42,628 bases of DNA from a virus. Every line of letters starts with the position of its first letter. Positions within the stretch are counted from its first letter, which is position 1. Below are positions 1-42,628 of the stretch, in pieces. Position numbers and translations under genes: made by a program. The notes below the pieces were generated by a model. It worked only from the letters and a program-made list of their open reading frames with translations, searched no databases and had not been told where the DNA came from. The stretch covers positions 1-42,628 of the IMG/VR virus record IMGVR_UViG_3300042806_000100. The stretch is one strand, 5' to 3'.

Positions 1-40
1 ATCAATAACTATGCCAATGACATATTAACATATGTGGATA

Positions 41-376
41 TTATTGTAAGCCTCCCCCACCTCCACCACCTCCACCATAAAAGCAGCAGGCATCTGTGTT
101 ATATTGAATAACTTCTGCTTGATATGATCCACCATAACCATCAGCTCTTATAGCAACTAAATCACAAACATCACATTGACTATATAAAAAAGTTCCATAT
201 GGTGGGTAACAAGTACTAGCACTTATAATTAAACCTGATGAATTAATCTGATAACTTGTTGTACCATCAGATACCCAACCCGCTCCTACTGTTGTTGTTC
301 TTTTAGGATCAGTATATAAATAACAACCTACACCTAAACTAGAACAAGTGCTAAAAAAATATATACACTGAGCCAT
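41..376 (-). CDS. Small Cys-rich protein with poly-glycine C-terminus, end of tail-fibre cluster
   Basis: A 111-aa protein that I cannot assign. It contains eight cysteines (residues 4, 11, 18, 56, 68, 71, 97, 98) and ends in nine consecutive glycines (101-109) followed by LQ. The middle, with CYLYTD near residue 18 and AGWVSDGT near 32, resembles short beta-rich modules often found at the ends of phage tail-fibre clusters. It lies 10 nt downstream of the 252-aa gene and is read in the same direction as all the fibre genes, so a virion-surface or fibre-tip role is the best inference. The ATG at 376 is preceded on the minus strand by an A/T-rich stretch, as usual here. Bases 1-40 beyond its stop hold no supportable gene. 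Confidence 0.6.
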   Translation of the reverse strand: MAQCIYFFSTCSSLGVGCYLYTDPKRTTTVGAGWVSDGTTSYQINSSGLIISASTCYPPYGTFLYSQCDVCDLVAIRADGYGGSYQAEVIQYNTDACCFYGGGGGGGGGLQ

Positions 377-386
377 AATTTAATTT

Positions 387-1145
387 TTAATAATTACCAC
401 CCTGCAGACAGTTATCTGGAGTACAAGCATCAAATGCTGATGATGTACTATAAGAGTTATAATAAGGATAAGCTACTAGTGACCATGCTTTAATAAAATA
501 ATTTACACCAGCTTGAACTATAAAACTATAAGAGGCCTCTGTTAAATTAGGACCAAATGATGCATTTTTAAATATAGAATAGTCATGTACTAATATTCCA
601 TTAGCATACACTTGTAAGAAACCATACCCAGGTGCATTCCATCCAAAGTTACCAGGTGCTTCTGCTGCTCCTAATCCAAAATTTGCTTGAACAGTAATTT
701 GATTACCTATTCTTACAGCACTAGCCATGTTAGCTGATGTTTGAGGACCTCCAAAAAATAACCAATCTAAGTTACCAGCTGGATCTAAACGTAAAGGTGA
801 ACCATTAACATATCCACCTAAGTCAGCATTTAGATATGGATTACCTTCTTGATTTAATTCAAACACTATAGTACCAGTAGCATGAACTGGATTGATGTTA
901 GAAAAATTAGCTAGATAATTAGGAGAAGGTCCAAAACTAACAACACCTCCACTACTAAGATCTACCCATGGTATAAAACTACCTGAAGGAGAATCTCCAG
1001 AATAAACATAAGTACAATTAACAACTTGAGCATTGGTTAAACAATAATCATTCTGAGGTATTGCTGCCTTCAGTCCTAATATACGTTCATTAACCATTGC
1101 TTGAAGTTCATTACCTGTAATGGCATATCCAGCACTTCTAGACAT
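387..1145 (-). CDS. Unknown tail-fibre-cluster protein
   Basis: A 252-aa protein without a recognisable family. It is rich in Gly, Asn, Ser, Tyr and aromatic residues, with a low charge typical of beta-structured phage surface proteins. Two cysteine pairs lie near the ends (C35/C44 and C241/C246). The start ATG at 1145 overlaps the end of the upstream 1017-aa fibre by 8 nt, which implies translational coupling and a shared role, perhaps as a fibre tip or receptor-binding partner. No signal peptide or membrane segment is visible. Function is inferred only from position among fibre genes. Confidence 0.6.
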
Positions 1146-4100
1146 TTTCTAATACTTTTATTCTTGCTTCTAATTGTTGAATAGCTTTTAAAAGAAGACC
1201 AACTGTTGAGTTAGTATCCATAACATTATGATCTATAGTTGCAACTTCTTCTGGGGAATCTTCTGCAATAAAACCTATACGTTTATTTTTGACATCAGCT
1301 TTATAATAGAAAGATACTACATTAATTTTATTAATAATATCTAAAGCAGATTCATTATAATCAATGATTCCTGTTTTAAGAGTTCTACTAGAAGTTTGAT
1401 AGAAACCACCTGCTGATATAACAGCATTAGCATCTCTTTTTGCAATTGTATTAGCTGTAGCTGCTGTAGTTATAGTATCTGTAATACTAAAAGCTGTACC
1501 AGTTAATGTAAGTCCAGTGCTTGCTGTATAAGTAGTGTTAGTATCTGTGTCAGCATCATCACGCCATCCTGGGTTACCAGAAGCATCTGTCTTCCATACT
1601 TTATTAGCCACAGCTCCTGGTGCTGTAACATAACCATCAGCTGTTTTAGTATTTGCGTTCCAAGTGTTAGTATCTGTGTCTACATAAGAAGAAGCTATTT
1701 GAAATATACCAGCAGAAACTTCAGTAATAGTTACATTAGCTCCTTGGCGTAAACGTATATCACCAGTTCTATAAGCAGTAGCTGATGTAGTTCCATCAGC
1801 ATCTTCACGTCTAATTTGTGTAACTGTATTAGTATCAGTGTCTGTATCTGCGTCATCTCTCCATGCAGGATTACCTAAAGCATCAGTTTTCCACACCTTA
1901 TTTGCCACTGCACCAGGAGCGGCTACATAACCTGCTACATCTTTACTGTTAGCATTCCATGTATTAGTGTCTGTATCTACATCTGCCCCCCATACTGCTG
2001 TTCCATCGGCAGACCATCTTAATATTTGACCAGCTGCCCCACCTGCAGGAATATGTTTATTACCAGCAGTAGTTGGGTGAACATAAATTGTGTCAGTATC
2101 CGTATCTGGTGGTACAACCCATGTACCATCTTCTCGTAAATATCTATTAGTAGTTGCTGCTCCTGGATTAGGTACAAGACCCGCTACAGTTCTTGTAAAT
2201 GCACTATACGTAGTATTAGTATCAGTTGATGATAATACACCATTAGCATCTATAGAAAGATTAGTTCCCACCTTTATACCACCAAGAACACTAGCAGTTG
2301 CTATAGGTAATGTATAAGTTGAAGCAGTAGTTATAGTCCAAGCTCTATCTGCACTCAAATCATAAGCAGTTCCATTAATTGTTAGAGTTCTAGAAGTTGG
2401 TACATAAGAAGATAAATTAGATGTTAATGCTATTGTACCACTTGCGTTTGGTAACGTATATGTTATATCTGCATTTGCAGATAAACTACCTGCAAAAAAT
2501 TTTACAAGTCTTGTATCTCCTGTTTCAGAAAATGACATACCAAGTGTTCTTGTACCTGATATATATAAACTTGTATAACCATATGTACCTGTTGAAGAAC
2601 CAGATGCATTATGTTTAATAGCTAATATTCCTGATTGAGTGGCTGAACCGCCTGTAACAAAAACACTACTTGGTAAAATACTTGCATATCCTAAGTTTAA
2701 GTTACTTGTTGCTCCAACATATGGAACATAAAGACTTAAATCATAAGTAGGTAATGTTTGCCAGCTCTTATCACCTCTCCAATACTGAGATATTGTACCA
2801 CCAGTTATAACAGGTTCGTAAGTAGTAGCAGCTGAGGTAGTAGTTAAATATGTACTGTTATCTAAAGTCCATGTATCAGTTGCAGTCTTTTTTAAAAAAC
2901 CTGCTGTACCAGCTAAAGAAGCTATTGCAGTTAAGTCTGCATCTAAAGGCTGACCACCCAGTCCTGATAAAGTGTATACAGGAAGAGTCTGCCATGTTTT
3001 ATCACCACGCCAGTATTGTAAGTTAGTTCCTGCAGTTATACTTGGTTCTCCACCTAAACCACTAAGAGTATAAATAGGAAGTGTTTGCCAAGTTTTATCT
3101 CCTCTCCAATATTGTAAATTAGTACCCGCTGTAATAGTCGGTTCCTTAGTTCCTATTAATGTTGTAATAGTTGTACTAAAATTAGCATCACTGCCAAGAG
3201 CTAAAGCTAATTCATTAAGAGTATTAAGTGTAGTGGGTGCTGAAGCTACTAAATTAGTAACTTGTGTATTAACATAAGTTTGTGTAGCATAACTTGCTAA
3301 AGAATGATCTCCCCAGTTATAAGCATTATTCCAATGAGTTACATCTGTATTAGTAATGTTAGCAAGAACAGTTGGTAAAACAGCATCAGCTCCTGCTGGA
3401 CCTGCCGGGCCAGTAAGTCCTTGAATACCTTGTATACCCTGAATACCTTGATCACCAGTATCTCCTTTAAGACCTTGAGGTCCAGTTAAGCCAGTTAGCC
3501 CAGTTAAGCCAGTATCACCCTTTACTCCTTGAATACCCTGAAGTCCTTGAGGACCCGTTAATCCAATTGGACCTTGTGCACCTGTATCACCAGTCAATCC
3601 CTGTATACCTTGTACACCTTGGTTACCTGTGTCACCCTTAGGTCCCTGTGCTCCTGTAAGACCTGTATCTCCTTTTACTCCTTGTATTCCTTGAGCACCT
3701 GTATCTCCTGTGTCTCCTTTAGCTCCTGTTAATCCTGTCAATCCTGTTGGACCAGCAACCCCTTGTATACCTTGTGGTCCTGTAGCTCCAGCAGGTCCTG
3801 TGGCACCTTGAGGTCCTTGAGGCCCTGTAGGTCCAGCTGCACCAACATTACCTTGAGCTCCTTTTAAGTTTCCTTTAAGAACCCATGCTCCAGTAACTTT
3901 AAAATAATAATTAGAAGTAACAGTATCTAAATAAAGATCACCATTCTTTCCTATAGTATTTCCAGGAGCATTTGCTTCTATAAACCATACAGCTCCTGAC
4001 AGACTAGTACCTGGGGTATAGTTAGCTAAAATAGCTTTTACCCATTCTGTAGTGGCAACTCTTTTTGAATTTTCAGTTTCATCTGGGTTATCAGAATAGA

Positions 4101-4191
4101 TAGCACAGCTAACATACAAGTCTTTAGGAAGACGTAAGTCACGGTGATCATCTAATCTAAGAAAGCTTTTTATATTTAATAAAGGAGGCAT
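1138..4191 (-). CDS. Tail fibre with collagen-like stalk and C-terminal S74 chaperone domain
   Basis: A 1017-aa tail fibre. Residues 1-110 form an N-terminal attachment region. Residues about 111-269 are an uninterrupted run of roughly 53 Gly-X-Y triplets, a collagen-like trimeric stalk. The middle carries three [12 protein letters not shown]-type repeats (one variant) and an SRTLTING module also present in the neighbouring fibres. The C-terminal 84 residues are an S74 intramolecular chaperone domain: the SSRTLK box places the likely catalytic Ser at 934 and Lys at 939, followed by IGFIAED and a terminal coiled coil ([13 protein letters not shown]). In this family the domain trimerises the fibre and then cuts itself off in front of the serine. 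The second box residue is Ser where most relatives have Asp, but the Ser-Lys spacing is intact. Confidence 0.88.
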
Positions 4192-4211
4192 TATGTTTAA
4201 TTATCTAGTTG

Positions 4212-4367
4212 TTAAAATGCATTTACTGAATCAGCTGATATCCTGTGAATTGGATTAGTAATGATTATTCTACTAGTATTAAAGGTAAGTAGTTTTACTA
4301 TCATTAAAGAAAATAAAACAATTAAGATGTACTTAATGAGTAATTTGAAATTAAAAGAATAAGTCAT
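4212..4367 (-). CDS. Small membrane protein between fibre genes
   Basis: A 51-aa ORF in the 186-nt gap between two fibre genes. It starts at the ATG on 4367 and ends with TAA at 4212-4214. Residues about 8-28 form one hydrophobic segment (KLLIKYILIVLFSLMIVKLL), followed by a polar C-terminus. It fills its gap, lying 10 nt after the 281-aa gene and 20 nt before the 1017-aa gene, and is in the same orientation, which supports it being real. A single-span small membrane protein at this place could be a lysis accessory such as a holin or spanin-like peptide, but nothing in the sequence proves that. Confidence 0.5.
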   Translation of the reverse strand: MTYSFNFKLLIKYILIVLFSLMIVKLLTFNTSRIIITNPIHRISADSVNAF

Positions 4368-4377
4368 AGTATTATAT

Positions 4378-5223
4378 TTAAGAGTAAGAAGTCATTAAAG
4401 TTTGTACAGTACCAATTTCAGCATCAGATAGAGCTCTATTAAACATACCCATAAATCTCCATTTAGCTGGTGTTACATACCCCCCACCGTTTTTATTTAA
4501 AAATCCTATTTCTTGGTTAGGTGATCCAATACTAAATGTACTAAAGCCTGTAAAAGTCCAAATACAAGTAGTGTTATCCCACCATGTAAGAGTGTTACCA
4601 CTCTTTCTAATAGTTAATAAATGCATAGGACTAGTTGCTATATAGTTTGCAGATGCACTAACTGGACTAGTACCATTATTAGTTGTACCCATACCGCCAT
4701 TCCATGGAACATATGAACCACCACTAGTATCAAATCTTGGAAACCAAGCACTTGTTTGATTCCAGTTTGGAGCATAGTGAGCAGCCAAGAAGTTTTTAGA
4801 CCCAGCTTCTGACCACCAAAAACTACCCCAGTCTCCATTTGATCCTGTTATAGCTAATGCTGTACACCAAGTAAAATCAGATCCGTATATAGAAGAGTTA
4901 GGAGATATAGACTGATTAGAAGAACCATTGATTGTTTGTATATATGGATTACCAGCATTAGCAACATAGGTTACTCCTGATAAAGACATAGTATATCCAT
5001 TACCTGTAGAATCAGGTATTGTACCACCACTATAGTTAGCAGCATCATATCTAGCTGTCATTCCACTAGGCCATGATGAATTACTATATCCATAGAACTC
5101 ACTCATAGCATCTGGTGTAGATTTACCGGCTGCTGCAGATAGAGTTCTAAGACTATAAGACCCACTTCCCAGTTCTGTTTTAATTTGTGAGATGCTTATA
5201 GCTCCCGATGATTGTAATGCCAT
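4378..5223 (-). CDS. LamG/concanavalin-like lectin-domain fibre protein
   Basis: A 281-aa protein. The first 45 residues (MALQSSGAIS...SEFYGYS) are the short N-terminal module commonly found on small phage tail proteins. From about residue 57 onward (ARYDAANYSGGTIPDSTGNG) it reads as a laminin-G/concanavalin-type jelly roll: an early YDA...DSTGNGY strand, a central region of polar beta strands, and the characteristic C-terminal FNRALSDAEI motif at about 262-271. Such domains bind sugars, so this is a likely glycan-binding, host-recognition protein. It lies 4 nt downstream of the 1281-aa fibre and is probably co-translated with it. Confidence 0.75.
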   Translation of the reverse strand: MALQSSGAISISQIKTELGSGSYSLRTLSAAAGKSTPDAMSEFYGYSNSSWPSGMTARYDAANYSGGTIPDSTGNGYTMSLSGVTYVANAGNPYIQTINGSSNQSISPNSSIYGSDFTWCTALAITGSNGDWGSFWWSEAGSKNFLAAHYAPNWNQTSAWFPRFDTSGGSYVPWNGGMGTTNNGTSPVSASANYIATSPMHLLTIRKSGNTLTWWDNTTCIWTFTGFSTFSIGSPNQEIGFLNKNGGGYVTPAKWRFMGMFNRALSDAEIGTVQTLMTSYS

Positions 5224-5227
5224 ACTA

Positions 5228-8200
5228 TTATTTATTTTCTACTAAGTAATTAATTTGTTTTTTAAGATCTTCTATCTGTAACTGTTGTTCTTTCACGGCT
5301 TCTATAAGAAGACCTACCATATTACCATATGCAACATTGTACATACCTGTAGCATCTTTATCTACTACTTCTGGTAATACTAATTCTGTTTCTTGAGCAA
5401 TGACACCAACTTTACGTTTTTTAGTTTCAAGATCTTTTCTATTATAATAAACCCCACGAAGCCTTTGTACAACATCTAAGGCATTATCTATAGTAACAAT
5501 ATTTTCTTTTACACGAATATCTGAAAAAGCTGTAATATCTCCTGTTGCAGTTAGATTACCACCATAATCTACTCTAACTCTTACTTGAGGAATATCTGCA
5601 CCAGTACCAGTATTACCAGTACCAGATTTAACAGCTATTATAAAATCAGAACGTTCAGAACCTGGAGTATCACGATAGTAAGCTCCTATCCAAATATGAG
5701 CGGCAGTATCATAACCAGTACCACCAGAATAATTCATAAGACCATTAATAGCAATACCTGCATAGTAATATCCAGCATCTGTTCTTGTACTTGTTGGACC
5801 TAACATTATATTATAAGTATCACTATTAATTTCAGTAGCTCCATTTGTTCTACTACTTACTCTAAGTCTACCAATACTACTAGTAGGTTGTCCATCACTT
5901 AAATTTAATGCAGAAAATAAATTATAACTTGTAGTATTTAAATAATAACTATTATTATTATTCATATACAAATTACCATTAGTTAAACTCTTTCTTAAAT
6001 CCCAAGATGCCCAAGTACCATTTAAAAAACCATATTCTCCTGAACTTCCATATAATTGAAAACCAAAACTACTAGTTCCATTAATAGTTCCTAATATACC
6101 GACATCAGTTCCACTTGTACCAATAATTTGAAGGTTTCTAGTATTATATGTAGACATTCTAACTTGGCCACTAGAACCTGCTCCAAGATATAAATCACCG
6201 TAAGCTTGAATATACCCTCCAGCATTAAAATGATTATTAACCCAAACATTACTACCATTATCCCATCTTAAGTTCCAACCAGTTTGACTAACTTGGTTTC
6301 CCCATCCTAATCTCCAATCATTGGTAGAATAGTTCCACATCATGCCCCAATATTGACCTGCATTATTCATTGCAAACCCACCATTGTTATTATATCCATA
6401 AGCTATAGTAGCATATCCTTCTGCAGATGAAATATTTCTAAAACTTGGTGAATCCGTTGTTCTTACATTTTGGTTCATATTATATGCATATGGGTCTCCA
6501 GAAGCATATAATACTCTACTATTATTTACATAAATATCTCCATCACCAAAATTACGTATAGGCCATTTAGATCTAATTTCACCATCTACACTACTAAGAC
6601 TTGTTCTAGTACCATAAAAGGCTCCATTAGCAGCTGTATAACCACTATAATAAACATCAGCACTGTGGTTGTATCCATTCGGACCTTGTAAATTATAATA
6701 AGCTGTACCACCACGTAACCATACTAAAATACCACCTGTAACAGGCAATGCCATACCAGCAACCATGGTAGTGTATTGTTCAGCAAACTGTATAATTCTC
6801 CAAGATTTATCATTACCTCCCCATGCTATATCAGAAGATGCATCAAATGTTAATGTTAAACCTCCTCTATGTGAACCCGTACCAATTGGGTCCCAAGGTG
6901 CTGGGTCTGAGTATCCTCTACTGATAGAGTATCTATTCATACCAAACTGACCACCTAAAGAAATCATAACAGGATAGTAAGTATTAGCATCTCCATTAAC
7001 ATAAAAACCTACTGAATTGTACCCTATTGATCCACGTAATGTACTTACACCAACTCCACCTACAGTTGTTGCATTACCTGCAGAAGAAGCATAGTTTACT
7101 GATTGAGAACTAATATTACTAGATGTAATCAATCCAAGTTGACTAATGAAATGAGCAGGTGTAGATTTTCTAAGATAATCATCAGATGTACTTTGTGTCC
7201 ATATCTGTCCTATGCTAGGATTTTCAGAATTACCAGCTGATGCATTAAAGTATGAACCAAGAATATAGTTACCACTAATATGACCACTACCATCTCTATA
7301 TACAATTGTATTAGCAGTAGCTGATGCGGTAGGATTATTATATCCAGATATGGAACCTGTTGTATCTGAATATGCTACTCTTACTGCAGCAGGTGAACTT
7401 GGACTAACTTGAAATAACCATCTGGTCCCATCGTAAGTTAAGTAACCATAATATGGATTAGCACAATTATAACAATATGCAGCATCTGTAGAATATAATT
7501 TACTTGAATTTGTAGCAAAAGTTGCTGTAGCAGCATTACCAGCACTTGTTATGTAACCAGGACCATTAGTCAACTGATTTAAGTTAGTTAAATTACCTGC
7601 ATGCCATACTTGATTTCCTCCAACGGTAATAGTGCTACTATTAAATGCTGTATCTCCGTTTTGATTAATAAATAATCTTGTATTAAAACTAGAATCAAAA
7701 ACGTAAAATCCTGTACCAGTACCCCCAATATACATACCTCCTACTGCACTACCAGATCTAAATAGTCCTATTTGAGCAGACGAATAACTGCCTGTAAAAC
7801 GAGGATATGAAGATGCATCGTTAGATGTAAATGATACGTTACCAACAGCTGCAAAGTTTAATAAACCATTAAATGTAACATTAGTAGATGTAGATGCTCC
7901 ACGACCAGTTACACTTGCTAATGTATCCGTTTCTGTATAACTTGATATATATCCTGCAGGATTAGTAGAGTTATATGGAGTATATCCTAAAGAAGCTTGT
8001 TTACCATCAAGGGCAGTTTGTAAACCTGTTACATCAGAAATAATATGAGTGTGTACTGAAGCAGCATATGATCCTGATACCTGCTTGCCGTCTAATGCTG
8101 TTTGTAATCCTGTTACATTAGCTATACTATGTGTATGTGAACTAGCAGCATAACCAGCACTTGCGTGGTTTCCCCATCCGTAAGCCGTATTCCAGTTGGT

Positions 8201-9073
8201 AGCATTATTAGTTGTACTATACCAAGTAGATGCTACATATATAGGATCTGTCTCTGTAAAAGAAGTTAGATAGGTGTTGTTATCATATGATACAGTGGTT
8301 CCTATCACCTTTACAAAACCGGTTCCATTAAGCTGAGCTTGTTTGGTACCAATTGATGTTGCAACACTGGTTGCAAAGTTAGGGTCATTACCTAAAGCCA
8401 CTGATAACTCGTTGAGTGTATCAAGAGTAGCCGGTGCAGATGCCACTAAGTTAGCTATTTGCGTACCTACATAAGACTGTGTTGCATAACTATTAGCAGT
8501 GAGGTATGTCCCCACTCTTGTGTCTGTATAGTATAAGTTTGTTCCTTCTGATATATCTGTAGTAGAAGCATTAGCTCCTACTGTCACTCTACCTTTAGAA
8601 TCTACTGTCACCTTTGTATATGTTCCAGCTGTTACACCAGAAGCGGCTAATGTCAATCCTGTACTAGTACCAGTTGTACCTGTGCCAGTAACATCACCTG
8701 TAAAGGTGAGTGATCCTGATATAGCAGCTGTGGTTACAGAAGTAATACGTCCTTTAGAATCAACTGTTACTACAGGTACAAGAGTAGCTGATCCATAAGT
8801 ACCAGGTGTCACTGCTGTATTAGCAAGTGTTAAATTGATAGAGGTAGTTCCAGATCCTGTAGCGTCACCGCTAACAGAAATAGATTGATTACCTGTAAGA
8901 TAACTAAGACCAGTCACGTATGTGCGTATCCAAGAAGTACTTGGGATCTTACTAGTATTATCAGAACTATGAGGATTCTCTCCTATAGTAAGAGTAGCTG
9001 GTAATATAACATGACCATTTGCATCATACTGAAATACATTAAGTATATGGGAGGTCTTCCTATTTTTATTCAT
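5228..9073 (-). CDS. Giant tail fibre with C-terminal S74 chaperone domain
   Basis: A 1281-aa fibre built from repeated beta modules. The N-terminus includes VSGDATGSGTTSINLTLAN and VTVDSKGRITSV modules. Around residues 175-265 it has the GTNLYYTDTRVGTYL and LDTLNELSVALGNDPNF modules shared with the other giant fibres. Several GLQTALDGKQ repeats follow, then a long Gly/Asn/Tyr-rich shaft. The last 98 residues are an S74 peptidase/chaperone domain: SDIRVK gives Ser1184 and Lys1189, then KVGVIAQETELVLPEVV, a YGNMVGLLIEAVKEQ helix and a terminal coiled coil. Family knowledge predicts trimerisation followed by release of the C-terminal chaperone. It is separated by 9 nt from the next fibre upstream. 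Confidence 0.88.
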   Translation of the reverse strand: MNKNRKTSHILNVFQYDANGHVILPATLTIGENPHSSDNTSKIPSTSWIRTYVTGLSYLTGNQSISVSGDATGSGTTSINLTLANTAVTPGTYGSATLVPVVTVDSKGRITSVTTAAISGSLTFTGDVTGTGTTGTSTGLTLAASGVTAGTYTKVTVDSKGRVTVGANASTTDISEGTNLYYTDTRVGTYLTANSYATQSYVGTQIANLVASAPATLDTLNELSVALGNDPNFATSVATSIGTKQAQLNGTGFVKVIGTTVSYDNNTYLTSFTETDPIYVASTWYSTTNNATNWNTAYGWGNHASAGYAASSHTHSIANVTGLQTALDGKQVSGSYAASVHTHIISDVTGLQTALDGKQASLGYTPYNSTNPAGYISSYTETDTLASVTGRGASTSTNVTFNGLLNFAAVGNVSFTSNDASSYPRFTGSYSSAQIGLFRSGSAVGGMYIGGTGTGFYVFDSSFNTRLFINQNGDTAFNSSTITVGGNQVWHAGNLTNLNQLTNGPGYITSAGNAATATFATNSSKLYSTDAAYCYNCANPYYGYLTYDGTRWLFQVSPSSPAAVRVAYSDTTGSISGYNNPTASATANTIVYRDGSGHISGNYILGSYFNASAGNSENPSIGQIWTQSTSDDYLRKSTPAHFISQLGLITSSNISSQSVNYASSAGNATTVGGVGVSTLRGSIGYNSVGFYVNGDANTYYPVMISLGGQFGMNRYSISRGYSDPAPWDPIGTGSHRGGLTLTFDASSDIAWGGNDKSWRIIQFAEQYTTMVAGMALPVTGGILVWLRGGTAYYNLQGPNGYNHSADVYYSGYTAANGAFYGTRTSLSSVDGEIRSKWPIRNFGDGDIYVNNSRVLYASGDPYAYNMNQNVRTTDSPSFRNISSAEGYATIAYGYNNNGGFAMNNAGQYWGMMWNYSTNDWRLGWGNQVSQTGWNLRWDNGSNVWVNNHFNAGGYIQAYGDLYLGAGSSGQVRMSTYNTRNLQIIGTSGTDVGILGTINGTSSFGFQLYGSSGEYGFLNGTWASWDLRKSLTNGNLYMNNNNSYYLNTTSYNLFSALNLSDGQPTSSIGRLRVSSRTNGATEINSDTYNIMLGPTSTRTDAGYYYAGIAINGLMNYSGGTGYDTAAHIWIGAYYRDTPGSERSDFIIAVKSGTGNTGTGADIPQVRVRVDYGGNLTATGDITAFSDIRVKENIVTIDNALDVVQRLRGVYYNRKDLETKKRKVGVIAQETELVLPEVVDKDATGMYNVAYGNMVGLLIEAVKEQQLQIEDLKKQINYLVENK

Positions 9074-9082
9074 AACTGCTTA

Positions 9083-12000
9083 TTATCTATTTATAAGTTG
9101 TTGTACTAAATCTTTTAGTTTATCTATCTCACTCTTCTGAGATTCTATCTGAGTTTGTTGCTCCTTGATTGCTTCTATAAATAAACCAGCCATGTTACCA
9201 TAAGATACACTTAACATTCCGTCTATTTGTTCTTGTACCACTTGAGGTAAAACTTGTTGAATTTCTTGAGCAATAACACCTACCTTTTGAGATTTGTCAT
9301 CTTTATCTGTACGGTTGTAATATACACCTCTTAGTAATAACATCTTTTCTAAGGCATTATCTATAGTAAAAATATTTTCTTTAATACGAGCATCTGAGTA
9401 TGCTGTTACATCTCCAGATGCTGTAAATGATCCAACAGTACTAACATTACCAGCTTTAGTCAATCTCAAAATGTTGTTAACTTGAGCCCCCCCATTATTT
9501 GCAATAAATACTAAATCATCTGAAGAATCTAAAGCAGTGTAGCCAATTGCCCAGTTACCATCATAACCAGATCTTTCTCTTCTCCATCTTAGTCCACCCC
9601 ATGTACTAGTTGAAGGCATTACAAAAGATAATCCTTCAGCCCAAGAAGCAGATGATGGGTTAATATAAACATTATTGCCAAACGTAACAGGACCTCCTCC
9701 ACTATAAATAGTAGGAGTAATAATTGCAGTTGCTGCATATAAGTTATTTTGAACATAAGCGTTTCCAGCTCCATTTACTCTAAATCTAACAACATCACTA
9801 TTTTTATCAAGTACTCTAAATCCTCTGTTATCGTCTCCAGTACCATAAAATTTAACTTGCATCCAATAATTAGAAACATCAGCATGAGATGACCCAAATG
9901 CCCAGTTTACATCACCTGCCCCTGCAACAATCATGTTAGGAGTATCATAACTAGTATATGTAATCATACTACTACCTATTCCTAAATTACCACTTAAGCT
10001 TCCTCCACTTAATGGAAGAGCATAAGACGAATAGTTTCCAGTATGTAATACTAAATTATTAGAACCATTTAAATCTATACCTGCGTAAAAGTTACCATCT
10101 GTATAAACATCCACATATCCAGCTGTTGAACTGAAACCAAACCTACTATTACCTCCTGTGAATTGATATCCAGGATAACCTCCAGCACCAGCCCATACAG
10201 CATCTGTAATTAATTTAGTTGATGAGTTACCTATATAAACACTTGTTGAATATCCACTAATATTTGTTTGATCTCCTGTATTTGTGCCACTTAAGTTAGC
10301 TGCAGATACGTTACCTGTAATTGTTACTGCACCCCCATTAGCTGCTGTTAAAACAGGAGTAAAGGTAGTACCATCATAAGAACCAAGTCTTACTCCTAAT
10401 CCTGAATTGTGACCATAAACATTTGTATAAGCTCCTGATACTCCCATTCCATATCTACCACCAGATCCCATTTGTATAAGACCTAACACTTCAGCACTAT
10501 TACCTACAGCTAAGTTTCCATATATTGTAGCATTACCATTAGCTACGTTTAATGTTAATATATCTTGAGAAATTTGTTCACTATAATGGATATGATTATT
10601 AGAAGAAAGGTTTTCTCTCATTCCAATAAACCATTTATAGGTACCAGCAGTAGCATAATAAAGACCATTATAATTAGTAACAGCGTCTCTATTTATTATT
10701 ATTGCTCCTCCTGCATTTCTATTAATAGTAATTGCATTTGTAGTACTTGCTCCTCTACCTGTTATAGTAGCTAATGTTTCACCTCCAGCAGTTCCACTAA
10801 CATTACCGGTAACATTACCTATAAAGTTACCACTAACCATTGTAAGACCAGAAGCATTCATGGTCATTATTTGAGTCCAGGCACCCCCTCCAGTACCGCC
10901 ACTATTTCTCCAAAATGTAAATTCACCAGAGGTAGCATCTATAGCAGTAAATGGTATAGTATTTCCATTTGCATCAGGACCTCCCCACCAAACAGATGCT
11001 CCAGAACTACCTCTAAACATTACTGTTCTATTAGTAGTTCCTTGCCCAAATACATTACCAAATTCAACACTACTTGCACCACCTGAGAAATATACAGTGT
11101 TGCTTGTAGCTCCTGCTGTTCTTAGATAACCAACTGCTTGTATAATACCATCATTCCTTATTCGTAAAGCTTCAGTAAATACTGTACCTGTGCTTTTACC
11201 AAATGTAATTCCCCCAGTAGAGACTCCAGCTGCTCCTGAGTGAATTCTAAGTTCACTATCTTGTACTTGAACACCATATCTATCTCCACTTCCACCAGTT
11301 GCATAATAAAAATCTATTTTATTACCTGTTACATTTGTAAATGATATTATACCACTCATCGTACCACCAGCTAATGGAAGTTTTGTAGAATCAGCTGTTA
11401 TGTATCCAGCAGGATTTGTAGAATTATATGGGGTAAAGCCTAAAGCTGTAGTTACGTTACCAGATGTAATACCTGTAATATACCCACTTGGGTTAGTAGA
11501 GTTATATGGAGTGAATCCAAGAGAAGCTTGTTTACCATCAAGAGCTGTCTGTAAACCAGTTACATCAGAAATGATATGACTATGTGATGAAGCAGCAAAA
11601 TCTCCTGTATTAGAAGTAGCAGCTGTACCAAGTCCTAAGTTTGTTCTACCGTATCCTTGTAATATAGCAGATAACCCTTGAGTGTTTATATCCACTCTTA
11701 ATCTATTACCAAGAGCTGTAGAAACTGTTGTAGAGAAAGCAGCATCATTTCCTAATGCAGCAGCAAGTTCGTTTAATGTATCCAAAGCTGCTGGTGAACT
11801 AGCCACTAAGTTTGCTATCTGAGTTCCTACATATGACTGTGTAGCATAAGAGTTAGTAGTTAAGTAAGTTCCTACACGTGTATCTGTATAATAAAGATTA
11901 GTGCCTTCAGAAAGATTAGTAGTAGACTTAGTAGCAAGTCTTGTATCAAAATCAGCATTTGCTCTAGTAGTAGTATAGTAAAGGTTTGTACCTTCTACAA

Positions 12001-12826
12001 TATTTGTAGTTGATGCAGCAATCTTAGTCCATAAACCTGTAGACGCTACATACTTAATCATATCTCCATCAGATGCATTCTTTACAGAAAGATCATGAAG
12101 TTCATCTAGCTCAAAACCGTTCTGCACTTTTACAAAAATCTCACCATTATTCTGTTGAACTCTTGTAACTACACCAATAAATACTAAATGTGCAGGAGCT
12201 ACGGGCTTATTTAGTAAACCAAAAATAAGTGCACCATTAGTTCCTAACCATACTGGATCACCTGCATTAGCTGAAGCTGTATTTAAACCTGCAAGTAAAC
12301 CTTCTGTAACTACATTTGCAATACCATTATTAGAAACCGTAGATTCTAAAAGACCCATTGTTTTACTAGAAGTTCCTTCACTTGCATTAGAAGCTTTAGA
12401 TACAATCATATTAGTACCATCAGCAGATGATACATAAACAGCTTGTCCTTTAGTAATAGATTCTCCAGCTTTCACTCTATGTTTTACAACTGAAGTCCAA
12501 TCTGCATAATTATCCATCCATGCAGCATCATAATCTGTTCCACTATTTTTAGTTAATATCTGACCAGTAGTTCCTCCTACAGGTAATGCAGACCAAGATC
12601 TATTAGCTGTAAGGTCATAAGTAACACCATTAATAGTAAGAGTTCTAGATGTAGGTACACCACTAAGATCAGATAAAGTTGGTATACTCTGTGTACTTAA
12701 TAAACCAGTAGAACTAGATACAATCATACGTGTACCTGTCCCTATAAGAGAAGGTAGTATAACGTTATTACTAGCATCATATTGTACTATGTTCTGTAAA
12801 TATCCGGTGTTTCTTGTATTACCCAT
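9083..12826 (-). CDS. Giant tail fibre with internal barrel domain and C-terminal S74 chaperone domain
   Basis: A 1247-aa fibre, paralogous to its downstream neighbour. The N-terminal [19 protein letters not shown] module (about 60-78) is followed at about 112-255 by a domain beginning VKHRVKAGESITKGQAVYV, a trimeric beta-barrel module seen in many phage tail and fibre proteins. Next come GTNLYYTTTRANADFDTRL and GTNLYYTDTRVGTYL modules, GLQTALDGKQ and a long shaft. The last 104 residues are an S74 domain with SDARIK (Ser1144, Lys1149), KVGVIAQEIQQVLPQVV and a C-terminal coiled coil. The stop codon overlaps the start of nothing further, but its start overlaps the end of the 121-aa gene by one base, implying coupling. 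Confidence 0.88.
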   Translation of the reverse strand: MGNTRNTGYLQNIVQYDASNNVILPSLIGTGTRMIVSSSTGLLSTQSIPTLSDLSGVPTSRTLTINGVTYDLTANRSWSALPVGGTTGQILTKNSGTDYDAAWMDNYADWTSVVKHRVKAGESITKGQAVYVSSADGTNMIVSKASNASEGTSSKTMGLLESTVSNNGIANVVTEGLLAGLNTASANAGDPVWLGTNGALIFGLLNKPVAPAHLVFIGVVTRVQQNNGEIFVKVQNGFELDELHDLSVKNASDGDMIKYVASTGLWTKIAASTTNIVEGTNLYYTTTRANADFDTRLATKSTTNLSEGTNLYYTDTRVGTYLTTNSYATQSYVGTQIANLVASSPAALDTLNELAAALGNDAAFSTTVSTALGNRLRVDINTQGLSAILQGYGRTNLGLGTAATSNTGDFAASSHSHIISDVTGLQTALDGKQASLGFTPYNSTNPSGYITGITSGNVTTALGFTPYNSTNPAGYITADSTKLPLAGGTMSGIISFTNVTGNKIDFYYATGGSGDRYGVQVQDSELRIHSGAAGVSTGGITFGKSTGTVFTEALRIRNDGIIQAVGYLRTAGATSNTVYFSGGASSVEFGNVFGQGTTNRTVMFRGSSGASVWWGGPDANGNTIPFTAIDATSGEFTFWRNSGGTGGGAWTQIMTMNASGLTMVSGNFIGNVTGNVSGTAGGETLATITGRGASTTNAITINRNAGGAIIINRDAVTNYNGLYYATAGTYKWFIGMRENLSSNNHIHYSEQISQDILTLNVANGNATIYGNLAVGNSAEVLGLIQMGSGGRYGMGVSGAYTNVYGHNSGLGVRLGSYDGTTFTPVLTAANGGAVTITGNVSAANLSGTNTGDQTNISGYSTSVYIGNSSTKLITDAVWAGAGGYPGYQFTGGNSRFGFSSTAGYVDVYTDGNFYAGIDLNGSNNLVLHTGNYSSYALPLSGGSLSGNLGIGSSMITYTSYDTPNMIVAGAGDVNWAFGSSHADVSNYWMQVKFYGTGDDNRGFRVLDKNSDVVRFRVNGAGNAYVQNNLYAATAIITPTIYSGGGPVTFGNNVYINPSSASWAEGLSFVMPSTSTWGGLRWRRERSGYDGNWAIGYTALDSSDDLVFIANNGGAQVNNILRLTKAGNVSTVGSFTASGDVTAYSDARIKENIFTIDNALEKMLLLRGVYYNRTDKDDKSQKVGVIAQEIQQVLPQVVQEQIDGMLSVSYGNMAGLFIEAIKEQQTQIESQKSEIDKLKDLVQQLINR

Positions 12827-13191
12827 TAGTTAATTATTATATTTTCTAGTGACCCATCCCATGGATCAGGATTTTCTTGATTAGACCAAGCTCTAACAGC
12901 ATCTATAAAACTACTCATTTTTAAAATTTCTACTTCATTACCTTCTCTCAATATATTAGACTGCTTCCATACTGGATAGTATTTATAAATATGCTCTTGT
13001 GCAAACTGATTAATCTCAGACTTTTCCCACTCTATGTAAAGCTCCTCATCTGTTTTTGTATAAACTAAAACAGGTGGATCTTGTGTAAAATCATAAACCT
13101 CCTTATATTTTAATAAATCATCTTTAGCTGTTATCCCTTTATCTTCTTTTGTACCATTCCATATACAAAGTCCGTATTCTATAATTTTCAT
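12826..13191 (-). CDS. Small tail-associated protein, possible fibre-assembly factor
   Basis: A 121-aa charged protein, unlike the low-charge fibre proteins around it. The C-terminal third reads YPVWKQSNILREGNEVEILKMSSFIDAVRAWSNQ. This resembles, loosely and from memory, the tail of several small phage tail/fibre-assembly proteins in which a 'YPxWKQxN' region is followed by a helix ending in IRxxSN. It sits between fibre genes, sharing one base with the giant fibre downstream. A chaperone or adaptor role in fibre assembly is therefore plausible but unproven. No catalytic motif or membrane segment is visible. Confidence 0.55.
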   Translation of the reverse strand: MKIIEYGLCIWNGTKEDKGITAKDDLLKYKEVYDFTQDPPVLVYTKTDEELYIEWEKSEINQFAQEHIYKYYPVWKQSNILREGNEVEILKMSSFIDAVRAWSNQENPDPWDGSLENIIIN

Positions 13192-13208
13192 ATTACTAAT
13201 TTTTAAAA

Positions 13209-13910
13209 TTAACTATTTCCTGTTGAACCTAGTCTACCGTGAAGGATATAAACAAAATCTATTATTCTTAATCTACTACGTTCATCTGTATTTCCACCTA
13301 AATTTATTATTCTAATCATATCCGAACTTCCAAATAATCCATTAGAGTAGTTTGCTAAGCAATACCAGCCCCCATACGCTCCTCCTGCATAATATTGACC
13401 ACTAACTTTAAAATTTGCAAATGTGTTAAGACTATTACCACCACCTAATGTTCTAGGTTCCGAGTAATTAGGTGAAGGTGAGTTAGTTGTTTGAAATGAA
13501 TGATATGCACCAGCTTGATTACTTAACATTGCAAGGTGGGTATATGAATAATCTTCACCAGGATGTGGGCTATCCCCAACACCTAATTGTGCCCATAAAG
13601 ATACTTTACTAATATCTCCAATTGCGGTACCCGCATTAGTTCTTCTACCATTGTTGGTGTCATGTGTTTTATTATACCAAGTAGAATGATGTGGGAACAT
13701 TGGTAATGTTAAATCAATATATGCATTACCACCAGCAGCGGCTCCTGGTGCATAATCTCCAGCAGAATCAAATAGTTTAGTATGTGCTGTTGAATTATTA
13801 TATCTTGGATTGAGTGTAATCATTCCAATATTAGGTGATGCACGTTGAACTATAGGTATTGGTATTTGCATAAAACCAATTGGTAATCCTGAGCTTGATA
13901 GTATTGCCAT
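13209..13910 (-). CDS. Unknown fibre-cluster protein
   Basis: A 233-aa protein of unknown family. It is rich in Gly, Asn, Ser and Tyr with few charges, as expected for a beta-structured virion surface protein. It begins MAILSSSGLPIGFMQIPIPIV, a hydrophobic start that looks like a strand-forming attachment segment rather than a signal peptide. The C-terminus (SRLRIIDFVYILHGRLGSTGNS) is conserved-looking and compact. It lies 2 nt after the 1037-aa fibre, so it may be a tip or partner of that fibre, which lacks an S74 domain of its own. Confidence 0.55.
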   Translation of the reverse strand: MAILSSSGLPIGFMQIPIPIVQRASPNIGMITLNPRYNNSTAHTKLFDSAGDYAPGAAAGGNAYIDLTLPMFPHHSTWYNKTHDTNNGRRTNAGTAIGDISKVSLWAQLGVGDSPHPGEDYSYTHLAMLSNQAGAYHSFQTTNSPSPNYSEPRTLGGGNSLNTFANFKVSGQYYAGGAYGGWYCLANYSNGLFGSSDMIRIINLGGNTDERSRLRIIDFVYILHGRLGSTGNS

Positions 13911-13912
13911 AA

Positions 13913-16900
13913 CTATATTTTTTCTAATTTTATTTTAAACTTCTCACCACTTCTATTATTCAACATAAATATATCATTCTCTCCTTCTTGTAATGTCCAA
14001 TCTCCCCATGTTCCATCAACTATATTTTGCTTACCTTCATTAGAAAGATGTAAATCAGTTGTGTATACATGATTCCATCTAAATGAAGGTGAACCTAAAG
14101 TATACACAGCATCTGATACAGGTAAAACATTACCACTAAATACACTATTACCGTTTGTATTAATATTTAAATATTCATAAAAAGTTCCAGAAGTATTTTT
14201 ACCTAATCTTAAATTTGTATTATTTGCTGATATTATACCATTATTTGAACTATCAGCACCTAATGATAAAGCTGCAGCAGAAATTCCATTTCTACTAATT
14301 GCTAAACCAAAACCATTAGTCCCACTAAAAGAGTGTTGTATAAAAACAGTACCAGCGTTTTCATCTGTTGTACTAGTACCATTTACTTGTAACTTAGTAT
14401 TAGAATAACCAAAAGATGTAGTATTAATACCAAGAGAACCATCACCAGTTATTCTTACTTTTTCAGTTGCATCTGCTGTAGATGTAGCAGCAGTATATAA
14501 AGCTAAATCAGTTCTATTAGAATATCCTGTACCTGCTACAGCAGCAATACCTGCCCACTTATATGGTTCACCATCACTACTTATTTTAAATTTTAATCCT
14601 GCTCCATATCCTGTAGTAGCAGCGTTACCCTCATTTCTAATAATCTGTCCCCATAAAACAACATTTGATGTAGTATTTGCTCCTGCATAAATATCTAGTT
14701 TTGCTGATGGACTACTATGACCTATTGCAACATTACCACCAACAGGATTAATATACACAGGTATAGATAAAGCAGAGTTAACGTAAACTGCACCACTTGT
14801 TGTTACTAAGTGTAAATTACCATTACCAATTACTGCATCAGAATATGCTGCATAAGTTCCACTTGCTGAACCACCAACATTTACATTATAAAATTTACTC
14901 CATAAACTTGTTGTTATACTTGAATTAAACGTAGCACTAGTTCCACTCAATGGCCCAGTAAGTGTACCACCAGCAAGAGGTAAGTAACTACTTAAGTTAC
15001 TAGTAAGAGCTAATGTACCATCTGAATCAGGAAGAGTATATCGTCTACGGGTGTTGTTAGTTAACCCGTCAAATTTTAATGTAAAGTTTTTATAAGTAGA
15101 TGCTCCTGTATAACCAAAGAAATCAAACTCAGTAAAAGAAGAAGCTATACTAGAATAACCATTACCTTTAGCTAAGTATGCAGCATCTTGCCTTATACTT
15201 ATAACACCACCTAATCCAGCTGATCCTTCTGCTATTACATATTTAGCACCTAATTCATAATTACCTAAAGAAACATTACCGGATGCACCAGTATAAGGAA
15301 CATATGTACTACTACCTGTATCAGTAGTTAAGTAAGTAGAGTTGTCATAAGACACTGTAGTTCCCGTTACCTTTACAAAGCCTGTACCGTTTAGTTGTGG
15401 CTGTTTAGTTCCAATACTAGTTGCCACCGTAGTAGCAAAGTTAGGATCGTCTCCAAGAGCAGCCGCTAACTCATTCAATGTATCTAATGTACCAGGAGCA
15501 GCATCTACTAAATTAGAAACTGCTGTATTTACATAAGTTTGAGTAGCGTAAGAGTTGTTTGTAAGATAGGTTCCTACACGTGTGTCCGTGTAATATAAAT
15601 TTGTACCCTCTGAAAGATTAGTAGTAGACTTAGTAGCAAGTCTTGTATCAAAGTCTGCATTTGCTCTAGCAGTAGTATAATATAGATTAGTTCCTTCTGT
15701 TAAGTTTGTTGTTGACTTAGCTGTAAACGCAGTGTCAAATCTTGCTTGAGTATAATATAAGTTTGTCCCTTCATCAATATTAGTTGTTGTAAGAACAACT
15801 GCACCTGTTAAAGTGTTTACATTTGTTACACCTCCTGTTACAGTGATGACACCAGTGCTTGAATTATAAGAACCAGAACCTGTTACACTAATAGCAGCAC
15901 GAGCTCTTGCATCTGTGTAATACAGATTAGTAACCTCAGAAATATTAGCTGTAGTTAATGTCCATGTTCTATTAGCAGTTAAGTCGTAAGTAGTACCATT
16001 AATTGTAAGGGTTCTACTAGCATTTAAACCAGCACCTGCTAAATATGTTACCACTTCTATAATGTCTCCTACTGCTGCAGCTTGTGCTAAAACAATAGCA
16101 GTTCCACTAGTTGCAGTAAACTCAGCTGCAGTTAATTTAGAACCATTATAATAAACATCTATTTGACCTGGAATATAACTTGTAGTAAAACTAGTTTGAC
16201 CTGCAGTTGCAGTTAATGTATCTACATTTCTTGCATAAATGTTCCCACCAAAATTATAAATACTATATAAAAATACAGTTACAATATCATCTGTTGCAGC
16301 AGCCTCATCTAAAACTATAGTAGTTCCATTAGTAGCTGTATATAAACTTTCACTTAAATATACACCATTAATTAGCACTTCAACATATCCTACAACATAT
16401 CCACCACTAATTGTAAAGGTGGATTGACCAGATGTAGCTGTAAATTCTTGTATAGTTCTAAAATTAAAACTACCACCACTTCCTCCGCTTACTGTAAGAA
16501 CTCCTGTAGCAGGATCAATTGATAAACCTGTACCCACTTTAATACCTCCTAAAATACTAGATGTAGCAATAGGTAAAGAATATGTAGTAGGAGCTGCACC
16601 ATTTACCCATTGGGTTCCATTGTACTGAAGTACTTGGTTAGCAGATGGAGATGTAAGAGTTACATCAGAAAGTCCAGCAAGAGTTGTAACAATACTTACT
16701 GCATTAGTAGAGATAGAAGTAATTCTACCTTTTGCATCCACAGTAATAGTAGGAATATTAGACGCATTACCATACACACCAGCAGTGACGCCAGAATTGG
16801 CTAAAGTTAGTATAATAGAAGCAGTACCTGACCCGGTGGCATCACCTGATACAGTTATTGTTTGGTTAGCAGTAAGATATGACTGGTTCTTTATGAACGC

Positions 16901-17026
16901 AGTCGTAGCTAACTTTGTAGAATTATCATTGGTTGCAGGGGTCTGACCGGTAGCAGTATTGTTAAATGTAACTACACCATCTACTGTCAGACCGGCCTTA
17001 GCCAGTATGTCAGATAGAAACTTCAT
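13913..17026 (-). CDS. Giant tail fibre without S74 domain
   Basis: A 1037-aa fibre sharing several modules with the other giant fibres: VSGDATGSGTASIILTLAN (about 58-76), [31 protein letters not shown], three or more GTNLYYT repeats and LDTLNELAAALGDDPNF. Unlike them it does not end in an S74 chaperone. Its last 45 residues (LHLSNEGKQNIVDGTWGDWT then IFMLNNRSGEKFKIKLEKI) are a different C-terminal module that I recall at the end of many aquatic phage tail proteins. It therefore probably folds or is capped by another route. The start ATG at 17026 lies 12 nt downstream of the 403-aa gene's stop. Confidence 0.8.
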   Translation of the reverse strand: MKFLSDILAKAGLTVDGVVTFNNTATGQTPATNDNSTKLATTAFIKNQSYLTANQTITVSGDATGSGTASIILTLANSGVTAGVYGNASNIPTITVDAKGRITSISTNAVSIVTTLAGLSDVTLTSPSANQVLQYNGTQWVNGAAPTTYSLPIATSSILGGIKVGTGLSIDPATGVLTVSGGSGGSFNFRTIQEFTATSGQSTFTISGGYVVGYVEVLINGVYLSESLYTATNGTTIVLDEAAATDDIVTVFLYSIYNFGGNIYARNVDTLTATAGQTSFTTSYIPGQIDVYYNGSKLTAAEFTATSGTAIVLAQAAAVGDIIEVVTYLAGAGLNASRTLTINGTTYDLTANRTWTLTTANISEVTNLYYTDARARAAISVTGSGSYNSSTGVITVTGGVTNVNTLTGAVVLTTTNIDEGTNLYYTQARFDTAFTAKSTTNLTEGTNLYYTTARANADFDTRLATKSTTNLSEGTNLYYTDTRVGTYLTNNSYATQTYVNTAVSNLVDAAPGTLDTLNELAAALGDDPNFATTVATSIGTKQPQLNGTGFVKVTGTTVSYDNSTYLTTDTGSSTYVPYTGASGNVSLGNYELGAKYVIAEGSAGLGGVISIRQDAAYLAKGNGYSSIASSFTEFDFFGYTGASTYKNFTLKFDGLTNNTRRRYTLPDSDGTLALTSNLSSYLPLAGGTLTGPLSGTSATFNSSITTSLWSKFYNVNVGGSASGTYAAYSDAVIGNGNLHLVTTSGAVYVNSALSIPVYINPVGGNVAIGHSSPSAKLDIYAGANTTSNVVLWGQIIRNEGNAATTGYGAGLKFKISSDGEPYKWAGIAAVAGTGYSNRTDLALYTAATSTADATEKVRITGDGSLGINTTSFGYSNTKLQVNGTSTTDENAGTVFIQHSFSGTNGFGLAISRNGISAAALSLGADSSNNGIISANNTNLRLGKNTSGTFYEYLNINTNGNSVFSGNVLPVSDAVYTLGSPSFRWNHVYTTDLHLSNEGKQNIVDGTWGDWTLQEGENDIFMLNNRSGEKFKIKLEKI

Positions 17027-17038
17027 TCAGTTTATTTA

Positions 17039-18250
17039 TTATAGTGAGCTAACTACCACTCTATAAGTATCAGCTACAGGTGTACCAGCAAATGTTAATG
17101 TAACAACAGAAGTAGATGTCTTAACAACGTCTACTAACACTTCATTATCAGATGAATCTGACACTTGAACAAATACATCTTTAGTTCCTAAGTTATGTGT
17201 TACTGTTTGAGCTCCAGCTGCTGCAACAACAAGGTTAGTTGCATACTTGTAAGTAGCTAAGTTTGTCTTTAACTTTAATGGAGTAACAATTGTGATATCA
17301 TCAGTACCTGTGTTAGTCTCAGTCTGAGTAGCAATTTCTGCAATACCCGTTCTTGTTTCTGTAGCAGTACGAGCAGATAATGTAGCAGGAGTGATAGCTT
17401 TTACAGAATCAGTTCCTGTTTGTACCTCAGCAGATGTTGCTAAGTAAACAAGACCTAATACAGTTGTAGTAGCTTGATCACGGTTAACCTCTAAAGAAGT
17501 CCAGTTATTTGCATAAGTAGTTGTTGAAGCAGAGTTAACTGTTGCAATCAACATATCACCTATGTTAAAAGAAACACCATTAACAGTACCAGCAACTGAT
17601 ACATACCAATAGTCTCCTTTTTTAGTTCCAACTACTGGAGCTGCACCTACAGGGAAAGTACCAGCAGAAGCATCCCAAGATCCTTCTAAGTTACCTAAAG
17701 CACCAATCTGTGCATCCACATAAGTTTTTACTGCTGTAGATGTAGGAATATTTGTATTAGAAGCTGTAGCTAATGTACCATCAGTAATAACACTCACCTC
17801 AGCTGCGTCAGCAGTACCTCCAGTTACATTACCTACAACAGTCATTGTAGCTAATTGTTGTAACTTAGCAAAGGTCACTGCGTTAGCATTGATCTTTACA
17901 GTGGTCACTGCAGAGTCATTTAATTTAGCAGTGGTTACTCCTAAATCTTTAATACGTAGGGTATCAGAGCTAATTTCAATACTTGCACTGTCAACGTTTA
18001 CATCAAGAGTGATTACATCACCGTTACCTGATGTTGAGGCAGTAAGACCTGCTCCACCAAGTACATCTTGAATGTCTCCTGACATGTCAATCCATGCTGC
18101 ACTATCCCAGAAATAAACTCTGGCGTCAGCTGTGTTATAATAAATTTGTCCTACAACTGGTGAGGACGGGGCCGTAGCCAAGTTTTGTAAGGCTACGTTT
18201 AGTATCTGGTTTTTACTAAAGTCCAGACTGGTAAGAACTTTTTTAGACAT
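17039..18250 (-). CDS. Tail fibre / baseplate-proximal structural protein
   Basis: A 403-aa protein. The N-terminus (LDFSKNQILNVALQNLATAP, then GQIYYNTADARVYFWD) is a common phage-fibre start shared with the 175-aa neighbour (YDFNKNQILNAKLHPVSTT). The middle contains ATASNTNIPTSTAVKTYVDA and a GSWDASAGTFP...KGDYWYVS module typical of tail fibres. The C-terminus, TVTHNLGTKDVFVQVSDSSD, matches in pattern the C-terminal domain of the next two genes upstream. It is the largest of a three-gene run that shares this end domain. It is probably a fibre or fibre-attachment protein. Confidence 0.72.
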   Translation of the reverse strand: MSKKVLTSLDFSKNQILNVALQNLATAPSSPVVGQIYYNTADARVYFWDSAAWIDMSGDIQDVLGGAGLTASTSGNGDVITLDVNVDSASIEISSDTLRIKDLGVTTAKLNDSAVTTVKINANAVTFAKLQQLATMTVVGNVTGGTADAAEVSVITDGTLATASNTNIPTSTAVKTYVDAQIGALGNLEGSWDASAGTFPVGAAPVVGTKKGDYWYVSVAGTVNGVSFNIGDMLIATVNSASTTTYANNWTSLEVNRDQATTTVLGLVYLATSAEVQTGTDSVKAITPATLSARTATETRTGIAEIATQTETNTGTDDITIVTPLKLKTNLATYKYATNLVVAAAGAQTVTHNLGTKDVFVQVSDSSDNEVLVDVVKTSTSVVTLTFAGTPVADTYRVVVSSL

Positions 18251-18265
18251 GAGATTTTATTTTAA

Positions 18266-18793
18266 TTAATTTAAGAAGGCTTTGCCGCTAAACGAAGCTG
18301 AAAAGTTTAAGGTTAAAGAATTGACACCGTTATACACCACCTCTCCTATTATTTCAGAGCTAGCGGTATCAACAATGGTTACAGAAGGATATTTATTTAA
18401 ATTATGATTTATTGTCCAAGATGAAGCTGGTGTAGATTGATCATGGATATAAGCAAAATTAAAATTATCTGATATAAATGTATTATCTCTGTATGTTAGT
18501 TTTACATTTCTATTAGTAGTTGTACTAGTAATATCTATATCAAGAACTGATCTATTATAAGATTCTGCTATTGATGCATATTGAGCATCTGTTAAACCTA
18601 TTGGTTTAAAAGCATTACCATCCCATACATAAAAAATAGTAATATCTTTATCATATACTATTAAACCCTTATCATTACTATTTAATGTTGAAGCTAATGT
18701 TGTACGTTCTGTAGTAGATACAGGGTGCAACTTAGCATTAAGAATCTGGTTCTTATTAAAATCATAGTCAACATATATTTTCTGTAATGCCAT
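18266..18793 (-). CDS. Small tail-fibre protein with shared C-terminal domain
   Basis: A 175-aa protein. Residues 8-26 (DYDFNKNQILNAKLHPVST) resemble the N-terminus of the 403-aa gene. The last 50 residues (WTINHNLNKYPSVTIVD to GKAFLN) match in pattern the C-terminus of the 199-aa gene (WIIEHKMGMKPNV to GKAYLS). It therefore looks like a product of duplication and shuffling among three adjacent genes. It overlaps the upstream 199-aa gene by one base. It probably forms a short fibre or adaptor in the tail; no enzymatic motif is visible. Confidence 0.65.
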   Translation of the reverse strand: MALQKIYVDYDFNKNQILNAKLHPVSTTERTTLASTLNSNDKGLIVYDKDITIFYVWDGNAFKPIGLTDAQYASIAESYNRSVLDIDITSTTTNRNVKLTYRDNTFISDNFNFAYIHDQSTPASSWTINHNLNKYPSVTIVDTASSEIIGEVVYNGVNSLTLNFSASFSGKAFLN

Positions 18794-19392
18794 TATGATA
18801 AATAAGCTTTACCGGCTACTGCCTGATTAAAAGATATTTTTAATATATTGTTATCAACATACTCTACTACTCCTTGTATATCATTACCTAAAAGATCTTC
18901 TGTAAAGACATTAGGTTTCATTCCCATTTTATGTTCTATAATCCAAAGAGTAGATGTAGTTTCTTGCGTATATACGTAAGACATGTTATTATTAATAGTA
19001 ATAGCAGGATTAAGATTAATACGAGTGATACAACCTCCAGCATTTACATCTATAATATTAGCACTATTAGCTCCAGCCACTGAATAGTTAACTGCAACTC
19101 TTTGTGGTCCAATTTGTTCACTACCTATATGATAACCTTCACCACCTCTCAAGTAGACATTATGATCATATTCCACTGGTAACCATGTTTGGAATTGAAT
19201 ATTAGGTGTAGATAAAGCTCCTCCATCATCAAATGCTTGCCAGTCTACAAGTTCTTTTCTTATAGAAGCAAGATCAAAATCTATATCAGGTCTAGCAGTA
19301 TCTATACCATACTTTGTTTTTCTGTACTGTCTAAATACAGTTTCAGCAAAGTTAGTATAATGTTTTACTTTATGTACTAGGTAGTTCTTCAT
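18793..19392 (-). CDS. Small tail protein with shared C-terminal domain
   Basis: A 199-aa protein beginning MKNYLVHKVKHYTNFAETVF. The first half is mixed-charge and includes FQTWLPVEYDHNVYLRGGEG. The C-terminus from about residue 146 (TSTLWIIEHKMGMKPNVF to GKAYLS) is the same end module as in the 175-aa gene. The gene start lies inside the 3' end of the 58-aa zinc-ribbon gene (23-nt overlap in another frame). As the first of the fibre genes it may form the junction between tail tip and fibres; this is an inference from gene order. Confidence 0.62.
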   Translation of the reverse strand: MKNYLVHKVKHYTNFAETVFRQYRKTKYGIDTARPDIDFDLASIRKELVDWQAFDDGGALSTPNIQFQTWLPVEYDHNVYLRGGEGYHIGSEQIGPQRVAVNYSVAGANSANIIDVNAGGCITRINLNPAITINNNMSYVYTQETTSTLWIIEHKMGMKPNVFTEDLLGNDIQGVVEYVDNNILKISFNQAVAGKAYLS

Positions 19393-19546
19393 TAGTATTA
19401 TTGTTTATTATAGCATTTTTATTAGCTATAATGATCTGTTGTTCGTAAGAGTTAATACATGATGCACAAACTCTAGTTCCATTTGATGCTGTTCTTTCTT
19501 GGCAACCACAAGTTATAGCGTTACCACAATTTGGACAAGTACTCAT
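19370..19546 (-). CDS. 58-aa zinc-ribbon protein
   Basis: A short gene reading MSTCPNCGNAITCGCQERTA, then ASNGTRVCASC, with ATG at 19544-19546 and TAA at 19370-19372. Six cysteines in CPNC, CGC and CASC arrangements (4, 7, 13, 15, 27, 30) make a likely zinc ribbon. From memory, a tiny 'MSTCPNCG...CGCQ..ASNG' protein occurs at this position in crAss-like phage genomes. The last 23 nt overlap the start of the 199-aa gene in another frame. Its role is unknown; zinc-stabilised adaptor is one possibility. Confidence 0.75.
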   Translation of the reverse strand: MSTCPNCGNAITCGCQERTASNGTRVCASCINSYEQQIIIANKNAIINNNTNEELPST

Positions 19547-19569
19547 ATATGTTGGTTTTAATTACAAAA

Positions 19570-20124
19570 TTAGGTATAACAAGCCATACTTGTTGTAATT
19601 CTATCTAATCTTTTTTTAGCATAAGCAAATAATTCCATACCTGCTTCAGGCTCATGTGCATACTCCACTTTTCCTTTAGCAGCATCAATAAAACTTTTAA
19701 TAAGTCTTAACTCTGCTAATCTAGCTTTGATATCTGGATCAGGTTCACAACCTGACATTTCTAAAGCTCCCAATAAGTTATAATATTGATTTACGGTTTG
19801 AGTAGTTCTTAAATGATTGTATTCTATAAACACAGCTGTGTTAGGAGAAATAGAATAATTAATTACATAAATACCGTCAGGGATATTTTGAGAAGTTTCA
19901 GCACAACCTGTACGTTGTAGTCCTAAACTACAAGCGTTAAGAACCAGATTAAAATTAGGTAAAACTTCAATTGCTACAGGAAGGTTAAAACCAGGAGACG
20001 TGATACGTAAATTACCACAGTCTATGTTAACACCTTCAGCATAAATGCTAGTATCAAATAAACGTAAAACCTTAATATTGTTAGATTCTGGTAGCTCTAA
20101 ACTTAACTGATGTTTGCTAGCCAT
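19570..20124 (-). CDS. crAss-like structural protein (tail ring/hub type)
   Basis: A 184-aa protein. It contains LELPESNNIKVLRLFDTSIY, NFNLVLNACSLGLQRTGC, IPDGIYVINYSISPN, VFIEYNHLRTTQTVNQYYN and a C-terminal helix (AAKGKVEYAHEP then ELFAYAKKRLDRI). I recall this pattern as a conserved structural protein of crAss-like phages, encoded between the ring proteins and the fibres. The exact virion position is not something I can prove here. It follows a strong terminator, and its ATG at 20124 has an A/T-rich leader, so it may have its own promoter within 20125-20205. Confidence 0.62.
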   Translation of the reverse strand: MASKHQLSLELPESNNIKVLRLFDTSIYAEGVNIDCGNLRITSPGFNLPVAIEVLPNFNLVLNACSLGLQRTGCAETSQNIPDGIYVINYSISPNTAVFIEYNHLRTTQTVNQYYNLLGALEMSGCEPDPDIKARLAELRLIKSFIDAAKGKVEYAHEPEAGMELFAYAKKRLDRITTSMACYT

Positions 20125-20208
20125 ATGGGGTAAACTTTAAAAATTTAGTATAGAAATAGAGTTAGTCTACATAAATAATATAAACATTTTCTCGGACTTT
20201 TCCAAAAC
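20125..20208 (-). promoter_or_regulatory. Leader between terminator and 184-aa gene
   Basis: Very A/T-rich spacer downstream (in the transcription sense) of the terminator after the 453-aa gene. If the terminator is efficient, a promoter for the tail-fibre block must lie here or transcription must read through. I see no convincing copy of the Bacteroidota TAnnTTTG box at a proper distance, so this is positional inference only. Confidence 0.25.
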
Positions 20209-20237
20209 AAAAAAGGGAAGGACTTTTGGTCCCTCCC
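20209..20237 (-). terminator. Rho-independent terminator after the 453-aa structural gene
   Basis: On the minus strand GGGAGGGAC (20229-20237) pairs with GTCCTTCCC (20215-20223) over nine base pairs (one G-U) around a CAAAA loop and is followed directly by six U (20209-20214). It lies 22 nt after the stop of the 453-aa gene, which suggests that this gene is at the end of a highly transcribed head/tail segment. Confidence 0.85.
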
Positions 20238-20259
20238 TATTTGTCTATAGATATTATAA

Positions 20260-21621
20260 TTAAACAGTCTCTAAAGATACACCACCACCAGCAGCAGTTA
20301 CAGAACTAATGATAAAGTTAGTAATTGAAGTGGTTGCAGTACCAGCTGGTACGTGAACTACGATCAAATACTGATCATTGTCAAAAGTGCTAGAAGGGTT
20401 GTTAAATCTAGGAACATTGTGTAAAATTAATACCTGATCGTATAAACCAGCCTTATTTACAGTAGCTAAAGCTGGGTCAGCTTCAATCTCACGCATTCTT
20501 AAGCTATCTACACGAGAGCTATCAGGGTATGCGTTTTGTAAATAACGACCATCTAAGATCAAGTCACGTAATACTGTTTCACCTAAACCTGAAGTTTGCT
20601 TAGGAGCTTGAATCTCTGCAGATACAAAACCGTTTACAGCACAAGGATCACCAGACTCTTCTACGAAAGAAGTGTAGATAAACAATGGCTCTAAGTCATA
20701 TTTATCAGTAGGAGTGAAAGTACAAGCACCAAACTTAGTTTCAACGTAAGCAGCAGAAATTGCTAAATGAGAGTCAATAGCAGCAATGTCATTAGCTACA
20801 GTGATTGCAGTGTAAGTATCAGTTGCAATCTCACTATAGATCTTAGCATTACCGTTTGTAGAAGCTACAGCAGCAACAGAAAGAACTACGTTTGCATTAC
20901 CTGAACTAGCTGAATCAGCAGCACCAACAGATACTACGATTGAGTTAGGAGCTAAAGAAGCATGAACTACTTTTTCACCAACTTGGAAAGCAGTACGGTC
21001 AGCATTTGCTACAACAATAGTTGCAGAAGCAGCAGTTGGGTCAATAGCTACAGAAGCTGTAGTTAAATTCCAAACCTTAGCTTGAACAAATTCTTTTAAC
21101 AAAAGAGACTCGTTAATTTGGTCTTTCCACTTAAGTAAAACTACGTTTTGGTCTACTGTGTTAGCAGTACCAGCTACAGTTGAACAACCTGTGAATCCAT
21201 CTAAAGTGTCATAAAGGTTACGGCTTACGAAACGTAAAGCAGGAGAACCTTTAACATCTAGACGTAAACGGTAAGTAGTGTCACTGTAAATTGTAGCTGC
21301 AGAAGGATCTACAGATACGATTTGATTCTGAGCAGCGTCAGAAGTCACTTTAATTACACGGCTTACATACTTAGGGTTAATCACTTTAGACTTTACAGAC
21401 TCTTTGTAACCACCATGGAAGGGGCCAATTTTGTCAGCAGCAAAGTAACTACCTTGAGCAATGATAAACGGAGCGGCTTGAGCTGTTGAACCTAAAGCTG
21501 CAAAAGACTTGGCATCAAAGAAACCAATTTGTCCAGCAGTTAAGTCAGCAGTTGAACCACTTGAGGCTAGAGTTGTACTAGCAGGCAAGAAGGACTTGCG
21601 GAATGCATTTGGAAAATACAT
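20260..21621 (-). CDS. Abundant-type virion structural protein, unknown
   Basis: A 453-aa protein rich in Ala, Ser, Thr and Val with a start (MYFPNAFRKSFLP, then STADLTAGQIGFFDAKSF) of the 'LTxGQxGxFD' kind seen at the N-terminus of phage tube and other major virion proteins. Codon usage is richer in G/C than in neighbouring genes, as in the capsid gene, and a strong terminator follows; both fit high expression. In a crAss-like podovirus it could be a tail-barrel, head-decoration or other abundant component. In a contractile phage one would think of sheath, but I see no sheath motif and no tube gene behind it. Its ATG at 21621 follows an A/T-rich leader of 42 nt. Confidence 0.6.
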   Translation of the reverse strand: MYFPNAFRKSFLPASTTLASSGSTADLTAGQIGFFDAKSFAALGSTAQAAPFIIAQGSYFAADKIGPFHGGYKESVKSKVINPKYVSRVIKVTSDAAQNQIVSVDPSAATIYSDTTYRLRLDVKGSPALRFVSRNLYDTLDGFTGCSTVAGTANTVDQNVVLLKWKDQINESLLLKEFVQAKVWNLTTASVAIDPTAASATIVVANADRTAFQVGEKVVHASLAPNSIVVSVGAADSASSGNANVVLSVAAVASTNGNAKIYSEIATDTYTAITVANDIAAIDSHLAISAAYVETKFGACTFTPTDKYDLEPLFIYTSFVEESGDPCAVNGFVSAEIQAPKQTSGLGETVLRDLILDGRYLQNAYPDSSRVDSLRMREIEADPALATVNKAGLYDQVLILHNVPRFNNPSSTFDNDQYLIVVHVPAGTATTSITNFIISSVTAAGGGVSLETV

Positions 21622-21663
21622 AGGGCTTTAATTTTTGGGGTTTATAAATAAAAAAAATTGTTT

Positions 21664-22077
21664 TTAACTTAAGAACATTAACTTATACTTGGTTGAAGAA
21701 ATCAGACTTTTCACTTCATCTAGTTGGTTTACAACTTCTGAAAAAGGCATAATCTTCTGTAACTCAACAACTTCTGTATATAGTTCTTTCATGTGAGATA
21801 TTGCTTCCTGTACAGATCCACATTTATATGGACTCACTGCCGGGAAATCTAGAAGCTTCTCACGAGCTCCTTGGTATTGTTCAGCTACAGCATCTACTAA
21901 ATCTGGCATACCATCATAAAACTCATTTAGAGCCTTATGTGCCGAAAAAGATCCAGGTCCTGTCACCTTTAGATGTAACTGATGTAGACTCGTTGTAAGA
22001 GCCTGAGAATTAGCAATCATTGCAGCTGTTTCTTTACATGGTCCCATAGGACTAGGTCTTTGTAGTTTCTGCATCAT
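21664..22077 (-). CDS. Dps/ferritin-like four-helix protein
   Basis: A 137-aa protein with a Dps-type core: HLKVTGPGSFSAHKALNEFY followed by DLVDAVAEQYQG. Lined up with E. coli Dps, the ferroxidase-site residues keep their exact spacing: His35 and His47 (Dps His51, His63; 12 apart), Asp62 (Dps Asp78; 15 after the second His) and Glu66 (Dps Glu82). Dps Asp67 is replaced by Asn51. The protein is shorter than bacterial Dps (about 167 aa) and has a short N-terminal extension. Related DUF5856-type proteins occur in large phages. Its stop and the upstream ring-protein gene overlap by one base, so it is part of the virion operon. Iron binding or oxidation, or DNA protection inside the head, is inferred. 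Confidence 0.72.
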   Translation of the reverse strand: MMQKLQRPSPMGPCKETAAMIANSQALTTSLHQLHLKVTGPGSFSAHKALNEFYDGMPDLVDAVAEQYQGAREKLLDFPAVSPYKCGSVQEAISHMKELYTEVVELQKIMPFSEVVNQLDEVKSLISSTKYKLMFLS

Positions 22078-22778
22078 TAGCTATTTCTTTGGGCGTTTTG
22101 TGTATTTCTCTGATACTGAGTCATTGACTCTATATCTCCAGCTAAAACAGCAGCAGTTTCATCTACTAATATTTCAGCTATATCATCTTTAAACTCACAG
22201 TTTTGGTCAGCAGTATATGTATTTCCTGTTGAAGGATTCATACATCTAGCAAACTTTACTTCTATAGGTTTTCTATAATACAAGATTCTAGGTTCAACGA
22301 CATTAAACTCATCGTTAGTATAGATTCTTATTTTGTTTCCTATCACCGTACAAACTGTCTCTGCCCACTCAAAAGAAGGAGATTTAAATCTGTCAGATAG
22401 TATTACATCTATATTAGCTTCTTCTGTTTGGTATATAGAAAGATGTCTTTTAGGACAGCAATCTGTTAAGGCATCAGCAGAAACTCTTACAAAGTGTAGA
22501 TAATCAGCAGGTAAAGGAACAGACTCATAATATAAATCATGCTTTACAAGCTTGATTGAACTATCCATTAACAACATTTGTAAGTCATCAATAGAATTAA
22601 TACTCTGTTCTGGAAGCTCTCTCTTACCGTTATTTCCATGAAGTTGTCTACGAGCCCATTCAATCTGAACTTTGTTAAACGCTTCTTGGATCTGCCAGCA
22701 TTCTAAATTATCATAATCAAGAGAAGCTAATTTATTTAGTCTCTGCTTGATCTTTATTTGTAAGAGATTGTTATTCAT
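22077..22778 (-). CDS. Tail-completion / ring protein (crAss-like, P22 gp4-like)
   Basis: A 233-aa protein starting MNNNLLQIKIKQRLNKLASL, with DNLECWQIQEAFNKVQIEWARRQLHG. I recall this sequence pattern as the conserved tail-stabilisation protein of crAss-like phages, the first ring bound under the portal and functionally like P22 gp4. The rest contains a beta-rich region (YLHFVRVSADALTDCCPKRHL) and ends in a polar tail with QYQRNTQNAQRNS. It lies 6 nt after the 338-aa gene and overlaps the Dps-like gene by one base. Role: joins portal to tail tube and seals packaged DNA. Confidence 0.72.
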   Translation of the reverse strand: MNNNLLQIKIKQRLNKLASLDYDNLECWQIQEAFNKVQIEWARRQLHGNNGKRELPEQSINSIDDLQMLLMDSSIKLVKHDLYYESVPLPADYLHFVRVSADALTDCCPKRHLSIYQTEEANIDVILSDRFKSPSFEWAETVCTVIGNKIRIYTNDEFNVVEPRILYYRKPIEVKFARCMNPSTGNTYTADQNCEFKDDIAEILVDETAAVLAGDIESMTQYQRNTQNAQRNS

Positions 22779-22784
22779 ATATTA

Positions 22785-23801
22785 CTACTGATTCCAATAT
22801 TTTTCTACTTTTCTAGTTAAATCTACTAAGATTTCCTCATTCAAAGGATTCTTAAGATATTCAACTATGTCTGATGGAGTTCTTCCTAGCATAGTGGTTG
22901 ATTCCATATGATAGATAAACCCGTCCGCCTTTGTTGCAATAAACTTATAATAACTACTATCTTTTACAATAGATCTTATTTTCAAAGTTTCCATGTCAAG
23001 ACTAGCTATTTCTAAGAACCTTTCAGCAGTCTTTTTCTTATTCTTATCTACTAAGTCTCCATTGATGTATTTGTCCATGTTATCATAAACAATATCATTA
23101 GGGGTTGACTTCTTATACTGAGCACTATTTGCATCCAACACTTTAGCTATGTATAATAACTTATTAGTATTCTTATCAAATAACTTCTGAAGTTCTGATA
23201 ACGCTTTGTTTCTCAACTTCTTAACCTCTGTATTCAATGAAGCTGTTTCTTCTAATTTATCTAAGTAGAACTTAGGAGGAACTGGCATACGCTTAGCTTC
23301 TTCTAAAGACTTAGCAACTATTGAAAATCCTCCTGCTTCTATAGCATAAAGCTTAATTAGATCATAAGGATCTTTATCAGGCTCTAAATATACAGGTTCA
23401 TTACCACATCTTATCTTAATCTTATCCCAGAAATCACTATTATCTGGTTTAAGTAACTTCACTTTATTCCAAAATTGATCGTCAGTAGGCTCAATAACAT
23501 TAGCTGCTAACTCTCTTTCAAGCTGTGATATGATAGTACGGATACTTTTAATCTTAGCTTCCTGATCTTCCATAGGTAAGTTCTTTACATCAGAAGAAAA
23601 CTCATTAAGACCTGTTAAGTATCTTTTAATACCATTAATCTCTAAACAAGCTAATTGTTCCTCGTGGAACGCTCCGTCAAAAAGACTAAGACCATATTTC
23701 TGTAATCCCATGTTATCAACATTAGAATCAAAATAAGGTCTAATAGCTATACTAGATCTTTTGTTTTGTGGGTACTTTTCCACGATTGTTACACTACTCA
23801 T
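22785..23801 (-). CDS. Unknown virion-module protein
   Basis: A 338-aa charged, largely helical protein between the capsid gene and the ring protein. It opens MSSVTIVEKYPQNKRSSIAI, has LACLEINGIKRYLTGLNEF near residue 50, and ends with TTMLGRTPSDIVEYLKNPLN and LVDLTRKVEKYWNQ. No catalytic motif, membrane segment or signal peptide is visible. Position suggests a head-tail-interface or internal virion (cargo) protein. It begins after a 186-nt structured spacer downstream of the capsid gene, so its expression may be set separately from the capsid protein. Confidence 0.55.
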   Translation of the reverse strand: MSSVTIVEKYPQNKRSSIAIRPYFDSNVDNMGLQKYGLSLFDGAFHEEQLACLEINGIKRYLTGLNEFSSDVKNLPMEDQEAKIKSIRTIISQLERELAANVIEPTDDQFWNKVKLLKPDNSDFWDKIKIRCGNEPVYLEPDKDPYDLIKLYAIEAGGFSIVAKSLEEAKRMPVPPKFYLDKLEETASLNTEVKKLRNKALSELQKLFDKNTNKLLYIAKVLDANSAQYKKSTPNDIVYDNMDKYINGDLVDKNKKKTAERFLEIASLDMETLKIRSIVKDSSYYKFIATKADGFIYHMESTTMLGRTPSDIVEYLKNPLNEEILVDLTRKVEKYWNQ

Positions 23802-23852
23802 GTTTGGTTTTTTGGTTTTTAATATCTGAAGGAAACCTTCTGATCAGTATAG

Positions 23853-23974
23853 AACCTGTTGAAGGTTGCAAGCCTTCTAGTGATCAGCTAGTTGCGTACA
23901 ACAGGTTGGGTTTTCTTAGAATACTATTCTAAGGATGGATAGATACAAGAGCCTGGGAGATTTTACCTCCCAGG
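23853..23974 (-). other. Structured spacer after the capsid gene: three stems, one branched
   Basis: Read on the minus strand from the capsid stop: CCTGGGAG/CTCCCAGG (8 bp, 23952-23974), CTTAGAAT/ATTCTAAG (8 bp, 23915-23933), then a closing stem AACCTGTTG/CAACAGGTT (9 bp, 23853-23861 with 23899-23907) that encloses two small hairpins (CTAG..CTAG and AAGG..CCTT), i.e. a branched fold. None has a good U-run, so these look like mRNA-stabilising or processing elements rather than a clean terminator. Confidence 0.6.
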
Positions 23975-23987
23975 ATTGTAAATATTA

Positions 23988-25607
23988 TTAGAATGATCCG
24001 CCAGTAACTGGGTTTCTCATAACGATCTTCAATACCTTAGTTGGATCTTTAACCCAAATAGCTGGCATTGTTTGTGTCATGAACACACGGTAACCGTTGA
24101 AGTTTCCAGAAGACTGGAATCCTTGTGTACGTCCCATGTAATCCATTGTACCGTTTTGATAGAACCATTTCAATTGATTATCCCAGCTTAACTTCAATAA
24201 GTAAATATTGTCGTTAGTATTCTCTGTGATATCAAAGATAATGAAATTATATGAACTTAATGGGAAACCATCAATAATTGGATTCTCAATATCATTAGTG
24301 TGGATGTTATCAAACGCTGGGTTCAATACAAACTTAACGTTAGCCAAGAAAGGAATAACGTATTGTGTGTAAGCAAAACCAAAGTTTAAGTCCATGCCTT
24401 TACCAGTGATAGCTCCAACTTCTGATGCATTAATAACTAAGCCACTATTTACAGCTTCTCTCTTAATTGCTTCATTTACTAACTTCATACCACCCAAGCC
24501 AGTTTGAACAACTAATTGACGCTTAGGATCTGGACCTTGAAACTCAACCTTACCATTGAAGAAGTTGAAGATTTCAGATTTGAACAAATCTAAGTTGAAA
24601 GAACCTTTGTTGTAAATACGCTTGTAAGAGTTGTCTAACTGCTTCCAAAGACCTACAGACAATCTGATGTCATCTGGACCATCTTGCTTAACTTTACCAC
24701 CTTGACCCCACATTAAGTAAGTCTCAATGTCATTAGCAATCTTAGTCAAATGAGCTGCTTCCATAGCGGTTAAGAATGTACGAGTTAACTGACCAGATTG
24801 GTAAGCTTTCTTTACATAATCTTTACCCATTTTGTTAGCCATGTCTTCCATGTTTGTAACAGAAGGATCAACACTCTTGTCAAAGTTTCTCCATAATTCT
24901 ACTACAGGAACTGTACCATCAGCTTTCATACCACCTTTCATCATTAAGTCAGCTCTAGAGCTTACAGAATAGTGAACGTGAGCTTCAGCACCACCAACGT
25001 AGTTGTAGAATTCACGGAAACCTGCATTGATGTTACCGATGTCAGAGAATCTTTCACCGTACTCACCACGTGCAGAACCTTTACGGAAAACTTTAGTACC
25101 AACCTTTAAATACTTGTTATCCAAGTACTTAGCGTTGTCATTGTTTACCAATTGTACTGTGTAGATAAAACCGTCACCAGCTGGGATGATATCGTCAGCA
25201 GTGATGTACATTTCTACACCATTGTACTTGTCATAAGTGATGATATCACCATGACCAAAAGAACGCTTATTCAATTTAATTTTGAAGGCTTGACCATCAA
25301 CACCTTTTGTAGCATTGTTAGATTCAATATCTTCTGTAATGTAAGGTAGATCCTGCGTTACTGGAATCTGCCATTTGTACTCACCACGAGCGTTATCTAC
25401 AGAGATAACGTTCTTACCACCGAAGCTAGACATCTGGTACAAAGGCATTTCTACTTTTTGTGCCATAGCCCACAAATCTACAGGACCTAAGTCTGTAGGT
25501 TCAGCTGACTTCAGTAAGTTTGAAAGGTGATACGAATCTACGTGTGAACTTGTTTGATAACTGGTATCACGTAGAAATATACCATTGTTCAAAACTGGAG
25601 TTGCCAT
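23988..25607 (-). CDS. Major capsid protein
   Basis: A 539-aa protein in the capsid position, directly downstream of portal and scaffold-like genes. The mixture of beta and helical stretches, the central RGEYGERFSDIGNINAG region and the C-terminal NPVTGGSF fit an HK97-fold capsid protein of the crAss-like type, from memory of that family; length is close to theirs. The gene uses more G/C-ending codons than its neighbours (for example AAC, TTC, AAG), a sign of strong expression. Its leader is A/T-rich without a Shine-Dalgarno site. A complex structured spacer follows. It would form the icosahedral shell. Confidence 0.8.
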   Translation of the reverse strand: MATPVLNNGIFLRDTSYQTSSHVDSYHLSNLLKSAEPTDLGPVDLWAMAQKVEMPLYQMSSFGGKNVISVDNARGEYKWQIPVTQDLPYITEDIESNNATKGVDGQAFKIKLNKRSFGHGDIITYDKYNGVEMYITADDIIPAGDGFIYTVQLVNNDNAKYLDNKYLKVGTKVFRKGSARGEYGERFSDIGNINAGFREFYNYVGGAEAHVHYSVSSRADLMMKGGMKADGTVPVVELWRNFDKSVDPSVTNMEDMANKMGKDYVKKAYQSGQLTRTFLTAMEAAHLTKIANDIETYLMWGQGGKVKQDGPDDIRLSVGLWKQLDNSYKRIYNKGSFNLDLFKSEIFNFFNGKVEFQGPDPKRQLVVQTGLGGMKLVNEAIKREAVNSGLVINASEVGAITGKGMDLNFGFAYTQYVIPFLANVKFVLNPAFDNIHTNDIENPIIDGFPLSSYNFIIFDITENTNDNIYLLKLSWDNQLKWFYQNGTMDYMGRTQGFQSSGNFNGYRVFMTQTMPAIWVKDPTKVLKIVMRNPVTGGSF

Positions 25608-25653
25608 AAGGCTTTTTAATTTTAAGGGTTAGAAATTATAAGAATTTTTTATA

Positions 25654-26946
25654 TTATCTTTTAAAGATGTTAGTAGGTCTGACTAACTTTCTAGATTTAG
25701 GCTCATCTTCCTCTTGATAAGTAGATGTGTTCTTTTTAGATTGTTCAGTCTTTAACTGTCTAACAGTTTGTTCCACTGCTTGATTCTTTCCTTGTTTTAC
25801 CAAGTTCTGACGATATTCATCAGGGTTAGAAAGTAACCAAAGAGCTTCTGCTATTAATGGATAGTTAGGTTCTACAAACTGATACTTCTCTAAAAGATGC
25901 CCCAACTGATTAGTTGGACGACCACTGATAGATGGATATTGAGGTTGAACCAATCCACTATATAATTGAGCTTGTGTCTTTTTATCTAACTTAAGACCAT
26001 TAATTTCTGCCGGTCTTAAAGCTTCAAACACATTCTGCATGTAAGCTTCTGCTGCTTGTTCTTGTTGCTGCTTCTTAGCTTCTTGATCAGCAATCTGAGA
26101 TTTTACAATCTGTTCTTGCATCTGATCCAACTTAGGTTTAAACTGCTTAGCTTTTTTCTCAAGCACTCCTAAGTCTTTCCATGTAGTTAACTCCTCGTCA
26201 ATTTCTTCATCATTACCAAAGCCGGTTGCACTTAAATAAGATCTTACAATACCTTCTTGGTCATTCTCATCTGTAGGATCAAGTTGACGAACTTGTTCTA
26301 CCTGAGCTAAAGCTTGAAATATACCTTTTAAGTCTTGTCCGCCATCCATTACATACTTAGCTGCATATTGCAACTCTTCAGGAAGGGATTCAAAAAACTC
26401 TTTTGGAGTGTTAGCAGCCACCTCAGACTTTAAATTGTCTACGTTAGCTTGCCACAACTCTTCTATGTCTTTTTCTCCAAGTGTACCTAAGTACTCTTCA
26501 AGATCTTGCTTTGTTTCATCATAGTCATCAAAAGCAAACATCTCTTTAGACTCAATACGTTTTTTCAAGAAGCTTACTAAACCAGACTTTTCAGTCTTGG
26601 GTCTTCCACCCTTAGATTTAGTCTCATCATCTTCAACATCTAAGTTGTCTATAAGATGATCAGTTTCTTCTTTACTTACTACTTTAGGAGCTTTACCAGT
26701 TCCTTCCTTCTCGTCGTCCTTTTTATCATCAGAAGAATCATCGTCATCTTCTTTATCTAAAAAACTAAGATCAGGTTTATCTTGACTAAAGATGTTAGGT
26801 TTAATTTCTGTAGGGGCTCCTACAGATCCTTTACTACTACTGTCAGGTACTACGATGCTATCAGCACCGGGTGCTCCTAACCAGCTATCAATGTCAAGAT
26901 CTACTTGTTGCACAGAAGTCTGTACAGTTGTTTGATTGTCAGCCAT
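25654..26946 (-). CDS. Scaffold-like protein between portal and capsid
   Basis: A 430-aa protein with very acidic N-terminal region (about 60-120, runs of D, E and K including KEDDDDSSDDKKDDEKEG), a helical middle with long Q/K/E-rich coiled coil (about 255-305: KQFKPKLDQMQEQIVKSQ...KKQQQEQAAEAYMQ), and a basic C-terminus ending RKLVRPTNIFKR. This charge layout and the place between portal and capsid are typical of phage scaffolding proteins, whose basic tail binds the capsid protein. crAss-like phages carry a comparable gene here. It could alternatively be an internal head protein. Confidence 0.6.
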   Translation of the reverse strand: MADNQTTVQTSVQQVDLDIDSWLGAPGADSIVVPDSSSKGSVGAPTEIKPNIFSQDKPDLSFLDKEDDDDSSDDKKDDEKEGTGKAPKVVSKEETDHLIDNLDVEDDETKSKGGRPKTEKSGLVSFLKKRIESKEMFAFDDYDETKQDLEEYLGTLGEKDIEELWQANVDNLKSEVAANTPKEFFESLPEELQYAAKYVMDGGQDLKGIFQALAQVEQVRQLDPTDENDQEGIVRSYLSATGFGNDEEIDEELTTWKDLGVLEKKAKQFKPKLDQMQEQIVKSQIADQEAKKQQQEQAAEAYMQNVFEALRPAEINGLKLDKKTQAQLYSGLVQPQYPSISGRPTNQLGHLLEKYQFVEPNYPLIAEALWLLSNPDEYRQNLVKQGKNQAVEQTVRQLKTEQSKKNTSTYQEEDEPKSRKLVRPTNIFKR

Positions 26947-27057
26947 ATTTGATTGGTTTTTATGTGTATCTCTACATTAAAAATATACAACTTTAAATCT
27001 TAAAAATTTACTTTATTTATTAAAATTGTATCTAAGGTATGGATAATAGAGCTATAA

Positions 27058-29802
27058 TTATTTCTTCTTCTTAGCTCCAACATCATATTTGTTCTTATTT
27101 TCCTTAGCTATCTGTAATTGTTTGTCAGCAATCTCTTTCTGAGTCTGTAATTTCTGACGCTCAATATCTAACTTCTGAGAATTTGTAGCATTCTTATTAA
27201 CTTCCTGCTCACGTTTAAAACTCATAGTGTCCTGATAGCTTTGTTGTTTCTGAATATTAGCTAGAACATCTTGATAATCAGACACTTGGTTCTTATCAAT
27301 ATCCATCATAGCACCATAACCTGCTGATCTAATCTCAGCAAGAGTGATGTTATTTTGTCTATCAAGATCTGCTTGTTCAGCTTTAAACTGAATGTCCATT
27401 TGTTTCTGACGTTCTTGAGAAGCAAGCATTTCTTCCTGCATTTTCTGTTGAGCTTCTTGTTCTTGTTGTTTAAGAGCATTAGCTTTTTCTTCTGCAGATT
27501 TAAGAACACCTGTTAATTCAGCTATAGATTCAGACTTAATAACATTTCCTAAGTCAAAGATTGTAGCACCCGTAGTATTATTGTTAATAGCAAGTTGACG
27601 TAACTGCTCCATAACATTACGTTGGTTAGTCTTTGTTGTACAGAAGATATTAAAATCTCTCATTAAAAGATCTGTTCCATTCATTTGGAAGTTGATCTTC
27701 TCATCATTACCTGTAATATATTGAAGTCTTAAACTAGGTTTCTTAGAATGGTAGTATTGAGCTAAGTCAGTTCTCATTTGGTGAACTCTTGGCATTAAGT
27801 AATCACTATGTTGTGTGAAGTACTGTTCTGTCTGAGCATAAGATGCATTCATAGCTTGTTCCACACCAGTGGCAGTCTGCTGCTGAGCTATCTGTTGTCC
27901 CATACGTTGTTGGTTAAGACCAACCACTTCAAACGCTTGGTTCTTAAAATAAGTAGCTAAGTTCACTCTAGATAACAAACGGTTTGTTTGCTCTAAGTTT
28001 AACACTTGGTAGTGTTGAAAGTTAAGAGCATTCTCAGTGTTTGTAATAGAAGTATCCAATGGCAACATTTGGAAGTTCTTCATAGCCACATAGGCTTTAG
28101 CCAGATTATTTTTACCCCAGTCTTCTCCCAAGGAGTGACGAGGTAAAGCATTCTGGTCTAACATGATCACCGTGCCGAGTTCATCTACTAAAATGTCTGC
28201 GATCTGGTTATTCACAATATTGTAGCCTATTTGGTAGGGCTTCATTAGATCAACCAATGAAGTACTCCTAGTATTTCTATCACCAAATACAGATCCTTCC
28301 ACTGGAAGTTTACATCCGTATAGTGTACTATCTCCTTTAAATTGGAATGGTATCTTACCTGGTCTACCACCGTTAAGACCTAGGTAGATTGGGTTAATAC
28401 CACTTGGGTTATTCATTCCCCAGAATGCTGGTCTATTAGGACCAATCTTTACCCCACCCCATGTTTCATTAATCCAAATCCAATCTACGTGTTCACCATA
28501 GATTAAGTTGTCTTTAGATTTCTGTTTGTAAACCACAGTGTTATACTGAGGTTTCTCAGTGATCTTATAATCTTCACTGATAATATCTTGAATAGTTTCT
28601 CCTTCTTCTGTAATACGTGTAAGATGACCCACCTTACGTTGACTCTTCCAATAAATCTGAGAAACACGTAATAAGTGTGTTTTACCAAAATCAACCGTGT
28701 CTTCTGAATCTGATAAGATCCATTCAACTATATCTCCTGAACCAAATTTAGTATCATAAAGAGAAGCATATTGTCTATACCCTAATGATGGCATCTGAGT
28801 ATTCCAGTCATGAGACTTTGTAGGATCATAGTAAGTTCCATCATTTTGGTATCCTTGTACAGCATAACCAGCTGATCTTATAGGATAAATAGCTTCTAAA
28901 GCTTCTAATTGATCTTGACTCATCATCCAACCATACTTGTCAATAACGTCTGATACAGACATCATATCCATTTTACCTACCCAGTTACCCTGAGAAATGT
29001 AACGTACATCTGGAGATTTATGATAGAATGTTAAAAGAGGATTCCAAAGCTCCACCTCATAATCATCTTCATTCATCTTAAAATGCCAAAACTCTCTATC
29101 TGTAATAAGCATGTCTCTAAAAGCACGCTCTTCTAATTCTTGTAAACCAAACTTCTCAGTGTCCACCTTCATCTGATGGGTAGCCCACTCTTCAATCATA
29201 GATCTATAATCCTTTTTAAAATACGCCTCAATTTCAGGAAGAGTTTTTAATTGTTCAGGATTAAGCATTTGTTGAGCTTCCTCAGACTCAGGATCAAGTC
29301 CTTGGTTAATCATTTGGATTAAGACCTTTTGTTGAGCTTGTTGTAATAAATACTCCTCAACCATAGATCTTTTCTCTTCTAACATCTCATTATAAGAGAT
29401 GTCATCAATAGCTCTAAACATAATCTTAGAGGTACGTTTACTAAATTCATTAGTAAGTACGTTGATTACGTTAGGAATAATAGGATAGAATTTAAGTTCT
29501 AAAGCTGATTCATCTTCTTTAGTTAATGTATCTATAAGATCAGCCATCTCATTGTCTTCTTCTACAATGTAATCAGCTTTGTCAATAATTCCTTTAGCAA
29601 GCTTGTAGTTTTTCATTAATCTACGAGCATTACGTTTAAGTTGCTTCATACCCTGAAACTCTAGCCAATCTAGATTCCATGCTCTCCACTCCTCATCCTT
29701 CTCTTTTTCAGCCAGAAACTGAATAGGTTGGGTTAACGTACCCATCTTATTATAGTCAGCTTTTTTACCAGCTTTGAGATCCATTGCGTTATATATCTGC
29801 AT
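27058..29802 (-). CDS. Portal protein
   Basis: A 914-aa portal, far larger than the usual 500-700 aa but typical for crAss-like phages. Recognisable stretches are KNYKLAKGIIDKADYIVE (65-82), KFYPIIPNVINVLTNEFSKR (104-123) and FRAIDDISYNEMLEEKRSM (129-147). The C-terminal 170 residues form a long K/Q/E-rich coiled coil ending in KYDVGAKKKK, which would lie as a barrel pointing into the head. The portal is the dodecameric channel for DNA entry and exit and the docking site for terminase. It is followed by the scaffold-like gene after a 111-nt A/T-rich gap in which I see nothing else. Confidence 0.85.
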   Translation of the reverse strand: MQIYNAMDLKAGKKADYNKMGTLTQPIQFLAEKEKDEEWRAWNLDWLEFQGMKQLKRNARRLMKNYKLAKGIIDKADYIVEEDNEMADLIDTLTKEDESALELKFYPIIPNVINVLTNEFSKRTSKIMFRAIDDISYNEMLEEKRSMVEEYLLQQAQQKVLIQMINQGLDPESEEAQQMLNPEQLKTLPEIEAYFKKDYRSMIEEWATHQMKVDTEKFGLQELEERAFRDMLITDREFWHFKMNEDDYEVELWNPLLTFYHKSPDVRYISQGNWVGKMDMMSVSDVIDKYGWMMSQDQLEALEAIYPIRSAGYAVQGYQNDGTYYDPTKSHDWNTQMPSLGYRQYASLYDTKFGSGDIVEWILSDSEDTVDFGKTHLLRVSQIYWKSQRKVGHLTRITEEGETIQDIISEDYKITEKPQYNTVVYKQKSKDNLIYGEHVDWIWINETWGGVKIGPNRPAFWGMNNPSGINPIYLGLNGGRPGKIPFQFKGDSTLYGCKLPVEGSVFGDRNTRSTSLVDLMKPYQIGYNIVNNQIADILVDELGTVIMLDQNALPRHSLGEDWGKNNLAKAYVAMKNFQMLPLDTSITNTENALNFQHYQVLNLEQTNRLLSRVNLATYFKNQAFEVVGLNQQRMGQQIAQQQTATGVEQAMNASYAQTEQYFTQHSDYLMPRVHQMRTDLAQYYHSKKPSLRLQYITGNDEKINFQMNGTDLLMRDFNIFCTTKTNQRNVMEQLRQLAINNNTTGATIFDLGNVIKSESIAELTGVLKSAEEKANALKQQEQEAQQKMQEEMLASQERQKQMDIQFKAEQADLDRQNNITLAEIRSAGYGAMMDIDKNQVSDYQDVLANIQKQQSYQDTMSFKREQEVNKNATNSQKLDIERQKLQTQKEIADKQLQIAKENKNKYDVGAKKKK

Positions 29803-29807
29803 GATTC

Positions 29808-30095
29808 TTAATTGTTTAAGTCTAAATCAGCTGTAAAAGTTCTAGCTGATCCAGTTATAGAAGTTGAACTAGAGGTGTATGTAATTGGATTACCATTAAT
29901 GGTTCCATAAGGTTGAATAGGTACTGTCCATGGTGTAGTAGTTCCAGTTGACCAACCTGGTGTTGAACTAACTGTTAATTCCACCTCTTCCTCCTTTAAA
30001 ATAAGTAAAGCTTCCTCTAATGTGAGAGAACTTTCTTTTATTAAACGAGATAGTATGGCTACTTTTTGAGCATGTAATGGCACTTCTTGTTGCAT
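29808..30095 (-). CDS. Small protein between terminase and portal
   Basis: A 95-aa protein. Residues 1-45 are helical and amphipathic (HAQKVAILSRLIKESSLTLE, then EALLILKEEEVELTV); the rest is a Ser/Thr/Pro/Gly-rich, probably disordered tail. It overlaps the terminase stop by one base and lies 5 nt before the portal start, so it is coupled to both. A short gene with an 'EALLILKE' helix is found at this place in crAss-like genomes, as I recall. A terminase- or portal-adaptor role is a guess. Confidence 0.6.
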   Translation of the reverse strand: MQQEVPLHAQKVAILSRLIKESSLTLEEALLILKEEEVELTVSSTPGWSTGTTTPWTVPIQPYGTINGNPITYTSSSTSITGSARTFTADLDLNN

Positions 30096-32305
30096 TATCT
30101 TATATTTTTAAAGGGATTTCTAGAAGGTTGATTGTTTCCAGCACCTCTCTTGGAACCGCCCATATGTCTGAATGGACTCCAATTTAATTTACTAAATTTT
30201 TGCGAGTTAACCAAATTTTCATTTGTAACTTCTACACGTTTAGCCAGTCCTCTGTTAGATTGTTGCACCTTTGCAAAGGCTATTAGAGCTGAAAAAGCTA
30301 CAAGTCTATCCACGTTCACCCCATCTTGGTAAGCTTGCATCTCTTTTAGAAGCATTGGATCAGGTATTCTTTCCACTCCATAAATAGTCTTTACAATAGT
30401 TCCATCAGGAGTAGTTTCAGTGTCTAGCTCTTCTTTTAAAAATTCAATAGCATAAGATAGGACCGTTCCTTTGAATAATGTACCCACGTTCTTCCATCCA
30501 TATTCCTGGAATACATTACGATTAGCTCCTATATCTTTTAAAAATAAGATCATGTCTTTAGGAACTAGATATCTTTGTTTCTTTTTAGAGATCATATATT
30601 GTATAAACAAAGCTACGTTATTCTCCACAATAGTCCAGGCATTATACCATTCTATAAGTAATTCTAGTCTTTCATGGGTTTTATTGATATCATCAAAACG
30701 TCCACACCAGCTAGCTACTATCTTATCTCTCTCAATTGTGTTACTCACCTTACCGTTTCCGTCATCTTTAATCACTTCTACAGGATTCTTGTAAATGTAA
30801 ATAGCACATAGTGAGTCAGATGTAGTTGTCTTACCCTCACTCACTGGATCGACTGACCCATAGTACATACCAAAGCTTGGATCTTTATGAGGTCTTTCAT
30901 AAATACATAACACTCCTTCTTTATCTTCTGTCTTTTTAGATATGGGCCATTCTGTAATTGGTATCTTTCTAGATGGTCTATCTATAATCTTTCCATCAGA
31001 ATCTCTAGATAGTTCAAGATATTCTACAGGATATTGTTTATCTTGAATACGTTGTTGTTGTCTAGCAATCAAATGTGGAGCAAATATAGATAGCTTTCTA
31101 GTTGCAAAAGCTTCTTCAATATTACGAGGATGCTGGGATATTTCCAGCTGATAAGCTGCCGGTTCAAGATCTTTCTTAAGTTTTACAAACTCTTCTTCTA
31201 AAGCTTGTAAAGCCTCAGTGACTAGAGAGTTACCGTATTTGTCAATATAAGGGGGCATAGACCACTGTTCAGGAATAAACAAGCCAGTTACTCCAATCGT
31301 TCCTTTACCGTCTATAAGGTCAGATTTGACCCCATAGAATCCATTCTCCTCAGGTTTATCTATGTAAAGTTTCAAAGGTTCACATTGATCAAGGTCTCCC
31401 ACTGATCCTGCAGCAATAAACTGACCTGTAATCATATGACCAGACTTAAGTGCTGGCTTCATATATCCATAGGTGTCATTCATCTTTGGAGCAATACCTG
31501 CCTCCTCGTGAAAGAAATAAGTTACAGGTCCACCGACACCGTGTGTAGGATCTTTCTCAAATGAGTATAAGTTGATAGAAGACTTTAATCCTCTATAAGT
31601 ATCTCTATTTGCTACCCTCACTTTAATCTGTTGGTTCCATGCTCCCACCTTATCTGGTTCAGCTGGTCTATACCATGCTGTATGTTCATTTAGGAAGTTA
31701 CGATATTCTGTTAAGAATTTCCAAGATCCTTTTTCATTGATATAGTCTTTAAGACTTGCTCCTATTTTAAGTACAGCTCCTTCTTCAAATACCCATTGAT
31801 TAATTAACTTAGCCATATGGAAATAAGAAGATGCTATCTGACGTTTCTTTAAAACAATAGCATGCTTCCAATGTAATTCTGCTAAATGTTCATATAGAGC
31901 TAAATGATACTGAGCATCTCTCACCTTAGCAAAGTCAAACCTTTTTTCTTCCTTATCATAAATAGGTAGGAAGTTTAACCACATGTAATAGTCTCTAGAA
32001 ATAAACCAGTTTTTATCACCACTATGGATTATAACACCTTTTCTACATTTATTCTTTTGGTCATCCCAGTATTTAACAAAGTCTTTACTTCTTACTGGAG
32101 ATGCACAATAGTATCCTTGCTTCTGAAACTTACGTCCCTCAGCATTAAATATAAGAGATGTTTCATCAAACTCATACTGTCCTGGTTCTTTAAATAAAGA
32201 TAAAAGATAGTCTCGGAACTCCTCACGTGAATAAAACACGGTGGTATCCCAAGACCCATCTTTATAGGTTGGTATTTCTAAATATATATTATCTGATTTC
32301 TCCAC
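30095..32305 (-). CDS. terL: Terminase large subunit
   Basis: A 736-aa TerL with both domains. The ATPase part has a deviant Walker A (VLKKRQIASS, 151-160) and Walker B (VTYFFHEEAG, 261-270, catalytic Glu in HEE). The RNase H-like nuclease part has the first acidic residue Asp486 in YYGSVDPVSEG, Glu561 in TIVENN and Asp666 in GVNVDRLVAF. The enzyme pumps DNA into the procapsid through the portal and cuts the concatemer. Length and motifs fit the crAss-like group. It overlaps the 94-aa gene upstream by 17 nt and the 95-aa gene downstream by one base. The C-terminus is Arg/Gly/Asn-rich. Confidence 0.9.
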   Translation of the reverse strand: MEKSDNIYLEIPTYKDGSWDTTVFYSREEFRDYLLSLFKEPGQYEFDETSLIFNAEGRKFQKQGYYCASPVRSKDFVKYWDDQKNKCRKGVIIHSGDKNWFISRDYYMWLNFLPIYDKEEKRFDFAKVRDAQYHLALYEHLAELHWKHAIVLKKRQIASSYFHMAKLINQWVFEEGAVLKIGASLKDYINEKGSWKFLTEYRNFLNEHTAWYRPAEPDKVGAWNQQIKVRVANRDTYRGLKSSINLYSFEKDPTHGVGGPVTYFFHEEAGIAPKMNDTYGYMKPALKSGHMITGQFIAAGSVGDLDQCEPLKLYIDKPEENGFYGVKSDLIDGKGTIGVTGLFIPEQWSMPPYIDKYGNSLVTEALQALEEEFVKLKKDLEPAAYQLEISQHPRNIEEAFATRKLSIFAPHLIARQQQRIQDKQYPVEYLELSRDSDGKIIDRPSRKIPITEWPISKKTEDKEGVLCIYERPHKDPSFGMYYGSVDPVSEGKTTTSDSLCAIYIYKNPVEVIKDDGNGKVSNTIERDKIVASWCGRFDDINKTHERLELLIEWYNAWTIVENNVALFIQYMISKKKQRYLVPKDMILFLKDIGANRNVFQEYGWKNVGTLFKGTVLSYAIEFLKEELDTETTPDGTIVKTIYGVERIPDPMLLKEMQAYQDGVNVDRLVAFSALIAFAKVQQSNRGLAKRVEVTNENLVNSQKFSKLNWSPFRHMGGSKRGAGNNQPSRNPFKNIR

Positions 32306-32573
32306 GTGTAAGATCTTCTATCATTCCTACATCACCTTTTGTACGGTGAAGCATATCTAATAGGGTGTTTAAATGTTTACTTTTTAATACAGCATGATGT
32401 TGGCTATTACTCCAATACTCATTATAAACATTTCTTGGAATAGCATTCCATAACTGATTATATGAATTGTAATGAAATACCCAATCAGACATATAACTTG
32501 ATTCTGGTATTAAGTGTTCACCAATAGCGGCAAACTCTTTAATTTCTAGGTCTGTGTACACTTCTGTTTTCAT
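32289..32573 (-). CDS. Unknown protein upstream of terminase
   Basis: A 94-aa protein, rich in aromatic residues and Asn (YMSDWVFHYNSYNQLWNAIP), with no known motif. Its last 17 nt overlap the start of terL. It lies directly after the tRNA-like RNA element, so its mRNA 5' end may be produced by processing of that RNA. A helper of terminase is possible from position alone. Confidence 0.5.
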   Translation of the reverse strand: MKTEVYTDLEIKEFAAIGEHLIPESSYMSDWVFHYNSYNQLWNAIPRNVYNEYWSNSQHHAVLKSKHLNTLLDMLHRTKGDVGMIEDLTRGEIR

Positions 32574-32590
32574 AGGTTATTTGTTTTAGC

Positions 32591-32756
32591 TGTAGGAGAA
32601 GGACTCGAACCTTCAAACAGTGATTCAAAAAGTAGCATAATGCTTGCAAGCTGGTGGTCAACCCCATACTACTTTTCTATTTCATAATCTGTGCCCACGA
32701 GACGAGTGGGTGTGTATGCCTAAGTATGCTGAGATACTTTTTTTCACCATCCTACA
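32591..32756 (-). ncRNA. tRNA-like-ended structured RNA (166 nt), tmRNA-like architecture
   Basis: On the minus strand the ends TGTAGGA (32750-32756) and TCCTACA (32591-32597) pair over all 7 bp. The 3' part has a perfect T-arm (GAAGG TTCGAGT CCTTC, 32598-32614) abutting the acceptor strand as in tRNA. Instead of D and anticodon arms, GTGA plus AAAAAGTA near the 5' end pair with TACTTTTT plus TCAC before the T-arm (4 + 8 bp around a small internal loop). A GCATA/TATGC helix and an inner CCCAC/GTGGG hairpin follow. This is the layout of a tmRNA-type tRNA-like domain, but much shorter. CCA is not encoded. I see no convincing tag sequence and no G-U pair at position 3, so identity is open. Confidence 0.55.
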
Positions 32757-32887
32757 ATGTTGTAACTTATTACGTCAGTGGAAAAGTTACCAAACCATCT
32801 AGCTTACGATCTAGCTCTTGTAGTGTGCCTATTTAATAAATAAGCCTTAGAGGAACTACGACCCCGTGTACTTAGGGAACATTATCT
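32757..32887 (-). other. Structured noncoding spacer upstream of the tRNA-like RNA
   Basis: 131 nt without an ORF between the 173-aa gene and the tRNA-like element. In minus-strand RNA, GCTTATTT pairs with AAATAGGC (8 bp; one G-U pair that would be a C-A mismatch on the other strand) and GTAACTT pairs with AAGTTAC (7 bp). AGCTAGAT occurs twice. It may be a leader or processing region of the RNA that follows. Confidence 0.4.
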
Positions 32888-33409
32888 TTATTGATCATAT
32901 GCTAAGTCTTGTCCTCCTCTTACAGAAGACTGTTGTTCATCCATTAAGTCTTTATAGATTCCTTTATAAGATTGTCTTACAGAATCAAACTTCTCAGCTA
33001 TTCTAAGAATGCCTACAGCTGATCCGTCTCTACCAAAGGTAGGGGTTTCTGTAGCTAGCACCTTTCCTAAATTATCTAAAGCTGTTTTAATTCCATAATA
33101 TGCTCTTGATGTTTCTGTCTCATACATTTGTTTACATCTTCTTAAAGCATGTGCTATCTCATCTTCCTCTGGAGAAAAATCTCCATTTACCTCTTCTAAT
33201 ATCACTTCTTCTTTCTCACTCTCTGGAAAATGAAAGAAAGGATTTAGATCTGGATTAGGACAGGTCATGTAAAACAGATATGTATATATGTTTAAATACT
33301 CTGTAGGATGAGAGACCATTAAGTCTTTAAGGAACTTTAATGTATAGCAATGTTCACTAGGTGTAACATTTCCATTCTGTATATCAAATAATCTTACCAT
33401 TAGTTCCAA
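32888..33409 (-). CDS. Conserved crAss-like protein before terminase, small-terminase candidate
   Basis: A 173-aa protein with TPSEHCYTLKFLKDLM, YLFYMTCPNPDLNPFF, an acidic middle, SRAYYGIKTALDNLGKVLAT and a C-terminus FDSVRQSYKGIYKDLMDEQQ then SVRGGQDLAYDQ. I recall this as one of the well-conserved unassigned proteins near terL in crAss-like phages. Position, size and mainly helical content would suit a small terminase subunit, which otherwise is missing here, but no helix-turn-helix is clear. It overlaps the upstream gene by 10 nt and is separated from terL by the noncoding RNA region. Confidence 0.6.
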   Translation of the reverse strand: MELMVRLFDIQNGNVTPSEHCYTLKFLKDLMVSHPTEYLNIYTYLFYMTCPNPDLNPFFHFPESEKEEVILEEVNGDFSPEEDEIAHALRRCKQMYETETSRAYYGIKTALDNLGKVLATETPTFGRDGSAVGILRIAEKFDSVRQSYKGIYKDLMDEQQSSVRGGQDLAYDQ

Positions 33410-33915
33410 TGTTTATTATATGCCTCAAAATAAAAAGTGAGGTCTTGTTTAGTGTCATCATAGTATTCTCCTACAACATCACTTTTAAATCTACTACCTA
33501 TATTTTCGTACAAGCTAGTAGTTATTATTGTACCTGTCACTTTATTTCTAAATAGTTTGTTAAGCCATGTATATGTTCCTCCACGGATAACACCTGCTTC
33601 TACTAAAAGATAATATTTATATTGGACATCTGAAAACTTAAACCATGCATCTATATCTTGGTCTGCTTTTCTAACATACTTATGTTCATCTTCATCTGGA
33701 TATGCTACATGTATAGGAAGTACATCACACATCTCACCATGTTTACTTAAGTTATGAGCTACGTGCATAGCTACAGTGGCTGAATAGTCAGGACTCACCA
33801 TAACTACAAGTGTATTTTCAGCTGATATATCTGGATACTTTTCAATAACCTTATTGGTGAGTGTAACAATAAGCTTTTTTTCTTTAGCTGCTGTAACTAA
33901 TAATGGTTTTCTCAT
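33400..33915 (-). CDS. Phosphoribosyltransferase-like protein
   Basis: A 171-aa protein whose layout resembles a type I phosphoribosyltransferase fold: an early strand-loop (LVVMVSPDYSATVAMHVAHN, about 42-61) like the PPi loop with following helix, and a core hydrophobic strand with loop YYLLVEAGVIRGGTYTWLN (about 106-124) in the place of the PRPP loop. The two acidic residues normal in that loop are only partly kept (one Glu), so it may bind nucleotides without transferase activity. It overlaps the nuclease gene by one base. The assignment rests on pattern alone. Confidence 0.4.
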   Translation of the reverse strand: MRKPLLVTAAKEKKLIVTLTNKVIEKYPDISAENTLVVMVSPDYSATVAMHVAHNLSKHGEMCDVLPIHVAYPDEDEHKYVRKADQDIDAWFKFSDVQYKYYLLVEAGVIRGGTYTWLNKLFRNKVTGTIITTSLYENIGSRFKSDVVGEYYDDTKQDLTFYFEAYNKHWN

Positions 33916-34754
33916 TAGTATTTAGGTTTTAATCTACTTCTATTATCTTCTAGCCAATGTATAAGAGCTATTGCTTCTGCTTTTAAATATGGTACGTCAT
34001 AAGGAATAACATCTTTCACTATAGGATTGCCTGTAGAGTCTAAAGCTGTTACAGGATTATCATACTTATCTCTACCAGATTCTTCAAATAGAATATGATG
34101 TATAATAAGTTTACCTGGTTTTAATTTAGGATTGTGTTTAAGAATAATAAACATATACATAGATAGTTGTAATGCATAATGCATAAAGTTACAATCATCT
34201 AAATGTGATAAAGGAGATGACATTTTCTGACTAACGCCTTCCCAATTGGTAAAGCTTTCTGTCTTAATTTCTTTATTAGTCTTATAGTCTGTAATATGTA
34301 CCTCTCCATTAATCACCTCAACAAGATCTGACTGACCACAAATGCCGGCAGATTTAAGGTAGACTAAATGTTCTGGATAGATACCATCTGTTAATTTCTG
34401 AGAGGGAGAATACTTACATCCTTCTTTTTCTATAGGAGTGAATACAGGAACAGTGACACCATGTCTTTCAATAGTGTTAAGTTCACATATATCTGCTTCT
34501 CTACAATTATGATACCATGTACCTAATGTAGTAGCACGAAGAGCTTCTGCTTTCCAAGCAGCTTTAATATCATCAGGAGTCATACCATACCATTTAGACT
34601 TTTTATTCTTTGCAGACTTCTCTGCAATTTTATCAGCGTCAAATGGTTGTTTGAAATTACCTATAAAACTAGTGACAGATAACCAATTAGTTAAGTCTGT
34701 TACATCTATACTTCTATACTTGTGATCCTCTGGTGTAAATATTAATATACTCAT
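33915..34754 (-). CDS. PD-(D/E)XK nuclease (RecB/Cas4-like)
   Basis: A 279-aa nuclease. Family motifs appear in order: GTWYHN (78-83), an acidic YPEHLVY (about 126-132), GQSDLVEV (140-147) giving Asp143, the VHITDYKTNKE strand (152-162) giving the D-x-K pair Asp156 and Lys158, and ALQLSMYMF (194-202) with the QLxxY helix. This is the RecB/Cas4-type exonuclease arrangement, without visible Cas4 iron-sulphur cysteines in a regular pattern. In crAss-like phages a PD-(D/E)XK gene is common in this area; likely roles are recombination, host DNA breakdown or processing of ends before packaging. The start overlaps the zinc-protein gene by 4 nt. Confidence 0.8.
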   Translation of the reverse strand: MSILIFTPEDHKYRSIDVTDLTNWLSVTSFIGNFKQPFDADKIAEKSAKNKKSKWYGMTPDDIKAAWKAEALRATTLGTWYHNCREADICELNTIERHGVTVPVFTPIEKEGCKYSPSQKLTDGIYPEHLVYLKSAGICGQSDLVEVINGEVHITDYKTNKEIKTESFTNWEGVSQKMSSPLSHLDDCNFMHYALQLSMYMFIILKHNPKLKPGKLIIHHILFEESGRDKYDNPVTALDSTGNPIVKDVIPYDVPYLKAEAIALIHWLEDNRSRLKPKY

Positions 34755-35080
34755 AGTCCTAGTTTTTGGTTAATTAAATCTTCTTCTTCTTGTGTAAGCT
34801 CAGCTTTCCAATGTCCCTTTGGACATTCTGAAGACAAAGATCTAGTCTTAAACCCTAGGGAACATCCACAACCTCCTAGTTTTTCATTACAGCAAGGATG
34901 TGTTCCTACCACCATACATCCTACACCCTGCACATCGTAAAGTGCACATTTCTCACATATCTGCATTCTCTGTTGTGCAATCTCTTCTACATCCTCTTTC
35001 TTAAATATGGAATTAGTCACTCCCTCTAGTATCTGACCTTTTGTTTTCCATAGCTTTATTATGTTTTCTCTTAGGCTCAT
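34751..35080 (-). CDS. Cys-rich zinc-binding protein
   Basis: A 109-aa protein with cysteines at 42, 45, 55, 63, 64, 71, 73 and 86 (CEKC, HPCC, GCGC, ECPKGHW), enough for one or two zinc sites. The helical N-terminus (SLRENIIKLWKTKGQILEGV) is encoded inside the 3' end of the IHF-like gene: 68 nt are read in two frames. The next in-frame Met is at 39, immediately before the first CxxC, and would lose the helix, so I keep the long form. Similar proteins occur in Bacteroidota phages. Its task is unknown, perhaps with the overlapping DNA-binding protein. Confidence 0.65.
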   Translation of the reverse strand: MSLRENIIKLWKTKGQILEGVTNSIFKKEDVEEIAQQRMQICEKCALYDVQGVGCMVVGTHPCCNEKLGGCGCSLGFKTRSLSSECPKGHWKAELTQEEEDLINQKLGL

Positions 35081-35444
35081 CTGTTGATGTTTTATGTAGT
35101 TTAATAAACTCTTTCCTCGTCTGCTCTTCTTCCATAATCTTTTTCATAGCCTTCATATCAAAAAGATTTTCATCTGTTCTAAATCTTGTCACCTTTTCTT
35201 GCACTCCTTTTTGCTTTAAGTTCTCTTTAAACCTTTCAAGCATTTCTATCATGTCATCTAGCTTCCAATGTTTTATAGTGAAATCTCCTAGATTGGTTAT
35301 ATGCACTCTACTGTGTTTTAAACTAGAAAGACTCTTTCTTACTTCCTGCCAATAGAAGTCAATGATATCTTTTATCATTTGTTCAGGTAGGTCTAGTTCT
35401 TTAGCTACCTCTGGGATCAGTTCTTTTGCTTTTTTAGGACGCAA
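35013..35444 (-). CDS. IHF/HU-like DNA-binding protein
   Basis: A 143-aa protein whose N-terminal 60 residues resemble HU/IHF: two helices (VAKELDLPEQMIKDIIDFYW, EVRKSLSSLK) and the first beta turn RVHITNLGDFTIKHW, which matches the conserved I-x-x-x-G-x-F signature. The remaining half is highly charged and helical, with a Lys/Arg-rich end. crAss-like phages encode IHF-like proteins of this kind near the structural genes. Expected role: bend DNA for packaging, genome condensation or transcription. It overlaps its neighbours on both sides (11 nt and 68 nt). Confidence 0.72.
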   Translation of the reverse strand: MRPKKAKELIPEVAKELDLPEQMIKDIIDFYWQEVRKSLSSLKHSRVHITNLGDFTIKHWKLDDMIEMLERFKENLKQKGVQEKVTRFRTDENLFDMKAMKKIMEEEQTRKEFIKLHKTSTDEPKRKHNKAMENKRSDTRGSD

Positions 35445-35796
35445 CTGATAAGAATTTAAAATCTAATAATACATTCCCCTTACTATGAACATTCATAATA
35501 GGATTGATAAATATCTTCTTCTTATTCTTTCCTTCTTTTACAATAAGCTTTTTCTTCTCTGCTTTAGTTAAACAGTTTCTAACTGATTGTGTGCTAGAGA
35601 ATATAGTCTTGGCATGAGCTTTAATACAAAAGCTTGTAAGTTCTTGATCTCCTTCTACAGCTAAATATGTCAAACATTCTAAGTCTGCTTCACTCACTTG
35701 TATTCCTTGTAAGTAACAATGTGTGAGTATCTGATACTTGACTATTTGCCAAGTGGTCATCCTCACTCTTTTGTCCACTTGATTTACTATTGCCAT
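35434..35796 (-). CDS. Winged-helix-like protein, unknown
   Basis: A 120-aa protein. Residues about 70-105 (FSSTQSVRNCLTKAEKKKLI, then VKEGKNKKKIFINP) read as a recognition helix plus basic beta wing, as in winged-helix DNA-binding proteins; the start (MTTWQIVKYQILTHCYLQGI) gives helix 1. The C-terminus ends GNVLLDFKFL. It overlaps the IHF-like gene by 11 nt and shares one base with the GNAT gene. A DNA-binding or transcription role for late genes is possible; I recall similar unannotated proteins in crAss-like phages. Confidence 0.5.
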   Translation of the reverse strand: MAIVNQVDKRVRMTTWQIVKYQILTHCYLQGIQVSEADLECLTYLAVEGDQELTSFCIKAHAKTIFSSTQSVRNCLTKAEKKKLIVKEGKNKKKIFINPIMNVHSKGNVLLDFKFLSVAS

Positions 35797-36230
35797 TATA
35801 ATTCTATTTTAAACATTATATATTCTTCCCCTGTCTTATTCCAATTCTCATACGTTAAGACTTCTTCTGCTCCAAAGTCTTGAAATATCTTCCATGACGG
35901 TCCCTTTCTAGCTTCTCCTATAAGATGTTTAAATCCAGACTCAGTTGCCCAGTTTAAAGTTTCTTTAACAAGATCATGACCAAGTCCTTTTCCTCTATGG
36001 GAAGGAAGGACAGTGAATGAGTCTATTCTCACCACATTATTACTTGTCCATGACATTATCATTTCAGCCACTAAGCCATCTTTACCATCTCTAAACCAGA
36101 TTCCTTGAATCCCATCCCCTTGGGACAAGACGTATGTTTTATACTTCTCGTCCCATTGGATAGGCTTAGGATGTTCTTTTTCAAACTTGTAGGCTTCTTT
36201 ATAGTCTCTTAGTTTATACAGAACAGTCAT
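35796..36230 (-). CDS. GNAT-family N-acetyltransferase
   Basis: A 144-aa protein of GNAT length. Strand beta4 and motif A are clear: VVRIDSFTVLPSHRGKGLGHDLV (66-88), with the acetyl-CoA pyrophosphate-binding R/Q-x-x-G-x-G/A as RGKGLG (79-84). Helix (KETLNWATESGF), beta5 (KHLIGEA) and the FQDFGAEE end helix follow. It transfers an acetyl group from acetyl-CoA to an amine; the substrate is unknown. It opens the late block together with small proteins and could modify host or phage proteins. It overlaps the winged-helix gene by one base. Confidence 0.85.
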   Translation of the reverse strand: MTVLYKLRDYKEAYKFEKEHPKPIQWDEKYKTYVLSQGDGIQGIWFRDGKDGLVAEMIMSWTSNNVVRIDSFTVLPSHRGKGLGHDLVKETLNWATESGFKHLIGEARKGPSWKIFQDFGAEEVLTYENWNKTGEEYIMFKIEL

Positions 36231-36236
36231 AAAAAC

Positions 36237-36581
36237 TTATTTCTTTTTTAACTTTTTAGCAGGTACACCTTCAGCAAATTGTGTAGCTGTAGGAATAATG
36301 ATATCATCACCCACAGCTAATCCAGCTTCTAGCAACTCAGGGTTGTTATCTAGATCTTCTTGTGTAATAGTGTGAGGGGTTCCTTCAGGTTGTGGTTGAC
36401 TAGCTGATTGCTGTGTTGTCATTTGAGCAATAAAAGCAAGAGCTTTCATTTCCTCAGCTTTAGCAACAGCTAACTCTGTACTAATCTTTTGTAGCTCTAA
36501 TTGAGCTCTTTTAACTTCTACCTGTTCAGCAAAGAAAGCAATCAGCTCTTCCTTGGTAGGTATCTTTTGTTCTTCAGACAT
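36237..36581 (-). CDS. Small coiled-coil protein
   Basis: A 114-aa protein. Residues 9-55 are a continuous amphipathic helix (KEELIAFFAEQVEVKRAQLE to ALAFIAQMTTQQ), likely a coiled coil. A Pro/Gln linker follows, then a short folded-looking region (ITQEDLDNNPELLEAGLAVG, DDIIIPTA) and a basic end KKLKKK. No known family. Its gene lies 6 nt before the GNAT gene. Confidence 0.55.
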   Translation of the reverse strand: MSEEQKIPTKEELIAFFAEQVEVKRAQLELQKISTELAVAKAEEMKALAFIAQMTTQQSASQPQPEGTPHTITQEDLDNNPELLEAGLAVGDDIIIPTATQFAEGVPAKKLKKK

Positions 36582-36601
36582 AATTGGTTGGTTTTTAATT
36601 A

Positions 36602-36901
36602 TTATAAATCTACGTCATCTACGTTAATATCATTCATTGAGGAGTTAGTATGCTGCTTCCAGATTCTAAAGAACTCTAGATAGCTAGTATCTATAACATA
36701 AGTGTCTCCAGCATCTGTAAAGATAGTGGTGGCGTTATACGTAATCTCCTCAGGATCTTCAGAAGTCTGCTTAGCAGCTACCACTATATCTATGTTAAAT
36801 AGAAAAGGCATCCACTTCCCTGGATCATCTTCTATAGAGAGAAGATCCATCTTATCTGGTGTCATTGTATGACAATGTATGTTGCAATGGTGTAAGCTCA
36901 T
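36602..36901 (-). CDS. Unknown first gene of the late block
   Basis: A 99-aa protein, acidic, opening MSLHHCNIHCHTMTPDKMDL. It has no recognisable domain. Being the first minus-strand gene after the divergent region, it is likely translated from the leader of the late transcript. An alternative start is the ATG for MTPDKMDL, 12 codons in; the first ATG is preferred because an A/T-rich leader precedes it directly. Confidence 0.5.
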   Translation of the reverse strand: MSLHHCNIHCHTMTPDKMDLLSIEDDPGKWMPFLFNIDIVVAAKQTSEDPEEITYNATTIFTDAGDTYVIDTSYLEFFRIWKQHTNSSMNDINVDDVDL

Positions 36902-36946
36902 AATGTTGGTCTTATATTATAATATACTTAAAAAGTTTAAACTACA

Positions 36947-36954
36947 CAAATTTA
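36947..36954 (-). promoter_or_regulatory. Possible -7 box of a Bacteroidota-type promoter for the late block
   Basis: Minus-strand TAAATTTG fits the Bacteroidota TAnnTTTG box and would place a transcript start about 40 nt before the ATG at 36901. I do not see a good TTG at the -33 distance, so the match could be chance in A/T-rich DNA. Confidence 0.3.
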
Positions 36955-37136
36955 ATATTATATATTACACCTAAACCTAATAAGTTATCCCCCCTTGTTA
37001 ATAACGTATAATAGACCCCCCCCTATGTCCTGGAAAAGTTCCGTGTTAGAGAGGGGTGGTACCTTTAGAGAAAAACTCCCCCGGTCAATCCGATTGGAGG
37101 TGGTACCCCCTATGCTGTGTGGAGGTAAGTAGAGAA
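36955..37136. promoter_or_regulatory. Divergent control region with paired repeats
   Basis: The region between divergent blocks. GGTGGTACC occurs at 37055-37063 and 37099-37107 (44 bp apart, about four helical turns; each contains the palindrome GGTACC). CCCCCTATG occurs at 37019-37027 and 37106-37114. There are several C-runs (up to eight) unusual for this A/T-rich genome, and a GGAA..TTCC hairpin near 37032-37042. These look like operator-type sites for a regulator of both blocks; no protein partner can be named. Confidence 0.4.
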
Positions 37137-37145
37137 ACCCCTGAC
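37137..37145 (+). promoter_or_regulatory. Cassette motif, variant copy (ACCCCTGAC)
   Basis: One base different from the ACCCCTGAT consensus. It is followed by a 20-nt A/T-rich spacer and the ATG at 37166, the same spacing as the exact copies. Confidence 0.6.
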
Positions 37146-37165
37146 GTACATTAAAAATAAATACT

Positions 37166-37363
37166 ATGGAAAAGATTAATGAATGTACGTGTACATCAGC
37201 TTACTGGTGTTATGATGAGAATCAAATGGAACCTGGGTATACTTGTATGAATTGTAGATTGGAAGAGGAAGCATACTATCAAGAATGTATGGAAGAAGAA
37301 AAGGTATCGGCTATTAGCATACCTGTTGTATCTGTAGAAGAAGATGATGATCTCCCATTTTAG
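37166..37363 (+). CDS. Small Cys-rich early protein with SSB-like acidic tip
   Basis: A 65-aa protein. The first 40 residues hold six cysteines (CTCTSAYWC, then CMNC, then EC), suggesting a small zinc-bound fold. The C-terminus is VSVEEDDDLPF. An acidic stretch ending D-D-x-P-F is the signature of the C-terminal tip of bacterial SSB, which recruits many repair and replication proteins. No OB-fold is present, so this would be a stand-alone mimic of the tip. It is the first plus-strand gene, behind a cassette motif, and its last codons and stop lie in a hairpin (37346-37373). Confidence 0.7.
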   Translation: MEKINECTCTSAYWCYDENQMEPGYTCMNCRLEEEAYYQECMEEEKVSAISIPVVSVEEDDDLPF

Positions 37364-37373
37364 GGGGATTATC
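37346..37373 (+). terminator. Hairpin spanning the stop of the 65-aa gene
   Basis: GATGATCTCCC (37346-37356) pairs with GGGGGATTATC (37363-37373) over 11 bp with two G-U pairs and loop ATTTTA, which contains part of the TAG stop. Only a short T stretch follows, so it may end transcription weakly or protect the 3' end. Confidence 0.5.
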
Positions 37374-37385
37374 ATTTGGTATTCT

Positions 37386-37394
37386 ACCCCTGAT
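37386..37394 (+). promoter_or_regulatory. Cassette motif ACCCCTGAT
   Basis: Exact copy, 12 nt after the preceding hairpin and 19 nt before the ATG at 37414; the spacer is pure A/T except one G. Confidence 0.65.
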
Positions 37395-37413
37395 GTATAT
37401 ATAAATATATATT

Positions 37414-37683
37414 ATGAAACAATTATTAATTATTATGTTATGTATTGCAGCTTACAGCTGTGCTTCTAAGAAGACAAAGTCAGTTGTACCTGTGTGTAAG
37501 CACAATACACCTGGAGCTATTATGATTATCCCATCTGATACAGTGAGTGGTAGACCTACATACACTGTCATCTTTGATGATGAGAAGGCATTAGACCATA
37601 TGTATGGTGAAGAGATAGGTAATAGCTTATCTACTGGTAAATGGGAATATGATGAGGACTTGGTGATTACTACTGAAAAGTAG
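37414..37683 (+). CDS. Small lipoprotein
   Basis: An 89-aa protein with a bacterial lipoprotein signal: MKQLLIIMLCIAAYSCASKK, lipobox AAYSC with Cys16 as the likely lipidated residue. The mature part contains ASKKTKSVVPVCKHNTPGAI and DTVSGRPTYTVIFDDEKAL; no known domain. A phage lipoprotein made early could act at the cell surface, for example in superinfection exclusion, but that is inference. It is a single-gene cassette with motif upstream and a hairpin over its stop. Confidence 0.65.
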   Translation: MKQLLIIMLCIAAYSCASKKTKSVVPVCKHNTPGAIMIIPSDTVSGRPTYTVIFDDEKALDHMYGEEIGNSLSTGKWEYDEDLVITTEK

Positions 37684-37688
37684 TAGTC
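37665..37688 (+). terminator. Hairpin spanning the stop of the 89-aa gene
   Basis: GATTACTACT (37665-37674) pairs with AGTAGTAGTC (37679-37688) over 10 bp around a GAAA tetraloop and includes the TAG stop. There is no T-run, so a processing or stabilising role is as likely as termination. Confidence 0.5.
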
Positions 37689-37704
37689 ATTAAGTTAGAA
37701 TATA

Positions 37705-37713
37705 ACCCCTGAT
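37705..37713 (+). promoter_or_regulatory. Cassette motif ACCCCTGAT
   Basis: Exact copy, 16 nt after the preceding hairpin, 20 nt before the ATG at 37734. Confidence 0.65.
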
Positions 37714-37733
37714 TGTATTTAAAAATAAATAAT

Positions 37734-37973
37734 ATGACTAACATGAATGTAAACAAGAAACCATTTGGTATCAGATTTGAAGGTAACACAGTATGTATGA
37801 AGCTACGCTTTACAAAGGAAAGATTCCTTAAAGCAGAGATAGCTGACTACGGTACACACTTTACTACCAAGTCTGGCCATATCATCTTTGAAGCAGAGCT
37901 ATTAGCTCCTAGTCAAGGATTAGCCGAGCTTCAGAACAAGCTTGACTTATTACGTAATCAACCTGCTAAATAG
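37734..37973 (+). CDS. Unknown small early protein
   Basis: A 79-aa basic protein, MTNMNVNKKPFGIRFEGNTV onward, ending QNKLDLLRNQPAK. An upstream in-frame TTG at 37713 would begin inside the cassette motif; the ATG at 37734 keeps the standard 20-nt spacing and is preferred. It looks like a short beta region followed by a C-terminal helix; no family recognised. Confidence 0.6.
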   Translation: MTNMNVNKKPFGIRFEGNTVCMKLRFTKERFLKAEIADYGTHFTTKSGHIIFEAELLAPSQGLAELQNKLDLLRNQPAK

Positions 37974-37990
37974 TAGGTTGGTTATTTTTT
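37959..37990 (+). terminator. Rho-independent terminator over the stop of the 79-aa gene
   Basis: CAACCT-G-CTA (37959-37968) pairs with TAG-T-AGGTTG (37971-37980), the stop TAG being in the stem, then a T-rich tail with six T at 37985-37990. A good intrinsic terminator. Confidence 0.75.
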
Positions 37991-38010
37991 CTAACACTTA
38001 CGTAGAATTT

Positions 38011-38019
38011 ACCCCTGAT
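38011..38019 (+). promoter_or_regulatory. Cassette motif ACCCCTGAT
   Basis: Exact copy, 20 nt after the preceding terminator's T-run, 21 nt before the ATG at 38041. Confidence 0.65.
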
Positions 38020-38040
38020 ATCATAATAAAATAATTTATT

Positions 38041-38352
38041 ATGCGTAACCAAATTAAACAGCCTTACGGCTACAATTACTTCACTATTGGTACAGTTACC
38101 GTTTACAGTGGTAAAATCCGTGTTAAAGCAGAGAGCAACACATTTGAGAGAATGTGGAACTCCGCTGTGGCACAACACCCTGTAATTATTAGCAACCATA
38201 AGAATAACTGCGTTGCTATTAGTTGGACCACTACTGATTACATAGTACATAACATGTATAGAGAGCTACTTAACGACATACTTGCCTCTATTATGCATGA
38301 GCGTGTAACCAAGAAGTACGCCAAAGAAGTACCGGATTACATATGCCTGTAA
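38041..38352 (+). CDS. Unknown small early protein
   Basis: A 103-aa basic protein, opening MRNQIKQPYGYNYFTIGTVT and ending KKYAKEVPDYICL. Alternating hydrophobic strands in the first half and a helix (HNMYRELLNDILASIMHERV) in the second. No family recognised. An opposite-strand ORF over the same bases lacks a plausible leader and is a shadow. Confidence 0.6.
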   Translation: MRNQIKQPYGYNYFTIGTVTVYSGKIRVKAESNTFERMWNSAVAQHPVIISNHKNNCVAISWTTTDYIVHNMYRELLNDILASIMHERVTKKYAKEVPDYICL

Positions 38353-38360
38353 CCTATTAT

Positions 38361-38387
38361 AGCAGATTGCCTAATAAGCAGTCTGCT
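38361..38387 (+). terminator. Hairpin after the 103-aa gene
   Basis: AGCAGATTGC (38361-38370) pairs with GCAGTCTGCT (38378-38387) over 10 bp (one G-U) around CTAATAA. It lies 8 nt after the stop. No T-run follows, so termination is uncertain. Confidence 0.55.
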
Positions 38388-38404
38388 ATATTATGTAGAA
38401 TTTA

Positions 38405-38413
38405 ACCCCTGAT
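38405..38413 (+). promoter_or_regulatory. Cassette motif ACCCCTGAT
   Basis: Exact copy, 17 nt after the preceding hairpin, 20 nt before the ATG at 38434. GTAGAATTTA just upstream is shared almost exactly with the copy at 38011. Confidence 0.65.
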
Positions 38414-38433
38414 TATATATTAAAATATATAAC

Positions 38434-38682
38434 ATGAAACATTTATTATTATTATTGACAGTTATTACACTGTCTATTAGCAGTTATGCTAAACCAACTC
38501 CTTGTAAAGGGACCACAAAAGCAGGTGTAGCTTGTAAGTCTATTATTGTAGATTCAAAGACAGGCTACTGTAATGCCCACAATCCTAACAGAGTACATTG
38601 CTCTGGTAAGACAAAAGCCGGTAAAAACTGTATGATGACCGTTGGTAAAGGCAGCACTACGTGTAGATTACATGGTAAATAA
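38434..38682 (+). CDS. Secreted protein with two Cys/His repeats (DUF5763-like)
   Basis: An 82-aa protein. Residues 1-19 are a signal peptide (MKHLLLLLTVITLSISSYA, cleavage likely after Ala19). The mature part has two repeats: C24-x9-C34-x11-C46-x2-H49 and C56-x9-C66-x10-C77-x2-H80, each with the TKAGxxC core. This Cys/Cys/Cys/His unit is the DUF5763 type found in small secreted or zinc-binding proteins. Export to the periplasm or cell surface early in infection is the inference. It is a single-gene cassette with a strong terminator. Confidence 0.75.
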   Translation: MKHLLLLLTVITLSISSYAKPTPCKGTTKAGVACKSIIVDSKTGYCNAHNPNRVHCSGKTKAGKNCMMTVGKGSTTCRLHGK

Positions 38683-38689
38683 AGACTAT

Positions 38690-38721
38690 AAGGGAAGCTT
38701 AACAGCTTCTCTTATTTTTTT
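38690..38721 (+). terminator. Rho-independent terminator
   Basis: AAGGGAAGCT (38690-38699) pairs with AGCTTCTCTT (38704-38713) over 10 bp (one G-U) around TAAC, followed by seven T (38715-38721). Confidence 0.85.
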
Positions 38722-38730
38722 GTCTAAATG

Positions 38731-38739
38731 ACCCCTGAT
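38731..38739 (+). promoter_or_regulatory. Cassette motif ACCCCTGAT without an ORF behind it
   Basis: Exact copy 9 nt after a terminator's T-run. No ORF follows; instead a branched structured stretch does, which argues that the motif directs transcription rather than translation. Confidence 0.65.
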
Positions 38740-38889
38740 TTTAAATAGACGAAAGTCCCAAACGTGCAATCAGTGGGAGTCATGACCCAACCATCTACCT
38801 AATGAGAGTTTAATAAACTCAGGTCTTAAAAAGGATGTATTGCACAGTATACAGAAACAGGAGTTTTATTATTTCTCCTGTTTCTTTCC
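38740..38889 (+). ncRNA. Candidate noncoding RNA 1
   Basis: No ORF. Elements in order: GAC-GAAA-GTC hairpin (38748-38757); long-range stem GTGCAAT (38764-38770) with ATTGCAC (38839-38845) enclosing a TGGG..CCCA hairpin and a GAGTTT..AAACTC hairpin inside an ACCT..AGGT stem; then AGAAACAGGAG (38853-38863) with CTCCTGTTTCT (38875-38885), an 11-bp terminator-like hairpin followed by T-rich sequence. The closed multi-branch layout with its own motif upstream supports a discrete RNA. Confidence 0.6.
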
Positions 38890-38946
38890 TCTCATTACTG
38901 CAACCTGCGGTTGTCTCTGCTAACGCAGAACTTCATCCTCTCATTA
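38890..38946 (+). other. Short spacer with two small hairpins
   Basis: AACC-TGC-GGTT and TCTGC-TAAC-GCAGA stems in tandem, bounded by two copies of CCTCTCATTA. They may belong to the 3' end of RNA 1. Confidence 0.35.
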
Positions 38947-38955
38947 ACCCCTGAT
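38947..38955 (+). promoter_or_regulatory. Cassette motif ACCCCTGAT without an ORF behind it
   Basis: Exact copy. Again followed by structured sequence and a terminator rather than a gene. Confidence 0.6.
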
Positions 38956-39045
38956 GTACAACTAGTTAGTAAATAACTACCAAAAAAAGTCTCATTTCCC
39001 CCAAATGAGCATTAAGAACCAAGGCCTAACCGTCTTGGTTCTTTT
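38956..39045 (+). ncRNA. Candidate noncoding RNA 2, about 90 nt or less
   Basis: No ORF. TAGTTA (38973-38978) pairs with TAACTA (38984-38989); CTCATTT-CCCCC-AAATGAG hairpin (38991-39009); then terminator AAGAACCAAG (39014-39023) with CTTGGTTCTT (39034-39043), 10 perfect bp followed by T. Three hairpins and a terminator straight after a cassette motif. Confidence 0.6.
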
Positions 39046-39059
39046 ACACCCTGCATAGA

Positions 39060-39089
39060 CATAATCTGCAGCCTTCGGCTGTTATTATG
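39060..39089 (+). other. Long hairpin before the next cassette
   Basis: CATAAT (39060-39065) with ATTATG (39084-39089) and inner CAGCC-TTC-GGCTG (39069-39081). It lies 9 nt before the next motif, like the hairpins that close the coding cassettes. Confidence 0.55.
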
Positions 39090-39098
39090 CTCTATTTA

Positions 39099-39107
39099 AC
39101 CCCTGAT
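39099..39107 (+). promoter_or_regulatory. Cassette motif ACCCCTGAT
   Basis: Exact copy. The ATG used by the following gene is 41 nt away instead of about 20, the longest spacer of the set. Confidence 0.6.
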
Positions 39108-39148
39108 TGTCAATTGGTATTATATTAATCATTTTAAACATTTTAAAC

Positions 39149-39478
39149 ATGTTACAAGCTAAATTAAACGGTTCTTACCGTAAAGCAAACACCGGTACCA
39201 AAGTATTCAGATTCACCGTTACAGGTTCAGAGAAAGACCTTCAAGCGTATGAAGCCGCACAAGGAGACAGTTTCCGTTTAGATGAAACAACCGGTAAGCC
39301 TTTGTGGTTCACCACTCGTTACACAGGAGACTCTGTTAATTTGATTATCACTTCTAACAACCAAGTTGTTGCTGATGATACTGAACTATCTAAACTACAA
39401 AGTTTAGTAGAGCAGTTTGGCCCAGATGTTGCAAAGCTCGTTCTTATGCAGAAAGCTACTACGCCTAGTGCTGAATAA
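39149..39478 (+). CDS. Conserved-looking small phage protein, unknown
   Basis: A 109-aa protein, MLQAKLNGSYRKANTGTKVF onward, with FRFTVTGSEKDLQAYEAAQG, LWFTTRYTG and a C-terminal helix (LSKLQSLVEQFGPDVAKLVL). I chose the ATG at 39149; an in-frame TTG at 39107 would overlap the cassette motif and give an odd hydrophobic extension. I have the impression of similar proteins in other Bacteroidota phages but know no function. Codon use is more G/C-rich than in neighbours, suggesting strong expression. A strong terminator follows. Confidence 0.68.
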   Translation: MLQAKLNGSYRKANTGTKVFRFTVTGSEKDLQAYEAAQGDSFRLDETTGKPLWFTTRYTGDSVNLIITSNNQVVADDTELSKLQSLVEQFGPDVAKLVLMQKATTPSAE

Positions 39479-39489
39479 GCCTAGTCATG

Positions 39490-39522
39490 TCCTACACCCT
39501 AATCCGGTGTAGGATTTTTTTT
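39490..39522 (+). terminator. Rho-independent terminator
   Basis: TCCTACACC (39490-39498) pairs perfectly with GGTGTAGGA (39506-39514) around CTAATCC, followed by eight T (39515-39522). Confidence 0.9.
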
Positions 39523-39531
39523 CTGTACATA

Positions 39532-39646
39532 ATGGCTCTCCATCAGAACAGTCTTCCTAACTGTCCGTCCCTGACGGCCCATTTCCTAACCATCTGCACG
39601 CTTTCAGCGTGTCTTACACACACTTAACTCCCTGATTTACAATCAG
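39532..39646 (+). repeat. Array of five short perfect hairpins
   Basis: In 115 nt without an ORF: ATGG-CTCT-CCAT (39532-39543), ACAGT-CTTCCTA-ACTGT (39548-39564), CCGTC-CCT-GACGG (39565-39577), CACGC-TTTCA-GCGTG (39597-39611) and CTGAT-TTACA-ATCAG (39632-39646). Stems have different sequences, so this is a structural array, not a sequence repeat. The last stem includes a degenerate cassette motif (ACTCCCTGAT, 39627-39636). Confidence 0.55.
39627..39636 (+). promoter_or_regulatory. Degenerate cassette motif (ACTCCCTGAT)
   Basis: One inserted T relative to ACCCCTGAT and a TTAA just before it, as in other copies. No ORF follows; a long structured stretch does. Confidence 0.35.
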
Positions 39647-39690
39647 TTGTGTCAGAAGCTGTGTATGTCAGGAACACCACAAGCCTAATC

Positions 39691-39869
39691 ATCGTATTCT
39701 ACAAAGCTGTTAAACCAGCCAGACGGTTAGCGGATAAGATAGCTATAATTTATATTTATTAAAGATACGATCTGTCTAATCCACAGATAATATGCCCAAT
39801 ATGATGAGAAATGGTTTGATAACCATATGGGTAAGTGTTGTTACTTAGTAACAGCAGGTTGATCACCTG
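39691..39869 (+). ncRNA. Candidate structured RNA 3a
   Basis: No ORF. ATCGTAT (39691-39697) can close on ATACGAT (39765-39771) around a GCTG-TTAAAC-CAGC hairpin. Then ATCTGT-CTAATCC-ACAGAT (39770-39788), ATGGTT-TGAT-AACCAT (39811-39826) within a CCCA..TGGG pairing, GTTGTTAC-TTA-GTAACAGC (39837-39855, one G-U) and CAGGT-TGATC-ACCTG (39855-39869). Neighbouring stems share edge bases, so some compete. Confidence 0.5.
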
Positions 39870-39908
39870 ATGATGAACTTCTGAACAATCTATTTCTAAC
39901 CTAGCAAT

Positions 39909-40041
39909 AGGGACAGCCACGACACCTGTAAGTTGGATAAATTAGGGTGTTACATTTTTCAGAGGGCTCACCAGTGAGCTACAATCATAGTATAGATTTA
40001 TTATAATACTATTAATAGGAGCTCATACATGAGCTGTCCCT
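39909..40041 (+). ncRNA. Candidate structured RNA 3b, closed multi-branch fold
   Basis: AGGGACAGC (39909-39917) pairs perfectly with GCTGTCCCT (40033-40041), closing 115 nt that hold an ACACC..GGTGT stem, a GCTCAC-CA-GTGAGC hairpin, an ATAGTAT..ATACTAT hairpin and a CTCAT-AC-ATGAG hairpin. A short T-run follows the closing stem. No ORF is present. It may be one domain of a longer RNA with 3a. Confidence 0.6.
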
Positions 40042-40090
40042 TTTCTATCAAGTTCTCAATCATTATTTACATCACATACAATTCATTAAC

Positions 40091-40240
40091 ATGAAAAGAA
40101 CAAAACATCTAGTATTCCGTACCTATCAATCCTTTCAGGAATGGTACACAAGAATGGCTAACAAGTTTACCACCCTTAGACTAGTATTTCTAAAGGTATT
40201 TAGATCTTCCCACTATATAGCTGTATCTATAAGCTATTAA
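40091..40240 (+). CDS. Small basic protein, first gene of the next operon
   Basis: A 49-aa basic protein, MKRTKHLVFRTYQSFQEWYT onward, ending in IAVSISY. Start context CATTAACATG is the one shared by the following genes. No family recognised. Its shortness lowers confidence. Confidence 0.5.
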   Translation: MKRTKHLVFRTYQSFQEWYTRMANKFTTLRLVFLKVFRSSHYIAVSISY

Positions 40241-40248
40241 GACTCATT

Positions 40249-40326
40249 ATGTGGATGGTGACCCGGAGATTACTTCAATGGGTGCCACACATACATTATT
40301 CATTAATCAATTCACACAAGACATGA
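40249..40326 (+). CDS. Possible 25-aa leader peptide
   Basis: MWMVTRRLLQWVPHIHYSLI then NSHKT, with its TGA overlapping the next ATG as ATGA. The overlap suggests a translational coupling peptide, but an ORF this short can occur by chance. Confidence 0.3.
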   Translation: MWMVTRRLLQWVPHIHYSLINSHKT

Positions 40327-40493
40327 AAAAACCAGATTACGTCTTACAAGTGTTAGTATGGATGGCTGCTGTTATGGTAGTTATCATAGCTCTAACCTCT
40401 TGCTCAACTAGCCGTTATTGTAAGCCTCCCAAGTACAAAGCACCTAAACAATATAGATGCGTTGTAGGTAGGGTAAACTTATGGAGAAACTAA
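40323..40493 (+). CDS. Small membrane or lipoprotein
   Basis: A 56-aa protein. After MKKPDY comes a hydrophobic stretch (VLQVLVWMAAVMVVIIALTS) ending in a lipobox-like LTSC (Cys27), then a Lys/Tyr/Pro-rich basic tail (KPPKYKAPKQYR). It could be a lipoprotein or a single-span membrane protein. An upstream GTG at 40251 would make an 80-aa form, but the ATG at 40323 gives the correct signal and has the AAGACATG context. Confidence 0.55.
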   Translation: MKKPDYVLQVLVWMAAVMVVIIALTSCSTSRYCKPPKYKAPKQYRCVVGRVNLWRN

Positions 40494-40520
40494 TTACAAA
40501 ACCCACTAAATTTCCCTAAC

Positions 40521-40682
40521 ATGGAAAAAACAATCATTCATTACAAACGATTTAAATTAGCTATTATGCTAAATGCGTTCATTGTAGGTGTAGCCTATGA
40601 TAACAAAGAGGTCTTTATGGCCTTTGGTCTATTCATCATTGAGATAGACTTTAAGAAGAAGAAAAGAAACAACACTTTTTAA
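40521..40682 (+). CDS. Small membrane-type protein
   Basis: A 53-aa protein, MEKTIIHYKRFKLAIMLNAF onward. Two short hydrophobic segments (LAIMLNAFIVGVAY and VFMAFGLFIIEI) around a polar turn, then a basic end KKKKRNN. The start has the usual CCTAACATG context and the gene sits tightly between its neighbours. Confidence 0.5.
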   Translation: MEKTIIHYKRFKLAIMLNAFIVGVAYDNKEVFMAFGLFIIEIDFKKKKRNNTF

Positions 40683-40701
40683 TCAACTAATTCATTTAAA
40701 C

Positions 40702-41223
40702 ATGAAAACATTCTCAATCAGTTCCCCTTGGGACCAAAGATCAACGCTTGTTAGTATTAAACTAGGTAGTTATGCTAACGGTAGAACATCTATTAGTCTT
40801 ATAGATGTAGAAGATAAGCAACCATATGCTGTTGCTACGGTTAATATACCTGATGCTCTTTTATTAGACAATGAAGTGTTTGTTAAAGACTATTCAGAGA
40901 ACGAGGGCATGTTAGACTTCCTCACTAATAATAACATAGTAGTTCCTACTAACAATTGGGTACAAACCGGCCACGTAGATGTACAAGTTTGTACACTTAA
41001 TCCTGAATCAGAATGGGGACTAGTTCCTAATCTTTATTCAGATGAAGGACCAGAATATGACGGTGCAGGGTTTACAGAAAAAGATAATAACAGAATGGAC
41101 CCAGCTCCTGATGAAGTAGATCCTGTTACAGGTAAACAAATGTGGATTATTAAAGGTTATAGAATTTGGGATAGTAGCTACCAAGATGCTCTTAAGCACC
41201 TTGAGCTAATTGAATCATTTTAA
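40702..41223 (+). CDS. Unknown protein
   Basis: A 173-aa acidic protein, MKTFSISSPWDQRSTLVSIK onward, beta-rich in the first half and with an acidic, Pro-rich loop (MDPAPDEVDPVTGKQMWIIK) before a C-terminal helix (SSYQDALKHLELIESF). No family recognised. It lies 19 nt after the 53-aa gene and 9 nt before the 75-aa gene and is probably in one transcript with both. Confidence 0.62.
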   Translation: MKTFSISSPWDQRSTLVSIKLGSYANGRTSISLIDVEDKQPYAVATVNIPDALLLDNEVFVKDYSENEGMLDFLTNNNIVVPTNNWVQTGHVDVQVCTLNPESEWGLVPNLYSDEGPEYDGAGFTEKDNNRMDPAPDEVDPVTGKQMWIIKGYRIWDSSYQDALKHLELIESF

Positions 41224-41232
41224 ATCATTAAC

Positions 41233-41460
41233 ATGAAAAAAGCATTAGAAGTATTATTTGGTATAAGAGAGCCTAACAAGCTCTCTAAACCAATTGAACT
41301 ATCATTCTCTACATTAACCCCTATTAGTAGGCCAGGTATGTTAGAATGGTTCAAAAAGTATAACGTGGGCATATTGACTGATAAACAGTCAATTAATGTT
41401 CCAATTAGAATGGGAAACATAGTTAAGTACGTTGATCTACGTAGCATTAAATCATTCTAA
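41233..41460 (+). CDS. Unknown small protein
   Basis: A 75-aa basic protein, MKKALEVLFGIREPNKLSKP onward, ending MGNIVKYVDLRSIKSF. Start context ATTAACATG. No family recognised. It is the last gene before the structured RNA at 41472. Confidence 0.58.
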   Translation: MKKALEVLFGIREPNKLSKPIELSFSTLTPISRPGMLEWFKKYNVGILTDKQSINVPIRMGNIVKYVDLRSIKSF

Positions 41461-41471
41461 TTAAACTCGGT

Positions 41472-41740
41472 GAGGCTAGCAAGAGCTAGTATGGGTATTC
41501 TCATACCCGAACCTCTGACTTAGGATTGATCAACCATGAGATGCTGCAGATGAAAACTGAACGTTCTTAATAAGACTAGTAAGATAGCTGCCGTGATGGG
41601 GGCATACCAAAATGACTACTGCTTTGATTAACTTCATGTAAGCCAGCACAGTTGTGAGTAGTATTGACTGAACCTGACAGTATAGCTGTTCAGATGTAGG
41701 GAACTTCAACACAATCAGTACGTTAAGCTGATTATTTTTT
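41472..41740 (+). ncRNA. Candidate structured RNA or attenuator before the Cas7-like gene
   Basis: No ORF. A neat three-way junction opens it: GAGG (41472-41475) with CCTC (41512-41515) around CTAGC-AAGA-GCTAG (41476-41489) and GGGTAT-TCTC-ATACCC (41493-41508). Further on are ACTACT..AGTAGT (long range) and a CTGA/TCAG plus ACAG-TATAG-CTGT hairpin. It ends in a terminator, AATCAG (41713-41718) with CTGATT (41728-41733) and T-run 41735-41740, 33 nt before the next ATG. It could be an independent RNA or a leader that controls read-through. Confidence 0.6.
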
Positions 41741-41772
41741 AATTAATCATTTACTAAAAATAAATTTATTTT

Positions 41773-42408
41773 ATGCCAGTATCAAAATCAGTAACAGTAG
41801 CAGAATTTGCTATTAAAGAAGTAGTAATCCCAATTAAGGGAATTAGTCCACTAATTACACATGCGTGGAGTCAAAAATCTATCAAAATGATAGAAGATAA
41901 GCAACAAGGTGTTGCTAAGAATAAAAAACATGATATTCGTAATCCTGAAGAGGAATATGAAGCAGGTAAACATGTCAGTTCATTAGGATGGGATGGTTTT
42001 CCAGCAGCTGGTTTTAAAGCAGCTATGATACGTGGAGCTAAAATGATTGGTATGGTAATGAAAGATACACAAACTTCTTTCTTTATCAAAGCTGATGATG
42101 AAATAACTCAATTAGTACGTATATATGGTGAACCTCACTTACGTAAAGATATGGTAAGAGTAGGTATGGGGTCATCTGATGTAAGATATCGCCCAGAATA
42201 TATAGAATGGGAAGCTAATCTTACAGTAGAATTTAACGAAGGTGTTATTAGTTTAGATCAAGTGTATCAATTAGTAAAAGCTGCCGGTTATGGTTGTGGT
42301 ATTGGTGAAATGAGACCAGAGAAAACTAAATTTAACTATGGACGTTTTGCTTTAGCTCAAGAATTAAATACACCTATAGCTGACAATTCTAAATCAAAAG
42401 CTAAATAA
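41773..42408 (+). CDS. Conserved phage protein with Cas7/RAMP-like features
   Basis: A 211-aa protein of a family I recall from many unrelated phages, usually unannotated. Motifs: N-terminal strand VVIPIKGISPLITHAWSQKS (15-34), GFPAAGFKAAMIRGAKMIG (about 74-92), VRIYGEPHLRKDMVRVGMGS (about 115-134) and the Gly-rich GYGCGIGEMRPEKTKFNYGRFAL (about 174-196). The layout of an 'SPLxxH' strand, an 'xxFKxAxxRxA' helix and a late Gly-rich loop resembles Cas7/RAMP proteins, which wrap nucleic acid as filaments. A single-strand nucleic-acid-binding role is therefore possible. ATG context is A/T-rich (TAAATTTATTTTATG). Confidence 0.68.
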   Translation: MPVSKSVTVAEFAIKEVVIPIKGISPLITHAWSQKSIKMIEDKQQGVAKNKKHDIRNPEEEYEAGKHVSSLGWDGFPAAGFKAAMIRGAKMIGMVMKDTQTSFFIKADDEITQLVRIYGEPHLRKDMVRVGMGSSDVRYRPEYIEWEANLTVEFNEGVISLDQVYQLVKAAGYGCGIGEMRPEKTKFNYGRFALAQELNTPIADNSKSKAK

Positions 42409-42410
42409 AT

Positions 42411-42628
42411 ATGAATCAAGAATTACAAACAGTTAATAATTATGCTTGGAAATTAGCTAGTTTAGCCAAAGGTATTGATGTACAAGATGCAGTGACTGAG
42501 TTAAGCAGAATTAAATCTGTTTATGGAAGTTTAACTCCTGAAAATGTATTAAATGCTTCAAGATTAGAAACAGCTGTATTATATAAACTATTTAACTGGG
42601 ATGATGCTAAAGCAGCTGAACATTATAG
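42411..42628 (+). CDS. Conserved partner of the Cas7-like gene, cut by the window end
   Basis: 72 complete codons from the ATG at 42411 (MNQELQTVNNYAWKLASLAK onward), running off the window. It starts 2 nt after the Cas7-like stop, so the two are coupled. The stretch SRLETAVLYKLFNWDDAKAAEHY matches, from memory, the 'FEWDDxKAAxxY' region of a small helical protein often encoded next to the Cas7-like gene in other phages. Function unknown; the pair is probably a unit. Confidence 0.6.
   Translation, partial: MNQELQTVNNYAWKLASLAKGIDVQDAVTELSRIKSVYGSLTPENVLNASRLETAVLYKLFNWDDAKAAEHY

What the first reader, a model, noticed from the sequence alone, without database searches (positions are those of the whole stretch)
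37137..39107. A repeated ACCCCTGAT motif starts single-gene cassettes
Seven exact copies (37386, 37705, 38011, 38405, 38731, 38947, 39099) and one single-base variant (37137) lie in 2 kb, all on the plus strand. Before five ORFs the distance from motif to ATG is 19, 20, 21, 20 and 20 nt, over pure A/T-rich sequence. Most copies lie 9-30 nt behind a hairpin or terminator. Two copies precede sequence without any ORF, so a translation signal is unlikely and a promoter is likely. It does not look like the Bacteroidota TAnnTTTG/TTG promoter, so it may serve a phage-encoded polymerase or sigma-like factor. I did not notice it in the late block.
Basis: partly seen in the sequence, partly recalled or inferred. 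Interest (0 to 1): 0.8.

Follow-up and report, generated by a model that had tools for sequence, protein, structure and literature searches.

The report
Repeated early-gene promoter of a phage
A nine-letter DNA word stands, always facing the same way and at nearly the same distance, in front of each small gene or RNA that this environmental crAss-like phage probably switches on first; relatives carry the same word or a uniformly altered version, so it is most likely a phage-specific start signal for transcription, although no experiment has yet shown this.

Summary
ACCCCTGAT occurs seven times in the window, all on the + strand at the stated positions, against 0.18 expected; the one-base variant at 37137 is also real. 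None lies in the late block. Five copies sit 19-21 nt before an ATG, one 41 nt before, and two precede structured, ORF-free RNAs. One of those RNAs (RNA1) is conserved in three other phages with compensatory base changes, so the motif marks transcripts, not only coding genes. Two relatives carry orthologous ACCCCTGAT cassettes and differ from each other by exactly one 242-bp cassette. A third has ten copies at the same place, all changed to ACCCTTGAT. Twenty-three copies give ACCCYTGAT-N6-TA. No host-type promoter (TTTG/TAnnTTTG) lies near any copy, whereas the late block starts with a conserved TTTG...TATATTAT element. Best reading: an early promoter whose recognition changes in concert, most likely read by the crAss-type virion RNA polymerase that near-complete relatives encode. 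The polymerase assignment is inference: the window is a fragment without that gene, and most relatives with such a polymerase lack the motif. Kind: new member of a known kind (phage-specific early promoters).

The parts
37137..37145 (+). promoter motif copy 1 (ACCCCTGAC variant); orthologue in L215 and L290 is ACCCCTGAT
37166..37363 (+). cassette 1 gene, 65 aa, ATG 20 nt after motif; orthologues 49% in L215/L290 contigs
37386..37394 (+). promoter motif copy 2
37414..37683 (+). cassette 2 gene, 89 aa, lipoprotein-like N-terminus (sequence reading); 43% homologue in G015 under its own motif copy
37705..37713 (+). promoter motif copy 3
37734..37973 (+). cassette 3 gene, 79 aa; 36% homologue in G015
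37954..37985 (+). terminator-like hairpin plus T-run between cassettes 3 and 4
38011..38019 (+). promoter motif copy 4
38041..38352 (+). cassette 4 gene, 103 aa; homologue is the first cassette in G015 (35%)
38405..38413 (+). promoter motif copy 5
38434..38682 (+). cassette 5 gene, 82 aa, signal-peptide-like N-terminus, Cys/His-rich (zf-primase below cut-off); 52% homologue in G015
38688..38715 (+). terminator-like hairpin plus T-run
38731..38739 (+). promoter motif copy 6, no ORF downstream
38746..38890 (+). RNA1 cassette: conserved structured RNA (core 38760-38848) and terminator-like hairpin 38853-38885
38947..38955 (+). promoter motif copy 7, no ORF downstream
38962..39046 (+). RNA2 cassette: three hairpins, the last (39014-39043) followed by TTT; fold z -6.4
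39099..39107 (+). promoter motif copy 8; positional orthologue of the last copy in G015
39149..39478 (+). cassette 8 gene, 109 aa, 41-nt leader after motif; 64% orthologue in G015

Best explanation
ACCCYTGAT-N6-TA is a phage-specific early promoter element. Shown: each copy heads one short unit (six single genes, two small structured RNAs), mostly behind a hairpin or terminator of the unit before; in relatives the units are gained, lost and reordered with their own copy. Inferred: transcription starts a few bases downstream of the 9-mer, in the A/T-rich spacer near the conserved TA, giving a short leader that ends in the usual Bacteroidota A-rich translation signal. Inferred: the reader of the motif enters the cell with the DNA, most likely the crAss-type virion RNA polymerase (given 'promoter', about 0.5), since the units lie where crAss-like early genes lie. 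The late block on the other strand instead starts with a host-sigma-like element.
For: Seven exact copies, one strand, 2 kb, none elsewhere. Relative G015 (TerL 79%) has ten copies at the same divergent junction, all ACCCTTGAT, most 18-22 nt before an ATG, shuffle mean 0.68. Over 23 copies the T at +7 is kept in 20 and the A at +8 in 18. L290 and L215 are 97.5% identical over 3.8 kb but differ by one whole 242-bp cassette. Two copies precede folded RNAs (z -3.4 and -6.4), one conserved with compensatory changes. Hairpins upstream; in G015 some T-runs end 2-12 nt before the motif. No TTTG/TAnnTTTG promoter near any copy, while a conserved TTTG...GTTTAAAC...TATATTAT element starts the late block in many relatives. 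Near-complete relatives encode DFDxD giants, one matched to phi14:2 gp66 RNA polymerase (6vr4, E 2e-21); sigma families not found.
Against: No transcript data exist for this phage. The window lacks the polymerase gene. Most relatives with 77-84% TerL identity, including large ones that encode the polymerase, have no such motif and no other early-specific motif that I could find, so if the polymerase reads it, its specificity must differ between lineages. The motif-bearing contigs fall in two groups on the TerL tree. Several upstream hairpins are weak as terminators.
Confidence: 0.75

Rival explanations
1. The motif is a promoter read by the host RNA polymerase with an alternative (for example ECF-type) sigma factor, so the phage borrows a host regulon signal.
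For: Host-type flavobacteria use several alternative sigma motifs (PMC9723704). No phage factor that reads the motif has been identified in the window.
Against: All copies changed together between two related phages, which is easier with a phage-carried reader. No second element at a fixed -35/-10 distance; conserved sequence is one 9-mer plus TA. No CGT box typical of the flavobacterial ECF motif is conserved after it.
Confidence: 0.17
2. The motif acts in RNA: a processing site or leader element in a co-transcribed early mRNA, cut or bound by a phage or host factor.
For: Fixed distance to ATG in five copies fits any leader element equally well.
Against: Hairpins and T-runs lie between units, so co-transcription would need antitermination. 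Two copies precede non-coding RNAs.
Confidence: 0.08
3. The motif is mainly a recombination boundary or repressor operator that defines exchangeable single-gene cassettes.
For: One cassette present or absent between near-identical phages with a shared ATGTAG-motif repeat at both ends; cassette order differs between window and G015.
Against: Fixed spacing to the start codon, the conserved TA at +7/+8 and the uniform C-to-T change argue for a reading protein; short repeats could recombine as a by-product.
Confidence: 0.1

Closest known systems
Early promoters of Thermus phage P23-45 (vRNAP AT-rich and nvRNAP GC-rich motifs; PMC10770324)
   Same: Short conserved motifs repeated before early transcription units, read by phage RNA polymerases of the two-barrel type; relatives without the fused polymerase lack the motif.
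   Different: Different phage type and motif; there starts were mapped by cappable-seq, here they are only inferred. Here relatives with the polymerase also lack the motif.
crAss-like phage phi14:2 virion RNA polymerase and early genes (Drobysheva et al. 2021, cited in PMC10136315 and PMC7886860)
   Same: Crassvirales-type layout with early genes opposite to the late block; a near-complete relative of the window encodes a homologue of the solved polymerase.
   Different: phi14:2 shows no ACCCYTGAT repeat in the parts read (single chance copies); no promoter motif is given in the papers I could read, and the primary paper is not held.
Start-associated sequences (SAS) of cluster K mycobacteriophages (PMC3203893)
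   Same: Short asymmetric repeat, mostly in one orientation, before small genes of different families, mostly outside the structural block.
   Different: Different sequence, lies immediately at the start codon, partly paired with inverted repeats; here about 20 nt upstream and also before RNAs.
Bacteroidota primary promoter TTTG/TAnnTTTG
   Same: Expected in a Bacteroidota host; a related element starts the late block.
   Different: Absent at all eight early copies.

Membership tests
Bacteroidota sigma-A promoter (TTTG / TAnnTTTG) | -7 element TAnnTTTG near the start | tested here: not met
   No TAnnTTTG from about 80 nt upstream to 30 nt downstream of any copy
Bacteroidota sigma-A promoter (TTTG / TAnnTTTG) | -33 TTTG at 17-22 nt from the -7 element | tested here: not met
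   No TTTG-N17-22-TAnnTT near any copy
Promoter of a crAss-type virion RNA polymerase | phage encodes the polymerase | tested here: inconclusive
   Met in near-complete relatives; the window is a 42.6 kb fragment without it
Promoter of a crAss-type virion RNA polymerase | motif restricted to early transcription units | tested here: met
   All copies between 37137 and 39107 on the early strand; 'early' rests on layout, not on expression data
Promoter of a crAss-type virion RNA polymerase | motif shared by relatives with the polymerase | tested here: not met
   G004, G006, G009, G012, G021 have the DFDxD protein but no repeated motif (G004 reaches only 0.8 kb into the early region)
Promoter of a crAss-type virion RNA polymerase | rifampicin-resistant transcription starting at the motif | not testable with these tools
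   needs infection and 5'-end mapping
T7-like single-subunit RNA polymerase promoter | phage encodes a T7-like RNA polymerase | tested here: inconclusive
   PF00940 not found in 11 records, but the control also rang nowhere and the records are incomplete
Mycobacteriophage SAS | located immediately at the start codon of genes | tested here: not met
   19-21 nt upstream; two copies without a gene

The most novel reading that the evidence does not exclude
ACCCYTGAT is the recognition element of a giant crAss-type virion RNA polymerase, whose DNA specificity drifts between related phages so that all early promoters of a lineage change together while the same elements serve as joints for swapping single-gene cassettes and small RNAs.
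Probability: 0.37. Interest if true: 0.75.

Novelty: new member of a known kind. Interest (0 to 1): 0.55.

Why it matters
How the crAss-type virion RNA polymerase picks its start sites is not stated in any paper I could read (the primary structural paper is not held). A compact, repeated candidate promoter, with a natural all-copies variant in a relative, would make that directly testable in vitro. It also marks which phage genes and small RNAs are probably made first, and shows how such genes are exchanged as units.

Tried and rejected
A weaker shared motif (TAAWCCWTTAAA) upstream of early genes in other relatives looked like an ancestral promoter, but held-out tests gave AUC 0.41-0.49 against late leaders; it reflects the A-rich translation signal at -14 to -11 (PMC6847099). 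Per-genome motif discovery found a strong outlier only in the window (47 against 22.7 +/- 1.2); G015 was missed there, probably because its motif supplies upstream in-frame ATGs that shift the ORF starts. Broad pattern scans of viral contigs returned mostly single chance hits. Queries with cassette proteins found only the contigs already named plus two distant ones without the motif. phi14:2 and Leptolyngbya phage Lbo-JY46 show no such repeat in the parts read; a crAss001 region was fetched but not searched for a motif. Rfam gave nothing credible for the RNAs. Sigma families were absent. Literature searches found no published promoter motif for crAss-like phages, with the primary phi14:2 paper not held.

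Full report
What the window is. The window is a 42,628-base virus record. The minus strand, 41-36901, holds the late block: terminase, portal and major head protein match PHROG head-and-packaging families, with about 21-31% identity to crAss-like, Cellulophaga, Flavobacterium and Leptolyngbya phages at the portal. The plus strand from 37137 begins the opposite block of small genes, which is where early genes lie in crAss-like phages (PMC8375218, PMC10136315).

The observation. Seven exact ACCCCTGAT copies lie on the + strand at the stated positions; shuffles give 0.18. ACCCCTGAC at 37137 is a genuine eighth copy, because the orthologous cassette in L215 and L290 has ACCCCTGAT there. There is no exact copy elsewhere in the window on either strand. 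Motif-to-ATG gaps are 20, 19, 20, 21, 20 and 41 nt, and the copies at 38731 and 38947 precede no ORF.

Relatives. A TerL search gave many relatives from viral contigs. Contig 3300042555_000963 (L069, G015; TerL 79%) has AACCCTTGAT ten times on one strand, at the same junction between late and early blocks, with one copy of ACCCTTGAT elsewhere on the other strand. Contigs 3300042868_004896 (L215, the same contig as L016) and 3300005662_001488 (L290) carry two and three copies of ACCCCTGAT at the left edge of the same region, where the contigs end. Aligned, 23 copies give ACCC[C/T]TGA[T], then T seven bases later in 20 and A next in 18, also in several copies without a gene.

Cassettes. L290 and L215 are 97.5% identical over 3.8 kb but L290 has one extra 242-bp unit, motif to motif, encoding a 56-aa protein. 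The window has a third, different gene in the same slot. Homologues of five window cassette genes lie in G015 under their own copies but in another order. On the TerL tree the motif-bearing contigs form two groups, so the module or its use is patchy. Units are thus gained, lost and reordered with their own copy of the motif.

RNA units. The stretch after 38731 folds with z -3.4 and that after 38947 with z -6.4, each ending in a strong hairpin with a U-rich tail. The core of the first, RNA1, recurs in G015 and in two contigs of 111 and 115 kb with four pairs kept by changes on both sides and no Rfam match. In those other phages it is not headed by the motif. A translation signal would not be expected in front of such RNAs.

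Separating the signals. Early and late genes alike have A-rich leaders about 13-11 nt before the ATG, matching the known Flavobacterium translation determinant at -14 to -11 (PMC6847099). The 9-mer is additional and starts 28-30 nt upstream of the five regular ATGs. TAnnTTTG is absent at all copies; by contrast AAATTTG-N-GTTTAAAC-N-TATATTAT heads the late block in the window (36919-36942, minus) and in most relatives examined.

Mechanism. Hairpins end 7-32 nt before each copy, and in G015 some T-runs end 2-12 nt before it. Between terminator and gene little remains but the motif, an A/T-rich spacer and the translation signal. The simplest reading is a promoter with a start in the spacer, near the TA. 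The uniform C-to-T change in ten of ten copies suggests a protein reading the DNA that changed with it, although concerted evolution by recombination among repeats is possible. Near-complete relatives encode giant DFDxD proteins, one of which was compared and matches the phi14:2 virion RNA polymerase (6vr4, E 2e-21). Sigma families were not found. Hence the virion polymerase is the favoured reader, at about even odds given a promoter. Against it, several relatives with that polymerase lack the motif.

Known comparators. P23-45 is the closest in kind: phage polymerases are proposed to read short motifs before pre-early and early units, and relatives without the virion polymerase lack the motif (PMC10770324). 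Mycobacteriophage SAS are the closest in appearance (PMC3203893) but differ in position and sequence.

Verdict. Real and most likely an early promoter set; new member of a known kind, with a good natural experiment in its relatives. Function is inferred from sequence alone and the polymerase assignment is untested.

Noticed in passing
window 38760-38848 +; L118:14744-14832; L308:6591-6690; L306:61-160: RNA1, a conserved structured RNA (core CAGTGGGAGTCATGACCCAACCATCTACC) in four phages, four pairs with compensatory changes, no Rfam family.
   Followed up: partly
window 39730-39748 + (GCGGATAAGATAGCTATAA): A near-invariant element in the early region of more than ten relatives, often preceded by a short hairpin; function unknown, no Rfam match.
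   Followed up: partly
window 36919-36942 -: AAATTTG...GTTTAAAC...TATATTAT at the start of the late block, conserved across most relatives; looks like a host-sigma-type late promoter with a central palindrome.
   Followed up: partly
window 39627-39636 +: ACTCCCTGAT behind a hairpin, possibly a degenerate ninth copy (family D5).
   Followed up: no
L164:3000-7400: A distant relative has a long run of single-gene units whose ATG lies only about 15-25 nt behind a hairpin with CCCTTTTTT (20 copies, one strand), leaving almost no room for a promoter between terminator and gene.
   Followed up: no
PP438436.1 112152-114749: The annotated portal closest to the window's comes from a cyanobacterial phage (Leptolyngbya phage Lbo-JY46, 31% over 98%).
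   Followed up: no
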